Position numbers and translations under genes: made by a program. From Candidatus Harrisonbacteria bacterium RIFCSPHIGHO2_02_FULL_42_16 (GTDB lineage Bacteria > Patescibacteriota > Minisyncoccia > UBA6257 > 02-FULL-45-10c): a stretch of DNA of 53,053 bases. Location: contig MHJG01000005.1 in NCBI GenBank assembly GCA_001818695.1, positions 1-53,053 on the forward strand. The letters are read 5' to 3'. This document shows positions 1 to 53,053 of this stretch, in pieces. Position 1 is the stretch's first letter. The number at the start of each line of letters is the position of its first letter. Under the pieces are notes generated by a model. The model did not search any database and had not been told where the DNA came from. It worked only from the letters and a program-made list of their open reading frames with translations.

Positions 1-105
1 AGAAGCGGCAAACCAGTCGATTGCCGACAAAAGATGTTATTACCCTACAAACCTAAGTGGTCACTATGTATCTGAACCTGGACAATTTTTGGCGGCCCTT
101 CATTT

Positions 106-132
106 TTATCACTCTCCTTGACAGAGTGCTAA
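106..132 (+). promoter_or_regulatory. CIRCE operator (HrcA binding site)
   Basis: Inverted repeat TTATCACTC, 9-nt spacer, GAGTGCTAA. This matches the CIRCE consensus (TTAGCACTC-N9-GAGTGCTAA) with one mismatch in the left arm. It overlaps the -35 box of the clpB promoter, as expected for a site where bound HrcA blocks RNA polymerase. The hrcA gene is not in the window. Confidence 0.88.
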
Positions 133-147
133 TTACTTTGTTATAAT
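118..147 (+). promoter_or_regulatory. sigma-70 promoter of clpB
   Basis: TTGACA at 118-123, an 18-nt spacer and TATAAT at 142-147. The -35 box lies inside the CIRCE spacer. Transcription should begin near 154, giving a leader of about 137 nt, far longer than for most other host genes here. Confidence 0.85.
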
Positions 148-171
148 TAAAAATGTTAGAATACGAAGTAG

Positions 172-285
172 CGATTCAAACCTACAAATAACATTCGAAT
201 CTACAAACAGTATGTGAATGGCTTACAAATAGTCATATCTAAATAAATTTTATAGATTCGGATAATAGTTTATAGGTTCGCATCG
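172..285 (+). repeat. long imperfect inverted repeat in the clpB leader
   Basis: The arm at about 172-207 (CGAATCTACAAA at 196-207) is largely complementary to the arm at 249-285 (TTTATAGATTCG at 249-260, then TTTATAGGTTCGCATCG). The second arm ends 5 nt before the clpB start codon. The CTACAAA or TTACAAA core also recurs as a loose direct repeat of about 20 nt period. The leader RNA could fold into one long hairpin holding the start region; a thermosensor role is a guess. Confidence 0.5.
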
Positions 286-290
286 GTTTT

Positions 291-2978
291 ATGAGGAATT
301 TTAATAGATTTACAATCAAAGCCCAGGAGGCGCTACAGAACGCGCAGGACTTGGCCAGCCAGAAAAATCACGGCGAATTTAAAGCGCTGCATTTGCTTTC
401 CGCGCTGATTAGCGACGACCAGTCGCTGGTTCGTCCGGTCCTTACCCGCAGCGGAATCAATTTGGAAAAGCTGGACCAGGATATTGAAGAGGAATTGAAG
501 AAATTGCCGAAGATATTCACTGCCGCCAATATCGGACAGATGTATTTGTCCCAAGAATTGATGCAGGTTTTGGATAGGGCGGCAAAAATCGCCCAAGTCC
601 AAAAAGACGAATATATTTCCTGCGAGCATCTGCTTTTGGGAATTTTAGAAACCCTTTCTGCGGCTAAAATTTTATTGGAACGCGCCGGATTCCGCAGGGA
701 AGTCGCGCTTCGGATTCTGGCCCAGCTTCGCGGTTCGGTTCGAGTAACCGACGAGACGCCGGAAAGCAAGTTCCAGGTGATGGATAAATATGCCATTAAT
801 CTTACGGAAAGGGCCAAAGACGGCAAATTAGACCCGGTTATCGGTCGGGATGAAGAATTGAGGAGAGTAATCCAGGTTTTGTCCCGGCGGACTAAAAATA
901 ACCCGATTTTAATCGGAGAGCCGGGCGTCGGCAAAACCGCCATTGTGGAAGGCCTGGCCCAGCGCATAATTTCCGGAGATGTTCCGGAGCCGCTTAAAAA
1001 TAAAGAAATTATTATGTTGGATTTGGGCTCTTTGATTGCCGGCACGAAGTTTCGCGGAGAATTTGAAGACCGCTTAAAAGCTTTCATAAAAGAAATTCAG
1101 AATGCCGCCGGCCGGTTTATCTTGTTTATAGATGAAATTCATATGATTGTCGGCGCCGGCGCCGCCGAAGGCGCGATAGATGCTTCAAATTTATTGAAAC
1201 CGGCTTTGGCCAGAGGCGAACTGCATGCGGTTGGCGCTACCACTCTTAAGGAATATCAAAAATATATTGAGAAAGACGCGGCTTTGGAAAGAAGGTTTCA
1301 ACCGATTTTAGTGGAAGAGCCATCATTGGAAGACAGTGTGGCTATTTTGCGCGGCCTTAAAGAAAAATATGAAATTCATCACGGTCTTCGGATTAGCGAT
1401 GAGGCGCTGGCGGCCGCGGTAAATTTGTCCGCCAGATATATTCCCGACCGGTTTTTGCCGGACAAAGCGGTGGATTTAGTGGACGAAGCCGCGGCCGCCC
1501 GGCGACTGGAGACGGAAAGTTTGCCGAGAGAAATTGATAAAATCCGGCGGGGCATCACCCAATTGGAAGTGGAACGTTCCGCTCTTCAGAAAGAAAACAG
1601 TAAGGAAGCCAAGCAGAGATTAAACGAAGTAGCCAAAGAAACTGCCGTTTTAAAAGAGAAAAACGATGAATTATCCGCCCAATGGCATGCGGAAAAAATC
1701 GCTTTTGAAAATATGCATAATTTAAGGAAAAAGGTGGAGGATTTGAAGCGGGAAGCGGAAGTGGCGGAACGGGACGGAAATTTAGAAAGAGTGGCGCAGA
1801 TTCATTACGGGGAATTGCCGGCGGCGGAAAAGGATTTTAATAATTTTGAAAAGAGATACTTTGTTAAAAGCGCGAAGAAAAAAACATCCGACGGTCTTAA
1901 GGCGAAGAAAAATGACCGATTTTTGAAGGAGTCCGTTGACGAGGAAGATGTGGCGGAAGTGGTTTCGCGCTGGACCGGAATTCCGGTGACTAAGATGCTG
2001 GAATCGGAAAGTGAAAAACTTAATAAAATAGAGGAGGAGCTTTCGGAAAGAGTGATTGGGCAGAGGGTTGGCATTGCCGCGGTTTCTAATGCGCTCCGCC
2101 GCGCCAGGGCCGGGCTTTCCGACGAGAACAAGCCCTTGGGTTCTTTTATTTTTCTTGGTCCGACCGGAGTCGGGAAGACCGAATTGGCAAAGGCGCTGGC
2201 GGAATTTATGTTTAACGACGAAAAAGCGCTGGTTCGGATAGATATGTCCGAATATATGGAAAAACACTCGGTTTCCCGCTTAATCGGTTCGCCTCCCGGA
2301 TATATCGGTTTTGAAGAAGGCGGCCAATTAACGGAAATAATAAGGCACCGGCCGTATAGTTTAGTATTATTCGACGAGATAGAAAAAGCCAATCCGGAGG
2401 TCTTTAATATCCTTCTTCAGGTTTTGGATAACGGCCGGTTGACAGACGGAAAGGGGCGGGTGGTTAATTTTAAAAATACGATTATTATCATGACTTCCAA
2501 TGTGGGCGGCCATTATTTAAAAGAGATGGCTAATTTGGGATTCGCCTCGTCCGCCGGAGGCAATGAACAGGAGAATAAAGATAAAAAATTCAGGGAAAAA
2601 GTTTACGAAGAGCTCAAAAACCGATTCAAGCCGGAATTTTTGAATCGCATAGACGAACTTTTGATATTTAATACCTTAAGCAAGGTTGACATGGAAAAAA
2701 TTGTTGATAAGCAAATAGAAGAAGTAAGGCAAAAAATGGAGGGCAAGGGAATGAAAATAGCTGTTGACGCTTCGGTTAAAAATTACCTTATTGAAAACGG
2801 CTATAGTCCGGAATACGGCGCCCGTCCGCTTAAACGGTTGATTCAAAAGGTTATTTTGGATAAAATTGCCGATAGGATAATTAAAAGCGAATTAAAAAAT
2901 GGCGGGAAAGTTAAAATCAGCTTGTCAAAATCTTTATCTCCGGCTCAAACAGCAGAGCCATTGGTCACTGTTTCTTAA
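291..2978 (+). CDS. clpB: ATP-dependent disaggregase ClpB
   Basis: Cytoplasmic AAA+ chaperone that threads aggregated proteins through its hexamer, normally with DnaK. An N-terminal Clp_N double repeat (about residues 1-145) precedes AAA domain 1 with Walker A GEPGVGKT (about 210) and Walker B FIDEIH (about 280). A long coiled-coil middle domain follows (about 400-545), containing the ClpB-type stretch ending [19 protein letters not shown] domain 2 has Walker A GPTGVGKT (about 623) and Walker B LFDEIE, then the small C-terminal domain. The long middle domain and length of 895 residues point to ClpB rather than ClpC. No clear SD precedes the ATG. It is controlled by a CIRCE-overlapped promoter, so heat-shock induction through HrcA is expected. 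The following gene begins within its last 80 nt. Confidence 0.95.
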
Positions 2979-3672
2979 GGCCGTAATTTTTGCCGCCGTT
3001 CTTTATTTGGCGGCTTGGAGCGATTTTAGGATAATTTCTTCTATTTTTTTTATTATAGCGGCAGTCGTTTTATACGCGCGTCCGATTTTTAGCGGTTATC
3101 AGATTTGGCGGGCTTTTACGGTTCTTCTTGTGGTAGCGATTTTGGGGATGAAAATAGTGTCCGGAACCGCTTTGTTTTTTCCGGCTCCGCTGGCCTTCGC
3201 ATTTATTTTTTATCTGATTTTAGGAATTAAGGACTACCTTTTTATAAAAAGAAGCCGGATTTATTATATTGCCGCCCTGCTTCTTTTTTATTCAATTTTT
3301 ATAATATTTTTTCTGGCGGATAAATCTGATTGGTTTGCATTCAAATACGGCGCCGTGGTTTTGGCTTCTTATTTTCTTTTTTGGGAATGGCTTGGAATTA
3401 TTACCAGTTTCAGTTTTCCTAAAAGAGAAATGGTTATTTCTTCGGCAGCGGCTTTGGCAACCGGGCAAATTTTATTGGCGACCGCTTTTTTGCCGATTGG
3501 ATTTCTTAGCGCCGCCAATTTCATGCTCCTTTTCGTTTTTATTTTAAACGAATTTATTTTAAAGCATTTTATGGGCGGAATTTCGCGGGAGTTTTTAATC
3601 AAGCGATTAATTTTATTTTTCTTGCTGGCGGGTTTAATTTTTTGGACTTCCGGCTGGGCATTGAATTTTTAA
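2899..3672 (+). CDS. multi-pass membrane protein, unknown function
   Basis: A hydrophobic protein of up to 257 residues with about six to eight predicted membrane segments (for example around residues 26-40, 45-60, 70-85 and 90-110) and no recognisable catalytic motif. The ATG at 2899 lies inside the end of clpB in another frame, giving an 80-nt overlap. No later ATG precedes the first membrane segment, so either this start or a non-ATG codon near 2956 is used. The overlap implies translational coupling to clpB and shared CIRCE control, but a link to heat shock is only inferred. I do not recognise the family. Confidence 0.7.
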   Translation: MAGKLKSACQNLYLRLKQQSHWSLFLKAVIFAAVLYLAAWSDFRIISSIFFIIAAVVLYARPIFSGYQIWRAFTVLLVVAILGMKIVSGTALFFPAPLAFAFIFYLILGIKDYLFIKRSRIYYIAALLLFYSIFIIFFLADKSDWFAFKYGAVVLASYFLFWEWLGIITSFSFPKREMVISSAAALATGQILLATAFLPIGFLSAANFMLLFVFILNEFILKHFMGGISREFLIKRLILFFLLAGLIFWTSGWALNF

Positions 3673-3682
3673 GTTGGTTAGA

Positions 3683-3712
3683 TTGACTTTTATTTTGCCG
3701 CAGAGTTAAAAT
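3683..3712 (+). promoter_or_regulatory. promoter for an apparently leaderless transcript
   Basis: TTGACT at 3683-3688, 18-nt spacer, TAAAAT at 3707-3712. The start codon at 3720 lies where transcription would begin, so the mRNA has essentially no 5' leader and no SD. Confidence 0.6.
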
Positions 3713-3719
3713 AACTTCT

Positions 3720-4481
3720 ATGTCTGCGCAATTTCTTAAGAACAAGGCCCGGGAAATATCTTATGCGTTAATTCGCGTGTCATTTTATGTTAAGCGGGGT
3801 GATTTAAGGTTAAAATTAGAAAAATTAGCTTTTGAGTTTTTAGAAGATTCTTTAAGGGTAAGCGTTGACAACGGCGCGGAAAACATTAATAAGGCGTTGG
3901 TTAGCATTTCGGTTTTAGACGGATTAGTAAGATTGGCGCATTCTATCTATGAAATTGAGCCGGTAAACGCAACAATTTTAATAAAGGAATTAGATAATTT
4001 TAATTCGGCAATACGGCAATACGGCAATATGCCGGAATCCGGCAATGATTCGGCAAGCTCGTTGCAAAATGAATTGCCGAATATAAGCAGTATATTTTCC
4101 AGATATCCCATAGCAGTTTCCAATACAATTAGAAATGAGAATAGTCATAATTATAAAGAACCAGAATACTATAGAAATAATGAGCTTAACCCATTAAATT
4201 CAACAAATTCTGAAAAAGTAAATAGTAATGGTAATAGCGCTAATTCGGCAATGCGGCAATCGGCAATTATTGATAAGATAAAATACGGCATCGGCTCTTC
4301 TAATGGTGATGGCGTAAATAACTCGACCAACCCATTAGCTATAAAGTTAAAGGATTTAATAACCGAATTCCCCGATATAAGCGAGAGAACGCTCAGATAT
4401 GACTTGAAACGTTTATGCGAACAGGGTATTATTGAGCATGTTGGAAATGGAGGCCCGGCAAGCTATTATCGGTTGAAGTAA
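3720..4481 (+). CDS. winged-helix DNA-binding protein with low-complexity centre
   Basis: 253 residues in three parts. An N-terminal helical region (about 1-90) has no family I recognise. The centre is rich in Asn and Ser (about 95-195). The C-terminal segment (about 200-253) has the pattern KLKDLITEFPDISERTLRYD followed by LKRLCEQGIIEHVG, typical of a DeoR- or MarR-like winged helix. It is probably a transcription regulator or nucleoid-associated protein; the target is unknown. The centre is coded partly by CGGCAAT-type tandem repeats (4006-4029 and 4246-4267). It has its own promoter just upstream and appears leaderless. Confidence 0.75.
   Translation: MSAQFLKNKAREISYALIRVSFYVKRGDLRLKLEKLAFEFLEDSLRVSVDNGAENINKALVSISVLDGLVRLAHSIYEIEPVNATILIKELDNFNSAIRQYGNMPESGNDSASSLQNELPNISSIFSRYPIAVSNTIRNENSHNYKEPEYYRNNELNPLNSTNSEKVNSNGNSANSAMRQSAIIDKIKYGIGSSNGDGVNNSTNPLAIKLKDLITEFPDISERTLRYDLKRLCEQGIIEHVGNGGPASYYRLK
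4006..4267 (+). repeat. two in-frame CGGCAAT(A) microrepeat tracts
   Basis: CGGCAATA occurs three times in tandem with 8-nt period at 4006-4029, followed by a complementary TGCCGG. A second tract at 4246-4267 has CGGCAATG, CGGCAAT, CGGCAAT. Both encode part of the disordered centre of the winged-helix protein. Confidence 0.8.
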
Positions 4482-4796
4482 CACCAGTAAGTAGAAGTTC
4501 GGCAAACTTCGTAAAATGCCGTCTACGGCGGCCAAGCCGAACTTTCACTTCCCGGTAACAGGATTAAGGCAATATCGTTATATTTAGGGTAACGGATAAT
4601 AGGGGCTTTTTAATTTAGTTATCCACAAAAAAGCTTCTCAAATGACAGCACTTAGTATATTATAGATTTAATGATTCAGAGTGAGGCTGGATCTATTAGG
4701 TTTTAAGTTGATAAGTTTTAAGTTATTAAGTTAGCTTATAAACTTATAGCAAAGTCCGACTTGTCGGACTATTGCGTAACTTATAACTTAAATTGG

Positions 4797-4819
4797 TCTC
4801 GCTCACACGCGAGATTTTT
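4797..4819 (+). terminator. terminator-like hairpin with T5
   Basis: TCTCGC, 6-nt loop, GCGAGA, then TTTTT. It ends either a long 3' untranslated region of the winged-helix gene or a small RNA. Confidence 0.5.
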
Positions 4820-5052
4820 CGTTTAGATATTGAGAATTGTTCTTTTGTTGAGGTCGGTCTTCCCGGTATTTATCGGGGGGAACAGCAAAAGGAATAATTT
4901 TGAAACAGAACACAATTAAATTTCCGCTAAAAGATAAATTTTATCTTTGAGGCGGGTTAGCCGCCTTAGGCGGAAAATAAAATTAACTAATTAAAATTTC
5001 TTATAAGGGTAGCGCGTCGATGCGTCGCTTTTAAAAGAAAAAGGTCAAAAAA

Positions 5053-5058
5053 TATAAT
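5053..5058 (+). promoter_or_regulatory. -10 box of the large surface protein gene
   Basis: TATAAT lies 6 nt before the ATG at 5065, with no SD and no strong -35. The mRNA is probably leaderless. Confidence 0.55.
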
Positions 5059-5064
5059 AAAATT

Positions 5065-8000
5065 ATGAGTAAAAAATTAATAAATAAAATTTCAACAACC
5101 GTAATTTCCGTAGCCACGGTTGTTTCTCTTTCCGGCGCAGGAGCTTTGCTCCCAATGGCTGCTCACGGAGCAACCTTGCAGGAGCAAATTACGGCCCTGT
5201 TAGCCCAAGTAGCGGCTTTGCAAGCTCAATTAACAGCAGGAACTTCTACTTCCGGCTCTGCTTCGGCTTCTTTAACATCTTCCGGGGACCTCGCCCTCGG
5301 CAGTAAAGGAGCGGCAGTAAAGGAATTACAGATGTACTTGAATGCTAATGGCGCGCAGGTCTCTGCAAGTGGCGCCGGTTCTCCTGGCAATGAAACCGAA
5401 TATTTCGGTGGATTAACCAAATCAGCTCTTGCCAAATGGCAGGCGGCTAACGGAGTTTCTCCAGCGGCCGGATATTTTGGTCCAAAGACACGGGCGAAAA
5501 TGGCTTCTATGGGCGGAACTACTACTACAACTACCACCACAACAACGACAACTGGCGGCACAACTCCAGCTCCGGCTCCGGTAGTTCCGGCAGGTACTGG
5601 TTTGACTGTGACTTTAGCTCCGGATCAGCCAGCTCCAGCTTTAGCTCCGTATAATGCAACCAGAATTCCTTTCACTAAAATTCAATTAACTGCCTCCGCC
5701 GATGGCGCAGTAACAGTTAGTTCAATCGAAGTGCAAAGAACCGGTTTGTCTGAAGATGCCGGCTTGGCCGGTTTGGTGCTTTTGGATGAAAATGGAATTC
5801 AGCTTGGTTTAGAAAAAACCCTGAATTCCGACCACAAAGCGGTTCTTGGCGAAACGTTAACAGTGGCGGCTGGCACAACCAGAACTCTTACTGTTGCGGG
5901 TCGCAGAGCGGCTGCCGGTTCTCGTGGCGGTCAAACCGTTTCTTTACCGGTTACCAAAGTTAATACTTCGGCCACTGTTTATGGAACTTTCCCATTTACT
6001 GGAACTACCCATACAATAAACGAAACCTTGACTGTTGGAACATTAGTTAGCCCGACAGCTGGTCCGTTAGATCCAGGAGGATCTCAGACCAAGGAAGTTG
6101 GTACCAAAGCGTACACTTTTTCTTCTGTTCGGGTAACTGCCGGTTCTGCGGAAAAAGTTATTTTGAAATCCATTCGATGGAACCAGACCGGTTCTGCCGG
6201 AACCGCTGATTTGGAGAATGTGAAGACCTATGTTGACGGCACTGCGTATGATACGGTTGTCAGCGCGGACGGCAAATTCTTTACCTCCACTTTCGGCGCG
6301 GGTATTCTTATTGATAAAGGATTCAATAAAGAAATGTCCATTAAAGGCGATATTAAGGGCGGATCCGCTCGAACTATTGACTTTGATGTTGATAAGCGAA
6401 GCGATGTCTATGCGGTAGGCGAAACCTATGGTTATGGAATTTTGACTGCTGATGGAACCAATTCTACCGGTTCTGACGACGGTCTTTTCCACAGCACTAA
6501 TCCGTGGTTTGACGCTTATCAGGTGTTGGTTTCCGCTGGTACGCTTACGGTTAGTAAGTGGAATACCGTGGGAGCTCAAAATGTGGCTATTAACTTAGCT
6601 GATCAGCCAATGGGCGGATGGTCAGTGGATGTCAAAGGAGAACCGATTTCTGTAGGCAGTTTGGTTTTCCGTTTGGGACTTGTTGACAATACCGGCACTG
6701 ACCCAGCTTTAACTGATTTGGACAATGTCAAATTAGTTGATGAAAGCGGTAAAACCTTAGCTGGTCCGGTGGATGCTTCCGGCGATGGAATTGACGGCAC
6801 AATTACCTTCACGGATACTATTACTTTTCCGATTGGCGTGACTAATATGAAGATGGTAGGTAAGTTAGCGACTAATTTCGCTAATAATGACACCGTACAG
6901 GCGTCTACCACTCCGTCCAGCCAATGGACAACTGTTACCGGTCAACAGACTGGCAACACGATTACTCCAGGCCCAACCTCTTTGGTTGCTGGAAGTTTGA
7001 TGACGGTAAAATCATCCGCGTTAGCAATCAGCGTTTCTACTGTGCCAAGGGCGCAGACAATCATCGCTGGCACTAACCAGTTTGAATTTGCCAGATATAT
7101 CTTAGACACTTCCGCTTCTGGTGAAGATTTGCGGTTAACTTCCCTGCCTTTGGAATACAATATGCCGGGTGGCGGAACCGCGTCTGACCTTACCAGCTGC
7201 TATTTGTTTGATGGCAGTACCAACTTAACCAGCGCTAATGTTAAAAATCTGACTGCTATTGCTTCTTCAAGTTCCTTTGTCTTTGATGGTACCGGTCTGA
7301 CCCTTACTAAGGGAACATCCAAGACCTTGTCATTGAAGTGCAATTTGAAAGCGGCGGCTACTGGCGGATATGCTTGGGGTTATAATGGCGTTTCTTCTCC
7401 GTCTCCAACCGGATTAACTTCCGGCCAGAGCGTGGCAACCGGTGATCTTACTGAGAATGCCAGTGTCGGACAAACAATGACTGCGGCAACTAATGGTACT
7501 TTGGCTGTTGCCTTAAATACCATAACGTCTTACCAGATTGTTACTCCCGGCACAGAGGTTACTCTCTCGGAGTTGAAATATTCCGCTACTCTGGAAGATG
7601 TAAATGTGAGGCAGGTCAGCTTAGGAATGAGAGGCGCGGCTTCTAATACTCCAGATAACTTGGTTAACCAGGAGGTTACTTTGTGGGATGGAGCGACTAA
7701 AGTCGGTACCGCTTCTTTTTCCAGCGGCGATCACGCTACTGGAACCCTTAGCGGTTTCGTAGTTCCGAAAGACGGATCCAAGGTCTTGACCGTAAAAGCC
7801 AAGATCGCGGGAATTTCCGTGTCTGAAGCTATGAACCGATCGGGAGAATTCCCGAAGGTTGATTATGACGGCGGCGGCGGCTTGACTTCCAATTATGGAA
7901 TCGGCGTGTCCTCCGGCCAGACCGTCACTCCAACTTCCGGAGTTACTAGTTCTACCGGCGTTCGGATTATGAAATCTTATCCGACCTTTGAGAAAGTCGA

Positions 8001-8718
8001 TCTTTCTTCTTCGGATAAAACTTTAGCGGCGGGATCTGAGAGGACGCTTTATAAGTTTAAAGTTACCGCCAAAGACGGTGACATACTCTTAGCCAAGCTC
8101 ACTTTCTCGGTTTCTTCTTCCACGCTGACTGCCACCACTTCCAATTTCGGATTATACGCGTATTCTGATTCTTCTATGAGCTCATTTGACCAGCAGATCA
8201 ATACTACTGGACTGGTTAATAACGCTTCTTGTATCGGGAATATGACGAATGATAATAATGTGTATGAATCTTCCGGATCAGGAGGTTTGGGAGCTATCGT
8301 AGAAATCTGGCCAACCACCGCTTGCGGAACCGCCACGACTTCTTTGAAGATTTCATCCGGCCAAAGCCGATGGTTCAAGTTAGTGGCTAGCGTTTCCAGC
8401 GTTTCTGGCTCGGGAACTTCCGAATCTTTGGAGGCACGACTTGAAGGCGACGCGGCTTTCCCGGTTGGTCATCAGGCTTACGAAGTCTCGGCAGTAGGTG
8501 AAATGGGTGTATCCGGACATACTTTTGGCGTAACTGGCGTGGCGAGCACGACCAGTAATGCTTCGGCCAATAACAACTTTGTCTGGTCCCCGACTTCTAC
8601 TACGAGTGCTTCCAGTGCTGACAGCGCTTACCTTAACCGGAATGACTGGACCAACGGTTATGGCGTTCCCGGACTTCCAGGAACGTATATGGCGTCGGAA
8701 TCCATTACGAAGAGCTAA
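5065..8718 (+). CDS. large secreted peptidoglycan-binding surface (S-layer-like) protein
   Basis: 1217 residues. Signal peptide (about 1-36, Lys-rich start, hydrophobic core, AHGA), short coiled coil (about 37-58, QITALLAQVAALQAQL), Ser/Thr linker, then a peptidoglycan-binding domain (about 76-148, LGSKGAAVKELQMYLN to GYFGPKTRAKM). A run of twelve Thr (about 152-163) and a Pro/Ala-rich linker follow. The remaining thousand residues are rich in Gly, Ser, Thr and Val with the look of repeated beta-sandwich domains. It is probably a wall-anchored coat protein outside the cell. The Thr-rich linker is a plausible O-glycosylation site, and a PMT-like gene follows directly. The peptidoglycan-binding domain is nearly identical at DNA level to that of the gene at 10510. 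An intrinsic terminator follows. Confidence 0.85.
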   Translation: MSKKLINKISTTVISVATVVSLSGAGALLPMAAHGATLQEQITALLAQVAALQAQLTAGTSTSGSASASLTSSGDLALGSKGAAVKELQMYLNANGAQVSASGAGSPGNETEYFGGLTKSALAKWQAANGVSPAAGYFGPKTRAKMASMGGTTTTTTTTTTTTGGTTPAPAPVVPAGTGLTVTLAPDQPAPALAPYNATRIPFTKIQLTASADGAVTVSSIEVQRTGLSEDAGLAGLVLLDENGIQLGLEKTLNSDHKAVLGETLTVAAGTTRTLTVAGRRAAAGSRGGQTVSLPVTKVNTSATVYGTFPFTGTTHTINETLTVGTLVSPTAGPLDPGGSQTKEVGTKAYTFSSVRVTAGSAEKVILKSIRWNQTGSAGTADLENVKTYVDGTAYDTVVSADGKFFTSTFGAGILIDKGFNKEMSIKGDIKGGSARTIDFDVDKRSDVYAVGETYGYGILTADGTNSTGSDDGLFHSTNPWFDAYQVLVSAGTLTVSKWNTVGAQNVAINLADQPMGGWSVDVKGEPISVGSLVFRLGLVDNTGTDPALTDLDNVKLVDESGKTLAGPVDASGDGIDGTITFTDTITFPIGVTNMKMVGKLATNFANNDTVQASTTPSSQWTTVTGQQTGNTITPGPTSLVAGSLMTVKSSALAISVSTVPRAQTIIAGTNQFEFARYILDTSASGEDLRLTSLPLEYNMPGGGTASDLTSCYLFDGSTNLTSANVKNLTAIASSSSFVFDGTGLTLTKGTSKTLSLKCNLKAAATGGYAWGYNGVSSPSPTGLTSGQSVATGDLTENASVGQTMTAATNGTLAVALNTITSYQIVTPGTEVTLSELKYSATLEDVNVRQVSLGMRGAASNTPDNLVNQEVTLWDGATKVGTASFSSGDHATGTLSGFVVPKDGSKVLTVKAKIAGISVSEAMNRSGEFPKVDYDGGGGLTSNYGIGVSSGQTVTPTSGVTSSTGVRIMKSYPTFEKVDLSSSDKTLAAGSERTLYKFKVTAKDGDILLAKLTFSVSSSTLTATTSNFGLYAYSDSSMSSFDQQINTTGLVNNASCIGNMTNDNNVYESSGSGGLGAIVEIWPTTACGTATTSLKISSGQSRWFKLVASVSSVSGSGTSESLEARLEGDAAFPVGHQAYEVSAVGEMGVSGHTFGVTGVASTTSNASANNNFVWSPTSTTSASSADSAYLNRNDWTNGYGVPGLPGTYMASESITKS
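5214..5515 (+). repeat. 302-bp near-identical copy of 10656-10957
   Basis: Covers the end of the coiled coil and the whole peptidoglycan-binding domain. By eye the two copies differ at about 15 positions, 13 of them packed into one 33-nt block (TEYFGGLTKSA versus TSYFGPATKAA). The flanking coding DNA is not alike. Confidence 0.9.
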
Positions 8719-8753
8719 AATTTCTAAGCTACTTGAGATAGTTTAGATCTAAA

Positions 8754-8783
8754 CCAAATCCCGCCTTTCAAGGCGGGATTTGG
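8754..8783 (+). terminator. strong hairpin terminator after the surface protein gene
   Basis: A perfect 14-bp stem CCAAATCCCGCCTT / AAGGCGGGATTTGG with a 2-nt loop. The T-run is displaced (TTTTTT from about 8794). The downstream end overlaps the putative -35 of the next gene. Confidence 0.75.
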
Positions 8784-8809
8784 ATTTAGTGAGTTTTTTA
8801 TTATATAAT
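8780..8809 (+). promoter_or_regulatory. promoter of the first PMT-like gene
   Basis: TTGGAT at 8780-8785, 18-nt spacer, TATAAT at 8804-8809, then ATG at 8822. This supports 8822 over an in-frame TTG at 8780, which would lie inside the promoter. Confidence 0.55.
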
Positions 8810-8821
8810 TCTTTCAATATT

Positions 8822-10498
8822 ATGGAGGTCGGACTTCCCTTATTTGGCTATAAAATCACTGAAAAACAGCTTTTAATCGCAATCCTTCTATTAGGCGCTC
8901 TTTTGCGTTTTTGGGGGCTTGGTTCAGCGGAAATTTTCCACGACGAAGGATTTTATGCTTTTCGTTCCATTGGCTATTTTGATTATATTCAAAATGATGC
9001 CCAAACTACACCCGTTCAGTGGCCTGCCGTGAGCTTGCCGAACGGTTCGCTACCGTTCTGGACATCACTTTCTTTTCATGACCACCCACCGCTTTTTTTC
9101 CTGATTCAGCATTTATTTTTTAGTATTTTTGGCGATTCGCTTTTGGTGGCGCGCTTGCTTTCTTTTTTGGCTGGCATTGGGGCAATCTATTTGGCTTATT
9201 TAATCGGTAAGAAACTATCTAAAAATGAATTAGTCGGAATTTTAGCAGCGGCTTTACTGAGCGTTAATCACATCCATATCTGGATTTCCCGCTCCAGTAT
9301 TTTTGAATCTTTACTGACCTTTTTGATTTTTTTGAATATTTATTATTTTTTGAGTTTTTTAGAGAATCTGGAAAGGTGGAAAATGTTCGGGATTACTTTA
9401 GGTCTGGCTTTTCTTACCAAATACACCGGTTTTTTCTTGGTGCCGGTTTATTTCTTTTATTTATTGATTTATAGACGCGAAATTTTTAAAAGTCGGTATT
9501 TGTATGCTTCTTTATTAATTACCTTATTACTATTTACACCCGTCATTATTTATAATTTCTATCTTTATCAAGTTACCGGCCATTTTGACCTTCAATTCTC
9601 TTATTTATTCCGGCAAGCCACGCCGGAATGGCAGGCTTCGCTTGGGAAAATCCAAGAACCATTTTCTAATATGGTTGAAAACTTGCTCGCGATGTATTCT
9701 ATTCCATTTTTACTTGTTGTTTTAAGCGGAATGGCTTATTCTTGTATAATTTTGTTTAGAGATTTCCGCGTAAATCCGCGTATTGATCAGCGTAAATCCG
9801 CGATATTGTTTGGCTGGCTGACTTTTCTTTTTATCACCTTAATATTGATTCCGGTGGGTTCGGCATTCCGGTTTATTGCGCTTTACCTTTTCCCATTTAT
9901 GTTTTTTTCTGTAACCGCAATCTTATTTTTATCAGGAAAATTTCCTAAAAAAATATTTTTTCCGGCCTTGGCGGTATTTTTAGCTTATGAATTGTATTTT
10001 TCTATCGGCGGGATATTTTTGGAATTTCCGAATTTTGGCGTCGCCAGATTAGATCGTTATCTAGAAGCAGAAATTGACGGGAAGCGCCCCCTCCGTTTGC
10101 CGGAATCTCCGAATCCGCACTTGGACGCAGTTATAAAAAAATACGGCCGTCCGCTTCCGACAGTCGATGAATCGCTAGTTATCGTATATGATGAAAATAT
10201 TGCGCTTTCTTCCAAGCTTTGGCTGTTTACCCGGCGCCTTTATTACCGAGGGATTTTGACGGTTACGGCCGGGCAATTTAAGACCCTGCTTCAGAATCAA
10301 GGCATGGAAGCATTTAATAATTCGCGGATTTATTTTGTAAAAGCGACCGAAAATACTTCTTTAAATCCTAATTTTACCACTAAAGACGCGGAGGAATTGG
10401 AATATTTTTTACGCACTCAACTTAATTTAAATCCCGCTGAAAAAATTTACGGCTATAACAATCTTTTAATGTTTACTATATACGAATTTAAGCTATAA
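8822..10498 (+). CDS. PMT/ArnT-like membrane glycosyltransferase (GT39/GT83 type), copy 1
   Basis: An integral membrane GT-C glycosyltransferase that would transfer a sugar from a polyprenyl-phosphate donor to an acceptor outside the membrane. About ten or more hydrophobic segments are visible. The first extracytoplasmic loop carries the acidic motif HDEGFYAFR expected for the catalytic Asp-Glu, followed by a conserved FHDHPPLF. A soluble C-terminal part (about 410-558) follows. It is homologous along its length to 11601-13319 and shares segments such as FHDHPP/FHDFPP, FLTKYTG/ALTKYTG and YNFYLYQ.TGHFDLQF. The start is placed at 8822 because of the promoter. It lies between two peptidoglycan-binding surface protein genes. 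A short repeated insert (9761-9802) is coded in one loop. Confidence 0.85.
   Translation: MEVGLPLFGYKITEKQLLIAILLLGALLRFWGLGSAEIFHDEGFYAFRSIGYFDYIQNDAQTTPVQWPAVSLPNGSLPFWTSLSFHDHPPLFFLIQHLFFSIFGDSLLVARLLSFLAGIGAIYLAYLIGKKLSKNELVGILAAALLSVNHIHIWISRSSIFESLLTFLIFLNIYYFLSFLENLERWKMFGITLGLAFLTKYTGFFLVPVYFFYLLIYRREIFKSRYLYASLLITLLLFTPVIIYNFYLYQVTGHFDLQFSYLFRQATPEWQASLGKIQEPFSNMVENLLAMYSIPFLLVVLSGMAYSCIILFRDFRVNPRIDQRKSAILFGWLTFLFITLILIPVGSAFRFIALYLFPFMFFSVTAILFLSGKFPKKIFFPALAVFLAYELYFSIGGIFLEFPNFGVARLDRYLEAEIDGKRPLRLPESPNPHLDAVIKKYGRPLPTVDESLVIVYDENIALSSKLWLFTRRLYYRGILTVTAGQFKTLLQNQGMEAFNNSRIYFVKATENTSLNPNFTTKDAEELEYFLRTQLNLNPAEKIYGYNNLLMFTIYEFKL
9761..9802 (+). repeat. in-frame array with 10-11 nt period (CGCGTAAATC)
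   Basis: Units of 10-11 nt based on CGCGTAAATC or CAGCGTAAATC run in tandem and encode FRVNPRIDQRKSA. The paralogue at 11601 has unrelated residues here. The motif resembles repeats often seen between genes in environmental genomes (recollection, not a search). Confidence 0.65.
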
Positions 10499-10499
10499 T
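10494..10499 (+). promoter_or_regulatory. -10 box of the second surface protein gene
   Basis: TATAAT overlaps the stop of the preceding gene and lies 10 nt before the ATG at 10510. There is no SD. Confidence 0.5.
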
Positions 10500-10509
10500 T
10501 ATTATAAAG

Positions 10510-11574
10510 ATGGTTAATCGTATGGAAAAGAAATTATTATCAATTATTACAGTCATTTCATTTTTCGGCGCTGGTATGTTTTTGCCGATGACGGCTTATG
10601 GCGAAACTGCGGCAGAATTGCAGGTTCAAATTAACGCGTTACTTGCGCAAATTCAGGCTTTGCAAGCTCAATTAACAGCAGGAACTTCTACTTCCGGCTC
10701 TGCTTCGGCTTCTTTAACATCTTCCGGGGACCTCACCCTCGGCAGTAAAGGAGCGGCAGTAAAGGAATTACAGATGTACTTGAATGCTAATGGCGCGCAG
10801 GTCTCTGCAAGTGGCGCCGGCTCTCCTGGCAATGAAACATCTTATTTTGGTCCTGCGACCAAAGCGGCTCTTGCCAAATGGCAGGCGGCTAACGGAGTTT
10901 CTCCAGCGGCCGGATATTTTGGTCCAAAGACACGGGCGAAAATGGCTTCTATGGGCGAAACTACTCCAGCCCCGGCCCCAACTATGGGCGGAACAACTCC
11001 AGCGCCAATTCAAGAAGAAATTGTCAGCGCGCCTTCGGATGCTACCGTCACGGTTTCTCTTCCGGCCGTTCCCACGCCCTTGCCTAAATTAATTGTTAAT
11101 GATTTAAAATTTAATGTTGATTTCCCGTTCCTTCGAAATAAAAATTATTCACTCTTTAATCTTTTTGATTTTATTGTGGAAAGTAAAGAGAATATAGCAA
11201 TTACCCGCTTGCGTTTTAAGCAAACCGGAACTTTAGACGATGGCTTAATTGATAATTTTCGGCTGGTGCAGGTTATCGGCGAAAATGAAACGCTATTAGC
11301 AACTTTTACTGGAAACCCGATGAATAAGTTTATTGAATTTAATTTGGTTCCGAATGAAAATAAGCCCAATAAGGGATTGGTGGTTTCCGGAGGGCATTAT
11401 AGAGTTTTAACCACCATTACGGTTTCTTACGGCGCTATTAAGCCGACGGTCAGCTTAAGCATAGAGAAACCAGCCGATATTTCGGTATTTGATTTTAACG
11501 ATTTAGGCCGGGCGGCGGATATTCCGGCATCCATATTTCCAATTGGCGGACCAATTTATACTATTTCTATATAA
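10510..11574 (+). CDS. secreted peptidoglycan-binding surface protein, short paralogue
   Basis: 354 residues. Signal peptide (about 1-31, ending MTAYG), coiled coil (about 33-56), Ser/Thr linker, peptidoglycan-binding domain (about 74-147), Pro/Ala-rich linker, then a beta-rich C-terminal domain of about 160 residues (from about 190). The N-terminal half is a paralogue of the 5065 protein, with 302 bp of nearly identical DNA; the C-terminal half is unrelated to the eye. It is likely wall-bound and exported. An alternative start is the ATG at 10522 (MEKKLL), which gives a more typical signal peptide. It lies between the two PMT-like genes, 11 nt after the first. Confidence 0.82.
   Translation: MVNRMEKKLLSIITVISFFGAGMFLPMTAYGETAAELQVQINALLAQIQALQAQLTAGTSTSGSASASLTSSGDLTLGSKGAAVKELQMYLNANGAQVSASGAGSPGNETSYFGPATKAALAKWQAANGVSPAAGYFGPKTRAKMASMGETTPAPAPTMGGTTPAPIQEEIVSAPSDATVTVSLPAVPTPLPKLIVNDLKFNVDFPFLRNKNYSLFNLFDFIVESKENIAITRLRFKQTGTLDDGLIDNFRLVQVIGENETLLATFTGNPMNKFIEFNLVPNENKPNKGLVVSGGHYRVLTTITVSYGAIKPTVSLSIEKPADISVFDFNDLGRAADIPASIFPIGGPIYTISI
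10656..10957 (+). repeat. 302-bp near-identical copy of 5214-5515
   Basis: The second copy of the duplicated peptidoglycan-binding module, the same length with no indel. Confidence 0.9.
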
Positions 11575-11600
11575 GCGGAAGGATTTTTAGGCGTTAGGAA

Positions 11601-13319
11601 ATGAGCAAAATTTTAAACAGCCGCAATTTATTGTTAGTAATTATAGTTTTGGCGTTTATTTTCCGGATTTGGGGGATCGGGGACCGGGATTTATTTGGCG
11701 ATGAAGGCGTAGATGCTTTCCGGGGAGTTGGTTACGTTGATTATTTAGGAACCAGCTTCCAGACCCAGCCGATTGATTGGTTTAGAGATACAACTTTGCC
11801 ATGGTGGACCAATCTTTCTTTTCATGATTTTCCGCCGCTGGCGATGATTATCCAGCGCGCTTTTTTTGCGGTTTTCGGCGATTCAATTTTAGTTGCGCGT
11901 TTACCGGCAGTTATTTTTGGAACCCTATCGGTATTGCTTATTTATTTTATCGTCAGAAGATTTTTAAGAGAAGGCATAGCACTTTTAGCCACTTTTTTAT
12001 TTGGCATCAATAGCGTAATGGTTTGGATATTCCGCACCAGCATCTTAGAGCCGATTTTATTGTTTTTTATTCTTTTGAATATTTATTACTTTTTTAAATT
12101 TATTGAGTCAATGTCGGGATTTCGGGAATCCATAGGATTCCCGAAATCAATATATTGGGCGTTGTTCGGCGTAACATTTGGTTTTGTCGCTCTCACTAAA
12201 TATACCGGAGTATTTTTATTGCCGGTGTATTTTGTTTATTTATTAATTTACGACCGCAAGATTTTTAAAAGCTGGCAGTTGTACGCCGCCTTACTAATTG
12301 TTTTTTTACTATTTACTCCAGTACTTATCTATAATTTCTATCTTTATCAGGCTACCGGCCATTTTGACCTTCAATTTGCTTATCTTTTAGGGCAGGAAAC
12401 GCCGGAATGGACTGGATTGGTCGGGAAAGTCCAGGCTCCATTTTCAGAAATTTGGAAGAATTTGGCTACTGGCGCGTATGAATCGCCAAGCATTTTTTCT
12501 TCAGTGGTTTCTTATCAAATTCCATTTTTGGTTTCGGCGGTAATGGGATTTTTATATTTTCTCTATAGATTTGTTAAAAAAGCCGGCTCTCAAGAAGAAA
12601 GAAAATTAACAATTTTTCTCGGGCTATACCTTATTTTCGTTACCCTGCTTCTTGCAAAAATTGGTTCAGCGCACCGGTTCTTAGCGTTATATGGCCCGAT
12701 TTTCGTAATCCTTTCTTCGGTGGCTCTGAATTGGCTTTGGGCTAAATCATCCGCATTAAAATTTTTAGTCGGTGTATTTTTAGTATGGGAAATCTTTTAT
12801 TCAATCAATCGGAATTTAATTCAGGTGCCGGATTATGGAATAGCAAAATTAGACCATTTTTTAGAGGAAGAATTTAAAGGTAAGGAATCCGGAGTAATTC
12901 CGGAATCGGATAATCCCCACCTGAATGTCATCATTAAAAAATTTGTTAATAATAAAAAGGGAGTCCTTCGACAAGCTCAGGATAAACGAGTATTAGCGAT
13001 GATTGTCTATAATGACAATGTGGAGTTGCCGATTCTGGATTGGGTTTTTTACCGGAGATTTTTTTATCACAGCACCCCTGTTTTATTCGTGGAGAATTTC
13101 AATAAGGCGATTTCCGCGCAAGGGGAAAATTATTTTAAAAATTTCACGATTTATTTTGTTCAGAGTACGGAAAATACTCTTTTAAATCAATTTAAGAAAG
13201 AAAAAATTGCCGGTTTGGAATTTGAAAATCGCCTGCAAGAAAAGGGGTTGCGGCCGGTAAAAATTATTTACGGACATAACAATTTGCCGATGTTTAGGGT
13301 TTACAAATTTATAATATAA
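11601..13319 (+). CDS. PMT/ArnT-like membrane glycosyltransferase (GT39/GT83 type), copy 2
   Basis: 572 residues with about ten or more membrane segments, paralogous to 8822-10498. The catalytic-loop motif is FGDEGVDAFRGVGY and the FHDFPPL motif follows. It should use a lipid-linked sugar donor on the outer membrane face; the acceptor is unknown. Two small foreign-looking inserts are coded in frame: a perfect palindrome at 12118-12148 giving FRESIGFPKS, and a short palindromic repeat at 12964-12982 giving VLRQAQDKR. Neither is present in the paralogue. It begins 26 nt after the short surface protein gene, probably co-transcribed with it. Confidence 0.85.
   Translation: MSKILNSRNLLLVIIVLAFIFRIWGIGDRDLFGDEGVDAFRGVGYVDYLGTSFQTQPIDWFRDTTLPWWTNLSFHDFPPLAMIIQRAFFAVFGDSILVARLPAVIFGTLSVLLIYFIVRRFLREGIALLATFLFGINSVMVWIFRTSILEPILLFFILLNIYYFFKFIESMSGFRESIGFPKSIYWALFGVTFGFVALTKYTGVFLLPVYFVYLLIYDRKIFKSWQLYAALLIVFLLFTPVLIYNFYLYQATGHFDLQFAYLLGQETPEWTGLVGKVQAPFSEIWKNLATGAYESPSIFSSVVSYQIPFLVSAVMGFLYFLYRFVKKAGSQEERKLTIFLGLYLIFVTLLLAKIGSAHRFLALYGPIFVILSSVALNWLWAKSSALKFLVGVFLVWEIFYSINRNLIQVPDYGIAKLDHFLEEEFKGKESGVIPESDNPHLNVIIKKFVNNKKGVLRQAQDKRVLAMIVYNDNVELPILDWVFYRRFFYHSTPVLFVENFNKAISAQGENYFKNFTIYFVQSTENTLLNQFKKEKIAGLEFENRLQEKGLRPVKIIYGHNNLPMFRVYKFII
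12118..12148 (+). repeat. perfect palindrome (14-3-14) inside a coding region
   Basis: GATTTCGGGAATCC, ATA, GGATTCCCGAAATC. It adds about 11-13 residues relative to the paralogue between the IES and WALFGV segments, keeping the frame. Confidence 0.88.
12964..12982 (+). repeat. in-frame short palindromic repeat TCCTTCGACAAGCTCAGGA
   Basis: TCCT/AGGA ends around CTTCGACAAG. I recognise the sequence, and its peptide RQAQDKR, as recurring in many unrelated bacterial proteins (recollection). It falls in an extracytoplasmic loop of the C-terminal part. Confidence 0.65.
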
Positions 13320-13344
13320 AGATATACTTTATTTTAATTTGATT

Positions 13345-14118
13345 ATGAGGAAAGTACTGGTAACAATTTTAGTTTTAGCGACGGTAGGAGGCGTATTTTG
13401 GTATATCAGAAATGATTTGAAATTCTCCCAAAATCAAGCAGCAGTTACGGACGTAAATTTCAAAGAAAACATAAGCACGTCTTTGACAGAAGCGTCGCAA
13501 AAAGAAGTTGTTAAAAATAACGCCGATTTATTAAAAGCGCAAGCATTAAAAATTATTTCCCGGCCGATTTCGGTTAAAATTCAAATTTCGGATAATTCCA
13601 GAAAGAATGCCCTTGCCAAATTAGATGAACTGATAAAATTGATTAGGAATAAGTATGATTATGTTAATGCTTGGTACGATTTGGGGGCTTATCGGATGGT
13701 TATCGGCGATTATGACGGCGCGATTGAGGCTTATCAATTTGTTCCTTTAATTAAATCCGGTGATTATATTGGCTATGTCAATTTAGGAGATATTTACAGC
13801 CATTACCTTAAAAATTATCCTTTAGCGGAAGAAAATTTTTTAAAAGCTCTTAAAAATAATTCGGCTTATGTTTCCGGATATGTTGAGCTCGCGGTTTTGT
13901 ATGAAAATTATTTTGAGAGCGGCTATCAGAAAGCCGAGGACTTGCTTTTGTCGGGTATAAGATTCAACGAAGGAAACCTTCATATAAAAATTAAATTAGC
14001 TGAATTTTATGAAAGAAATGCCAAGAAATCAGAAGCGCTGGCTCTTTTTAAAGAGGTTTTGTCTTTAGACCCAAATAATAAATTTGTTGAAGCGGAGGTA
14101 GTTAGATTATCCCAGTAA
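13345..14118 (+). CDS. membrane-anchored TPR protein
   Basis: 257 residues from the ATG at 13345. One N-terminal membrane segment (about 3-20) is followed by a Lys/Ala-rich stretch and at least four tetratricopeptide-like repeats (about 110-255), with typical Gly/Ala/Tyr spacing as in YDLGAYRMVIGDYDGAIEAY. It is probably an extracytoplasmic scaffold; no enzyme motif is present. TATACT at 13323-13328 suggests a short-leader transcript. An in-frame TTG six bases earlier is less likely as the start. Its end overlaps the opposite-strand gene by 17 bp. Confidence 0.8.
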   Translation: MRKVLVTILVLATVGGVFWYIRNDLKFSQNQAAVTDVNFKENISTSLTEASQKEVVKNNADLLKAQALKIISRPISVKIQISDNSRKNALAKLDELIKLIRNKYDYVNAWYDLGAYRMVIGDYDGAIEAYQFVPLIKSGDYIGYVNLGDIYSHYLKNYPLAEENFLKALKNNSAYVSGYVELAVLYENYFESGYQKAEDLLLSGIRFNEGNLHIKIKLAEFYERNAKKSEALALFKEVLSLDPNNKFVEAEVVRLSQ

Positions 14119-15250
14119 GGATGCCGTTATAAACATTTTCTGTCTTTTTAATCATAGTAGATAAGTTAAATTTTTTGGTTACTTGGTTTTTCGCCGCGAT
14201 AGCCATTTCTTTGGCTATATTTTTATTGGCCAATAGCCCATTTATTGTTTTCGTCAATAAATCCGGATTTTTTTGCGATACCATCAGGCCGTTTTCATGA
14301 TTTTTTATTACTTCCGGCATGCCGCCGGCTTCGGTCACAACGATTGGTAATTCTGCCGCCATAGCTTCAAGAAGAATATAGGGAAGGCCTTCTTTTACGG
14401 AAGACATCGTAAAAATATCAAAGGCCTTCAGGTATTGGGCATCATTGCCAGTCGGGTTAATGAGAAAAAACCTATTTTGTAATTTGTAATTTATAATTTG
14501 TAATTTATAATTTTTGTATTCCGGTCCTTCTCCGATTATAAAAAAATAAGCGTTTGGCACTAAGGCGGCCGCCAGTATTAATGTCTCATAATTTTTTTCT
14601 TTAACGAGCCTCCCAATTGATCCCACCCAGGGGTAGTTTGTTTGTAGTTTGTAGTTTGTAGTTTGTAGTTTTTTTGTTATTTCGTTTTTGGCGGTTTCTT
14701 TATCTAAAAATTTGATATTTGAATCAATGCCGTTATGGACAGTTGTTAATTTTTCTTTAGGCGCTATCCGACAGGATAACGCAAGATTATAATCGTATTC
14801 TGAAACACAGATTATTTTATCTTGGAAAAGAGCGGTAAATTTATGGAGAAAAATATAAAACCAGCGTACGGGAAAGGACAAGGCATTAGTAGGATTAAAG
14901 ACCCAGCCGTGGGCGGTGAAAATAACTTTAGGGTTTGGGGTAGGGGGTTTGGGGTATAGGGTTTTATAAATTGAAGCGGCGATGGAGCCGAGAACGCCGG
15001 CTTTGGAACTGTTGAGATGAATAATATCCGGCCGTTCTTTTTTATATACTTTTGCCAATTCCCAAATTGCCAGCCAGTCGTTCAAAAAAAACGGCCATAC
15101 TTTATTTGAAAGCCATTTTATATCCGCACCGCCGCACAAAATCTTTGTTTCAAATTGGTTTTTGTCCAGATTTTTAGCGAGATCAAAAACGTATTTTTGA
15201 GCCCCCCCAATATCTGTTTTGGTAATAACACACAGTATTTTTTTCTTCAT
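14102..15250 (-). CDS. GT4 family glycosyltransferase
   Basis: 382 residues, GT-B fold. The N-terminal domain starts KILCVITKTDIGGAQKYVFD with the Gly-rich acceptor loop. The C-terminal domain has GSIGRLVKEKN, GEGPE and the E-x7-E motif EGLPYILLE. It would transfer a sugar from a nucleotide-sugar donor onto an envelope glycan at the cytoplasmic membrane face. Three 7-nt microrepeat tracts are coded in frame: TLYPKPPTPNPK (N-domain), KLQTTNYKLQT (interdomain) and KNYKLQIINYKLQ (right after GEGPE). Divergent from the next gene with only 37 bp between starts; tail-to-tail overlap with the TPR gene. Confidence 0.9.
   Translation of the reverse strand: MKKKILCVITKTDIGGAQKYVFDLAKNLDKNQFETKILCGGADIKWLSNKVWPFFLNDWLAIWELAKVYKKERPDIIHLNSSKAGVLGSIAASIYKTLYPKPPTPNPKVIFTAHGWVFNPTNALSFPVRWFYIFLHKFTALFQDKIICVSEYDYNLALSCRIAPKEKLTTVHNGIDSNIKFLDKETAKNEITKKLQTTNYKLQTNYPWVGSIGRLVKEKNYETLILAAALVPNAYFFIIGEGPEYKNYKLQIINYKLQNRFFLINPTGNDAQYLKAFDIFTMSSVKEGLPYILLEAMAAELPIVVTEAGGMPEVIKNHENGLMVSQKNPDLLTKTINGLLANKNIAKEMAIAAKNQVTKKFNLSTMIKKTENVYNGILTGII
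14476..14510 (-). repeat. heptanucleotide array (5 units) after the GEGPE motif
   Basis: On the plus strand TTTGTAA, TTTGTAA, TTTATAA, TTTGTAA, TTTATAA in strict 7-nt period. On the coding strand it gives a seven-residue repeat with the pattern NYKLQII. Confidence 0.9.
14644..14671 (-). repeat. perfect heptanucleotide array, four GTAGTTT units
   Basis: Four identical 7-nt units, with a fifth at 14633-14639 offset by 4 nt. They encode KLQTTNYKLQT in the linker between the two GT-B domains. This is the purest tract in the window and so the likeliest to slip. Confidence 0.92.
14931..14965 (-). repeat. heptanucleotide array (5 units, GGGTTTG type)
   Basis: GGGTTTG, GGGTAGG, GGGTTTG, GGGTATA, GGGTTTT. 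It encodes TLYPKPPTPNPK in the N-terminal domain. Confidence 0.88.
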
Positions 15251-15257
15251 AAATTCA

Positions 15258-15271
15258 GTTATAGGTATAAT
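15258..15271. promoter_or_regulatory. back-to-back -10 boxes of divergent GT4 genes
   Basis: TATAAT (plus, 15266-15271) lies 16 nt before the ATG at 15288. TATAAC (minus, 15263-15258) lies 7 nt before the ATG of the minus-strand gene. No SD is seen on either side. Confidence 0.5.
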
Positions 15272-15287
15272 AGTTAATATAACTCTT

Positions 15288-16472
15288 ATGATTCAAAATA
15301 GGTCTAATATTGCAGTTTTTTCTTTGGCATACGCTCCTTTTGAGGGTGGGGCGGAAATAGCCGCGAGAGAGATAATAAAGCGTCTAAACGGGCTAAATTT
15401 CACGATTTTTACCTATAAATTTGATAAAAGATGGCTTTCTGCGGAGATAGCCGATAATGCGGAAATTATTCGCGTCGGCAGAGGTAAAAACAGCAGCAAA
15501 AAATATGGCAGAATTTGGAATAAAATTTGGTATATTTTTATGGCTTGGCGCAGGGCAGAAGAAGCGCATCGACAGAAACGCTTTGAAGTAATTTGGGCGA
15601 TAATGGCGTCTTATGGAGGAATTGCGGCTTTATTTTTTAAGCTAAGCCATCCGCGGATTCCCTTGCTTCTTACAATTCAGGAAGGGGATTCGGAGGGCCA
15701 TATGGTTTTCGGCAAGTTTGGTTTGACTGGATTTTGGGGGCGGAAAATTATTAAGAACGCGGATTATATCCAGGTTATCAGCAGTTATCTTCGTAACTTT
15801 GCCGTAAAGAGAGGCGCAAAATGCCCGATTCAGGTGATTCCTAATGGCGTTGATTTAGATTTATTTAGCGCGCGCTATACGGATTTTGAAATTAAAGCCA
15901 TTAGAGAAAATTTAGGCATTAAAGATGATTATGTAATAGTGACGACTTCCCGTTTGGTGTATAAAAACGGCATTGATATTTTGATTGAAGCAGTGGCTGA
16001 ATTTAAAGAAAAACGGCCGAATATCAAATGTTTAATCATCGGTGGCGGGCCGGAATTTAAAAAGTTAAAAGTTAAAAGCGAAAAGTTAAAAGTTGATAAA
16101 AATGTTTTATTTTTGGGACAAATTTCGCATCGTGATTTGCCGATTTATTTGAAGATTTCCGATGTTTTTGTAAGGCCGTCGCGTTCCGAGGGGTTGGGCA
16201 GTTCTTTTTTGGAAGCGATGGCCGCCGAAGTGCCGGTAATAGGCACGCCGGTGGGCGGCATAGTTGATTTTTTGAAAGATAATCAGACCGGATTTTCGGT
16301 GGAAGTTGATAATGCGGAAGATTTATATAAAAAAATTGAATATGTTTTAAATAATTCTGATGTCCGAAACCGGGTAATCCATAATGCCGAGGCATTAATA
16401 AAGGAAAATTATTCTTGGGAAAATATAGCAAAGTCGTTTCGGAACATTTTTGATAAATTGATTAATACATGA
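15288..16472 (+). CDS. GT4 family glycosyltransferase
   Basis: 394 residues from the ATG at 15288; an upstream in-frame start would overlap the divergent gene and its promoter. GT-B fold: N-terminal YAPFEGGAEIAAREI acceptor loop; C-terminal TTSRLVYKNGID, GGGPE, and the E-x7-E motif EGLGSSFLE followed by GTPVGGI. It acts on nucleotide-sugar donors for envelope glycan assembly. A 7-nt microrepeat array (16064-16098) codes KKLKVKSEKLKVD just after GGGPE. The stop overlaps the next start (ATGA), so the two are translationally coupled. Confidence 0.9.
   Translation: MIQNRSNIAVFSLAYAPFEGGAEIAAREIIKRLNGLNFTIFTYKFDKRWLSAEIADNAEIIRVGRGKNSSKKYGRIWNKIWYIFMAWRRAEEAHRQKRFEVIWAIMASYGGIAALFFKLSHPRIPLLLTIQEGDSEGHMVFGKFGLTGFWGRKIIKNADYIQVISSYLRNFAVKRGAKCPIQVIPNGVDLDLFSARYTDFEIKAIRENLGIKDDYVIVTTSRLVYKNGIDILIEAVAEFKEKRPNIKCLIIGGGPEFKKLKVKSEKLKVDKNVLFLGQISHRDLPIYLKISDVFVRPSRSEGLGSSFLEAMAAEVPVIGTPVGGIVDFLKDNQTGFSVEVDNAEDLYKKIEYVLNNSDVRNRVIHNAEALIKENYSWENIAKSFRNIFDKLINT
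16064..16098 (+). repeat. heptanucleotide array (GTTAAAA type, 5 units)
   Basis: GTTAAAA, GTTAAAA, GCGAAAA, GTTAAAA, GTTGATA. Strict 7-nt period, in frame, immediately after the GGGPE motif. Confidence 0.9.
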
Positions 16473-17587
16473 AAATTTTAATAGCTACCGGAATTTTTCC
16501 TCCGGATATCGGCGGACCGGCGTTATATAGCCAAAAATTAGCGGAAGAGTTTTCCAGCCGAGGTCTGGTGGTATCGGTAATTACTTATGGTAAAAATTTT
16601 TTTAAAAATAACGCTTATTTGATTAGTGGTGTATCTCGAAAGTGGCCATTTGGGCTTCGGCAGGCGATTTATTTTTTAAAATTATTAAATCAAGCCAGAA
16701 AATCTGATGTCATTTTGACTTTTGATTCTCTCGGCGCCGGATTGCCCGCTGTTATAGCCGGGAAATTATTCAATAAAAAAGTAGTTATCCGTTTGGGCGG
16801 CGACTTTTTATGGGAAAAATTTGTGGAATCCGGCAGGGGCAAAGTTACGATGGCAGAATTTTATCAAAAGAAGTTGCATCAAAGATTTATCATATTATTC
16901 CGTCTTATAATTTTTGCTCTGCAAAATACCGATAAAATTGTATTTACCACTGAATTTCAAAAAGGTTTATTTGTATCTTATTATGGATTAAGGCCAAATA
17001 AAGTTTTTATGATTAGAAATGTTTTTGAGAAAAAAAACGGCCAATTGCTGATTTATGATAATAATTTAAAAACCATTTTATGGGCGGGGCGATTTTTAAA
17101 ATTAAAAAATCTCGATTTATTATTGAGAGTTTTTAAGCGATTATTGGTTTATGATAAAAATTTAGTTTTGGAATTAGCGGGCGAAGGGCCGGAGCGCAGA
17201 ACGCTACAATTGACAGCTGATAATTTACAAGTGACAAATAATATAAAGTTTCTTGGTAAGTTAAGCGAATTCGAGTTAAAAAAGAAAATTATTAATTCTT
17301 ATTTTTGTATTTTGCCGTCTTTGTCAGAGGTGAGCCCCAATTTCGCTTTGCAGTGTTTGGCCTTGGAGAAGCCGATTATTCTTACCGAAGAAACCGGCCT
17401 AAAAGAGCAATTTCCCGGTTTGATGTATGCCGACCCTCAAAAAGAAGACAGTTTTTTTCAGTCCGCCTTACGATTATTAGACGCTAATTCGTATGATAAT
17501 TATCAGAAATTTATTTCCGATATCCATTATCAAAAAACTTGGCGGGATTTAGCCGATGAATATTTAAAAATTCTTGACCCTCACTAA
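16469..17587 (+). CDS. GT4-like glycosyltransferase with altered donor motif
   Basis: 372 residues, GT-B fold. The N-terminal FPPDIGGPALYSQKLAEE loop is typical of GT4. The C-terminal half has LWAGRFLKLKN, GEGPE and LPSLSEVSPNFALQCLALEKP. At the usual E-x7-E position the second Glu is Gln (E-VSPNFAL-Q), so donor binding may differ. A degenerate 7-nt array (17206-17240) codes LQLTADNLQVTNN after GEGPE. The start overlaps the previous gene by 4 nt; the end overlaps the convergent deacetylase fusion by 24 bp. Confidence 0.87.
   Translation: MKILIATGIFPPDIGGPALYSQKLAEEFSSRGLVVSVITYGKNFFKNNAYLISGVSRKWPFGLRQAIYFLKLLNQARKSDVILTFDSLGAGLPAVIAGKLFNKKVVIRLGGDFLWEKFVESGRGKVTMAEFYQKKLHQRFIILFRLIIFALQNTDKIVFTTEFQKGLFVSYYGLRPNKVFMIRNVFEKKNGQLLIYDNNLKTILWAGRFLKLKNLDLLLRVFKRLLVYDKNLVLELAGEGPERRTLQLTADNLQVTNNIKFLGKLSEFELKKKIINSYFCILPSLSEVSPNFALQCLALEKPIILTEETGLKEQFPGLMYADPQKEDSFFQSALRLLDANSYDNYQKFISDIHYQKTWRDLADEYLKILDPH
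17206..17240 (+). repeat. degenerate heptanucleotide array after the GEGPE motif
   Basis: ACAATTG, ACAGCTG, ATAATTT, ACAAGTG, ACAAATA. Period 7; units vary but the register holds. Confidence 0.75.
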
Positions 17588-19375
17588 ATACGCAGTTGCC
17601 AGCCAATTTAATTTGGAATCGGCCAAATTTTTTAATTTATCAGCTAATTTTATGGTCAGTTGCGGAAATAATCGGTCAAAGGGAAGGGGCGCCAGTTTGA
17701 AGTTGTAACCGGTGATTTCTTCTGTTTCCAGTCCGGCTTGCTCCAAAATTTCTTTAATTTGTTTTTTAGTATACTCGCGATGTTTAATCGGGTGGGTATT
17801 TTTACCGGATAAATTTTTAAATAATCCCCAAGGCAGCCCTATCGTTGCCATGAGAATTTTATTCCAGATTCGCCACGGGCTAAAATAATTTGGAAAAGAA
17901 ATAATTGCCTCCCCGTCTTTTTTTAGAACTCGTTTTATTTCTAATAACGCTTTTTCGTCGGTTTCCAAATATTCCAGCACCCCTAAGGCGGTTAGATAGT
18001 CATAATAATCGGACGGAGAATCAATATCTTCAATGTTTCCGGTTTTGGCGACTAAATCTCCATGCTTAAATCGCCTTTTTAATAACTCAATCATATTTGG
18101 CGCTATATCAATAGCGGTAATTTTGGCGCCTCTATTCAATAGTTCCTCAATTATTATTCCCGGACCGGAGCCGATGTCAAGGATTTTTTTACCCTGAACG
18201 TTTTTTAAAATATCAAGAGTCAGCCGTTTTCTTTCCCTGAATGAAAAGCCCTCGGGTGTCTCTTTGTAATATTCAGACAAATATGAGTCGGTATCTTTGT
18301 TAAAAAATTCTCCCGGATCCATTGATTTAATGCTTAGAGTATCTCTAATTAATTGCATATAGTTTCTTATTCCGCTAATAGTGATGCGAAAAAATATCAG
18401 ATTATCTGATTCGTCCAAGGAAAATCTCGGCAAGGAATAAGGGTTAAGTCCCGGCTTTATTGTTCCGGGAATAGTGGTCAGGGCGGCTATAAATCCTTCC
18501 CTTTTTAAAATTTCAATAATTTCTTCATTAAAGTCCTCTTTTTGGCCGTTGGGATAGGCAAAGATTTTTAAAATCCGGCCAATCTTCTGTTCGCATAAAT
18601 TATAGGACTCAATAATTTCCGAACTTATTTTTTCCGCGGGTAGTTTGGAAAGAATCGGATGAGATTTAGTGTGAGGGGCGAAGCCAATCCCATTTTTGGA
18701 CATTTCTTGGATTTGCTCCCAGGTTAATCCTTTATAAGGCGAAGCGCCGAAATCCCCTATTAATCTTTCCCCTAACTGATTTTCAATTTCAATCAGCAAA
18801 TTTTCTTTTTTTTCGTTATCAATATTTTTTAAATATTTTCTTATGGCGATGTCTGTTTTGCATTTATTTCTATGATTATCTGTTGGTAAATTACGGATTG
18901 CGCCGTTGATTTCCATAGTTAATGATTTTAAATTTGTATTGCTAATCGCGTATTCTAATCTATCAACCCAGAGGGGTTTTTGTTCGTCCACCAAATCAGT
19001 GGCTATGAATACCGTGGCCGGCAATTCAAGTTCTTTTAATATCGGAAAAGCGTGTTTATAGATATTTTCATATCCGTCATCAAAAGTTAGGGCCAGTATA
19101 TTTTCGGTTAACCTCTTTTTACTTTGATGAAGTTCTATAAGGGCAGACAGGGAAATAATTTTATAATTTCTTTTTAGCCAGATTAGCTGACTTTTGAAAT
19201 TTTTCGGATTGACGAATTTTTTTCTGTAATTAAAAATCCCCCCATTATTTATTTCCGGAGATATTCCATGGTAAAGAGCGATTGTGGCGGTCGGTCTGCG
19301 TATTTTCAAATAGATAATCGGAAGCCGCAAAAAATCCGCAAACCAGAACAGCATATATTTTAAAAATTTTCTCAT
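17564..19375 (-). CDS. polysaccharide deacetylase (NodB) - SAM methyltransferase fusion
   Basis: 603 residues. A membrane-proximal N-terminus (about 1-25) is followed by a CE4/NodB domain (about 30-330) with TFDDGYE (metal-binding Asp pair), HTKSHP (metal-binding His pair) and AYPNG. A class I methyltransferase follows (about 365-560) with the SAM loop ILDIGSGPGIIIEEL and a second acidic strand ITAIDIAPN. The first part would deacetylate N-acetylated sugars; the second would methylate an unknown acceptor, perhaps a glycan. Both sets of key residues are present, so both halves look active. No frameshift or stop separates them. It starts 23 bp from a divergent GT4 gene. Confidence 0.85.
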   Translation of the reverse strand: MRKFLKYMLFWFADFLRLPIIYLKIRRPTATIALYHGISPEINNGGIFNYRKKFVNPKNFKSQLIWLKRNYKIISLSALIELHQSKKRLTENILALTFDDGYENIYKHAFPILKELELPATVFIATDLVDEQKPLWVDRLEYAISNTNLKSLTMEINGAIRNLPTDNHRNKCKTDIAIRKYLKNIDNEKKENLLIEIENQLGERLIGDFGASPYKGLTWEQIQEMSKNGIGFAPHTKSHPILSKLPAEKISSEIIESYNLCEQKIGRILKIFAYPNGQKEDFNEEIIEILKREGFIAALTTIPGTIKPGLNPYSLPRFSLDESDNLIFFRITISGIRNYMQLIRDTLSIKSMDPGEFFNKDTDSYLSEYYKETPEGFSFRERKRLTLDILKNVQGKKILDIGSGPGIIIEELLNRGAKITAIDIAPNMIELLKRRFKHGDLVAKTGNIEDIDSPSDYYDYLTALGVLEYLETDEKALLEIKRVLKKDGEAIISFPNYFSPWRIWNKILMATIGLPWGLFKNLSGKNTHPIKHREYTKKQIKEILEQAGLETEEITGYNFKLAPLPFDRLFPQLTIKLADKLKNLADSKLNWLATAYLVRVKNF

Positions 19376-19398
19376 TTGTTAGATACTATTAAATATAG

Positions 19399-20616
19399 AT
19401 GTCAATTATTATGAAAAATTATACCAATGAAACGGCTTGGGGTCAAAATATTAATATCCTTATTATTGGCACGGACGACGGTATTTTTAAATCCAATTCC
19501 GCCGTGCGAAAAAGGATTGTTGATTATGCCGCGCATTTTAAATCTTTTTATGTTATTTCCAAGACCCGCGATAAAGTATTGAGTGAAGATTTTGAAAGTA
19601 AGGCATTTTTTTACCCCGCATATTCATCGTCGTTTTTTTCTTTTATCAGGTCTTCTTATTTATTAGGTTCGGCTATTTTGGGTAAGGAAGGAAATTGGGT
19701 GATTAGCGTTGAAAATCCTTTTGAAACTGCATTGGTTGGCTGGCTGCTTAGCCGGAGATATAAATTTCCATTACAAATTCAGGTTCATACTGATATATTC
19801 AGCAATTATTTTTGGAAAGAGTCACTAAAAAATAAAGTTCGAGTTTTATTAGCGAAATTTTTATTGCCCCGAGCGGACGGTGTTCGCGTTGTTTCAGAGC
19901 GTATAAAACAATCTTTAATTACTCAATTACCTAATTACCAATTACTCCCCCTACGAGGGATCTCCCAAAGGGAGACAATTATTGTTTTACCAATTTTCGT
20001 TGATGTTAAAAAAATTCAATCAGCGCCTATAAAAACCGACTTGCATCAAAAATATCCTGATTACGATTTTATAATTTTAATGGCTTCCCGGCTGACTCGC
20101 GAGAAGAACATCGGAATTGCCATTGAAGCGATGAAGGAAATTCTAAAAAGAAAAAATCTAAACCCTAAACCCTCTACCTTAAACCCTCTATTATTGATTG
20201 TCGGCGATGGACCAGAGGGGCAGAAACTAGAATCTAGAATTCAGAATCTAGAATTAAGCACTAATATTAAAATAGAAAATTGGACAGACGATTTAATTTC
20301 TTATTATAAAACCGCGGATTTATTTTTATTGACTTCAAATTATGAGGGATATGGGCGTACCGTTGTAGAAGCAATGTCGGCCGGCTTGCCGGTAGTTATG
20401 ACGGATGTTGGGATAGCGGGAGAGCTTTTAATTGATGATTTGGATGGCAGAGTAGTTCCAGTAGGAAGTGAAAAAGCGCTTGCGGCGGCGATAATGGAAT
20501 TAAAAGAAAATTTCGCAAAAAAAGAAGAATTTAAGCAAAATAACTTGAAACTGCTGGAAAAATGGCCAACTAAGCAAGAATATTTGGAGAAATATAAACG
20601 ATCTCTTGAATTATAA
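19399..20616 (+). CDS. GT4 family glycosyltransferase
   Basis: 405 residues, GT-B fold, with MASRLTREKNIGIAIEAM, VGDGPEG and the E-x7-E motif EGYGRTVVE followed by DVGIAGELL. It is a cytoplasmic-face sugar transferase for envelope glycan. The reading frame contains a cluster of small inserts: AATTAC octamer repeats and a double palindrome (19917-19976, QLPNYQLLPLRGISQRET), a 7-nt array before VGDGPE (20158-20192, NLNPKPSTLNP) and another after it (20227-20254, LESRIQNLE). A -10 box TACTAT at 19384-19389 favours the start at 19399; ATG 19411 is possible. Its last 247 bp are duplicated at 21506-21752. Confidence 0.9.
   Translation: MSIIMKNYTNETAWGQNINILIIGTDDGIFKSNSAVRKRIVDYAAHFKSFYVISKTRDKVLSEDFESKAFFYPAYSSSFFSFIRSSYLLGSAILGKEGNWVISVENPFETALVGWLLSRRYKFPLQIQVHTDIFSNYFWKESLKNKVRVLLAKFLLPRADGVRVVSERIKQSLITQLPNYQLLPLRGISQRETIIVLPIFVDVKKIQSAPIKTDLHQKYPDYDFIILMASRLTREKNIGIAIEAMKEILKRKNLNPKPSTLNPLLLIVGDGPEGQKLESRIQNLELSTNIKIENWTDDLISYYKTADLFLLTSNYEGYGRTVVEAMSAGLPVVMTDVGIAGELLIDDLDGRVVPVGSEKALAAAIMELKENFAKKEEFKQNNLKLLEKWPTKQEYLEKYKRSLEL
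19917..19976 (+). repeat. AATTAC repeats followed by a double palindrome, in frame
   Basis: AATTAC at 19917, 19925, 19933 and 19940 (8, 8, 7 nt apart), then CCCT-ACG-AGGG (19949-19959) and TCTCCC-AAA-GGGAGA (19961-19975). The double hairpin has the same layout as 29780-29808, with paired base changes in the stem. Confidence 0.8.
20158..20192 (+). repeat. heptanucleotide array (CTAAACC type, 5 units)
   Basis: CTAAACC, CTAAACC, CTCTACC, TTAAACC, CTCTATT. It encodes NLNPKPSTLNP just before VGDGPE. Confidence 0.88.
20227..20254 (+). repeat. heptanucleotide array (CTAGAAT, 4 units)
   Basis: CTAGAAT, CTAGAAT, TCAGAAT, CTAGAAT. It encodes LESRIQNLE, directly after GDGPEGQK. Confidence 0.9.
20365..20611 (+). 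repeat. 247-bp direct repeat, copy 1 (GT4 3' end)
   Basis: Aligns without gaps to 21506-21752 (offset 1141). It includes a run of about 95 bp with a single mismatch; the ends have diverged more. Confidence 0.9.
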
Positions 20617-20734
20617 AAAGATAAGGTAATCGTTTGCGCGAGATGAGCAATCTTTTAGAAAAAGATTGAACTATTATACTTCCGCGTAAAAATTCTTTAT
20701 TAGAGATTTTTTAAGCTAGGAAATTTGGAGCGAT

Positions 20735-20763
20735 TTGACAGATGTTATTTTTTCTGTTAACAT
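20735..20763 (+). promoter_or_regulatory. sigma-70 promoter of cassette 1
   Basis: TTGACA (20735-20740), 17-nt T-rich spacer, TAACAT (20758-20763). It is preceded by GA, as in cassettes 2 and 4. The ATG at 20764 abuts the -10 box and would lie upstream of the transcript start. Confidence 0.8.
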
Positions 20764-20790
20764 ATGCCAAGTAGTACATTCTCAATAGAA

Positions 20791-20797
20791 AAGGAGG
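20791..20797 (+). promoter_or_regulatory. strong ribosome binding site deciding the start at 20803
   Basis: AAGGAGG, 5 nt before ATG 20803. This and the promoter position exclude the longer frame from 20764. Confidence 0.85.
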
Positions 20798-20802
20798 TAG
20801 TT

Positions 20803-21393
20803 ATGGGATTAGAACACGCTTATGAGCTAGTGGGGGCTGTTACGATATTTTTTTACTTTTTAATTCCGCTGCTTTTGCAAGTTTTTGGAAGGGACATTCT
20901 AAATTGGTGTTCAGATTATATTTCATTGTACTTTGGAAAATCTATTGAGAAATTCATTGCGGTGGCTAAGAAGCGAGGATATAGCGAGGTTACTGTTAAA
21001 TTATCTTGTATTTGCTATAGCGGAGGATTTGCTGATATAGGAGCTGGAGACGAATCACATTTTTATGTTGATCTTGTGGCTGGCACTATGAAATGGAGGG
21101 TGTGCCATATAGTTTCCCAAGAGTGGATTGATTTGCGCGGACCAGCCCAGATTGCTGCACTTCGTTGTTGGAGAAATATTGTTGATGTTTTTGAACTATT
21201 GATTTGTGCTGGATTTAAGATAAAGATAGATGGGGGTAGGAATGAAATAGTTTCGTATAGCGAAGCGCAAAATCTAGTCACTGAATACGAATTGAATGTT
21301 CCAAAGTTTTTAGAAGAAAATAATATTTCAGAAAAAAGAGCGGCTAATTTGGTGAAAACAAAATTAGCGTTACGACGACAGATTCTTAGATAA
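20803..21393 (+). CDS. cassette 1: membrane-anchored protein of unknown function
   Basis: 196 residues from the SD-backed ATG. One hydrophobic segment (about 8-26) is followed by a soluble domain of about 165 residues containing Cys, Trp and Gly-rich strands (for example LSCICYSGGFADIGAGD). I recognise no family or catalytic motif. It stands alone with its own promoter, SD and terminator, between the two copies of a 247-bp direct repeat. The SD and leader differ from the leaderless style of surrounding glycosyltransferase genes, which suggests acquired DNA. Confidence 0.75.
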   Translation: MGLEHAYELVGAVTIFFYFLIPLLLQVFGRDILNWCSDYISLYFGKSIEKFIAVAKKRGYSEVTVKLSCICYSGGFADIGAGDESHFYVDLVAGTMKWRVCHIVSQEWIDLRGPAQIAALRCWRNIVDVFELLICAGFKIKIDGGRNEIVSYSEAQNLVTEYELNVPKFLEENNISEKRAANLVKTKLALRRQILR

Positions 21394-21402
21394 TAGTAGA
21401 CG

Positions 21403-21429
21403 AGCTGCTCTCATGGGGGCAGCTTTTTT
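21403..21429 (+). terminator. intrinsic terminator of cassette 1
   Basis: Stem AGCTGC/GCAGCT with a 10-nt loop, followed by TTTTTT. Confidence 0.8.
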
Positions 21430-21496
21430 ATTAAAGAAATACAACACTTTTGTTTTTTAGAACTGGTGTTAAAATGAGTATTATGTTTAAACCTAA

Positions 21497-21787
21497 ATGG
21501 CTGTCGTAGAAGCAATGGCGGCTGGTTTGCCGGTGATTATGACTGACGTTGGGTTGGCAGGAGAGCTTTTAATTGATGATTTGGATGGCAGAGTAGTTCC
21601 AGTAGGAAGTGAAAAGGCGCTTGCGGCGGCGATAATGGAATTAAAAGAAAATTCCGTTAAAAGGGAAGAATTTAAGCAAAATAACTTGAAACTGCTGGAA
21701 AAATGGCCGACTAAACAAGAGTATTTGGATAAGTATAGAAATTCTTTAATAACGATTGTTCAAACTATGAAATCTTATGTGATTTGA
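21497..21787 (+). pseudogene. truncated GT4 glycosyltransferase (3' fragment)
   Basis: 96 codons matching the last quarter of the GT4 gene at 19399, from the E-x7-E region onward (VVEAMAAGLPVIMTDVGLAG to KWPTKQEYLDKYRNSL). The acceptor domain and most of the donor domain are missing. No SD precedes its ATG. It is either a broken tandem copy whose 5' part was replaced by cassette 1, or a duplication made when the cassette entered. Its stop codon overlaps the -35 box of cassette 2. Confidence 0.85.
21506..21752 (+). repeat. 247-bp direct repeat, copy 2
   Basis: The second copy, within the GT4 fragment. The repeats bracket 20612-21505, which holds cassette 1. Confidence 0.9.
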
Positions 21788-21812
21788 CATTATTGATTTT
21801 TTTTGCTACTAT
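21784..21812 (+). promoter_or_regulatory. sigma-70 promoter of cassette 2
   Basis: TTGACA (21784-21789), 17-nt T-rich spacer, TACTAT (21807-21812). The -35 overlaps the TGA of the GT4 fragment. An SD-like AGAGGAG (21841-21847) sits just before the ATG. Confidence 0.8.
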
Positions 21813-21849
21813 ATAATATAGTAAATTCCCAAAAGAAGAAAGAGGAGAA

Positions 21850-22197
21850 ATGAAATCAGACAAAAAGAAGTTGAGTGAAAAGCGAGACATTTTATCAAAT
21901 ATATTATTCATATTAATAAGATTTGATTTGCTATCAGTCTTCAAAAAATCGGTTAAGGGACAAGTCCTTTTAATGAATATACTATTATCTCTTCCGTGGA
22001 TTCTTGCAGTTAGCATTGCTTTATTTACTTGGTTTTTTGGATCAAGGGGTGTCGTATCGGCAAAGGATTCACGAGACTTAGCAGATATGTCAATTGGTTT
22101 AGGTTTGTGTGTATTCTTTTGGACATTTCTCTTAGTTCGATTGACAATTTACGAATCTTTCAAGGTTAATATCGGTCCCAGCACTTTTGAATCTTAA
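21850..22197 (+). CDS. cassette 2: small two-pass membrane protein, unknown
   Basis: 115 residues. A charged N-terminus (about 1-15, many Lys) is followed by a possible amphipathic region and two clear membrane segments (about 45-65 and 80-100). No family is recognised. It has its own promoter, SD and terminator. It lies between the GT4 fragment and the IS481-like element and is probably acquired with cassette 1 in the same hot spot. Confidence 0.65.
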   Translation: MKSDKKKLSEKRDILSNILFILIRFDLLSVFKKSVKGQVLLMNILLSLPWILAVSIALFTWFFGSRGVVSAKDSRDLADMSIGLGLCVFFWTFLLVRLTIYESFKVNIGPSTFES

Positions 22198-22205
22198 AAA
22201 TTGTA

Positions 22206-22240
22206 AAAAACCCCCCCCATGGTTCGCCCAGGGGGTTTTT
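22206..22240 (+). terminator. intrinsic terminator of cassette 2
   Basis: AAAAACCCCC arm pairing with GGGGGTTTTT, with A-run and T-run on the two sides, so it could act in both directions. Confidence 0.85.
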
Positions 22241-22260
22241 CTTTATAAAAATATCAATAA

Positions 22261-23391
22261 TGCATAACCTCAGATACATTCTGGACTCTATGAAGCCTTA
22301 GCTTTATGGAGTTTTTTAATCGAATTCACTCAAAATATACCGGCATCAGAGGGTTTATCACCGTATACAATGACGCGATACAATATGGGTATATGATTAC
22401 CCAACAAGCGCAGGAGAAGGCGCGTATCTTGGTCTTTTGGGAAAAGCACGGCCTTCAAGCGACCCTCGATGCTTTTCCCGTCAAAAGGTCGACACTTTAC
22501 ACCTGGAAACAGACCTGGATTGCGGGAGGGAAAAAGCTTGAAGCGTTGAACCCCAAGTCCCGACAACCCAAGACGAAACGCAAGCGATTATGGCCTGCCC
22601 CCATCATCGCGGAAATTCAACGACTCCGGAGTCGCGAAGTCCATCCGAATCTTGGGGAAAGGAAGCTATCGAAAGAGCTTGCCGTGTTTTGCGAGGCACG
22701 CAACCTGCGTTGTCCAAAGCCCGCAACAATTGGGCGTCTGATCGCCGACCTCGGCGGTCTTCGCGCGGCGCCGGTCAAGGTGTCGCATTTTGGCAAAATC
22801 AAAAAGGTTAATCGCCGCGCCGTCCTCAGAAAACCTAAACAATTCAAGGCAACGCATCCCGGCCACTGTGTGGCATTTGATACGATTGAGATCTTTATTC
22901 GCGGTATGCGTCGCTATGTCATCACTGCCACCGACCTATATGGGCGTATGAGCTTTGCATGGGGAACGGCGTCGCACGCCTCGCATGCGGCGCAAGAGTT
23001 CTTTGAGAGGTGCGAGCGCGTCCTCCCCATGCCGATGGAGTACGTCTTAACCGACAATGGTTCAGAATTCAAGAAAGATTTTGACATTGCGCTCCGGAAC
23101 GCTCATCTCACGCACTATCATACGTATCCCAAGACACCCAAGATGAATGCTCATGCGGAACGATTCAACCGAACGATTCAAGAAGAGTTTGTGGACTTCA
23201 ATTATGAACTACTTGCGACCGATATTGATGCATTTAACCGCAAGCTCATGGATTGGCTCATCTGGTACAATACCGAGCGTGTGCATTACGCATTCAACAA
23301 TCAATTGTCCCCAGCGCAATATCTGTTATCCTATTATCAACAATCGTCGAGACAAACTGCTTCCGAGTCCAGAGTATGGTGCGGTTATACA
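22261..23391 (+). mobile_element. complete IS481-like insertion sequence, 1131 bp
   Basis: Imperfect terminal inverted repeats: left TGCATAACC...TCTGGACTC (22261-22288), right complement TGTATAACC...TCTGGACTC (23365-23391). A 5-bp target duplication AATAA flanks it (22256-22260 and 23392-23396). The TG[C/T] ends and the single DDE transposase fit the IS481 family. GC content is visibly higher than around it, suggesting fairly recent arrival. It landed between the cassette 2 terminator and the toxin-antitoxin promoter. Confidence 0.85.
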
Positions 23392-23400
23392 AATAATTGA
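22393..23400 (+). CDS. IS481-type DDE transposase
   Basis: 335 residues from the ATG at 22393 (MITQQAQEKARILVFW); an in-frame ATG at 22306 would add 29 residues. An N-terminal helix-turn-helix (LDAFPVKRSTLYTWKQTW) is followed by an rve/DDE integrase core: first Asp in VAFDTIEIF, second in LTDNGSEF, Glu in NAHAERFNRTIQEEF. All three catalytic residues are present, so it may be active. TACAAT at 22379-22384 suggests a leaderless transcript. The frame reads through the right terminal repeat, and the last two Asn codons and the TGA stop lie outside the element, in the target duplication and flank. Confidence 0.9.
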   Translation: MITQQAQEKARILVFWEKHGLQATLDAFPVKRSTLYTWKQTWIAGGKKLEALNPKSRQPKTKRKRLWPAPIIAEIQRLRSREVHPNLGERKLSKELAVFCEARNLRCPKPATIGRLIADLGGLRAAPVKVSHFGKIKKVNRRAVLRKPKQFKATHPGHCVAFDTIEIFIRGMRRYVITATDLYGRMSFAWGTASHASHAAQEFFERCERVLPMPMEYVLTDNGSEFKKDFDIALRNAHLTHYHTYPKTPKMNAHAERFNRTIQEEFVDFNYELLATDIDAFNRKLMDWLIWYNTERVHYAFNNQLSPAQYLLSYYQQSSRQTASESRVWCGYTNN

Positions 23401-23424
23401 TATTTTAATTCAGTGTGTTATCAT
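23397..23424 (+). promoter_or_regulatory. toxin-antitoxin promoter next to the IS end
   Basis: TTGATA (23397-23402), 16-nt spacer, TATCAT (23419-23424), 6 nt before the ATG at 23431. It starts one base after the IS target duplication, so the IS missed the promoter narrowly. Confidence 0.5.
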
Positions 23425-23430
23425 ACTAAT

Positions 23431-23652
23431 ATGACCGTTGTGACGATTCTAAAAGAAACAATTAAAAATCAAGAGTTGGTGGCTATACCCAGAAAAGAAT
23501 ACGAAGCGTTTTCGCGATGGCAAAAGATGTTTAAAATTTTTAAACCGACTGCCAAAGATAAGGCCGAACTTAAACATGCCCGTAATGATTATAAGGTTGG
23601 ACGGTTTATGACTATCAATGAACTTAAGCGGAAATTGGCAGGTAAGAATTAG
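23431..23652 (+). CDS. antitoxin of a RelBE/ParDE-like pair
   Basis: 73 residues from the ATG at 23431. The N-terminal part (TVVTILKETIKNQELVAIPR then KEYEAF) resembles the DNA-binding segment of Phd/RelB-type antitoxins. The charged C-terminal half would wrap the toxin. It ends 35 nt inside the toxin gene, the usual order for type II pairs. Autoregulation through its own promoter is expected from the family. An in-frame TTG upstream is less likely because it lies in the promoter. Confidence 0.7.
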   Translation: MTVVTILKETIKNQELVAIPRKEYEAFSRWQKMFKIFKPTAKDKAELKHARNDYKVGRFMTINELKRKLAGKN

Positions 23653-23887
23653 AGAAATTGTTTATAAACAATTGGCTCGATTTCCCGTCAAAGATCGGGA
23701 GCGTTTATTGCGCGCCATTGATGGGTTATCAGCCAATCCTTTTATTGGGGATATTCAAAAGATGGGCGGAGAAGAAAATGTTTGGCGAAGACGCATAGGT
23801 TCTTACCGAATTCGTTATGAAATATACGTCCAGGAGAGGGTTATTTATGTTTTTTTCGTAGAACGTCGGACTTCAAAGACATATTAG
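23618..23887 (+). CDS. RelE/ParE-family toxin
   Basis: 89 residues. The body has the RelE/ParE layout: helical IVYKQLARFPVKDRERLLRA, then GLSANPF, then the strand block WRRRIGSYRIRYEIYVQE and VIYVFFVERRTSKTY. Basic and aromatic residues on the last strands are the usual active-site or binding surface. It acts as an mRNA interferase or gyrase poison depending on subfamily, which I cannot settle by eye. The start at 23618 overlaps the antitoxin by 35 nt in another frame. Confidence 0.8.
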   Translation: MNLSGNWQVRIREIVYKQLARFPVKDRERLLRAIDGLSANPFIGDIQKMGGEENVWRRRIGSYRIRYEIYVQERVIYVFFVERRTSKTY

Positions 23888-23902
23888 AATCACCCCACTA
23901 CC

Positions 23903-25567
23903 ATGAAAGAAATTTTTGAAAATTTTTCCCAATCGAAATGGCTTCTTATTTATATATTAGCTTTTGCCTTTTTAGTTAGGGTGGCGGGTATTGGCTATGG
24001 CCTCCCGCTTTGGCTAATTGATGATGAACCGCCGTTTACTTTGGCTGCTTTAAAAATGATTCAACTGAAAACCTTACTGCCAGCATCTTATTTGGCGGAT
24101 TTTCAAACAGTTTTGTATTACCCCCCGTACCTTTCTTATTTGTATCTTTTACCATTTTCTATTTTACTTGGATTCAAGTATTTATTTTTTAGCGGCGGCA
24201 GGGAACAATTTATTTATTACCTTACCGGCGATTTGTCGCACTTTTTTCTTATCGCGAGATTTTTGAATGTTTTAACGGGGGTTGCTTCAGTTTATTTGTT
24301 GTATCGGATTGGGAAGAAAATTTTCCAAAATGAACCGATTGGCTTACTTTCGGCTTTTTTCTTATCCACTAGCTTATTTCATATTCTTATGTCGGCTAAT
24401 GGCAGGCATTGGTTACCTGTTTCTTTTTTTACGATTTTAATATTATGGCTTTTAACTTTGGACTGGGAATTTCAAAAACGATATTTTGCGGCGATTTTGG
24501 CTGTTGGAATTGGGATGGGAGTCAGCCCGATTAACGCGTTTCTGCTGATATTTATTGCCGGCTGGTATTTATTTTATGAACGAAGAAGATTGCGGGATTT
24601 GATTAGGGAAAAATATTTCTATTGGGCATTGGTTATTTTTATATTTTTAGCAATTTTGCCAGGAATTTTATATCCGCAAAGTTTTGGATTCCGCGGCGAT
24701 TTGACTTTTCAGGAAACAAAATCCATTTTGGGAATTATCGCCAGCCCGTTTGTTTTTTTGAAGCCGGTAGCGTTATCCGAACCAATTTTAATGCTAGGCG
24801 TTTTGGTAGGATTATTATTCGCCTTTTTATACAAAAGAAATCTTTTTCTGCCGACGTTTCTTTTCCTGTACGCTTATAGCGCAACATTTTATCTTTTTTT
24901 CCGGTACGAGCACAGGTTTGCTTTGCCGCTTTTTCCGTTGTTGGCGATAATGGCTGCTTATGGAGCATTAGAAGTTTATAAAAGATTTACTGGCCGTATT
25001 TTTACTGCTCTTTTGATTCTGATTTTGGCTATGCCAGCAGTTTTTTCTTTGCGACTAAGCTATTTATTATATCAGAATGATTCGCGCAATCATTTAATTG
25101 AATGGGTTGAAACGAATATTCCGGCCAGTTCTAAAATATTGGTTTATGCCCGGCTGACTCGTTTGCCGGCCACTCCGGAAGCAATTAAAGAACAAAGGGC
25201 TATTGATTCTGGTTCATTAAGAAAGATTGATTTAGCGGAAGAAAATTTTCCTAAGCAACGAAGTTTTCACGCCTTGAATTTACACGATGTAAATAATCAA
25301 GAATTTTATGGTAATTTAGAAAAATATGCCAAAGACAATAGTTACCAATATGTTTTTTTTGGCGGAACGGATGTTAGAGAAGCGGAAAAGCTGAAGATTT
25401 TCCAAAAAATAGCGACAAAAGGAACGGCTCTAAAATCATTCGGAGAATTTCAAGAAGATTATTCGCCGTACATAGGCCAGCTTTTGGGAAATCCTTTGAA
25501 TTTGTTTAAAATTAAAGAATTCGGCCCACCGGTGGCAATTTATGAATTAACAATAAATAACAAATAA
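23903..25567 (+). CDS. GT39-like membrane glycosyltransferase
   Basis: 554 residues with about eleven or more hydrophobic segments, GT-C type. The first extracytoplasmic loop has the acidic motif WLIDDEPPFT at the place of the catalytic Asp-Glu. A soluble C-terminal tail (about 400-554) contains no motif I know. It probably uses a polyprenyl-phosphate sugar made by enzymes such as the GT2 that follows. The start lies 15 nt after the toxin stop. The last codons are the first unit of a 10-nt repeat array. Confidence 0.8.
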   Translation: MKEIFENFSQSKWLLIYILAFAFLVRVAGIGYGLPLWLIDDEPPFTLAALKMIQLKTLLPASYLADFQTVLYYPPYLSYLYLLPFSILLGFKYLFFSGGREQFIYYLTGDLSHFFLIARFLNVLTGVASVYLLYRIGKKIFQNEPIGLLSAFFLSTSLFHILMSANGRHWLPVSFFTILILWLLTLDWEFQKRYFAAILAVGIGMGVSPINAFLLIFIAGWYLFYERRRLRDLIREKYFYWALVIFIFLAILPGILYPQSFGFRGDLTFQETKSILGIIASPFVFLKPVALSEPILMLGVLVGLLFAFLYKRNLFLPTFLFLYAYSATFYLFFRYEHRFALPLFPLLAIMAAYGALEVYKRFTGRIFTALLILILAMPAVFSLRLSYLLYQNDSRNHLIEWVETNIPASSKILVYARLTRLPATPEAIKEQRAIDSGSLRKIDLAEENFPKQRSFHALNLHDVNNQEFYGNLEKYAKDNSYQYVFFGGTDVREAEKLKIFQKIATKGTALKSFGEFQEDYSPYIGQLLGNPLNLFKIKEFGPPVAIYELTINNK

Positions 25568-25657
25568 CAACAAGTTACGACAAATAACTACAATTAACAA
25601 TATTTATATAATCACATGTTGTTTATTGTAGTTATGGGTAGTTATATGTAGTCATAT
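25550..25657 (+). repeat. inverted pair of 10-nt tandem arrays around a promoter
   Basis: Left array, five units from 25550: ACAATAAATA, ACAAATAACA, ACAAGTTACG, ACAAATAACT, ACAATTAACA. Right array, four units 25618-25657: GTTGTTTATT, GTAGTTATGG, GTAGTTATAT, GTAGTCATAT. The arrays are complementary, so they can form a long hairpin or cruciform. TATAAT (25607-25612) sits in the loop. The last right unit contains the start codon of the next gene. Confidence 0.85.
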
Positions 25658-26387
25658 GTCAAAAATCGTAGTCATTATTCCAACTTATAATGAAAGAGAA
25701 ACGATGGGTGTGCTAATAGATGAATTAGAAAGCGAATTTCGACTTATTTCAAAGCATCAGATGTGGATTTTAATCGTGGACGGTAATTCTCCGGACGGCA
25801 CAGCAGAAGCGGCGAGGCAAAAGAAAAAAGTACATCAAAATATAAATTTAATTATAGAGAAAGAAAAGCGCGGTCTGGGAATGGCTTATCTAACCGGAAT
25901 GAATTACGCCATTCATAATTTAAAAGCTGATGCTTTTATTGAATTTGATGGAGATGGCCAGCACGACCCCAAAGATATTAAACGCTTAGTGGCGGAATTG
26001 GATAATGGTTATGATTATGTAATTGGTTCCCGTTATGTTGCCGGAGGCAGTATACCGGAAGAATGGGGTTGGCATCGAAAATTTTTAAGCCGTTTTGGCA
26101 GTTTATTCATAAAATGGTTGCTTCATCTGCCGACTAACGACAACACTTCCGGTCTTAAATTAACCAGAGTGGCGGGATTCGCGGAAAAATTACTTCTTAA
26201 TGAAAAAGAAATTTTATCCAAGCGGCACGCTTATAAAATTCATCTTTTATATGAAATGTTGGCTTTAGGAGCGAAAACTAAAGAAATCCCGATTAAATTT
26301 TTAGAACGGGGTGGCGGCGCCTCCAAAAGTTCTTTAGAGGATATTATTGAATCTTTAAGGGTGGCCTTAGTGTTGTATTTTAGGTGA
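25656..26387 (+). CDS. polyprenol-phosphate mannose synthase-like GT2
   Basis: 243 residues. GT-A fold: IPTYNERETM nucleotide-binding start, VDGNSPDGT, and the metal-binding motif FDGDGQHDP, followed by VIGSRYV. The length and absence of C-terminal membrane helices match Dpm1-type enzymes, which charge a polyprenyl phosphate with mannose or glucose at the inner membrane face. Its neighbour at 23903 is a membrane glycosyltransferase of the kind that uses such donors. The stop overlaps the region of the next start. Confidence 0.85.
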   Translation: MSKIVVIIPTYNERETMGVLIDELESEFRLISKHQMWILIVDGNSPDGTAEAARQKKKVHQNINLIIEKEKRGLGMAYLTGMNYAIHNLKADAFIEFDGDGQHDPKDIKRLVAELDNGYDYVIGSRYVAGGSIPEEWGWHRKFLSRFGSLFIKWLLHLPTNDNTSGLKLTRVAGFAEKLLLNEKEILSKRHAYKIHLLYEMLALGAKTKEIPIKFLERGGGASKSSLEDIIESLRVALVLYFR

Positions 26388-26389
26388 TT

Positions 26390-27553
26390 ATGTCATCTAA
26401 AAAATTAAAAATCGCCTTTTTTAGCGAGGACTTTTCCAGAAAGGGCAAGGGCACGGCGCTGGTGGTTCAAAAATTGGTTGAGCAATTTATTTCTAATTTT
26501 TCCGATAAGGTTGAGCTGACCATTATTAGAAAGGCGGGTTTTTGTGACCATCCGATAGCTAAAAAAATCAGGAATATTGAGATAAAAGTTTATCGTCTTC
26601 CATTTTTTTCCACCCTAATATCTTATTTGATTTTTTTTGTTAGCAATAAAAATAAAGAAGAATTTGACGCGGTTATTTTTAATCGTAATGTTTATCCTGG
26701 ATTTTGGTTTTTAAACGCAAAAAAATTTGTGCTTTTACAATATGATGCGCCAGTAAATTCATTTTATAAGATAAAAATGAGTTTGGATATTAAATTAATA
26801 GACCTATTTTTAAAATATTTTGGTAAATATTTTTTAAAAGCTGTGATTGCGTTTTCTAAAAGTGCCAGAGAAGAAATTATTCATTATTACCGAATGAGCC
26901 CCGACACGGTTTTTTCAATTTATGGTGGAGCAGCAGAAAATTTCCGCCAGTTTTCCCTGTCAGAAAAATTAGAAAATAGAGATTATTTTCAACAAAAATA
27001 TGGCATTATAGCCCCGTATATTTTAGTTGTTTCTAGGTTAGATCCTCAAAAAAATATTCACACCTTAATTGACGCCCTTTTAATTTTAAAAAATCGTTAC
27101 GGAATTTCTCATAAATTGATTATCGTTGGTGGGCGGCATTTGCCGGAATATACTAAAATGATTGATGATAAAATTGTTAAAAATGGCCTAAATAAAGAAG
27201 TAGTTATCGCGCCATATATAGAAGATGCGGATATGCCGGCAGTTTATAACCTGGCTGATTTATTAGTTTTCCCATCATTACTGGAAGGCTTTGGTTTGCC
27301 GATGATTGAGGCGATGAAGTGCGGGATTCCTGTAGTGGCCTCGGATATTCCGGTATTATCAGAAGTAGTTAGCGGGGCGGCGGCTTTAATGGATTCTCAA
27401 GACCCAAAACAATTAGCTGATAAAATTTTTGAGGTTTTAAATGATAAAAATTTGCGGGATGATTTAATCCGTCGCGGGTTAGAAAGATCCAAGCTGTTTT
27501 CTTGGGAAAGAACAGCGGACGACCTATTTAAAATAATTAGAAATTTAGAGTAA
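26390..27553 (+). CDS. GT4 family glycosyltransferase
   Basis: 387 residues from the ATG at 26390; an in-frame GTG two codons earlier overlaps the previous stop. GT-B fold with VVSRLDPQKNIHTLIDAL and the E-x7-E motif EGFGLPMIE followed by ASDIPVLSEV, the pattern of mannosyltransferase-like GT4 enzymes. No microrepeat insert is visible. It is probably co-transcribed with the GT2 upstream and the GT4 downstream. Confidence 0.9.
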   Translation: MSSKKLKIAFFSEDFSRKGKGTALVVQKLVEQFISNFSDKVELTIIRKAGFCDHPIAKKIRNIEIKVYRLPFFSTLISYLIFFVSNKNKEEFDAVIFNRNVYPGFWFLNAKKFVLLQYDAPVNSFYKIKMSLDIKLIDLFLKYFGKYFLKAVIAFSKSAREEIIHYYRMSPDTVFSIYGGAAENFRQFSLSEKLENRDYFQQKYGIIAPYILVVSRLDPQKNIHTLIDALLILKNRYGISHKLIIVGGRHLPEYTKMIDDKIVKNGLNKEVVIAPYIEDADMPAVYNLADLLVFPSLLEGFGLPMIEAMKCGIPVVASDIPVLSEVVSGAAALMDSQDPKQLADKIFEVLNDKNLRDDLIRRGLERSKLFSWERTADDLFKIIRNLE

Positions 27554-27564
27554 TTAGGGTAATT

Positions 27565-28692
27565 ATGAAATTGATTTATATTGCCAACATACGTTTGCCG
27601 ACCGAAAAAGCTCATGGCATCCAGATTATGAAAATGTGCGAGGCCCTAAGCAATCAAGATTTAGATGTGGAATTGCTGGTTCCGAGACGGATTAATGATT
27701 TATTAGAAGACCCTTTTGATTTTTATCAAGTGAAAAGAATTTTTAAGATTACCCGTATTCTTTGTTTTGATTTAGTTAGTTTTGAAAAATGGAGAATCGG
27801 TTTTTTCGTTTCTACATTAAGTTTTTTGTTTTTCACAAAGATTTATTTATTTTTTAGGGAATACGATATTTTATATAGCCGGGAGCTATTAACAGGACTA
27901 TTTTTCAGAAACTATTTTTTTGAATTGCATAATTTTCTTCAGAAACCCGGTCGATTTTATAAATTTTTGATATTTAAGCCAAGAACAATATTTGCTTTGA
28001 CCGGTTTTTTGAAGGATAATCTTAAAAAAACGGGAATCGCAGATAAAAAGATTATGATTTTGCCTGATGCGGTTGATTTGGCAGAATTTAGCCCTTCTCT
28101 TGATAGGGAAGGGGCAAGAAAGAAGCTTAATTTGCCGTTAGATAAAAAAATTATTATTTATACCGGCAGTTTCCTTTTTTATAAATGGAAAGGAATCGGT
28201 TCCTTATTGGATGCGGGAAAATTGCTAAAGGACGACTTTTTATTTGTTTTAGTCGGGGGTCACCCGTGGGAGATAAGAAAATTAAAAGAGCGTCCCATTC
28301 CTCTAAATGTTTTATTAGTGTCTTATCAAAAACATGAAATTATTCCATATTATTTAAAAGCTGCAGATATTTTTGTAATTCCTAATGAAAAAGGGGACGC
28401 AATATCAGAAAAATATACTTCACCTCTTAAGCTTTTTGAATATATGGCTTCCCGGCGGCCAATTATTAGTTCTGACCTTCCTTCCTTGCGAGAAATTTTG
28501 ACGGAAAAAGAAGCATTATTTTTTGAGGCCGGCAATCCGGCAGATTTAGTGAGGGCAATTAAAAAAATTTTTGAAGATAAAGATTTATCGGAAAAATTGA
28601 GTTATAATGCATATCAGAAGGTTAAAGATTATACTTGGGAGAAAAGAGCAAAGAAAATTATATTTGAAACAAGTGACAAGAAATTGTATTAG
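27565..28692 (+). CDS. GT4 family glycosyltransferase
   Basis: 375 residues, GT-B fold. The N-terminus has RLPTEKAHGIQIMKMCEAL; the C-terminal part has IIYTGSFLFYKWKG, FVLVGG and SEKYTSPLKLFEYMASRRPI, the usual Glu-containing donor segment for this subgroup. A small palindromic insert (28092-28113) codes SPSLDREGA in the interdomain region. It starts 11 nt after the preceding GT4. A 7-nt array follows its stop. Confidence 0.88.
   Translation: MKLIYIANIRLPTEKAHGIQIMKMCEALSNQDLDVELLVPRRINDLLEDPFDFYQVKRIFKITRILCFDLVSFEKWRIGFFVSTLSFLFFTKIYLFFREYDILYSRELLTGLFFRNYFFELHNFLQKPGRFYKFLIFKPRTIFALTGFLKDNLKKTGIADKKIMILPDAVDLAEFSPSLDREGARKKLNLPLDKKIIIYTGSFLFYKWKGIGSLLDAGKLLKDDFLFVLVGGHPWEIRKLKERPIPLNVLLVSYQKHEIIPYYLKAADIFVIPNEKGDAISEKYTSPLKLFEYMASRRPIISSDLPSLREILTEKEALFFEAGNPADLVRAIKKIFEDKDLSEKLSYNAYQKVKDYTWEKRAKKIIFETSDKKLY
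28092..28113 (+). repeat. in-frame small palindrome (SPSLDREG insert)
   Basis: CCCTTC (28092-28097) pairs with GAAGGG (28108-28113), with T-G and C-G pairs extending inward. Confidence 0.65.
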
Positions 28693-28733
28693 TCAAATGT
28701 AAAGCGTCAAGCGTCAAATGTTAAATGTTTTAT
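28692..28733 (+). repeat. heptanucleotide array (6 units) ending at a start codon
   Basis: GTCAAAT, GTAAAGC, GTCAAGC, GTCAAAT, GTTAAAT, GTTTTAT in strict 7-nt period. It fills the whole gap between the GT4 stop and the ATG at 28735. Confidence 0.9.
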
Positions 28734-28734
28734 T

Positions 28735-30099
28735 ATGAATTATAAAAAAGAAGATTTGATTTTAGTCATTGTCCTTTTAGGAGCCCTGTTTGTTTCTCTT
28801 TCTTATTCATTTTATTTTCGAATACCTCCGGCGGTTGATGCTCGTGCTTATAATAATATTGCCTGGAATATTGTTACAGGCAATGGTTACCGGGAAGACG
28901 TAAACGTGCCGATTGACGAAGACAATGCAATTATGAGAGTGGGTCCCGGCTACGAGTTTTTTTTGGCAGCTATTTATTATTTATTCGGGCATCATTATGA
29001 AGCAGTATGGGTTATTCAAGCGCTTTTAAATGTTTTATCGGCCGGACTAATTTTTTTGGTTACTAAGGAGATTTTCAAGGTTCACTGGAATTATCTTATT
29101 GGCGTAACCGCAGCGATTTTAATCGGTTTTTCTCCGGATTTGATTACGATGCAGGGCATGCTGATGACAGAGACATTAGGAGTTTTTTTAATTGTCCTTA
29201 CGGCATATTTATTTTTCCGATATTTTAATCAGACAGAAAAATCCGGATGGAAAATTTTTTCAATTGGGGTAACTTTGGCTTTGGCTTCCACCGTCAGGAC
29301 GCCGGCTCTTTTTTTGATTTTTCCGATAATTTGGGTTTTGTGGAAAAATAAAAACTGGAAACACCTCCTTTTTGTTTTTTTGGGGTTAGTTTTGATTTTT
29401 ACTCCATGGATTGCGAGAAATTATTATGTTTACCGGACTTTTGTTCCGACTAATTTGGCTTATGGAATTGATTTGGGTTCCGGGAATCATTTTGGCGCCA
29501 GTGGCGAACTGGAGCCGTATCCAGTCAATGATCTTTATTTGGAGCAGTATGGATTGGTGGAGGGAAGCCGTCGCCTTACTGGAGAAGCCCTACGATTTAT
29601 CGTTTTTAATCCTCTAGAATTTTTAAAAATCACTCTTTATAGAACCTCCATTTATTTTAGTTTTGCCCGGCCGACCGGTTTTTGGTTCCATCTTCATGGC
29701 TGGAGTAAGGCCATTACTCTTGTTTTTTCCGCAATTTATTCAGTAATACTTTTTGTTTTTGGATTTTGGGGTATTTGGTCCCTCTTCGCGGGATCTCGCG
29801 AAGCGAGACAGATTTCTTATATGAATGGCCGGGAAAAAACCCTCGCTAAAATTTTTTTGGCGATGCTGATTATGATGCCGCTCGCAGTGGTTGGTATTAT
29901 AGTAGAAACAAGATATAGGATGCTGGTTTACCCGTTTCTGGCGGTTTTTGCCGGTTATGGTTTGAGTGTGTTTTGGCAAAAGAAATTGGAATGGCAGCCG
30001 GCTTTAATTATCACATTTTTGCTTGGCGCCAATACTTTTTTTGATGTTTCAAGAAATCTGGGTCGGATTTTTGAACGAATTCAGGACTTGACAAAATAG
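28735..30099 (+). CDS. GT39-like membrane glycosyltransferase
   Basis: 454 residues, about ten membrane segments. The first outer loop reads PPAVDARAYNNIAWNIVTG, with a single Asp where other members have Asp-Glu; a second acidic cluster (VPIDEDNAIMRVGPGYEF) follows. It is shorter than the other copies and has no C-terminal soluble domain. The donor is probably lipid-linked. A double palindrome (29780-29808) codes LFAGSREARQ in a cytoplasmic or periplasmic loop. The -35 of the next promoter lies inside its last codons. Confidence 0.78.
   Translation: MNYKKEDLILVIVLLGALFVSLSYSFYFRIPPAVDARAYNNIAWNIVTGNGYREDVNVPIDEDNAIMRVGPGYEFFLAAIYYLFGHHYEAVWVIQALLNVLSAGLIFLVTKEIFKVHWNYLIGVTAAILIGFSPDLITMQGMLMTETLGVFLIVLTAYLFFRYFNQTEKSGWKIFSIGVTLALASTVRTPALFLIFPIIWVLWKNKNWKHLLFVFLGLVLIFTPWIARNYYVYRTFVPTNLAYGIDLGSGNHFGASGELEPYPVNDLYLEQYGLVEGSRRLTGEALRFIVFNPLEFLKITLYRTSIYFSFARPTGFWFHLHGWSKAITLVFSAIYSVILFVFGFWGIWSLFAGSREARQISYMNGREKTLAKIFLAMLIMMPLAVVGIIVETRYRMLVYPFLAVFAGYGLSVFWQKKLEWQPALIITFLLGANTFFDVSRNLGRIFERIQDLTK
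29780..29809 (+). repeat. in-frame double palindrome (LFAGSREARQ insert)
   Basis: CCC...GGG (29780-29792), then TCTCGC-GAA-GCGAGA (29794-29808); an alternative stem CTTCGCG/CGCGAAG also fits. It shares the frame GGGATCTC-C-AAG-GAGACA with 19956-19976, and the stem differs by paired changes. Confidence 0.82.
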
Positions 30100-30117
30100 T
30101 TCTAATCGTGCTATACT
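30088..30117 (+). promoter_or_regulatory. sigma-70 promoter of cassette 3
   Basis: TTGACA (30088-30093), 18-nt spacer, TATACT (30112-30117). It overlaps the end of the upstream gene. The SD AAGGAGG at 30229-30235 is 8 nt before the ATG. Confidence 0.85.
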
Positions 30118-30150
30118 TTATTTAGTAATTTAAGTTATTTACGGAGTTGG

Positions 30151-30215
30151 TTACAGCTTTTAGTCCATACAAATGTGGATTGAGAGCTGTAATTAACTGG
30201 CAGGAGTTCCGCCAG
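30151..30215 (+). promoter_or_regulatory. structured 5' leader of cassette 3
   Basis: A stem TTACAGCT/AGCTGTAA (30151-30158, 30185-30192) encloses TCCA/TGGA. A second hairpin CTGGC/GCCAG (30197-30201, 30211-30215) follows. The leader is about 120 nt in total. It could be a cis-regulatory RNA; no known class is recognised. Confidence 0.5.
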
Positions 30216-30243
30216 ACAAAGGAAAAACAAGGAGGATACGGCG

Positions 30244-30828
30244 ATGGCAAAGAAAATCGTCGTGGTTCCGGGCTTAACACCGGAATGGATGAGAAAGCGA
30301 AATGGCATCATGAAAGCGATCGATGAGCGGCTACTTCTTGGCTTGGAAAGGCCAGGAGCTGGTTTGACTCTTGATCAGCTACAGAAGCGGGCTGTGGAAG
30401 ATCGCTGCTTCTGCAAAAAGAAGGCAGAAGCGGCAGTCCTACCCTTCAAGCATGACAAGACACCAAATGGCTGGACGCTTTTGGAAGACACTCCGTTCGA
30501 CGGGAAGCAGTTCGTTCCAGACCTCGTGGAGTTCCTGAAGTCCGGCGAGTCCTCGGTCAACGGCGAGTTGATGAAGTGGAGAGCCAAAGAGCTCAATGCC
30601 CATCTCGGTCAGAGACACGCAGAGTACTTGCTGGAGCATCAAGAACTGATCACCAAGGAATGGCAAGGCAAGTATTACCTCGTCTTCCCTGGAACAGTCT
30701 GGCAGGACTCGATTGGCCTCCGCGACATACCGTACCTCGTCTGGAGCAGGGGCGAGTGGTACCTGAGCTTCCGCTGGCTTGAGGACGGCTGGATCGGCTA
30801 CGACCGTTTGGTTCGTCATCGCGGGTAG
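30244..30828 (+). CDS. cassette 3: soluble protein of unknown function
   Basis: 194 residues, no signal peptide or membrane segment. The N-terminus (MAKKIVVVPGLTPEWMRKRN) is basic, the centre is helical and charged, and the C-terminus is Trp/Tyr-rich (YLVWSRGEWYLSFRWLEDGW). No family is recognised. GC content and codon choice (CTC, GAG, CGC) differ sharply from the AT-rich neighbours. With its promoter, structured leader, perfect SD and 14-bp terminator it looks like imported DNA expressed independently. Confidence 0.72.
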   Translation: MAKKIVVVPGLTPEWMRKRNGIMKAIDERLLLGLERPGAGLTLDQLQKRAVEDRCFCKKKAEAAVLPFKHDKTPNGWTLLEDTPFDGKQFVPDLVEFLKSGESSVNGELMKWRAKELNAHLGQRHAEYLLEHQELITKEWQGKYYLVFPGTVWQDSIGLRDIPYLVWSRGEWYLSFRWLEDGWIGYDRLVRHRG

Positions 30829-30850
30829 GGTCACTGGGACCCTTGGGAAG

Positions 30851-30892
30851 ATGCGCTGCAAGAGCTTGCTCTTGCAGCGCATTTCTATTTTC
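30851..30892 (+). terminator. strong intrinsic terminator of cassette 3
   Basis: Perfect 14-bp stem ATGCGCTGCAAGAG / CTCTTGCAGCGCAT with a CTTG loop, then a T-rich tail. A small hairpin GGGTC/GACCC lies just before it. Confidence 0.9.
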
Positions 30893-30921
30893 AAATCAAT
30901 TTTTAATTGTTATTATGAATT

Positions 30922-31386
30922 TTGGATAGTAGATTAATATTTTGTTTGCGGCTACGGCTTCAAACAATCGAATTCCAAGGATTAAAAATCCTTAAAAATG
31001 AAACTACCCGGTACAGAGTATTAGAGAGTTTAAATACTCCGAATAAGATACAGCCCAGAGAGCATTCAATGGGCGGTGGAATGGATGGCGCGCTATATAT
31101 TAAGGAAAAATATTATATCAGATACGCTGATGATTTTGCTATCCTATCAGATAGCAGGAATTGACTGGAAGGTCTAACCCCTAAAATCCAGAGTTTTTTA
31201 TCCGAAAAACTTAAACTAGAATTGCATTCCAATAAATTATTCATTGAAACCATCTATTCCGGAGCGGATTTTCTTGGTTGGGTGAATTTTTCTGATCACC
31301 GGATATTATGAACCGCTACTAAAAGGAGATTGAGGCATGGGAATACGAATAAGATTAAAAAAGAGATTTTATTTCTTTCCAGATGA
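30922..31386 (+). pseudogene. remnant of a reverse transcriptase gene
   Basis: One frame, broken by stops at 31162, 31309 and 31384, still reads the RT signature YYIRYADDFAILSD (YADD at 31123-31134). The thumb-like region follows: FLSEKLKLELHSNKLFI, ADFLGWVNFSDHRIL and TATKRR, then HGNTNKIKKE. These match the order in group II-intron, retron or DGR-type reverse transcriptases; the thumb pattern recalls a group common in Patescibacteria (recollection). The part upstream of the YADD motif is shortened and unrecognisable. No ATG or SD is convincing. It is non-functional. It sits between a cassette and the rml genes. Confidence 0.82.
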
Positions 31387-31438
31387 TTTTATGCCACATA
31401 CGGGTATGACAATGAAGGTTTGATTAATGTTATATTTA

Positions 31439-31444
31439 TATAAT
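31439..31444 (+). promoter_or_regulatory. -10 box of rmlB
   Basis: TATAAT 6 nt before the ATG at 31451; leaderless type. Confidence 0.5.
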
Positions 31445-31450
31445 TGATTT

Positions 31451-32479
31451 ATGAAAAAACAATTTTTAGACAATAAGACAATTTTGGTCTGTGGCGGCTG
31501 CGGTTTTATGGGTTCTAATTTTATCCGTTATGTGCTTGATAATTTTAAAAAAGCTAAGATCATCAATTTAGATCTTTTAACTTATGCGGGGAATAAAAAA
31601 AACCTTGCCGGAATTTCTAGTAAAAATTATCAGTTTGTAAAAGGCAACATTAACAATTTAAAATTGATGGTTAGATTGATGAAAACTGCTGATTTTATCG
31701 TTAATTTTGCCGCCGAAACCCACGTGGACCGTTCTATCCATGGCGGCGCGCCGGATTTCGTTAGAACCAATGTTTTAGGAGTGCAGTCCCTGTTAGAAGC
31801 GTTACGGCAGTCGCCGAATGTTTTAAAAATGATTCAGATTTCCACTGATGAGGTCTGGGGAGATTTACCGCTTGATTCCAAAGAGAAATTCAAAGAAGAT
31901 TCGCCGTTTAAGCCGAATTCTCCTTATGCCGCTTCAAAAGCAGCCGGTGACCTCTTGGTCCGTTCTTATGTGAAAACATATGGGGCGCCGGCAATAGTTT
32001 CCCATTCGGTAAATAATTTCGGCCCAAGGCAATTTCCGGAAAAACTCATTCCTTTTTTTGCTTTGCGGGCTATGCGGAATCAGCCGTTGCCGCTTTATGG
32101 CGACGGTAAAAATGTCCGGGATTGGCTTTATGTAGATGATCACACCGCCGCTATTTTGTCTTTGCTTGAAAAAGCAGAAACTGGCGGGGTTTATGCGATT
32201 TCCCGGGGCGAAGAATTTTCTAATTTAGAAATTGCGGGAAAAATATTAAAGATATTAAATAAGTCAAAAGATTTGATTACTTTTGTCAAAGACCGCCCCG
32301 GACATGATCGGCGTTATTCAGTTGACTCTTTAAAATTAAGGCGCCTAGGCTGGAAACCAAAATATTCTTTTGAAGATCAGCTTAAAAAAACCATTGCTTG
32401 GTATAGAGAAAACTCTAATTGGGTTTACGGGGTTCTAAATAAGAGTAACGATATTAATAAACACATTAAAATTAATTAA
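31451..32479 (+). CDS. rmlB: dTDP-glucose 4,6-dehydratase
   Basis: 342 residues, extended SDR. Converts dTDP-glucose to dTDP-4-keto-6-deoxyglucose using bound NAD. The cofactor loop is CGGCGFMGSNF; AAETHVDRSI is the typical RmlB stretch; the catalytic region is STDEVWGD with Y-x3-K in SPYAASKAAGD; NNFGPRQFPEKLIP and GDGKNVRDWLYVDDH are also characteristic. The last dozen residues are low complexity. It is followed after 15 nt by rmlA, so the two form the first steps of the dTDP-deoxysugar route; an RmlD-like domain is at 50432, but no clear RmlC is in the window. Confidence 0.92.
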   Translation: MKKQFLDNKTILVCGGCGFMGSNFIRYVLDNFKKAKIINLDLLTYAGNKKNLAGISSKNYQFVKGNINNLKLMVRLMKTADFIVNFAAETHVDRSIHGGAPDFVRTNVLGVQSLLEALRQSPNVLKMIQISTDEVWGDLPLDSKEKFKEDSPFKPNSPYAASKAAGDLLVRSYVKTYGAPAIVSHSVNNFGPRQFPEKLIPFFALRAMRNQPLPLYGDGKNVRDWLYVDDHTAAILSLLEKAETGGVYAISRGEEFSNLEIAGKILKILNKSKDLITFVKDRPGHDRRYSVDSLKLRRLGWKPKYSFEDQLKKTIAWYRENSNWVYGVLNKSNDINKHIKIN

Positions 32480-32494
32480 TTTAATTTTAAATTT

Positions 32495-33226
32495 ATGAAA
32501 GGAATTATTTTAGCGGGCGGCAATGGAACTCGTTTGCATCCCCTGACGTTAGTAACGAATAAGCACCTTTTGCCGGTCTATAAAAAACCGATGATTTTTT
32601 GGCCGTTGGAGACCTTAATTTATTGCGGCATTAAAGATATTTTGATTATTTCCGGACGGGGGCATGCCGGTCATTTTGTCAATTTGCTTGGTTCCGGAAA
32701 AAAATTCGGAGTGGACTTATCTTATGATATTCAAGAAGACGCCGGCGGAATTGCCCACGCGCTGGCGATTGCGGAGGACTTTGCCAATAAAGATAAAATC
32801 GCGGTTATTCTCGGAGACAATGTTTTTATGGATTCCGGAGAATTAAAGAAAGGCGTGGATGATTTTAAAAAACAGGAGGATGGGGCAAAAATTTTCTTAA
32901 AATCAGTATCTGACGCTCACCGATTCGGAGTTGCGGAAGTTAAAGAAAATAAAGTTATCGGCGTGGAAGAAAAGCCAAAACAGCCGAAGTCCAATTTGGC
33001 GGTCACCGGAATGTATCTTTATGACAATAATGCTTTTGATATTATTAGAGGACTTCAGCCGTCCGGCAGGGGAGAATTAGAAATTACCGATGTTAATAAT
33101 CATTATATTGAAAAAAATCAGATGTCTTATCATGTTTTGGAGTCCGAATGGACGGATGCCGGAACTTTTGACTCTCTTTTACGGGCGAATTTAATTGCCG
33201 CCGGTATAAAATCATTTCCGCAATAA
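32495..33226 (+). CDS. rmlA: glucose-1-phosphate thymidylyltransferase (short form)
   Basis: 243 residues. Makes dTDP-glucose from dTTP and glucose 1-phosphate. Signature GGNGTRLHPLT (nucleotide binding) with NKHLLPVYKKPMI, then LGDNVFMD (metal-binding Asp) and WTDAGTFDSLL. It is about 50 residues shorter than enterobacterial RmlA and lacks the C-terminal extension, like the short forms found in some other bacteria and archaea. It is in an operon with rmlB and the GT2 that follows after 7 nt. Confidence 0.88.
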   Translation: MKGIILAGGNGTRLHPLTLVTNKHLLPVYKKPMIFWPLETLIYCGIKDILIISGRGHAGHFVNLLGSGKKFGVDLSYDIQEDAGGIAHALAIAEDFANKDKIAVILGDNVFMDSGELKKGVDDFKKQEDGAKIFLKSVSDAHRFGVAEVKENKVIGVEEKPKQPKSNLAVTGMYLYDNNAFDIIRGLQPSGRGELEITDVNNHYIEKNQMSYHVLESEWTDAGTFDSLLRANLIAAGIKSFPQ

Positions 33227-33233
33227 TTCCTTT

Positions 33234-33932
33234 ATGCGTAAACTTTCAATTATTATACCTGTTTACAATGAAAAAAACACCATTCAAGAAATTATCAGCC
33301 GCGTGAAGTCCGTTTTTTTGGTTGATATTGAAAAAGAAATTATTGTAGTAGACGACGGCTCCACTGATGGCACGCGGGATATCATTAAGAACATTGAGGG
33401 AATCAATTATGTTTTTCATGAAAAAAATCTTGGCAAGGGCGGAGCTGTAAGGTCCGGTTTTCAAAAAGCCACCGGCGATTTTTTGATTATTCAAGACGCT
33501 GATTTGGAATATGACCCGGAAGAATATTCTCGGCTGTTAAAACCGATTATTGCCGGTAAGGCGGATGTGGTTTATGGATCGCGATTTGTCGGCAACGATC
33601 CGCACCGCATTTTATATATTTATCACTATCTGGCCAATAGCTTTTTAACAATGTTTTCCAATCTTCTAACCGGATTAAATCTTTCCGATATGGAAACTTG
33701 TTACAAAGCTTTTAATCGAAAAGTTATTGACAGCATTAAGGATTCATTGAAATCTCAGCGTTTCGGTATTGAACCGGAATTAACAGCGCGCGTAGCGCGT
33801 GGTCGCTGGCGCCTTTATGAAGTAGGAATTTCTTATTACGGCCGTACATATGACGAAGGCAAAAAGATTGGCTGGAAAGACGGGGTCTCCGCCATTTTTT
33901 CTATAATTAGATTCAACCTGTTTGATTTTTAA
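33234..33932 (+). CDS. Dpm1-like GT2 glycosyltransferase
   Basis: 232 residues. GT-A motifs IPVYNEKNTI, VVDDGSTDGT, metal-binding IQDADLEYDP and VYGSRFVG. There are no C-terminal membrane helices. The family adds a sugar to polyprenyl phosphate; the lipid-linked sugar would feed the membrane glycosyltransferases at 33940 and 35310. The stop lies 7 nt before the next start. Confidence 0.85.
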   Translation: MRKLSIIIPVYNEKNTIQEIISRVKSVFLVDIEKEIIVVDDGSTDGTRDIIKNIEGINYVFHEKNLGKGGAVRSGFQKATGDFLIIQDADLEYDPEEYSRLLKPIIAGKADVVYGSRFVGNDPHRILYIYHYLANSFLTMFSNLLTGLNLSDMETCYKAFNRKVIDSIKDSLKSQRFGIEPELTARVARGRWRLYEVGISYYGRTYDEGKKIGWKDGVSAIFSIIRFNLFDF

Positions 33933-33939
33933 TTTGCGT

Positions 33940-35268
33940 ATGACTGGAAAGTTTTATTTATTTTCTCAATGGCTGAAAAATCACCGAATCGAGATTTCCA
34001 TATTTTTTCTTGCTTTCGGAACCCGTTTTTTGTATGCGGTTTTGGTCCAGATATTTTTTGGTTCTCATGGTTTTATTGCTTATAAGGACGCTGAGGTCCT
34101 ATATCTCGGAGGGGCTAATAATTTTTTAGAACATAGTGTCTTTAGCATTAATAGTTTTCCGCCTTATTTGCCGGATGTCTATCGGACCCCTCTTTATACT
34201 TTTTTTGTCGCTTCTTTTCTTTGGCTAAAACTTCCTTTTTTTGGGATAATTGCCACTCAGAATTTTTTAGCCGGCATCATTAGCATACTGGTTTATCGTA
34301 TCGGCCAACTGCTTTTTTCTTCTAAGCGCGTTGGTCTGCTGGCGGCAGTAGCAACCTCTCTTGAGCCATTATCAATCTATTGGAACAATCTCTTAATGTC
34401 TGATTATTTATTCACTTTCTTTTTCATCCTTGGCTGCTATAAACTTTTTCAAAAAAATTATCCTGTCTTTGGGCTGTTATTAGGATTGGCAACTTTAGTC
34501 CGGCCGATAGGCCTGTATTTTTTCTGGATATTATTGCTGGCGGCAATCATTAATGAATTTTGGGGTCAGGGGAATCTCTTTAAGCTTTCTTGGCGCAAGT
34601 TTTTATTAGCCATGATATTATTTATTATAGTTTTATTTCCCTGGATGGCGCGCAATAAAATTTTATTTGACACTTGGCAGTTATCCAGCGCTTTTTGGTA
34701 CAATCTTTATTTGCGGCCGATGAATGAATTTGTGCAAACGCAAGGTTTTTCTCTGCCGATGCCAATCGCGCCTTCCGACTATCCCAATCCGGAAACTTTT
34801 ATTTATAGTTTTCAAAGCGTCGCTTTTTATAAGCAGCAATTTATGGAGATATTCAAAAAATACCCATTGCAATATTCGCAATTTCATCTAGGATTATCGG
34901 TAAAATCTTTACTCGCTAACCAGTATAATTATCTTGCCAACTATGTTTTGCGTCCGGAATTGCCAGCTCTCTTTTACGGTGGGCGCAATAAGTTAATTAT
35001 GGCTGCCGTTGCGATTGGCGGCCTGGCCTGGTCATTGCTCTATTTGTTAATGTTTTTGTCTTTTCTTCATCGCTCCAGCCGAGTTTTCTTGGCCGCTTTT
35101 TTGGTTATCCTAGCCCTAGTCGCGCTTTCTTTAGGGGTTTTGGGGGGAGGAAAAGATGCCGATATGAGCCGTTATCTTTTGCCTTTGGCGCCATTTGTTT
35201 TTCTTTTCGCCGGTTCTGGAATTAAAGATTTCTATCTCCGCCTTAAGCGGACCGCGGCCGGGAATTAA
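33940..35268 (+). CDS. GT39-like membrane glycosyltransferase
   Basis: 442 residues from the ATG at 33940 (an in-frame TTG at 33922 overlaps the previous gene). About ten hydrophobic segments. Outer-loop acidic motif AYKDAEVLYLGG, then PDVYRTPLYTF. There is no large soluble tail. The donor is probably the lipid-linked sugar from the GT2 just upstream; the acceptor is unknown. Confidence 0.78.
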   Translation: MTGKFYLFSQWLKNHRIEISIFFLAFGTRFLYAVLVQIFFGSHGFIAYKDAEVLYLGGANNFLEHSVFSINSFPPYLPDVYRTPLYTFFVASFLWLKLPFFGIIATQNFLAGIISILVYRIGQLLFSSKRVGLLAAVATSLEPLSIYWNNLLMSDYLFTFFFILGCYKLFQKNYPVFGLLLGLATLVRPIGLYFFWILLLAAIINEFWGQGNLFKLSWRKFLLAMILFIIVLFPWMARNKILFDTWQLSSAFWYNLYLRPMNEFVQTQGFSLPMPIAPSDYPNPETFIYSFQSVAFYKQQFMEIFKKYPLQYSQFHLGLSVKSLLANQYNYLANYVLRPELPALFYGGRNKLIMAAVAIGGLAWSLLYLLMFLSFLHRSSRVFLAAFLVILALVALSLGVLGGGKDADMSRYLLPLAPFVFLFAGSGIKDFYLRLKRTAAGN

Positions 35269-35275
35269 ATTATTA

Positions 35276-35303
35276 TTGACACCCGGAATATTTTCGCTAA
35301 TTT
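35276..35303 (+). promoter_or_regulatory. promoter of the 35310 gene
   Basis: TTGACA (35276-35281), 16-nt spacer, TAATTT (35298-35303), 6 nt before the ATG; leaderless type. Confidence 0.5.
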
Positions 35304-35309
35304 AACCAT

Positions 35310-36752
35310 ATGAGTAAAACTGCTAATTTAATTTTTATCATCGGTTTACTGGTGGCGGTGTTTTTCTTCGCTACTTACGATTTAACCGAAAGTCCCCATA
35401 CCTGGTATGACGAAGGAGCGATTATCCAGAGGGCGATTACTTATTTGCGTTACGGAACCATGCATTATCAGGTGGCCCCCGACCAATTTAGTTCTGCCGC
35501 GTTTGACAGTACCGGCTACCCGGTAATTTATCCGATTGCTTTAGCTTTTAAATATTTCGGGATTGGTCTGTTGCCCGCGCGCGCCGTGATGGCGGTGTTT
35601 ATATTGCTTTTAGTTTTAACTGCCTACACTCTGATTAAGCGGACAGCTGGTTCTTACTATGCGGCGGCGGCGGCGCTTTTACTCGGCACCTTTCCGCCTC
35701 TTTATGGAAACGGAAAAAATGTACTGGGGGAAATTCCGGGGTTATTTTTCTTATTTTTGTTTTTATTTTGCCTGCACTTTCTGGAGAAAAGCGGTTTTCG
35801 GAGCAGGCGATTTTTAGTTTTAAGCGGTTTAGCGGCAGGTCTTTGCCTTTCCACTAAACCGAATTTTCTTCTGTTTTTGCCGGCCTTGGTTATTGCCTTA
35901 TTGATTTTTAAAAAAAAGGAAGTTTGGAATTGGGATGTGGCGCGGTATTTCTTGCCGGCATTTATGCTGCCGCTGATCCTATTTGCCTATACTCAATTTC
36001 TGCCAACCGATTCTTTGGCCAAGGTACTGGCTTTCTACCGCAATCCCTATAACTTAACCGATTGGCCGGCTTTAATGCTAAAAAATTTCCTTCGTTTTTT
36101 CACCGAAGCCACTCCCATCTATTTTTGGTCTTTTTTCCTAACGTGGCTGGCCTCTTTAGCTTTACGGATGAAATCCGATAAAAATCAAATTTCTTTAAGC
36201 GAGAGCACCGCGTTTATTTTCGCGTCCATCCTATTCTTAGCCTATTTGCGCACTCCCGGCTGGTACCGTTATTTTTTTATTGCGCACGTCCTGGCTTTGG
36301 TTTATTTTCCATTTTCCTTTTTCCACCTTTTTACTAAATTCATAAGGTTTTTTTCTCAGCGAGGAAAATTTTACTCGAGTTTAATGCTATTGGTTTTATT
36401 TATGTCAATTCATTTATACCTGTTAGGATTTAATTCTTGGGTTTCTGCATATTATGGCCACACCACTACGCAAAATCTGGAAAGTTATTTTAAGGATTTT
36501 AATCCCAGTTTGTCCGTATTTGTTTATGATGTGCCGCAAATCCTGACTTTTTTGCCAAATAAAAATTATTATCAATATTTGAGTATGAATGATACGGGAT
36601 TGTACGAAATAGGCACTGAACAAATTTCGGTTATTGATCAAGGCGTCCCGGATATTCTGATTCTTTCCGCTGACGAAGAAAATTTAGAGCGATTTGCGCA
36701 TTACCATTTAAAAGACAGGGTGGGCGGATATCTTATTTTGATTAGGCGATAG
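35310..36752 (+). CDS. GT39-like membrane glycosyltransferase
   Basis: 480 residues, about eleven membrane segments. The outer-loop motif TWYDEGAIIQRA carries the Asp-Glu pair typical of PMT/ArnT-like enzymes. A C-terminal soluble part of about 90 residues ends GGYLILIRR. It follows another membrane glycosyltransferase but has its own promoter. A convergent SDR gene begins 48 nt downstream. Confidence 0.82.
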   Translation: MSKTANLIFIIGLLVAVFFFATYDLTESPHTWYDEGAIIQRAITYLRYGTMHYQVAPDQFSSAAFDSTGYPVIYPIALAFKYFGIGLLPARAVMAVFILLLVLTAYTLIKRTAGSYYAAAAALLLGTFPPLYGNGKNVLGEIPGLFFLFLFLFCLHFLEKSGFRSRRFLVLSGLAAGLCLSTKPNFLLFLPALVIALLIFKKKEVWNWDVARYFLPAFMLPLILFAYTQFLPTDSLAKVLAFYRNPYNLTDWPALMLKNFLRFFTEATPIYFWSFFLTWLASLALRMKSDKNQISLSESTAFIFASILFLAYLRTPGWYRYFFIAHVLALVYFPFSFFHLFTKFIRFFSQRGKFYSSLMLLVLFMSIHLYLLGFNSWVSAYYGHTTTQNLESYFKDFNPSLSVFVYDVPQILTFLPNKNYYQYLSMNDTGLYEIGTEQISVIDQGVPDILILSADEENLERFAHYHLKDRVGGYLILIRR

Positions 36753-36800
36753 TTACTTTTTTATTTTGTTTTTAATTATGCGCCAAAAAACAAATTTTTA

Positions 36801-37544
36801 TCATTCTGGTTTATGTATCTTTACTACCTTACCCTTGCGGATTACAACATCCGCCCCATTTGGTACGCCATTTTTTTTGAGTAAAAGTTTTACAATTATA
36901 TTAGCTACTTCCTCTGGCTTTTGCTGCATTTCTGCATCTTTATCTCCAAACAAATAACGTCTCATCTTAGTGTTAATTCCGGCTGGCGCTACAGAAAAAT
37001 AAGAGATACCGGAATTTATCAGAGATTTTCCAATAGATTGCGTTAAACCGCGAGCCGCAAATTTGGAAGCACTGTATATTGGAAACATAGAGTTGGCAGA
37101 TAACCCGGCAGTGGAAGTTATATTAACAATAATTCCGCTGCCTCGCCTTTTCATAATAGGCAAAATCTCTTTTGAAAAATAAAAAATAGGCTTAATGTTA
37201 GTATCAAAACTATTGTTATATTCCGTATCTGTTATTTTTTCTATTGGTTTTGGTTTAAATATAAAACCCGCATTATTTATTAAGATGTCTATTTTCTTCT
37301 GCCTATTCATTACTTCTCCGACGAAGCGAACCACATCTTCTTGAATTCTTATATCCGCTAAGCTATACTTACAAAAAAATCCAGAGTCCTTTATTTCCCG
37401 ACAAGCGTGCGCCAATTCTTTTTTGTTTCGGGCGCAAATTTCAACCAAAGCTCCTTTTTTTGATAAAGCCGCGGCGATTGCTTTGCCGAGACCAGACCCG
37501 CCGCCAGTTATGATGGCAACCTTATTTTTCAAATTTAGTTCCAT
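36801..37544 (-). CDS. classical short-chain dehydrogenase/reductase
   Basis: 247 residues from the ATG at 37544; a longer frame to 37571 begins with TTG in a promoter-like stretch. Rossmann motif TGGGSGLG, NNAG, catalytic Ser in ITSTAG and YSASK. It resembles 3-oxoacyl-ACP reductase (FabG) but the substrate cannot be read; in this context a sugar or lipid-linked intermediate is possible. Divergent from the GDP-mannose dehydratase gene at 37601. Confidence 0.85.
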   Translation of the reverse strand: MELNLKNKVAIITGGGSGLGKAIAAALSKKGALVEICARNKKELAHACREIKDSGFFCKYSLADIRIQEDVVRFVGEVMNRQKKIDILINNAGFIFKPKPIEKITDTEYNNSFDTNIKPIFYFSKEILPIMKRRGSGIIVNITSTAGLSANSMFPIYSASKFAARGLTQSIGKSLINSGISYFSVAPAGINTKMRRYLFGDKDAEMQQKPEEVANIIVKLLLKKNGVPNGADVVIRKGKVVKIHKPE

Positions 37545-37600
37545 ACAGGTAAAACATTCTTTATATAACAAAGGTTAATAATATTTAAGATAATAGATAA

Positions 37601-38623
37601 ATGCATAAAAAGAAAGCTTTCATAACCGGCATAACCGGACAAGACGGATCCTATCTTGCCGAATTTTTATTGAGGAAAAAGTATGAAGTTCATGGCCTTA
37701 TACGAAGATCTAGTTTAGAAAATTTTGACCGTATAAAAGACATACGGTTCTGTTATAAAGACGCTTTTTATTTACATTATGGCGATTTAGTTGACTTCGG
37801 GTCAGTAATAAATTTGATAAGAAAAATCAGGCCAGACGAAATTTATCATATGGCCGCCATGAGCGATGTCCGAATAAGTTTTGATATTCCAGAATACACT
37901 GCCAATGTTACGGGAGTTGGAACATTGCGCGTGCTTGAAGCTATCCGACAAAGCAATCTAGATTTAAAAAATATAAAATTTTATCAAGCTTCAAGTTCCG
38001 AAGTTTTTGGCAAGGCCTTAGAAATACCACAAAAGGAGACGACCCCATTTTATCCCAGAAGTCCATATGCGGTGTCTAAGGTTTTTGCGCATTGGATGTG
38101 CAAAAACTATCGAGAATCATATAATATGTTTATTTGTAGCGGAATCTTATTCAACCATGAATCGCCCAGACGTGGAGAAAACTTTGTAACAAGGAAAATT
38201 ACAAGAGGTATCGCAAATATATTAGCGGGAGGTCAGGAAAAAATTAACCTTGGAAATCTTAATGCCAAAAGAGATTGGGGTTATGCTCCAGAATTCATTG
38301 AGGCAATATGGTTAATGATGCAACAAGAACAACCGGACGATTATGTAATTGCAACCGGAGAATCGCATTCCGTAAGAGAATTTTTAGAAGAGGCCTTCAG
38401 CTATACAAATCTTCGCTGGCAAGATCATATTAAGATAGATAAAAATTTATTTCGTCCCGCCGAAACCGATCTGCTTATCGGTGATGCTTCAAAAGCGAAA
38501 GAAATGCTTGGCTGGGAACCTAAAACTAAATTTAAAAATTTGGTGCGTATTTTGCTTCAGGAAGATTGTAAGGCCGTCGGCGTTAAGATACCCAAATTTA
38601 AAAAGAAATTCATTAAGAATTAA
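37601..38623 (+). CDS. gmd: GDP-mannose 4,6-dehydratase family, copy 1
   Basis: 340 residues, extended SDR. Motifs [16 protein letters not shown] (NADP loop), [21 protein letters not shown]-x3-K in SPYAVSK, and [20 protein letters not shown] characteristic of Gmd. The expected product is GDP-4-keto-6-deoxymannose. Paralogous to 41361-42350. Followed after 8 nt by a sugar C-methyltransferase, so its product may be C-methylated. GAP-like differences in the substrate loop mean a related NDP-sugar cannot be excluded. Confidence 0.85.
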
Positions 38624-38631
38624 TTATATAT

Positions 38632-39861
38632 ATGCAGAAAAAAATGTGCCGTATGTGTGAAAGCAAAAGCCTGGAGATGGTCCTGGATCTTGGATTTCAT
38701 CCCCCATCTGATGCCTTTTTGGATGCTGAAGAATTAAATCAGCCGGAAATTTTTTATCCTCTGCGGATTGTGATTTGTGAATCATGCGGTTTATGGCAAT
38801 TGGATTATGTAATCGATCCAAAAATTTTATATCAAAAAAATTACCCTTACGAGTCATCCACGACCAAGACAGGAAGAAATCACTATACAGAAATGGCTTC
38901 AACGCTTGCAAAAAAATTTGCGAAACCAGGGGAGTTAGCTATAGATATCGGCAGCAATGTAGGCGTGCTATTGCAGGGACTTAAAGAGCATGGCCTTAAA
39001 GTATTGGGGATAGACCCAGCGGGCAATATAGCCGCAAAGGCAATACAAAACGGCATAAATACCATCGTTGATTTTTTCTCGTTAGAAATAGCGAAGAAAA
39101 TAAAAAAGGAGTTTGGTGAAGCCAAAATTATAACAGGAACAAACGTATTCGCTCATATAGATAACTTAGCTGATTTTATGCGCGGCATTGATTATTTGCT
39201 TCTCCCCAAAGGTGTTTTTGTTATTGAAGCGCCGTATCTTTTGGAATTAGTAAAAAACCTTGAATATGATACCATATATCATGAACATTTAAGCTATTTA
39301 AGTTTGAAACCTCTCTCTAAGTTTTTAGATAAGTTTGGTTTTGAGATGTTTGGCGCGGAAAAACAAAATATTCACGGCGGCACTATCCGTTTTTTAATGG
39401 CGCGGAAAGGAAATTATGCGATTGCAAAAGATGTTGCGGAATTTATTAAAATAGAGGAGGATGAAAAAATTCATGACGTCAAATATATTAAAGATTGGTT
39501 TGCGCAAGAAGTTAAAAATCATAAATACGAACTATTAAAATTATTACTTAATCTAAAAAGTATGGGCAAAAGAATTTCTGGAATAAGCGCGCCGGCAAAG
39601 GGAAATACTTTACTAAATTACTGCGGAATTGATGCAGGAATATTGGAATATCTTACAGAAAAAGCTGTTATAAAAATAGGTAGCTATACTCCGGGTAGTC
39701 ATATAAAAATTGAACCGGACGAAAAATTATTAGATGATATGCCTGACTATGCGCTTATCCTGGCATGGAATTTTGCCGATGAAATTATGAAAAGTATGAA
39801 AGTATTTAAGAATAGAGGCGGAAAGTTTATTATTCCGATACCAAAACCGATTATTATTTAA
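38632..39861 (+). CDS. sugar C-methyltransferase (TylC3/NovU type), copy 1
   Basis: 409 residues in the three-part layout of NDP-sugar C-methyltransferases. The N-terminal zinc-binding segment has CRMC and CESCG; the SAM domain has AIDIGSNVGVLLQGL and VLGIDPA; the C-terminal domain has SAPAKGNTLLNYCG and ends FIIPIPKP. Such enzymes add a methyl branch to a keto-sugar carbon using SAM. Paralogous to 47184-48431. It lies between gmd copy 1 and a cupin. Confidence 0.87.
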   Translation: MQKKMCRMCESKSLEMVLDLGFHPPSDAFLDAEELNQPEIFYPLRIVICESCGLWQLDYVIDPKILYQKNYPYESSTTKTGRNHYTEMASTLAKKFAKPGELAIDIGSNVGVLLQGLKEHGLKVLGIDPAGNIAAKAIQNGINTIVDFFSLEIAKKIKKEFGEAKIITGTNVFAHIDNLADFMRGIDYLLLPKGVFVIEAPYLLELVKNLEYDTIYHEHLSYLSLKPLSKFLDKFGFEMFGAEKQNIHGGTIRFLMARKGNYAIAKDVAEFIKIEEDEKIHDVKYIKDWFAQEVKNHKYELLKLLLNLKSMGKRISGISAPAKGNTLLNYCGIDAGILEYLTEKAVIKIGSYTPGSHIKIEPDEKLLDDMPDYALILAWNFADEIMKSMKVFKNRGGKFIIPIPKPIII

Positions 39862-39873
39862 TTAACAAATATT

Positions 39874-40260
39874 ATGAACACAAAATTTAGCAACCAAAAA
39901 ATAAAACCGGTTTTCGGTGATTCGCGCGGAAATATTTTTGATATTCTTGAAATTCCCGTAACGCACATTGGAAAAATAACTTTCAAAAAAGGGGCGGTTA
40001 GAGGAAATCATTACCATAAAAAATCAACCCAGTATTCTTACGTCATTGGTGGGAAATTGGAACTGACAATAATGGGGCTTAATAATAAAAAAATTAAAAA
40101 AATAATCTTGAGCGAGGGCGACCTGACAACAATACCTCCAAAAATGATACATATATATCGCGCGCTGGCAAATTCTTCAATACTTGATATAACAACTTAT
40201 GCCCGGGGTAAAAAGGGATACGAAGAAGATACTATCCGAGTGAAAAATGACCATGTATGA
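39874..40260 (+). CDS. cupin protein, WxcM/FdtA-like sugar isomerase candidate
   Basis: 128 residues, one cupin barrel. RGNHYHKKSTQYSYVIGGKL has the His residues expected in WxcM/FdtA-type NDP-4-keto-6-deoxyhexose isomerases, and IPPKMIHIYRAL is the second cupin motif. It probably binds or isomerises a keto-sugar made upstream. Its end overlaps the next gene by 14 nt. Confidence 0.7.
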   Translation: MNTKFSNQKIKPVFGDSRGNIFDILEIPVTHIGKITFKKGAVRGNHYHKKSTQYSYVIGGKLELTIMGLNNKKIKKIILSEGDLTTIPPKMIHIYRALANSSILDITTYARGKKGYEEDTIRVKNDHV

Positions 40261-41356
40261 AGCTAAAAAACTTTGTTTTATTATACCCGAATATTATTCT
40301 TCAGCGGCTACCCACTTTAATTATTTATATAAGCTGATTTCTTTATTAGAGAAAGAGACGGATATTTTTTTAATTGTAGAGCGTGGCGATAATCCGGATT
40401 TTTTAAAGAAAGGATATTTTTACGTTCAAAAGTTTAGAATTTTGCCGCTAAGATTCATAGAGGATTTTTTAATACTTCTTTATGTTAGATTGCTTGGATA
40501 TCAAGATTTTTACGTTCATTACTCATTTCTTTCCGCATTTAATGCTTCTCTGATTATAAAATTTCTTGGCGGTCGGACTTTTTATTGGAATTGCGGCCTT
40601 CCCTGGCTTTATAAGCGCGGTTTAATCCGTAAAACCTTCGAACTTTTAACTTATAAATTTATTACTTATTTAGTGACCGGAACGGAGAATTTAAAAAAGG
40701 AATACGCTCTTCATTGCCGTATGCCGCTGTCGCGGATCAAGGCGATGCCTAACTGGATAAATCTGTCTGACTTTCGGCCGGATTCCGGGCGGATGCCGGG
40801 CCTTAAAAAGGAGTTAAACCTTTCTGCGAGAAACAAGGTTTTATTATTTGTACACCGGCTTTCCAAAAGGAAAGGGGCGCATTATCTGCCAGAAATTTTA
40901 AAAAGTTTGTCCGAAGAAAACGTGGTTTTGCTGATTATCGGGGATGGGCCGGAGCGTCCGGAAATAGAATCTAGAATCAATAATTACGGGTTATCGGCTC
41001 GGGCAAGATTTTTGGGCCGGGTGCCGAATAAAGATATCCGGAATTATTTTGGAATCGCCGATATCTTTATTATGCCGTCGGAAGAGGAGGGATTCCCGCA
41101 CGTGCTTTTAGAGTCAATGGCGGCAGCGGTTCCCTTTGTAGCTTTTAATGTCGGCGGAGTCGGAGAAATAACGCCACCGGAATTTTCTGAATATTTGGCA
41201 GCCGGAGGCAATCTTGAGATTTTTGTTGAAAAGGTTAAAAAATTATTATATATTGACTCGAAATATTTGGAGATTTTAAAACAAAGTGAATTAAAATGGG
41301 TGCGGCAATTTGATATAAAATTTGCCGTTGTAAAATTCAACAAATTGTTAAATTAA
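40247..41356 (+). CDS. GT4 family glycosyltransferase
   Basis: 369 residues. GT-B with [25 protein letters not shown] and the E-x7-E motif EGFPHVLLE, then FNVGGVGEI. After GDGPE it reads [12 protein letters not shown], coded by AGAATCT, AGAATCA, ATAATTA, a short trace of the 7-nt repeats seen in other GT4 genes. The start at 40247 overlaps the cupin; ATG 40253 is also possible. Probably transfers the deoxysugar made by the surrounding genes. Confidence 0.88.
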
Positions 41357-41360
41357 GTTT

Positions 41361-42350
41361 ATGAGCAAAAAAGTAGCATTAATTACCGGCATCACCGGCC
41401 AAGACGGCTCGTATTTAACTGAGCTGCTTTTGGCAAAAGGGTATGAGGTTCATGGAATTGTCCGCCGGGCTAGTAGCGTTAATACTGAGCGGATTGACCA
41501 CCTTTTTGATCCGATTAATCCGGTGGGAAAAAAATATCTGCATTATGGAGATTTGGCGGAAGAAATAGACTATTTGCTTTATGAATTGCAGCCGGATGAG
41601 GTTTATAATCTTGGCGCCATGAGCCACGTTAAGATTTCTTTTGAAATCCCTATTTATACCGGGAATATTACCGGATTAGGGGCGGCTAGGATTTTGGAAG
41701 GTATCCGCAAGATGGGATTAACTAAAAAAACAAAATTTTATCAGGCCTCATCCAGTGAAATGTTTGGCATTACGCCGCCGCCTCATTTAGAATCCAGTTT
41801 TTTTAATCCGGTTTCGCCTTATGGTTGCGCCAAGCTTTATGCTTACTATATGACTAAAGCATATCGGACAGGTTATGGAATGTTTGCAGCGAATGGAATT
41901 CTTTTTAATCATGAAAGCGAAAGAAGAGGGGTGAATTTCGTTACCAGGAAAATAACTCGCGGAGCGGCAAGAATTAAATTGGGATTGCAGGATAAATTGG
42001 TCCTCGGCAATTTGGATTCCAAAAGAGATTGGGGACACAGCCGGGATTATATGGAAGCAATTTACTTGATTTTACAACATGATAAGCCGGATGACTGGGT
42101 GGTAGCTACCGGCCAGCATCACACTGTCCGAGAATTCGTAGAAGCGGTATTCAATCATTTCGGTTTGGATTGGGAAAGGCATGTTGTTCTGGACAATATT
42201 TATACAAGACCCAACGAAGTGCCGTCTCTTTTGGGAGACGCTTCTAAGATAAAAAACGTTCTTAATTGGAAGCCGAAAGTCGGATTTACAGAATTAGTGA
42301 AGGTGATGTGCGATAGCGATTTTGAGAAAGAAAAGTTGAACTTGGTTTAA
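41361..42350 (+). CDS. gmd: GDP-mannose 4,6-dehydratase family, copy 2
   Basis: 329 residues. [51 protein letters not shown] and Y-x3-K in SPYGCAK, then [20 protein letters not shown]. Closer to canonical Gmd than copy 1. It makes GDP-4-keto-6-deoxymannose, precursor of rhamnose, perosamine or fucose types; the DegT aminotransferase at 46089 could act next. A cupin gene follows after 2 nt. Confidence 0.9.
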
Positions 42351-42352
42351 AT

Positions 42353-42754
42353 ATGAAAAAAATAGAAAGAAATGGCGTTCTCTATGCTGCTTATGACAGC
42401 TTATCGGAGATAGAAAAAGGATTTAATTGGTATAGCAAAGATTCCGACGCTATTCAGGTGGCCAGTATGTCTTATGACCGTGGGAAAGTTGTGGAGCCGC
42501 ATACTCATATCTTTCGTCCCCGTTCATCCGATTACACTCAGGAATCGGTTATTGTTGTTAAAGGAAAAATAGAGTTTTCCTTTTATGACCGAGAGAAGAT
42601 TTTTTTGGATAAAGTTGTATTAAATCCCGGCGACCTGATAATTTCTTTCACCGGCTATCACGGCATGGAAGTGCTGGAAGACGGGACGGTTTATTTTGAA
42701 ATAAAAACCGGCCCGTTTACGGGCCTGGAAGGAGAAAAAGAATTTATGGATTAG
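42353..42754 (+). CDS. small cupin protein
   Basis: 133 residues. A single cupin: VEPHTHIFRPRSSDYTQESV and VVKGKIEFSFYD with GDLIISFTGYHGMEVL. Metal-binding His and Glu positions are present. It could be a sugar isomerase or a binding protein similar to WbuC; the exact role is unclear. Coupled to gmd copy 2. The HD/SDR cassette promoter begins 6 nt after its stop. Confidence 0.7.
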   Translation: MKKIERNGVLYAAYDSLSEIEKGFNWYSKDSDAIQVASMSYDRGKVVEPHTHIFRPRSSDYTQESVIVVKGKIEFSFYDREKIFLDKVVLNPGDLIISFTGYHGMEVLEDGTVYFEIKTGPFTGLEGEKEFMD

Positions 42755-42759
42755 CCGAT

Positions 42760-42788
42760 TTGACTTTGTTTTTGTTTTGAATTACAAT
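42760..42788 (+). promoter_or_regulatory. sigma-70 promoter of cassette 4
   Basis: TTGACT (42760-42765), 17-nt T-rich spacer, TACAAT (42783-42788), preceded by GA as in cassettes 1 and 2. Confidence 0.75.
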
Positions 42789-42820
42789 ACTTTCAGAGTT
42801 TCTTTGAGTATTGAATAGGG

Positions 42821-43423
42821 ATGGGAGACAAAATGGTGGATAAGCTCGAGTTGGTTAATCAGAAGGCGATTGAGATGTTTCCGGAGCTTTGGAAAGCGGT
42901 TTATCTTCGACATCTGAAGTCTAATATTTTAACTGGCGGCCACGATCCTTTTCATGCTGCTAGAGTTGGGCAATATGCTTTTGAGATCGCTGAGGCCCTT
43001 GAGGTGGCTCGGCTCGCTGGAGTAGCTGGCCTCTGCCATAATGCTGATCGGATATTGCAACACGATTTAAAAGTTAGTAGAAAGGATGTTCCGGAAGAGA
43101 TGGTTATCGTATTAGTCAATGAATGGCTTGATTTTACTGATTTATCTGAAGAGAAGCGGCGCCTGGTTGTTAGCGCGGTGCTTCTCCATAGTTTGCCGAA
43201 TGATCCTAATGACGGATTAGTGTTAGTGACTTTAAAAGATGCGGATCGTTTAGCTAATTTGGAACCGGACGTTATTATGCGAGCGGCGCAGTTTTATCCG
43301 GATTTTCCAGTAGTGGATCCAGTGTATTGGCTGTCTGAATCCAGCGGCTACTTTTCGCGAACCGCGATCGAGTGTTGGCTGGATGTCGGACTTTTGCCGT
43401 TTACGCCTCCGGAGGGAGGATAA
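42821..43423 (+). CDS. cassette 4a: HD-domain-like protein
   Basis: 200 residues; an alternative start at 42833 (MVDKLELVNQ) has a GGGAG sequence 5 nt upstream and may be the real one. Motifs GGHDPFHAARVGQYAFEIAE, LAGVAGLCHNADR and LKDADRLANLEPD follow the order of HD phosphohydrolases, with HN in place of the central HD. Activity on a nucleotide or phosphate ester is therefore uncertain. It is the first gene of a two-gene unit with the SDR, in a promoter-to-terminator cassette. Confidence 0.72.
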   Translation: MGDKMVDKLELVNQKAIEMFPELWKAVYLRHLKSNILTGGHDPFHAARVGQYAFEIAEALEVARLAGVAGLCHNADRILQHDLKVSRKDVPEEMVIVLVNEWLDFTDLSEEKRRLVVSAVLLHSLPNDPNDGLVLVTLKDADRLANLEPDVIMRAAQFYPDFPVVDPVYWLSESSGYFSRTAIECWLDVGLLPFTPPEGG

Positions 43424-43424
43424 A

Positions 43425-44201
43425 ATGGATAAAAAAGTTGTGTTAGTTACCGGGGGTTTCGGTGGAATTGGTTTTGCGACTGGGAAAGCTTTCATAAAAA
43501 GTGGGTATGACGTACTTCTTACTGATATTGCAGCAGCGCCCTCGCCAGAAGTTTTGGAATCTTTCCATGAATTAAACAGAATTTCTTCAGATGCGGTCGG
43601 TAACATGGTTTTGTATCCCAAATGTGATATACGTTCTGAAGAAATGGCAAGAGATCTTTTTGAGTTTTGTAAAAAAGCTTACGGTCGTTTAGATGTGTTG
43701 GTAACTGCACATGGCGTATATTCTTCTCAAAAAGTAAGTGAACTTACCGAAGAGGAAATTGATCGTATTATGGACACAAACTTCAAAGGGGTTGTTCTTT
43801 GTGCTCGGGAAGCGCTTTATCTTATGAAAACCGGCGTTATCATTAATGTTGGTTCTAGTGTGGGAATCGCAGCAGACAGCGATTCGCCAATTTATTCCGC
43901 TTCAAAAGCTGCAATCCATCAGTTTACGAAATGTTTGGCCCAAAAGTGCGGGAGAACCATTCGTGTAAATGTTATTGCTCCCGGTCCCGTGGATACGCCA
44001 CTTCTTCGAAAAGCTTTTAATAATGATTTAAAGACTATCGAAGAGTATCGGCGTATGGCATTACGCGGCATAGCAAGTTGCGACGAAATCGCGACAATGA
44101 TTGTATTTATGGCAAGCGATGCTTGTAATTTCATGAACGGCGCGATCGTGCCATTCGATGGCGGCGAGAGCATTCTTTACGCTGGAGAGCCACCGAAGTG
44201 A
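43425..44201 (+). CDS. cassette 4b: short-chain dehydrogenase/reductase
   Basis: 258 residues from the ATG at 43425, set by the SD GGAGG just upstream; only 1 nt separates it from the previous stop. TGGFGGIGFATG cofactor loop, TAHG in place of NNAG, catalytic Ser in NVGSSVG, YSASK, and PGPVDTPL. C-terminal FMNGAIVPFDGGESI is typical of classical SDRs. Substrate unknown; pairing with an HD protein is unusual for an SDR. Confidence 0.85.
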   Translation: MDKKVVLVTGGFGGIGFATGKAFIKSGYDVLLTDIAAAPSPEVLESFHELNRISSDAVGNMVLYPKCDIRSEEMARDLFEFCKKAYGRLDVLVTAHGVYSSQKVSELTEEEIDRIMDTNFKGVVLCAREALYLMKTGVIINVGSSVGIAADSDSPIYSASKAAIHQFTKCLAQKCGRTIRVNVIAPGPVDTPLLRKAFNNDLKTIEEYRRMALRGIASCDEIATMIVFMASDACNFMNGAIVPFDGGESILYAGEPPK

Positions 44202-44241
44202 TATTAATGATGAAAAGTAATATGAGCTTTGATTGACTATC

Positions 44242-44294
44242 AGCGCCTTGTGAAAATTTGTGAATAACAAATCTAACTCATAAGGCGCTTTTTA
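44242..44294 (+). terminator. intrinsic terminator of cassette 4
   Basis: AGCGCCTT (44242-44249) pairs with AAGGCGCT (44282-44289), followed by T-rich DNA. An inner stem ATTTGT/ACAAAT sits in the loop. Confidence 0.85.
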
Positions 44295-45146
44295 TTTTCT
44301 TAAAATTACTTCTTTTAAAATTTGTTTTGCTAATTTTTGAGTGGCAGCGGTAATTACCGGCACCGCTTCTTTTTGTCCAAATTCAAAGTATTTTGCCGAT
44401 CCAAGATCATTACCGTTTATACCAATCATTACACCACCTGCCTCTTTAATGAGTCCGTAAGCAACGGCTTTTTCTAGGTTCTGTTTTTTGGTGTATTCAA
44501 TATAGGCGTCATATGCACCTAGAATAACATCGAGATAATTGGTGGACGAACCGGAGGTGTCGTTGCAGGAATTAGGAAATTTTTTGCTTAGAATATCGCG
44601 ATAAATATTTTTTTCAGCTTCTAAATAATTATCAATATAAATTTTTGTTTTTCGGTTTAGGGGATCAGTTTGCGGGATCTTAATTGGTAAATTTTGATTG
44701 TTTTTTATAAGCCAGGCGCCTTTCCCCCGAGAAGCAACAAAGAGTCTTTTGGTGGCATGTTCCATAATGCCGCTTATCAAATAATCTTTATATTTTGGAT
44801 TAAGGCCCTGAAAAATTCCAAACATGGTGGAGTATCTTCCTTTGCTGCGCGCGATTTTATAAATCGCTGATCCGTCTATGCCGTCTAAAATCCCGAGGAA
44901 CTGCGGATGGGGCGTGATGTCTACCTGTCCGTGTTCTTCGGAAATTACCCTAACGGGTATTTCAATTGATTTTAGGTGATTAAGGACTGCATTTTCGGCT
45001 TCTATATCAGCTCGGACTGCAACATCCCCAAATTGATTTTTTTGAACAATTTCTTCGCCTTTTATTCCTAAGAGATCGTGGGTTTCAAGGGCCTTGAATA
45101 GAGCGACAACAACTTCTTTTTGCAATTTTTCCAAATTTACCTTCAC
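44292..45146 (-). CDS. inositol-monophosphatase/CysQ family phosphatase
   Basis: 284 residues. Metal-site motifs GDVAVRADIEAE, VISEEHG and the signature ILDGIDGSAIY (D-x2-D-G-S). The family hydrolyses inositol phosphate, fructose bisphosphate or PAP. In this cluster it may dephosphorylate a sugar phosphate. It is the last gene of a minus-strand operon with Nudix, aminotransferase and C-methyltransferase genes (gaps of 2-4 nt). Confidence 0.85.
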   Translation of the reverse strand: MKVNLEKLQKEVVVALFKALETHDLLGIKGEEIVQKNQFGDVAVRADIEAENAVLNHLKSIEIPVRVISEEHGQVDITPHPQFLGILDGIDGSAIYKIARSKGRYSTMFGIFQGLNPKYKDYLISGIMEHATKRLFVASRGKGAWLIKNNQNLPIKIPQTDPLNRKTKIYIDNYLEAEKNIYRDILSKKFPNSCNDTSGSSTNYLDVILGAYDAYIEYTKKQNLEKAVAYGLIKEAGGVMIGINGNDLGSAKYFEFGQKEAVPVITAATQKLAKQILKEVILRK

Positions 45147-45150
45147 AAAT

Positions 45151-46086
45151 TTATAGATTTTTAGTTAGTTTTTTAAGTTTTCGGATTACCTTTTGTTCCA
45201 TTTTTTTTCGATTTTCCCCAATAATGTATTTTGTCCAAATTTTTGAAAGCGATTTCATCATTTTTTCAAACCATTTTTCTCCGTAGCGGTCTTTTCCTAA
45301 CAGCAACATTGCCGCTAAACCGTCCTCTACGCTGGCGAGTGCGGTTTCTATTATGAATTTTTCAAACCATTTTTTTCTAATAGGGATAAAAACAATCCGG
45401 TTTTCATCATCATGGATTTTTGAGGAAATGTCAACTGGGGTTAGATGGGTTTGGACAAAGAAGATTACTCCGGCGGTAGAAGAGCCAATATTATAAGTAA
45501 TACCTCGGCAAATTAGCCCATAAATTTCTTTTGGACTTAGCCCGGTTTCTTCTTTTATTTCTCTAATAACGGTTTCGGTAGGAGTTTCTTTATCTTGAGT
45601 TTGGGCATTGCCCCCGGCGGTTACGCTATAGCCGCCGGGCTTATAATCGTGTTTGAGATTTCTAATGGCAATACCGAGTTTTTCTTCGCCGGAATTTGTT
45701 TTGGCGATTATTGCCGCAACAACCCCTATTGGGACGGGAACAAATTTTCTGCCCATTTTTTTTAGTTTTAAACTTCGCCCCCCGATTGCGTCTCGATAAC
45801 TGATAGTCGGGTCAACCTTGATTATTAATTGACCGTTTTTAACTTTTGCGCCAACGAAATGATATCTTGACGGTTTGGTGTCGCCGGACCGTAGTTTAAA
45901 ACCCGAAGTTAAAAATTTTTGCCACTCATTTTCTATTAGTAATTCAGATTTTAAGTTCCGTTTTAAGATACCAAATCCTTTTTTTATTTTAATTTGATTT
46001 GGAAGGAATTTTCCTTCTACCAGCAATTTAAAAAACGGCCCCTCCTGATTTTTTGATGATGGAATATTTTTATTATTGCGAGCCAC
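45151..46086 (-). CDS. Nudix hydrolase with N-terminal extension
   Basis: 311 residues. The Nudix helix reads ETPTETVIREIKEETGL (E-x7-REUxEExGU), preceded by GGNAQTQDK, so the usual Gly-to-Glu spacing is slightly longer. About 90 residues precede the Nudix fold and a C-terminal helical part (about 235-311) follows. The enzyme would cleave an NDP-linked compound, perhaps a nucleotide sugar. It lies in a tight operon with the aminotransferase. Confidence 0.8.
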   Translation of the reverse strand: MARNNKNIPSSKNQEGPFFKLLVEGKFLPNQIKIKKGFGILKRNLKSELLIENEWQKFLTSGFKLRSGDTKPSRYHFVGAKVKNGQLIIKVDPTISYRDAIGGRSLKLKKMGRKFVPVPIGVVAAIIAKTNSGEEKLGIAIRNLKHDYKPGGYSVTAGGNAQTQDKETPTETVIREIKEETGLSPKEIYGLICRGITYNIGSSTAGVIFFVQTHLTPVDISSKIHDDENRIVFIPIRKKWFEKFIIETALASVEDGLAAMLLLGKDRYGEKWFEKMMKSLSKIWTKYIIGENRKKMEQKVIRKLKKLTKNL

Positions 46087-46088
46087 GT

Positions 46089-47180
46089 TTATTTTTTTAA
46101 AAACTCTTTTATTTTTTTACAGATAGTTAGTGTATTTTCATCGGTTAAGGTGAAGGCCGAAGGAAGCCAGAGCGCTTTTGGGGAAAGGCGGGTGCTGTTA
46201 GGAAAATTATCATCTGGCAATCGGTAAGGAGGTTGTTGGTGGATTGGCCGCCAGTATTTTCGCGAATCCATATTTTGGTCTTTAAGATATTTTTCTAATT
46301 CGTCTCTTTTTTCAGTTAGAATATCAGTCCATTGGGGTAATTCTTCTTGGCGAGACGGGAAAATTGAAATTTCTGAAACATTTTTTAAGTTTTCTTTATA
46401 CAATTCATAATTCCTCTTCATTCTTTCGGCCCTTTTTTTAAGGTGAGTCAACTGGCCTAATCCCATTCCTGCTTGCAAATCAGTCATCCGGAAATTATAA
46501 CCAATGCTGTTATGGATATCGTCTCCACCGCCAGTGCCGCGCATCGGCCGACCCTGGTCTTTAAGCGGACGGAGTTTAGAAAAGATTTTATCATTATTGG
46601 TAATGATCATGCCGCCTTGTCCAGTAGAAATAGTTTTATTGGCAGAAAAAGAAAAACATCCAAGATCGCCAATGGCGCCTAGAAATTTATTGCCTTGTTT
46701 AGAGGTCAGCGCTTCGGCGGCATCTTCTATCACAAAAAGATTATGTTTTTTGGCAATACTCATTATGGCTTCCATGTCTGCCCCTCTGCCAGTGACATGC
46801 ACTGGGACAATTGCTTTGGTTTTGACATTAATCGCTTTTTTGATGGCATCAATTGAGATGGTGAGGTCAGCCGGATTCACGTCTACTAATACTGGTTTTG
46901 CTCCGCAAAGATCCACTGCATTGGCAGTGGCAATAAAAGTGAGATCTGGAACAATTACTTCATCGCCGTACCCAACGTCCAAAGCTTTAAGTGCTAAGAA
47001 AATAGCTGCGGTGCCGCTAGTTGTTGCCGAGGCATATTTGGCGCCGACTAATTTAGCAATTTTATTTTCAAATTGAGCGGTTAGCGGACCTTCATTGACA
47101 AAATTAGCGTCCAGCGCTTTTTTTATAAACTCATAGTCCTCTTTTTCTACTTTTGGCATCCACCAAGGAATCTTATTCAT
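46089..47180 (-). CDS. DegT/DnrJ/EryC1/StrS sugar aminotransferase
   Basis: 363 residues, PLP fold type I. ATTSGTAAIFLAL, PDLTFIATANAV, VIEDAAEAL (PLP ring Asp) and the Schiff-base Lys in SFSANKTISTGQGGM. It would aminate a keto-sugar; the two Gmd-like genes nearby suggest GDP-4-keto-6-deoxymannose and hence a perosamine-type product, but this is inference from context. Confidence 0.9.
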   Translation of the reverse strand: MNKIPWWMPKVEKEDYEFIKKALDANFVNEGPLTAQFENKIAKLVGAKYASATTSGTAAIFLALKALDVGYGDEVIVPDLTFIATANAVDLCGAKPVLVDVNPADLTISIDAIKKAINVKTKAIVPVHVTGRGADMEAIMSIAKKHNLFVIEDAAEALTSKQGNKFLGAIGDLGCFSFSANKTISTGQGGMIITNNDKIFSKLRPLKDQGRPMRGTGGGDDIHNSIGYNFRMTDLQAGMGLGQLTHLKKRAERMKRNYELYKENLKNVSEISIFPSRQEELPQWTDILTEKRDELEKYLKDQNMDSRKYWRPIHQQPPYRLPDDNFPNSTRLSPKALWLPSAFTLTDENTLTICKKIKEFLKK

Positions 47181-47183
47181 ATA

Positions 47184-48431
47184 TTATTTAATTATTCTTG
47201 GCTTTGGTAATGGAATTATAAATTTACCCTTATACCCCATTTTTCGCATTACTTTCATTAATTCTTCTCCGATATGCCAGGAAGAGACAAGAACGTATTC
47301 TGGCTGATATTTTATGATTTTTTGCTCATCCACGACCGGAATGTGGGTTCCCGGAGTGAAGAGGCCGATTTTCGGCGACCCTTTTTTCTCGCCGATATAA
47401 TTTAAGAATTGATTATTGATTCCGGTGAATCCGAGGAGGGTATTGGAGCGGGCGGAGCTGGTGAGTCCGACCAGGCGCGCGCCTTCTTTTTTGCACTGTA
47501 AAATAATGGCCAGCAAATCATTCTTGGCCGTCATCACCTGCTTTCGGAATTGGTTCCAGAATTTTTTGTCATAGATTCCAGATTTTTCTTCTTCCCGGAT
47601 TAATTTTTTTACCCGATCGCTTTGCGGCCGTTTGCCCTTCATCGCGAAAACCCGGATTGATCCTCCGGCGGCGGAAATCCTTTCGGCGTCAACGAGGGTG
47701 CAGCCGAAGGAGTTGAAAAGATACTGCAACGGTTTTAGTGAGTAATATCGGAGATGGTCATGGTAGACCGTGTCAAACTCCAATTTTTCAACGATAGCCA
47801 GTAAATATTGGGATTCGGAAACAAAGACGCCGTCTTTGGCTAAAAGATTTTTAATATTATTTATTAATTCCGGCATGTTAGGAATATGCGCAAAAACATT
47901 GGTAGCGGTAATAATTTGGGCCTTTCCATATTTTTTAGTAATCTTCGCCACTGTTTTTTTATTGATGAATTCTTGAACCGTTGGGATGCTATTTTTATTG
48001 GCCACATCTGCCGCGTCCGTCGGTTCGATTCCCAGCACCCGCATTCCTTTATCCTTGAATCCCTGAAGCAAGGTGCCATCATTGGAACCGATATCAATGA
48101 CGAGATCTTTGGGAGTTAAATTATATTTTTTCTCCAGAAGGTCGGCCAGGGAGCGAAAATTTTTAACCAGCATATTAGTGAGTCCGCTGCGGTATGGATA
48201 AATAAAAGGAAAAGCAATATCGGGATCTAAGATATAGTCCAATTGTAAAAGACCGCACTTAGGACAGCGGCAAAGATTAAGAGGATAAGTTATTTCCGGC
48301 TCCTGCAGTTGTTTTTTGGTAAGATAGCTGGAAACTGGCAGTTGATGGCCTAGAGGTAGAACCAATTCAAGATTTTTATTGGAACAGATTTGGCATTTTT
48401 TTACTGCGCCAACGAATTGTTCTGATTTCAT
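47184..48431 (-). CDS. sugar C-methyltransferase (TylC3/NovU type), copy 2
   Basis: 415 residues. Zinc-binding CQIC and CPKCG, SAM loop VIDIGSNDGTLLQGF, ATNVFAHIPN, YHDHLRYYSL, C-terminal LTSSARSNTLLGFTG, ending FIIPLPKP. Same three-part layout as 38632-39861 but clearly diverged, so it probably acts on another sugar. First gene of the minus-strand operon, divergent from the GT4 at 48508. Confidence 0.87.
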   Translation of the reverse strand: MKSEQFVGAVKKCQICSNKNLELVLPLGHQLPVSSYLTKKQLQEPEITYPLNLCRCPKCGLLQLDYILDPDIAFPFIYPYRSGLTNMLVKNFRSLADLLEKKYNLTPKDLVIDIGSNDGTLLQGFKDKGMRVLGIEPTDAADVANKNSIPTVQEFINKKTVAKITKKYGKAQIITATNVFAHIPNMPELINNIKNLLAKDGVFVSESQYLLAIVEKLEFDTVYHDHLRYYSLKPLQYLFNSFGCTLVDAERISAAGGSIRVFAMKGKRPQSDRVKKLIREEEKSGIYDKKFWNQFRKQVMTAKNDLLAIILQCKKEGARLVGLTSSARSNTLLGFTGINNQFLNYIGEKKGSPKIGLFTPGTHIPVVDEQKIIKYQPEYVLVSSWHIGEELMKVMRKMGYKGKFIIPLPKPRIIK

Positions 48432-48507
48432 GTTTATATTATTATAACTTATAATATTGAATTCAAGTTATATTTAAGAACTTATTTCAGCAATAATCTC
48501 TAAACAC

Positions 48508-49701
48508 ATGAAATTTTTTTTTATTACCCCGAAATTTAATCTTAGAAATATCAGCGGCTCCATTGTTGAATACGATATAATGATTAGGGATCTTATGAAA
48601 TTGGGTCACCAAGTTACCGTAGTGACGGCATTTTCTGACCTTAATGACGGCTTAGAAGGAGCGCCATATAAAGTTATTGAAGAAAACATAAATCGTCCAA
48701 GAAGATTGTTGAAAATTCAAAAAAGGGTTTTTTGGATTTTAAGGAAATATTCCGACCAGGCCGATTTTTTTTATGTTGACGGCCAAGTTTTTTTGTATGG
48801 CGCCGGCTTATATAGGCGATTAGGCGGCCGGGTGCCGGTTTCCGCTTATTTTAATCGTGAATTAGTTTGTTGGCCGGATGGTGAAGCAAATTTTCTTTCC
48901 CAAGACGATAATTTTTTGGTCAGAATCAAAAAAAACCTACGTTTTTATATTGAAAAATACATTGGAATGCCGATAGCGAGCAATATTGATTTGATGCTTT
49001 TTACCAATCCACACCTTAAAAAATCTTATGAAAATTTCGGTTTAAGGATGAAAACCGGCAGAGTTTTAATTTTCGGCGATTCTGTTGACGTCAGAAAAAA
49101 TATGAAAGAACATGGAGTAACCGAAGATTATTATGTTAAAAGAAATAAGATTAGTGAAAAGCTGAATATTTTTTATTCCAGTCGCATGGTTCCAGGAAAA
49201 GGATTTGAGCTGTTAATTAATGCTTTTTCTAAAATTAAGAATAAAGAAAAGTTTAATCTAATTTTGGGCGGAACCGGACCTCGGGAATCAATGATTAAGA
49301 AAATGGTTAAGGAATTAGGACTTGATCCGTATGTGGCATTTCCTGGCTGGGTGGCGCGGGAAGAAATTTTTAATTCTTATAAAAAAGCGGATATTTTTGT
49401 CCAACCTCGCTGGCGTCGGGATTTGACTTCAATGTCTTTAATAGATGCCATGACTTTTGGAGTGCCGATTGTGGCTCCTGGTGGTGGCGGCTTGGAGTGG
49501 GACGCTAAAAACAGCGCTCTTTATTTTAAAGACGGCAATGCCGATGAGTTAGCGCACAGAATTGAAGAATTGGGAAATAATCGCGAATTGCGAGCAAAAT
49601 TATCCAAAGCCTGTTATAAAAGATTGGCCGAGAATGAAATGAGGCACGATTGGCAGGCAGAGCGATGGAGCAATAAAATGAGAGAGATTAAAAATCAGTA
49701 A
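48508..49701 (+). CDS. GT4-like glycosyltransferase
   Basis: 397 residues, GT-B. N-terminal LRNISGSIVEYDIMIRDLM; C-terminal YSSRMVPGKGFELLINAF, LGGTGPR and PRWRRDLTSMSLIDAMTFGVP. The E-x7-E motif is changed to D-LTSMSLI-D, so donor contacts may be altered. It begins a plus-strand run with two GT2 genes and the RmlD fusion. Confidence 0.82.
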   Translation: MKFFFITPKFNLRNISGSIVEYDIMIRDLMKLGHQVTVVTAFSDLNDGLEGAPYKVIEENINRPRRLLKIQKRVFWILRKYSDQADFFYVDGQVFLYGAGLYRRLGGRVPVSAYFNRELVCWPDGEANFLSQDDNFLVRIKKNLRFYIEKYIGMPIASNIDLMLFTNPHLKKSYENFGLRMKTGRVLIFGDSVDVRKNMKEHGVTEDYYVKRNKISEKLNIFYSSRMVPGKGFELLINAFSKIKNKEKFNLILGGTGPRESMIKKMVKELGLDPYVAFPGWVAREEIFNSYKKADIFVQPRWRRDLTSMSLIDAMTFGVPIVAPGGGGLEWDAKNSALYFKDGNADELAHRIEELGNNRELRAKLSKACYKRLAENEMRHDWQAERWSNKMREIKNQ

Positions 49702-49705
49702 AACC

Positions 49706-50422
49706 ATGGTTAATTATAGGAATCACATATTACTCCCAACAGAAATTTCTTTTTTTTGTCCGGCCTATAATGATGAAGCCAACCTGCCTAAATTGATTTC
49801 GGCGGTGTACGAATTTCTTTCCCGCGTCAGCAAAAAATTTGAAATCATTATTGTTGAAGACGGCAGTCCGGATAGAACCGGCGAGGTTGCTGAACAGTTG
49901 GCTAAACAATTTCCGAATATCAAAGTTATCCATCATTCCAAGAATCTGGGATACGGAGCGGCTTTGCGGGATGGATTCCGGGAGGCGCGCTACGCTTACG
50001 TAATGTATACCGACGGCGACAATCAGTACGATGTCCGGGAATTCGAGCCCTATCTCCATCTTTTGGGCCAAGCTGATATTCTCTCTGGTTACGTAGAAAA
50101 AAAGGCCTTAACCTTGAGAAGAAAAATTCAATCGAGGATATTTAATGTTTTAATTAAATTGTTATTTTTCGTTAATATTCGCGATATTAATTGCGCGATG
50201 AAAATATATTCCCGGAAAGTTTTGGATGCCATAGATATTAAAAGCACCAGCGCTTTTATTGACGCCGAAATGCTGATTCGCGCCCAGCGGAGCGGTTTCC
50301 GCGTCGCTCAATTTCCGGTAACTCATTTTTCTCGGGTTGGCGGATTGGCCAGCGGTTCCCGATTTTCCGTGATTGCCGATACCGTCAAGGATATGTTAAA
50401 ATTCCGATTCGGGTTATTATAA
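49706..50422 (+). CDS. GT2 glycosyltransferase, Dpm1/GtrB-like
   Basis: 238 residues. FFCPAYNDEANLPKLI, VEDGSPDRTGE, metal-binding MYTDGDNQYD and INCAMKIYSRKVLD. No C-terminal membrane helices. Likely loads a polyprenyl phosphate with a sugar. 4 nt after the GT4 gene, 9 nt before the RmlD fusion. Confidence 0.83.
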   Translation: MVNYRNHILLPTEISFFCPAYNDEANLPKLISAVYEFLSRVSKKFEIIIVEDGSPDRTGEVAEQLAKQFPNIKVIHHSKNLGYGAALRDGFREARYAYVMYTDGDNQYDVREFEPYLHLLGQADILSGYVEKKALTLRRKIQSRIFNVLIKLLFFVNIRDINCAMKIYSRKVLDAIDIKSTSAFIDAEMLIRAQRSGFRVAQFPVTHFSRVGGLASGSRFSVIADTVKDMLKFRFGLL

Positions 50423-50431
50423 ATCGCGCCT

Positions 50432-52102
50432 ATGATTGATAAAAAAGAAATTTTACTGATTACCGGCTGCGGCGGAATGCTGGGTGAGGCCGTATATCAG
50501 CGGCTGCAGAATCGCTGCAAAGTTTATGCTACCGACATTAACCTTAATGAGCCCTGGCTGGAGCGCTTGGATGTAGCCGATCGGCGGGAAGTTCAGAATT
50601 ATCTGAATAAGGTCAGGCCAGATTACATCGTGCACCTGGCGGCATTGACCGATATGGAATATTGCGAGCTTAATCCAGAGCGGGCCTATGCAGTTAATGA
50701 GCTGGGGGTCGGAAATCTGGCGGAATACGCCAGTCAGAAAAACACACCATTTGTGTATATTTCCACGGCGGGAGTTTTTGACGGAGCCAAAGATTTTTAT
50801 AATGAAAACGACGCGCCTAATCCGCAGAGCGTTTACGGAAAATCAAAATATGGCGGAGAACTGATTGCGCGTCGGTTGAATAAATCAATTATGATCCGCG
50901 CCGGATGGATGATGGGCGGCGGTCCGAGAAAGGATAAAAAGTTCATCAATAAAATTATTAAACAGCTCCGCGCCGGCGCGGATGAAATTGCGGTTGTGGA
51001 TGATAAGCTGGGCACTCCTTGCTACACCTATGACCTTGCTAAAATAATCGAATATTTGTTGGATCATGAAACTTACGGTTTATACCATGGCGTTTGCGAT
51101 GGTGGCGCCAGCCGCTATGAGGTTGCGGAATTTTTAGTGAAAGAGCTGAACCTTGACCGCCCGGTTAAAATCCGGAGAGTTTCCTCCGATCATTTTCGGG
51201 AAAGTTATTTCGCGCCCCGACCGGCTTCCGAAAAATTAATTAATTCCAGGCTGAAAGAAAAGGGGATTAATTTTACCCGGGATTGGAAAGAGTGCCTGAA
51301 AGAATATGTAGGTAAATTTGATTGGAATTTATGGGACCTTAACACTTCCGGAATGGAACGCAGTTTCTATAAGAATTATTTTCAGGTGGAAAAAGGCCAT
51401 TGGCTGATGCGCGGTCGCCGGGGCATTGTGGAGGATATTTTGGCGAAGCTGAATTATCAGCCGAAGGCCACACGAATTTTAGATTTTGGCTGCGGCTCCG
51501 GGTATTTTGTTTCTGAGCTGGCTAAAATCGGTTATCCATCATTTGGCGTTGATGTTTCGTCGGAAGCAATTCAATACGGCCAGCGGCAGGGGATTCAGAA
51601 TATTGAAGTTTTAGACGGCCACCGCCTTAATTTTCCGGATAATCATTTTCAGGCAGTGTTAATGCTTGATTTCTTAGGGCATCTGGAAGATGAAACCTGG
51701 GCCTTAAAAGAAGCTCAACGGGTGCTGGCTCCGGGAGGAGTTGCCATTATCATGGTACCGGCCTTTCAATTTTTATGGGGAATTCACGATGAGGTCGCCC
51801 ACCATTTTCGGCGTTATACCATGCCGCAACTGCTGGAACGGGTTCGGCACGCCAGCAAGTTATCAGTAGCGAGGAAAACTTATTTTAATACCCTTCTTTT
51901 TTTTCCAATTGCCGCTGTGCGGCTTTTAACTCGTTGGCTGAAAATCCGGAATCGCGAATCAGACTTTGAAATAAATAACGGCCTTACCGACCCAATTTTT
52001 TCAAGAATTTTCAGTTTGGAGCGGCAACTGCTCCGGAGAGTCAGTTTTCCGTTCGGAGTTTCAATTTTATTGGTGCTCCAAAAACAAAAATCATATGAGT
52101 AA
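50432..52102 (+). CDS. RmlD-like sugar reductase - SAM methyltransferase fusion
   Basis: 556 residues. N-terminal RmlD/SDR domain (about 1-290): TGCGGMLGEAVYQRL, HLAALTDMEYCE, VYISTAGVFDG and Y-x3-K in SVYGKSK, as in dTDP-4-dehydrorhamnose reductase. C-terminal class I methyltransferase (about 310-556): ILDFGCGSGYFVSEL, FGVDVSSEAI, FPDNHFQAVLMLD. Both halves keep their key residues. It could reduce a keto-sugar and methylate the same sugar or the growing chain. Overlaps the next GT2 by 8 nt. Confidence 0.85.
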   Translation: MIDKKEILLITGCGGMLGEAVYQRLQNRCKVYATDINLNEPWLERLDVADRREVQNYLNKVRPDYIVHLAALTDMEYCELNPERAYAVNELGVGNLAEYASQKNTPFVYISTAGVFDGAKDFYNENDAPNPQSVYGKSKYGGELIARRLNKSIMIRAGWMMGGGPRKDKKFINKIIKQLRAGADEIAVVDDKLGTPCYTYDLAKIIEYLLDHETYGLYHGVCDGGASRYEVAEFLVKELNLDRPVKIRRVSSDHFRESYFAPRPASEKLINSRLKEKGINFTRDWKECLKEYVGKFDWNLWDLNTSGMERSFYKNYFQVEKGHWLMRGRRGIVEDILAKLNYQPKATRILDFGCGSGYFVSELAKIGYPSFGVDVSSEAIQYGQRQGIQNIEVLDGHRLNFPDNHFQAVLMLDFLGHLEDETWALKEAQRVLAPGGVAIIMVPAFQFLWGIHDEVAHHFRRYTMPQLLERVRHASKLSVARKTYFNTLLFFPIAAVRLLTRWLKIRNRESDFEINNGLTDPIFSRIFSLERQLLRRVSFPFGVSILLVLQKQKSYE

Positions 52103-52856
52103 AATGGCGCCTAGTAAAAAAGTGGTTGTGATTTTGCCAGCTTATAATGCCGAGAAAACCTTGAAAAAAACTCTTTTTGCAATACCTAAAGATTGGATAG
52201 ATGACATTATTTTAGTTGACGACGCTAGTTATGATAATACCGTGCAGGTTTCAAGAAAACTTGGTTTGAAAACCCTCGTTCATTCTAAAAATCTTGGTTA
52301 TGGCGGTAATCAGAAAACCTGTTATCGGGAAGCTTTAAAATTAGGCGCCGATATCGTGGTAATGGTTCATCCGGATTTTCAGTATGACCCTTCATTTATT
52401 CCGGAAATGATTCAACCGATTGCCCGAGGCGAGTGCGAGGCAGTTTTTGGTTCTCGGATGTACGTAAAAAGAAACGCGCGTTTAGGTGGCATGCCATATT
52501 GGAAGTTTGCCGCCAATATATTTTTGACTTGGTTGGAAAACTTGGTTTTGGGGATGAATTTGACTGAGTACCATTCCGGGTTTCGAGCTTATAGCAGAAA
52601 AGTTTTGGAGTTGCCGCTTCATTTAAATTCTGATGATTTTGTTTTTGACACGGAAATTATCGTCCAGATGAAAGTTACGGGAATGAAAATTAAAGAAATT
52701 CCTATTACTACCAGATATTTTGCGGAAGCTTCTATGATTGGATTTTGGCGAAGCGCCGAGTATGGTTTGGGAATTTTAAACGTTCTTAGAAAATTTATTT
52801 TACACCGATCGGGACTGAGAAATTACGAACAATTCAAATCAACTATTCAACGCTGA
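52095..52856 (+). CDS. GT2 glycosyltransferase
   Basis: 253 residues. ILPAYNAEKTLKKT, VDDASYDNT, and VMVHPDFQYDP in place of the usual DGD-x-D metal motif (His-Pro-Asp), a variant I associate with a GT2 subgroup. AVFGSRMYVKRNARLGG follows. No clear membrane segment beyond a weak one near residues 150-165. Probably part of the same operon. Ends 14 bp inside the opposite-strand partial gene. Confidence 0.83.
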   Translation: MSKMAPSKKVVVILPAYNAEKTLKKTLFAIPKDWIDDIILVDDASYDNTVQVSRKLGLKTLVHSKNLGYGGNQKTCYREALKLGADIVVMVHPDFQYDPSFIPEMIQPIARGECEAVFGSRMYVKRNARLGGMPYWKFAANIFLTWLENLVLGMNLTEYHSGFRAYSRKVLELPLHLNSDDFVFDTEIIVQMKVTGMKIKEIPITTRYFAEASMIGFWRSAEYGLGILNVLRKFILHRSGLRNYEQFKSTIQR

Positions 52857-53053
52857 GATCGCTATTTTTAGCATTGAGCAGATTTCGGCTATTTTTGAAA
52901 TAGCCGATTATTTTTTGCAATCCATAAAAAGCGAAGATGAAAATCAGTGGGTTTATCGGCGAGCGGATTCTGGCATTTATGCCGAGACCAACGATTGCCG
53001 ACGTCGCGAGGAAATAGGCGATGGTTAGCAGAATGATTTTTGCCCCTGCGTTT
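52843..53053 (-). CDS. partial membrane protein (3' end), continues past the window
   Basis: About 69 codons open to the window edge, stop at 52843-52845. Two hydrophobic segments (IILLTIAYFLATSAIVGLGI and PLIFIFAFYGLQKIIGYF) with a short charged tail ending NSDLSVE. It may be the end of another GT39-like or glycan-related membrane gene. The tail overlaps the GT2 gene. Confidence 0.6.
   Translation of the reverse strand, partial: NAGAKIILLTIAYFLATSAIVGLGINARIRSPINPLIFIFAFYGLQKIIGYFKNSRNLLNAKNSDLSVE

What the first reader, a model, noticed from the sequence alone, without database searches (positions are those of the whole stretch)
20365..21752. A cassette bracketed by 247-bp direct repeats of a GT4 gene end
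20365-20611 and 21506-21752 align without gaps at an offset of 1141. The second copy lacks the first three quarters of the gene. Recombination between the repeats would delete cassette 1 cleanly and restore a single GT4 gene. The middle ~95 bp is nearly identical while the ends have diverged, which suggests later gene conversion.
Basis: partly seen in the sequence, partly recalled or inferred. Interest (0 to 1): 0.55.

Follow-up and report, generated by a model that had tools for sequence, protein, structure and literature searches.

The report
Recombination scar joining two locus versions
A sugar-transferase gene in an ultra-small bacterium is followed by a cut-off second copy of its own end, most likely because two strain versions of the same spot, each with a different small extra gene, were spliced end to end; this is a known way for bacteria to pile up extra genes, seen here outside the toxin genes where it is usually described.

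Summary
The repeat is real: 20362-20611 and 21503-21752 align without gaps at offset 1141, with a 94-nt core (20419-20512) holding one mismatch and diverged flanks. The interpretation needs changing. In four relatives of the family, one GT4 gene is followed within about 10 bases by a membrane-protein gene ('554'). The window carries 3.3 kb between these two genes, and no second copy of this GT4 was found in relatives. The DNA just before the second GT4 copy is not cassette: 21464-21502 reads as a GT4 stop plus the first seven codons of a 554-type gene, matching the GT4/554 boundary of relative L021. So 21502|21503 is an illegitimate junction: the start of one version's 554 gene fused to the tail of another version's GT4. 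The second tail's own changes are nearly all at third codon positions, so it looks like another strain's allele, not a decayed in-place duplicate. Both cassettes share a diverged leader (last GT4 codons, promoter, ribosome-binding site) but carry unrelated orphan genes. Best explanation: homology-facilitated illegitimate recombination stacked two alleles of a variable slot, as proposed for T6SS/Rhs orphan arrays. The genome encodes ComEC; no integron integrase or attC was found. Reads and donor alleles could not be checked.

The parts
19399..20616 (+). intact GT4 glycosyltransferase gene, 405 aa (version A)
   Evidence: Pfam PF00534 2.6e-36; single orthologue, about 46-59% identical, in most family genomes
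20362..20611 (+). first copy of the repeat (end of the intact GT4)
20419..20512 (+). near-identical core of the repeat, one mismatch at 20475 (partner 21560-21653)
   Evidence: permutation p about 0.0017
20617..20686 (+). about 70 bases of unknown origin with a short hairpin; likely part of an earlier join
   Evidence: no second copy in the genome; hairpin not stronger than shuffles, z -1.4
20687..20802 (+). leader of cassette 1: GT4-like last codons (KNSLLEIF*), TTGACA-17-TAACAT promoter at 20735-20763, AGGAGG ribosome-binding site
   Evidence: homologous to 21736-21849, score 43-44 against shuffle maximum 20; promoter scan
20803..21393 (+). cassette 1 gene, orphan, 196 aa from the ATG after AGGAGG (209 aa from 20764), one predicted N-terminal membrane helix
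   Evidence: no Pfam/NCBIfam/PHROGs/PADLOC match; no relative in 380 phylum genomes, viral contigs, plasmids or phages; hydropathy
21396..21432 (+). intrinsic terminator of cassette 1
   Evidence: -17 kcal/mol, z -5.3
21464..21502 (+). remnant of a GT4/554 boundary: GT4 stop codon, spacer, first codons of a 554-type gene (ATG TTT AAA CCT AAA TGG CT, MFKPKWL)
   Evidence: aligns with the GT4/554 boundary of L021, score 22 against shuffle maximum 15, 0 of 2000
21502..21503 (.). illegitimate junction: 554-type gene start fused to GT4 tail
   Evidence: end of the L021 boundary match and start of the GT4 repeat
21503..21787 (+). second GT4 tail (version B): codon 322 to stop, open 96-aa frame from 21497
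21736..21849 (+). leader of cassette 2: last GT4 codons, TTGACA-17-TACTAT promoter at 21784-21812, GAGGAG ribosome-binding site
21850..22197 (+). cassette 2 gene, orphan, 115 aa, hydrophobic segments (about residues 37-60 and 77-100)
   Evidence: no family match above cut-off; only weak chance-level matches in 368 class genomes; no match to the cassette 1 protein
22206..22240 (+). terminator-like stem and T run after cassette 2
   Evidence: -15.8 kcal/mol, z -1.6
22245..23409 (+). IS481-family insertion sequence, transposase 22306-23400, 17-nt terminal inverted repeats
   Evidence: NCBIfam transpos_IS481 6.7e-47, below the 224-bit cut-off; inverted repeats
23413..23887 (+). likely toxin-antitoxin pair (79-aa partner and ParE/RelE-type toxin)
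   Evidence: PF05016 9.9e-7 for the second gene; the antitoxin role is inferred from position
23903..25567 (+). intact 554-aa PMT_2-type membrane protein gene (native right neighbour of GT4)
   Evidence: PF13231 1.9e-10; directly after GT4 in L019, L021, L023, L028

Best explanation
The slot between the GT4 gene and the 554 gene of a polysaccharide locus is variable between strains. Version A held GT4 - leader - cassette 1 - 554; version B held GT4 - leader - cassette 2 (later or already with an IS481 and a toxin-antitoxin pair) - 554. DNA of one version entered a cell of the other, recombined by homology on one side (in GT4 or upstream, or alternatively in 554), and was joined illegitimately on the other side: codon 7 of A's 554 gene to codon 322 of B's GT4. 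This put both cassettes in series, left a 39-nt scrap of A's GT4/554 boundary and a 3'-terminal GT4 fragment of B, and created the direct repeat as a by-product. The near-identical core of the repeat is a conversion or heteroduplex tract between the two alleles, before or after the join. Shown: empty site in relatives, boundary scrap, allelic character of the tail, homologous leaders with unrelated genes. Inferred: entry by transformation, order of events, which version was resident.
For: In L019, L021, L023 and L028 the 554 orthologue follows GT4 within about 10 nt. 21464-21502 matches the L021 GT4 stop/554 start, 0 of 2000 shuffles as good, and only the true 554 start scores as high in the window scan. 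The intact 554 gene has a different N-terminus (MKEIFENFSQSKWL against MFKPKWL), so the scrap comes from another allele. Repeat differences lie at third codon positions (16 of 23, p 4e-4); tail-derived changes 7 of 8 at third positions. Leaders 20690-20797 / 21739-21845 are homologous though diverged (score 43, null maximum 20), with unrelated genes behind them. ComEC is encoded in this genome. The same mechanism was proposed for V. cholerae T6SS immunity arrays (PMC5361080), and competence for Patescibacteria is reported (PMC12455944).
Against: No strain carrying only version A or only version B was found; this is the only genome of its genus held, so both versions are inferred. The boundary scrap is 39 nt and matches one relative only (L019, L023 and L028 do not match). 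The 70 bases at 20617-20686 and the second GT4-like end at 20687-20717 need a further, unresolved event. Polarisation rests on few sites and distant relatives. A misassembly of two co-occurring strains cannot be tested without reads.
Confidence: 0.66

Rival explanations
1. In-place tandem duplication (unequal crossover between sister copies) of the segment from GT4 codon 322 to 554 codon 7, followed by replacement of the gene in one copy and gene conversion of the core.
For: It gives the same junction, 554 start fused to GT4 tail, and explains homologous leaders and a converted core.
Against: The two leaders are only about 72% alike and the genes unrelated; the scrap of the 554 start differs from the intact 554 start; the tail changed almost only at third codon positions, which a useless fragment would not.
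Confidence: 0.16
2. Assembly chimera: two co-occurring strains with different cassettes after GT4 were joined by the assembler.
For: The genome is a draft (25 contigs, 90.75% complete) and the contig holds two alleles of one locus side by side.
Against: The longest exact repeat is 56 nt, shorter than usual read lengths, and the actual junction 21502|21503 has no repeat that would let an assembler jump there.
Confidence: 0.1
3. Site-specific integration of a cassette element into the 3' end of GT4 (integrase-type, with the repeat core as attachment site).
For: Insertion at a gene 3' end, intact upstream copy, identical core with diverged flanks.
Against: No recombinase between 20617 and 23902 other than the IS481 transposase; the native downstream sequence (554 start) lies before the second repeat instead of after it.
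Confidence: 0.04
4. Decay of a full-length tandem second GT4 gene by internal deletion.
For: The tail is a GT4 fragment and 21475-21502 looks like a short start.
Against: That start is the 554 gene's, not GT4's; no second copy of this GT4 was found next to the first in relatives.
Confidence: 0.04

Closest known systems
Displaced orphan module arrays of T6SS / Rhs / CDI loci formed by homology-facilitated illegitimate recombination (PMC5361080)
   Same: One intact upstream gene, a new module next to it, and a 3' fragment of the old allele of that gene displaced downstream together with its own module; scraps of flanking genes at the join.
   Different: The upstream gene is a glycosyltransferase, not a toxin; each module is one orphan gene with its own promoter and terminator; no immunity function is shown; only two modules.
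Integron gene-cassette arrays
   Same: Small unrelated genes in series downstream of a fixed gene.
   Different: No attC-like site in 20601-22300, cassettes have their own promoters, no integron integrase above cut-off in the genome.
Phage 'morons' (single-gene insertions with own promoter and terminator; from general knowledge)
   Same: Self-contained promoter - gene - terminator unit between two genes that are adjacent in relatives.
   Different: Not in a phage; both units share a homologous leader that includes the end of the host gene.

Membership tests
Displaced-module array by homology-facilitated illegitimate recombination | Homologous anchor gene shared by donor and recipient | tested here: met
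   Two GT4 alleles, about 82-99% identical by segment
Displaced-module array by homology-facilitated illegitimate recombination | Non-homologous join at the other end | tested here: met
   554-type start fused to GT4 codon 322 at 21502|21503
Displaced-module array by homology-facilitated illegitimate recombination | 3' fragment of the resident gene displaced with its own downstream gene | tested here: met
   21503-21787 followed by leader and ORF115
Displaced-module array by homology-facilitated illegitimate recombination | Strains with each module alone exist | tested here: inconclusive
   No other genome of the genus is held; the family lacks both cassette genes as far as searched
T6SS/Rhs/CDI orphan immunity array (as a function) | Modules are effector-immunity or immunity genes | tested here: inconclusive
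   No family match for either gene; GT4 is not a toxin
Integron | Integron integrase in the genome | tested here: not met
   Best match to TIGR02249 89 bits, cut-off 265
Integron | attC sites between cassettes | tested here: not met
   No RYYYAAC-N20-120-GTTRRRY in 20601-22300 on the plus strand
Site-specific integrative element at a gene 3' end | Element carries its recombinase | tested here: not met
   only an IS481 transposase, outside the repeats
Composite transposon | Bracketing repeats are insertion sequences | tested here: not met
   The repeats are GT4 coding sequence

The most novel reading that the evidence does not exclude
The space after this GT4 is a dedicated gene-swapping slot in Paceibacteria: a conserved leader made of the GT4 end plus promoter plus ribosome-binding site serves as the homology arm through which unrelated single genes are exchanged and stacked between strains, an integron-like function without an integrase, possibly for surface-related defence or immunity genes.
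Probability: 0.12. Interest if true: 0.6.

Novelty: new member of a known kind. Interest (0 to 1): 0.3.

Why it matters
It shows the likely signature of additive, partly illegitimate recombination between strain versions of a surface-polysaccharide locus in a 754-kb Patescibacteria genome, with scraps that let the join be read to the base. If confirmed, it means these reduced genomes gain single orphan genes by the same route that builds orphan immunity arrays elsewhere, and gives a search signature (gene-end fragment preceded by the start of the gene's downstream neighbour) for finding other such slots.

Tried and rejected
Cassette 1 protein searched in 17 family, 384 class and 380 phylum genomes, viral contigs, plasmids and phages: nothing convincing. 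Cassette 2 protein in 368 class genomes and viral contigs: only chance-level membrane-segment matches. AlphaFold of the cassette 1 protein without an alignment: mean pLDDT 50, too poor for a fold search. GT4 in viral contigs: none; GT4 in named genome contigs: one relative only, Candidatus Paceibacter DYGE01000002. A leader shared by the other small-gene units of the window (30070, 42740): not supported, scores within shuffles. Another copy of 20617-20803 in the genome: none. Integron and site-specific integration: rejected as above.

Full report
Observation. The direct repeat exists as described: 20362-20611 and 21503-21752, no gaps, offset 1141. Over 20362-20598 there are 23 mismatches in 237 (90.3%); the segments 20362-20424, 20425-20512 and 20513-20598 are 82.5, 98.9 and 87.2% identical. 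The 94-nt core 20419-20512 with one mismatch is more than random placement of mismatches gives (p about 0.0017; third codon positions only, p about 0.015). The second copy starts near codon 322 of a 405-codon GT4 gene (PF00534).

The empty site. The window lies in a 754-kb, 25-contig draft genome, the only genome of its genus held. Fourteen of 17 genomes searched in the family (own included) have this GT4 at E below 1e-45; one relative belongs to a record named Candidatus Paceibacter. Fetched neighbourhoods compared with the window show that in L019, L021, L023 and L028 the orthologue of the window's 554-aa membrane protein gene (23903-25567) follows GT4 within about 10 nt. In the window 3.3 kb separates them: cassette 1, the GT4 tail, cassette 2, an IS481-family element and a probable ParE-type toxin-antitoxin pair. 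No second copy of this GT4 stands next to the first in the relatives; L020 and L022 have it fused to a different GT4.

The junction. Immediately before the second GT4 copy lies TGGTGTTAAAATGAGTATTATGTTTAAACCTAAATGGCT (21464-21502). It aligns with the end of GT4 and start of 554 in L021 (TGATGTTAAAATAAGCTCATATGTTTAGTCCAAAATGGCT): score 22 against a maximum of 15 in 2000 dinucleotide shuffles, and in a scan of the window only the true 554 start scores as high. It therefore reads as a GT4 stop codon, a short spacer and seven codons of a 554-type gene (MFKPKWL), cut at 21502 and followed at 21503 by GT4 codon 322 onward. The intact 554 gene of the window starts differently (MKEIFENFSQSKWL). The left edge of the repeat is thus a join between two versions of one locus, not the edge of a cassette.

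The second tail is another allele. Differences between the copies fall on third codon positions (16 of 23, p 4e-4). Set against L019, L021 and L023, 7 of 8 changes assigned to the tail are at third positions, against 5 of 13 for the intact gene; 4 are ambiguous. The tail keeps relatives' residues A327, R375 and N401, where the intact gene departs. A fragment left by in-place duplication and free to decay should not look like this; a functional allele of another strain, cut recently, should. The numbers are small and the relatives distant, so this is support, not proof.

Leaders. 20690-20797 and 21739-21845 are homologous (score 43, null maximum 20; still 21 against 15 without the promoter part). 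The stretch holds the last GT4 codons, a TTGACA-17-TAnnAT promoter and a ribosome-binding site. Behind it the two genes are unrelated and without known relatives. Each is followed by a stem and T run, strong for cassette 1 (z -5.3), weaker for cassette 2 (z -1.6). So both cassettes descend from the same position after GT4, in alleles that had diverged.

Mechanism. One allele (GT4 - cassette 1 - 554) and the other (GT4 - cassette 2 - 554) were joined in series by a non-homologous join at 21502|21503, with homologous recombination presumably resolving the other end, in GT4 or in 554. This is homology-facilitated illegitimate recombination, proposed for Vibrio T6SS immunity arrays, where a new module displaces the old allele's 3' end and its downstream gene (PMC5361080). 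DNA uptake is plausible: ComEC is present, and competence for Patescibacteria is reported (PMC12455944). Which allele was resident cannot be told. The near-identical core may be a conversion tract formed at the join, later between the repeats, or an older shared segment.

Rivals and limits. Tandem duplication gives the same junction but not the diverged leaders, unrelated genes or different 554 start. Site-specific integration fails because the native downstream start lies before, not after, the second repeat. Integron membership fails on integrase and attC. A strain chimera in assembly cannot be excluded without reads, but the longest exact repeat is only 56 nt and there is none at the junction. 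The 70 bases 20617-20686 and the further GT4-like end at 20687-20717 suggest an earlier, similar event that I could not resolve.

Noticed in passing
17564-19375 (-): An inverted 603-aa polysaccharide deacetylase + methyltransferase gene sits between the 372-aa GT gene and this GT4; in L019, L021, L023 and others those two genes are adjacent, so GT4 is flanked by insertions on both sides.
   Followed up: partly
30070-30895: Another self-contained unit: TTGACA-17-TATACT promoter overlapping the end of the upstream gene, ribosome-binding site, 194-aa gene of 55% GC (window 40%), strong terminator (z -6.4). Relatives in 44 of 286 genomes of the class (own included), no Pfam or PHROGs match.
   Followed up: partly
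30922-31430: Broken reverse-transcriptase fragment (YIRYADDF motif), perhaps from a diversity-generating retroelement or group II intron.
   Followed up: no
42755-43423: HD-domain-like 200-aa gene with its own TTGACT-17-TACAAT promoter inserted in the polysaccharide locus, 47% GC.
   Followed up: no
L020 5796-8045 and L022 5882-8107: In two relatives this GT4 is fused in frame to a second, different GT4 resembling the window's 40247-41356 gene.
   Followed up: no
20362-20611: In the repeated segment the intact GT4 has more amino-acid changes against relatives than the truncated tail (5 of 13 assigned changes at third positions, against 7 of 8), which may mean relaxed constraint on its C-terminus.
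   Followed up: partly
20617-20717: About 70 unexplained bases followed by a second GT4-like C-terminal end (KNSLLEIF*) right after the intact GT4 stop; looks like an older join of the same kind.
   Followed up: partly
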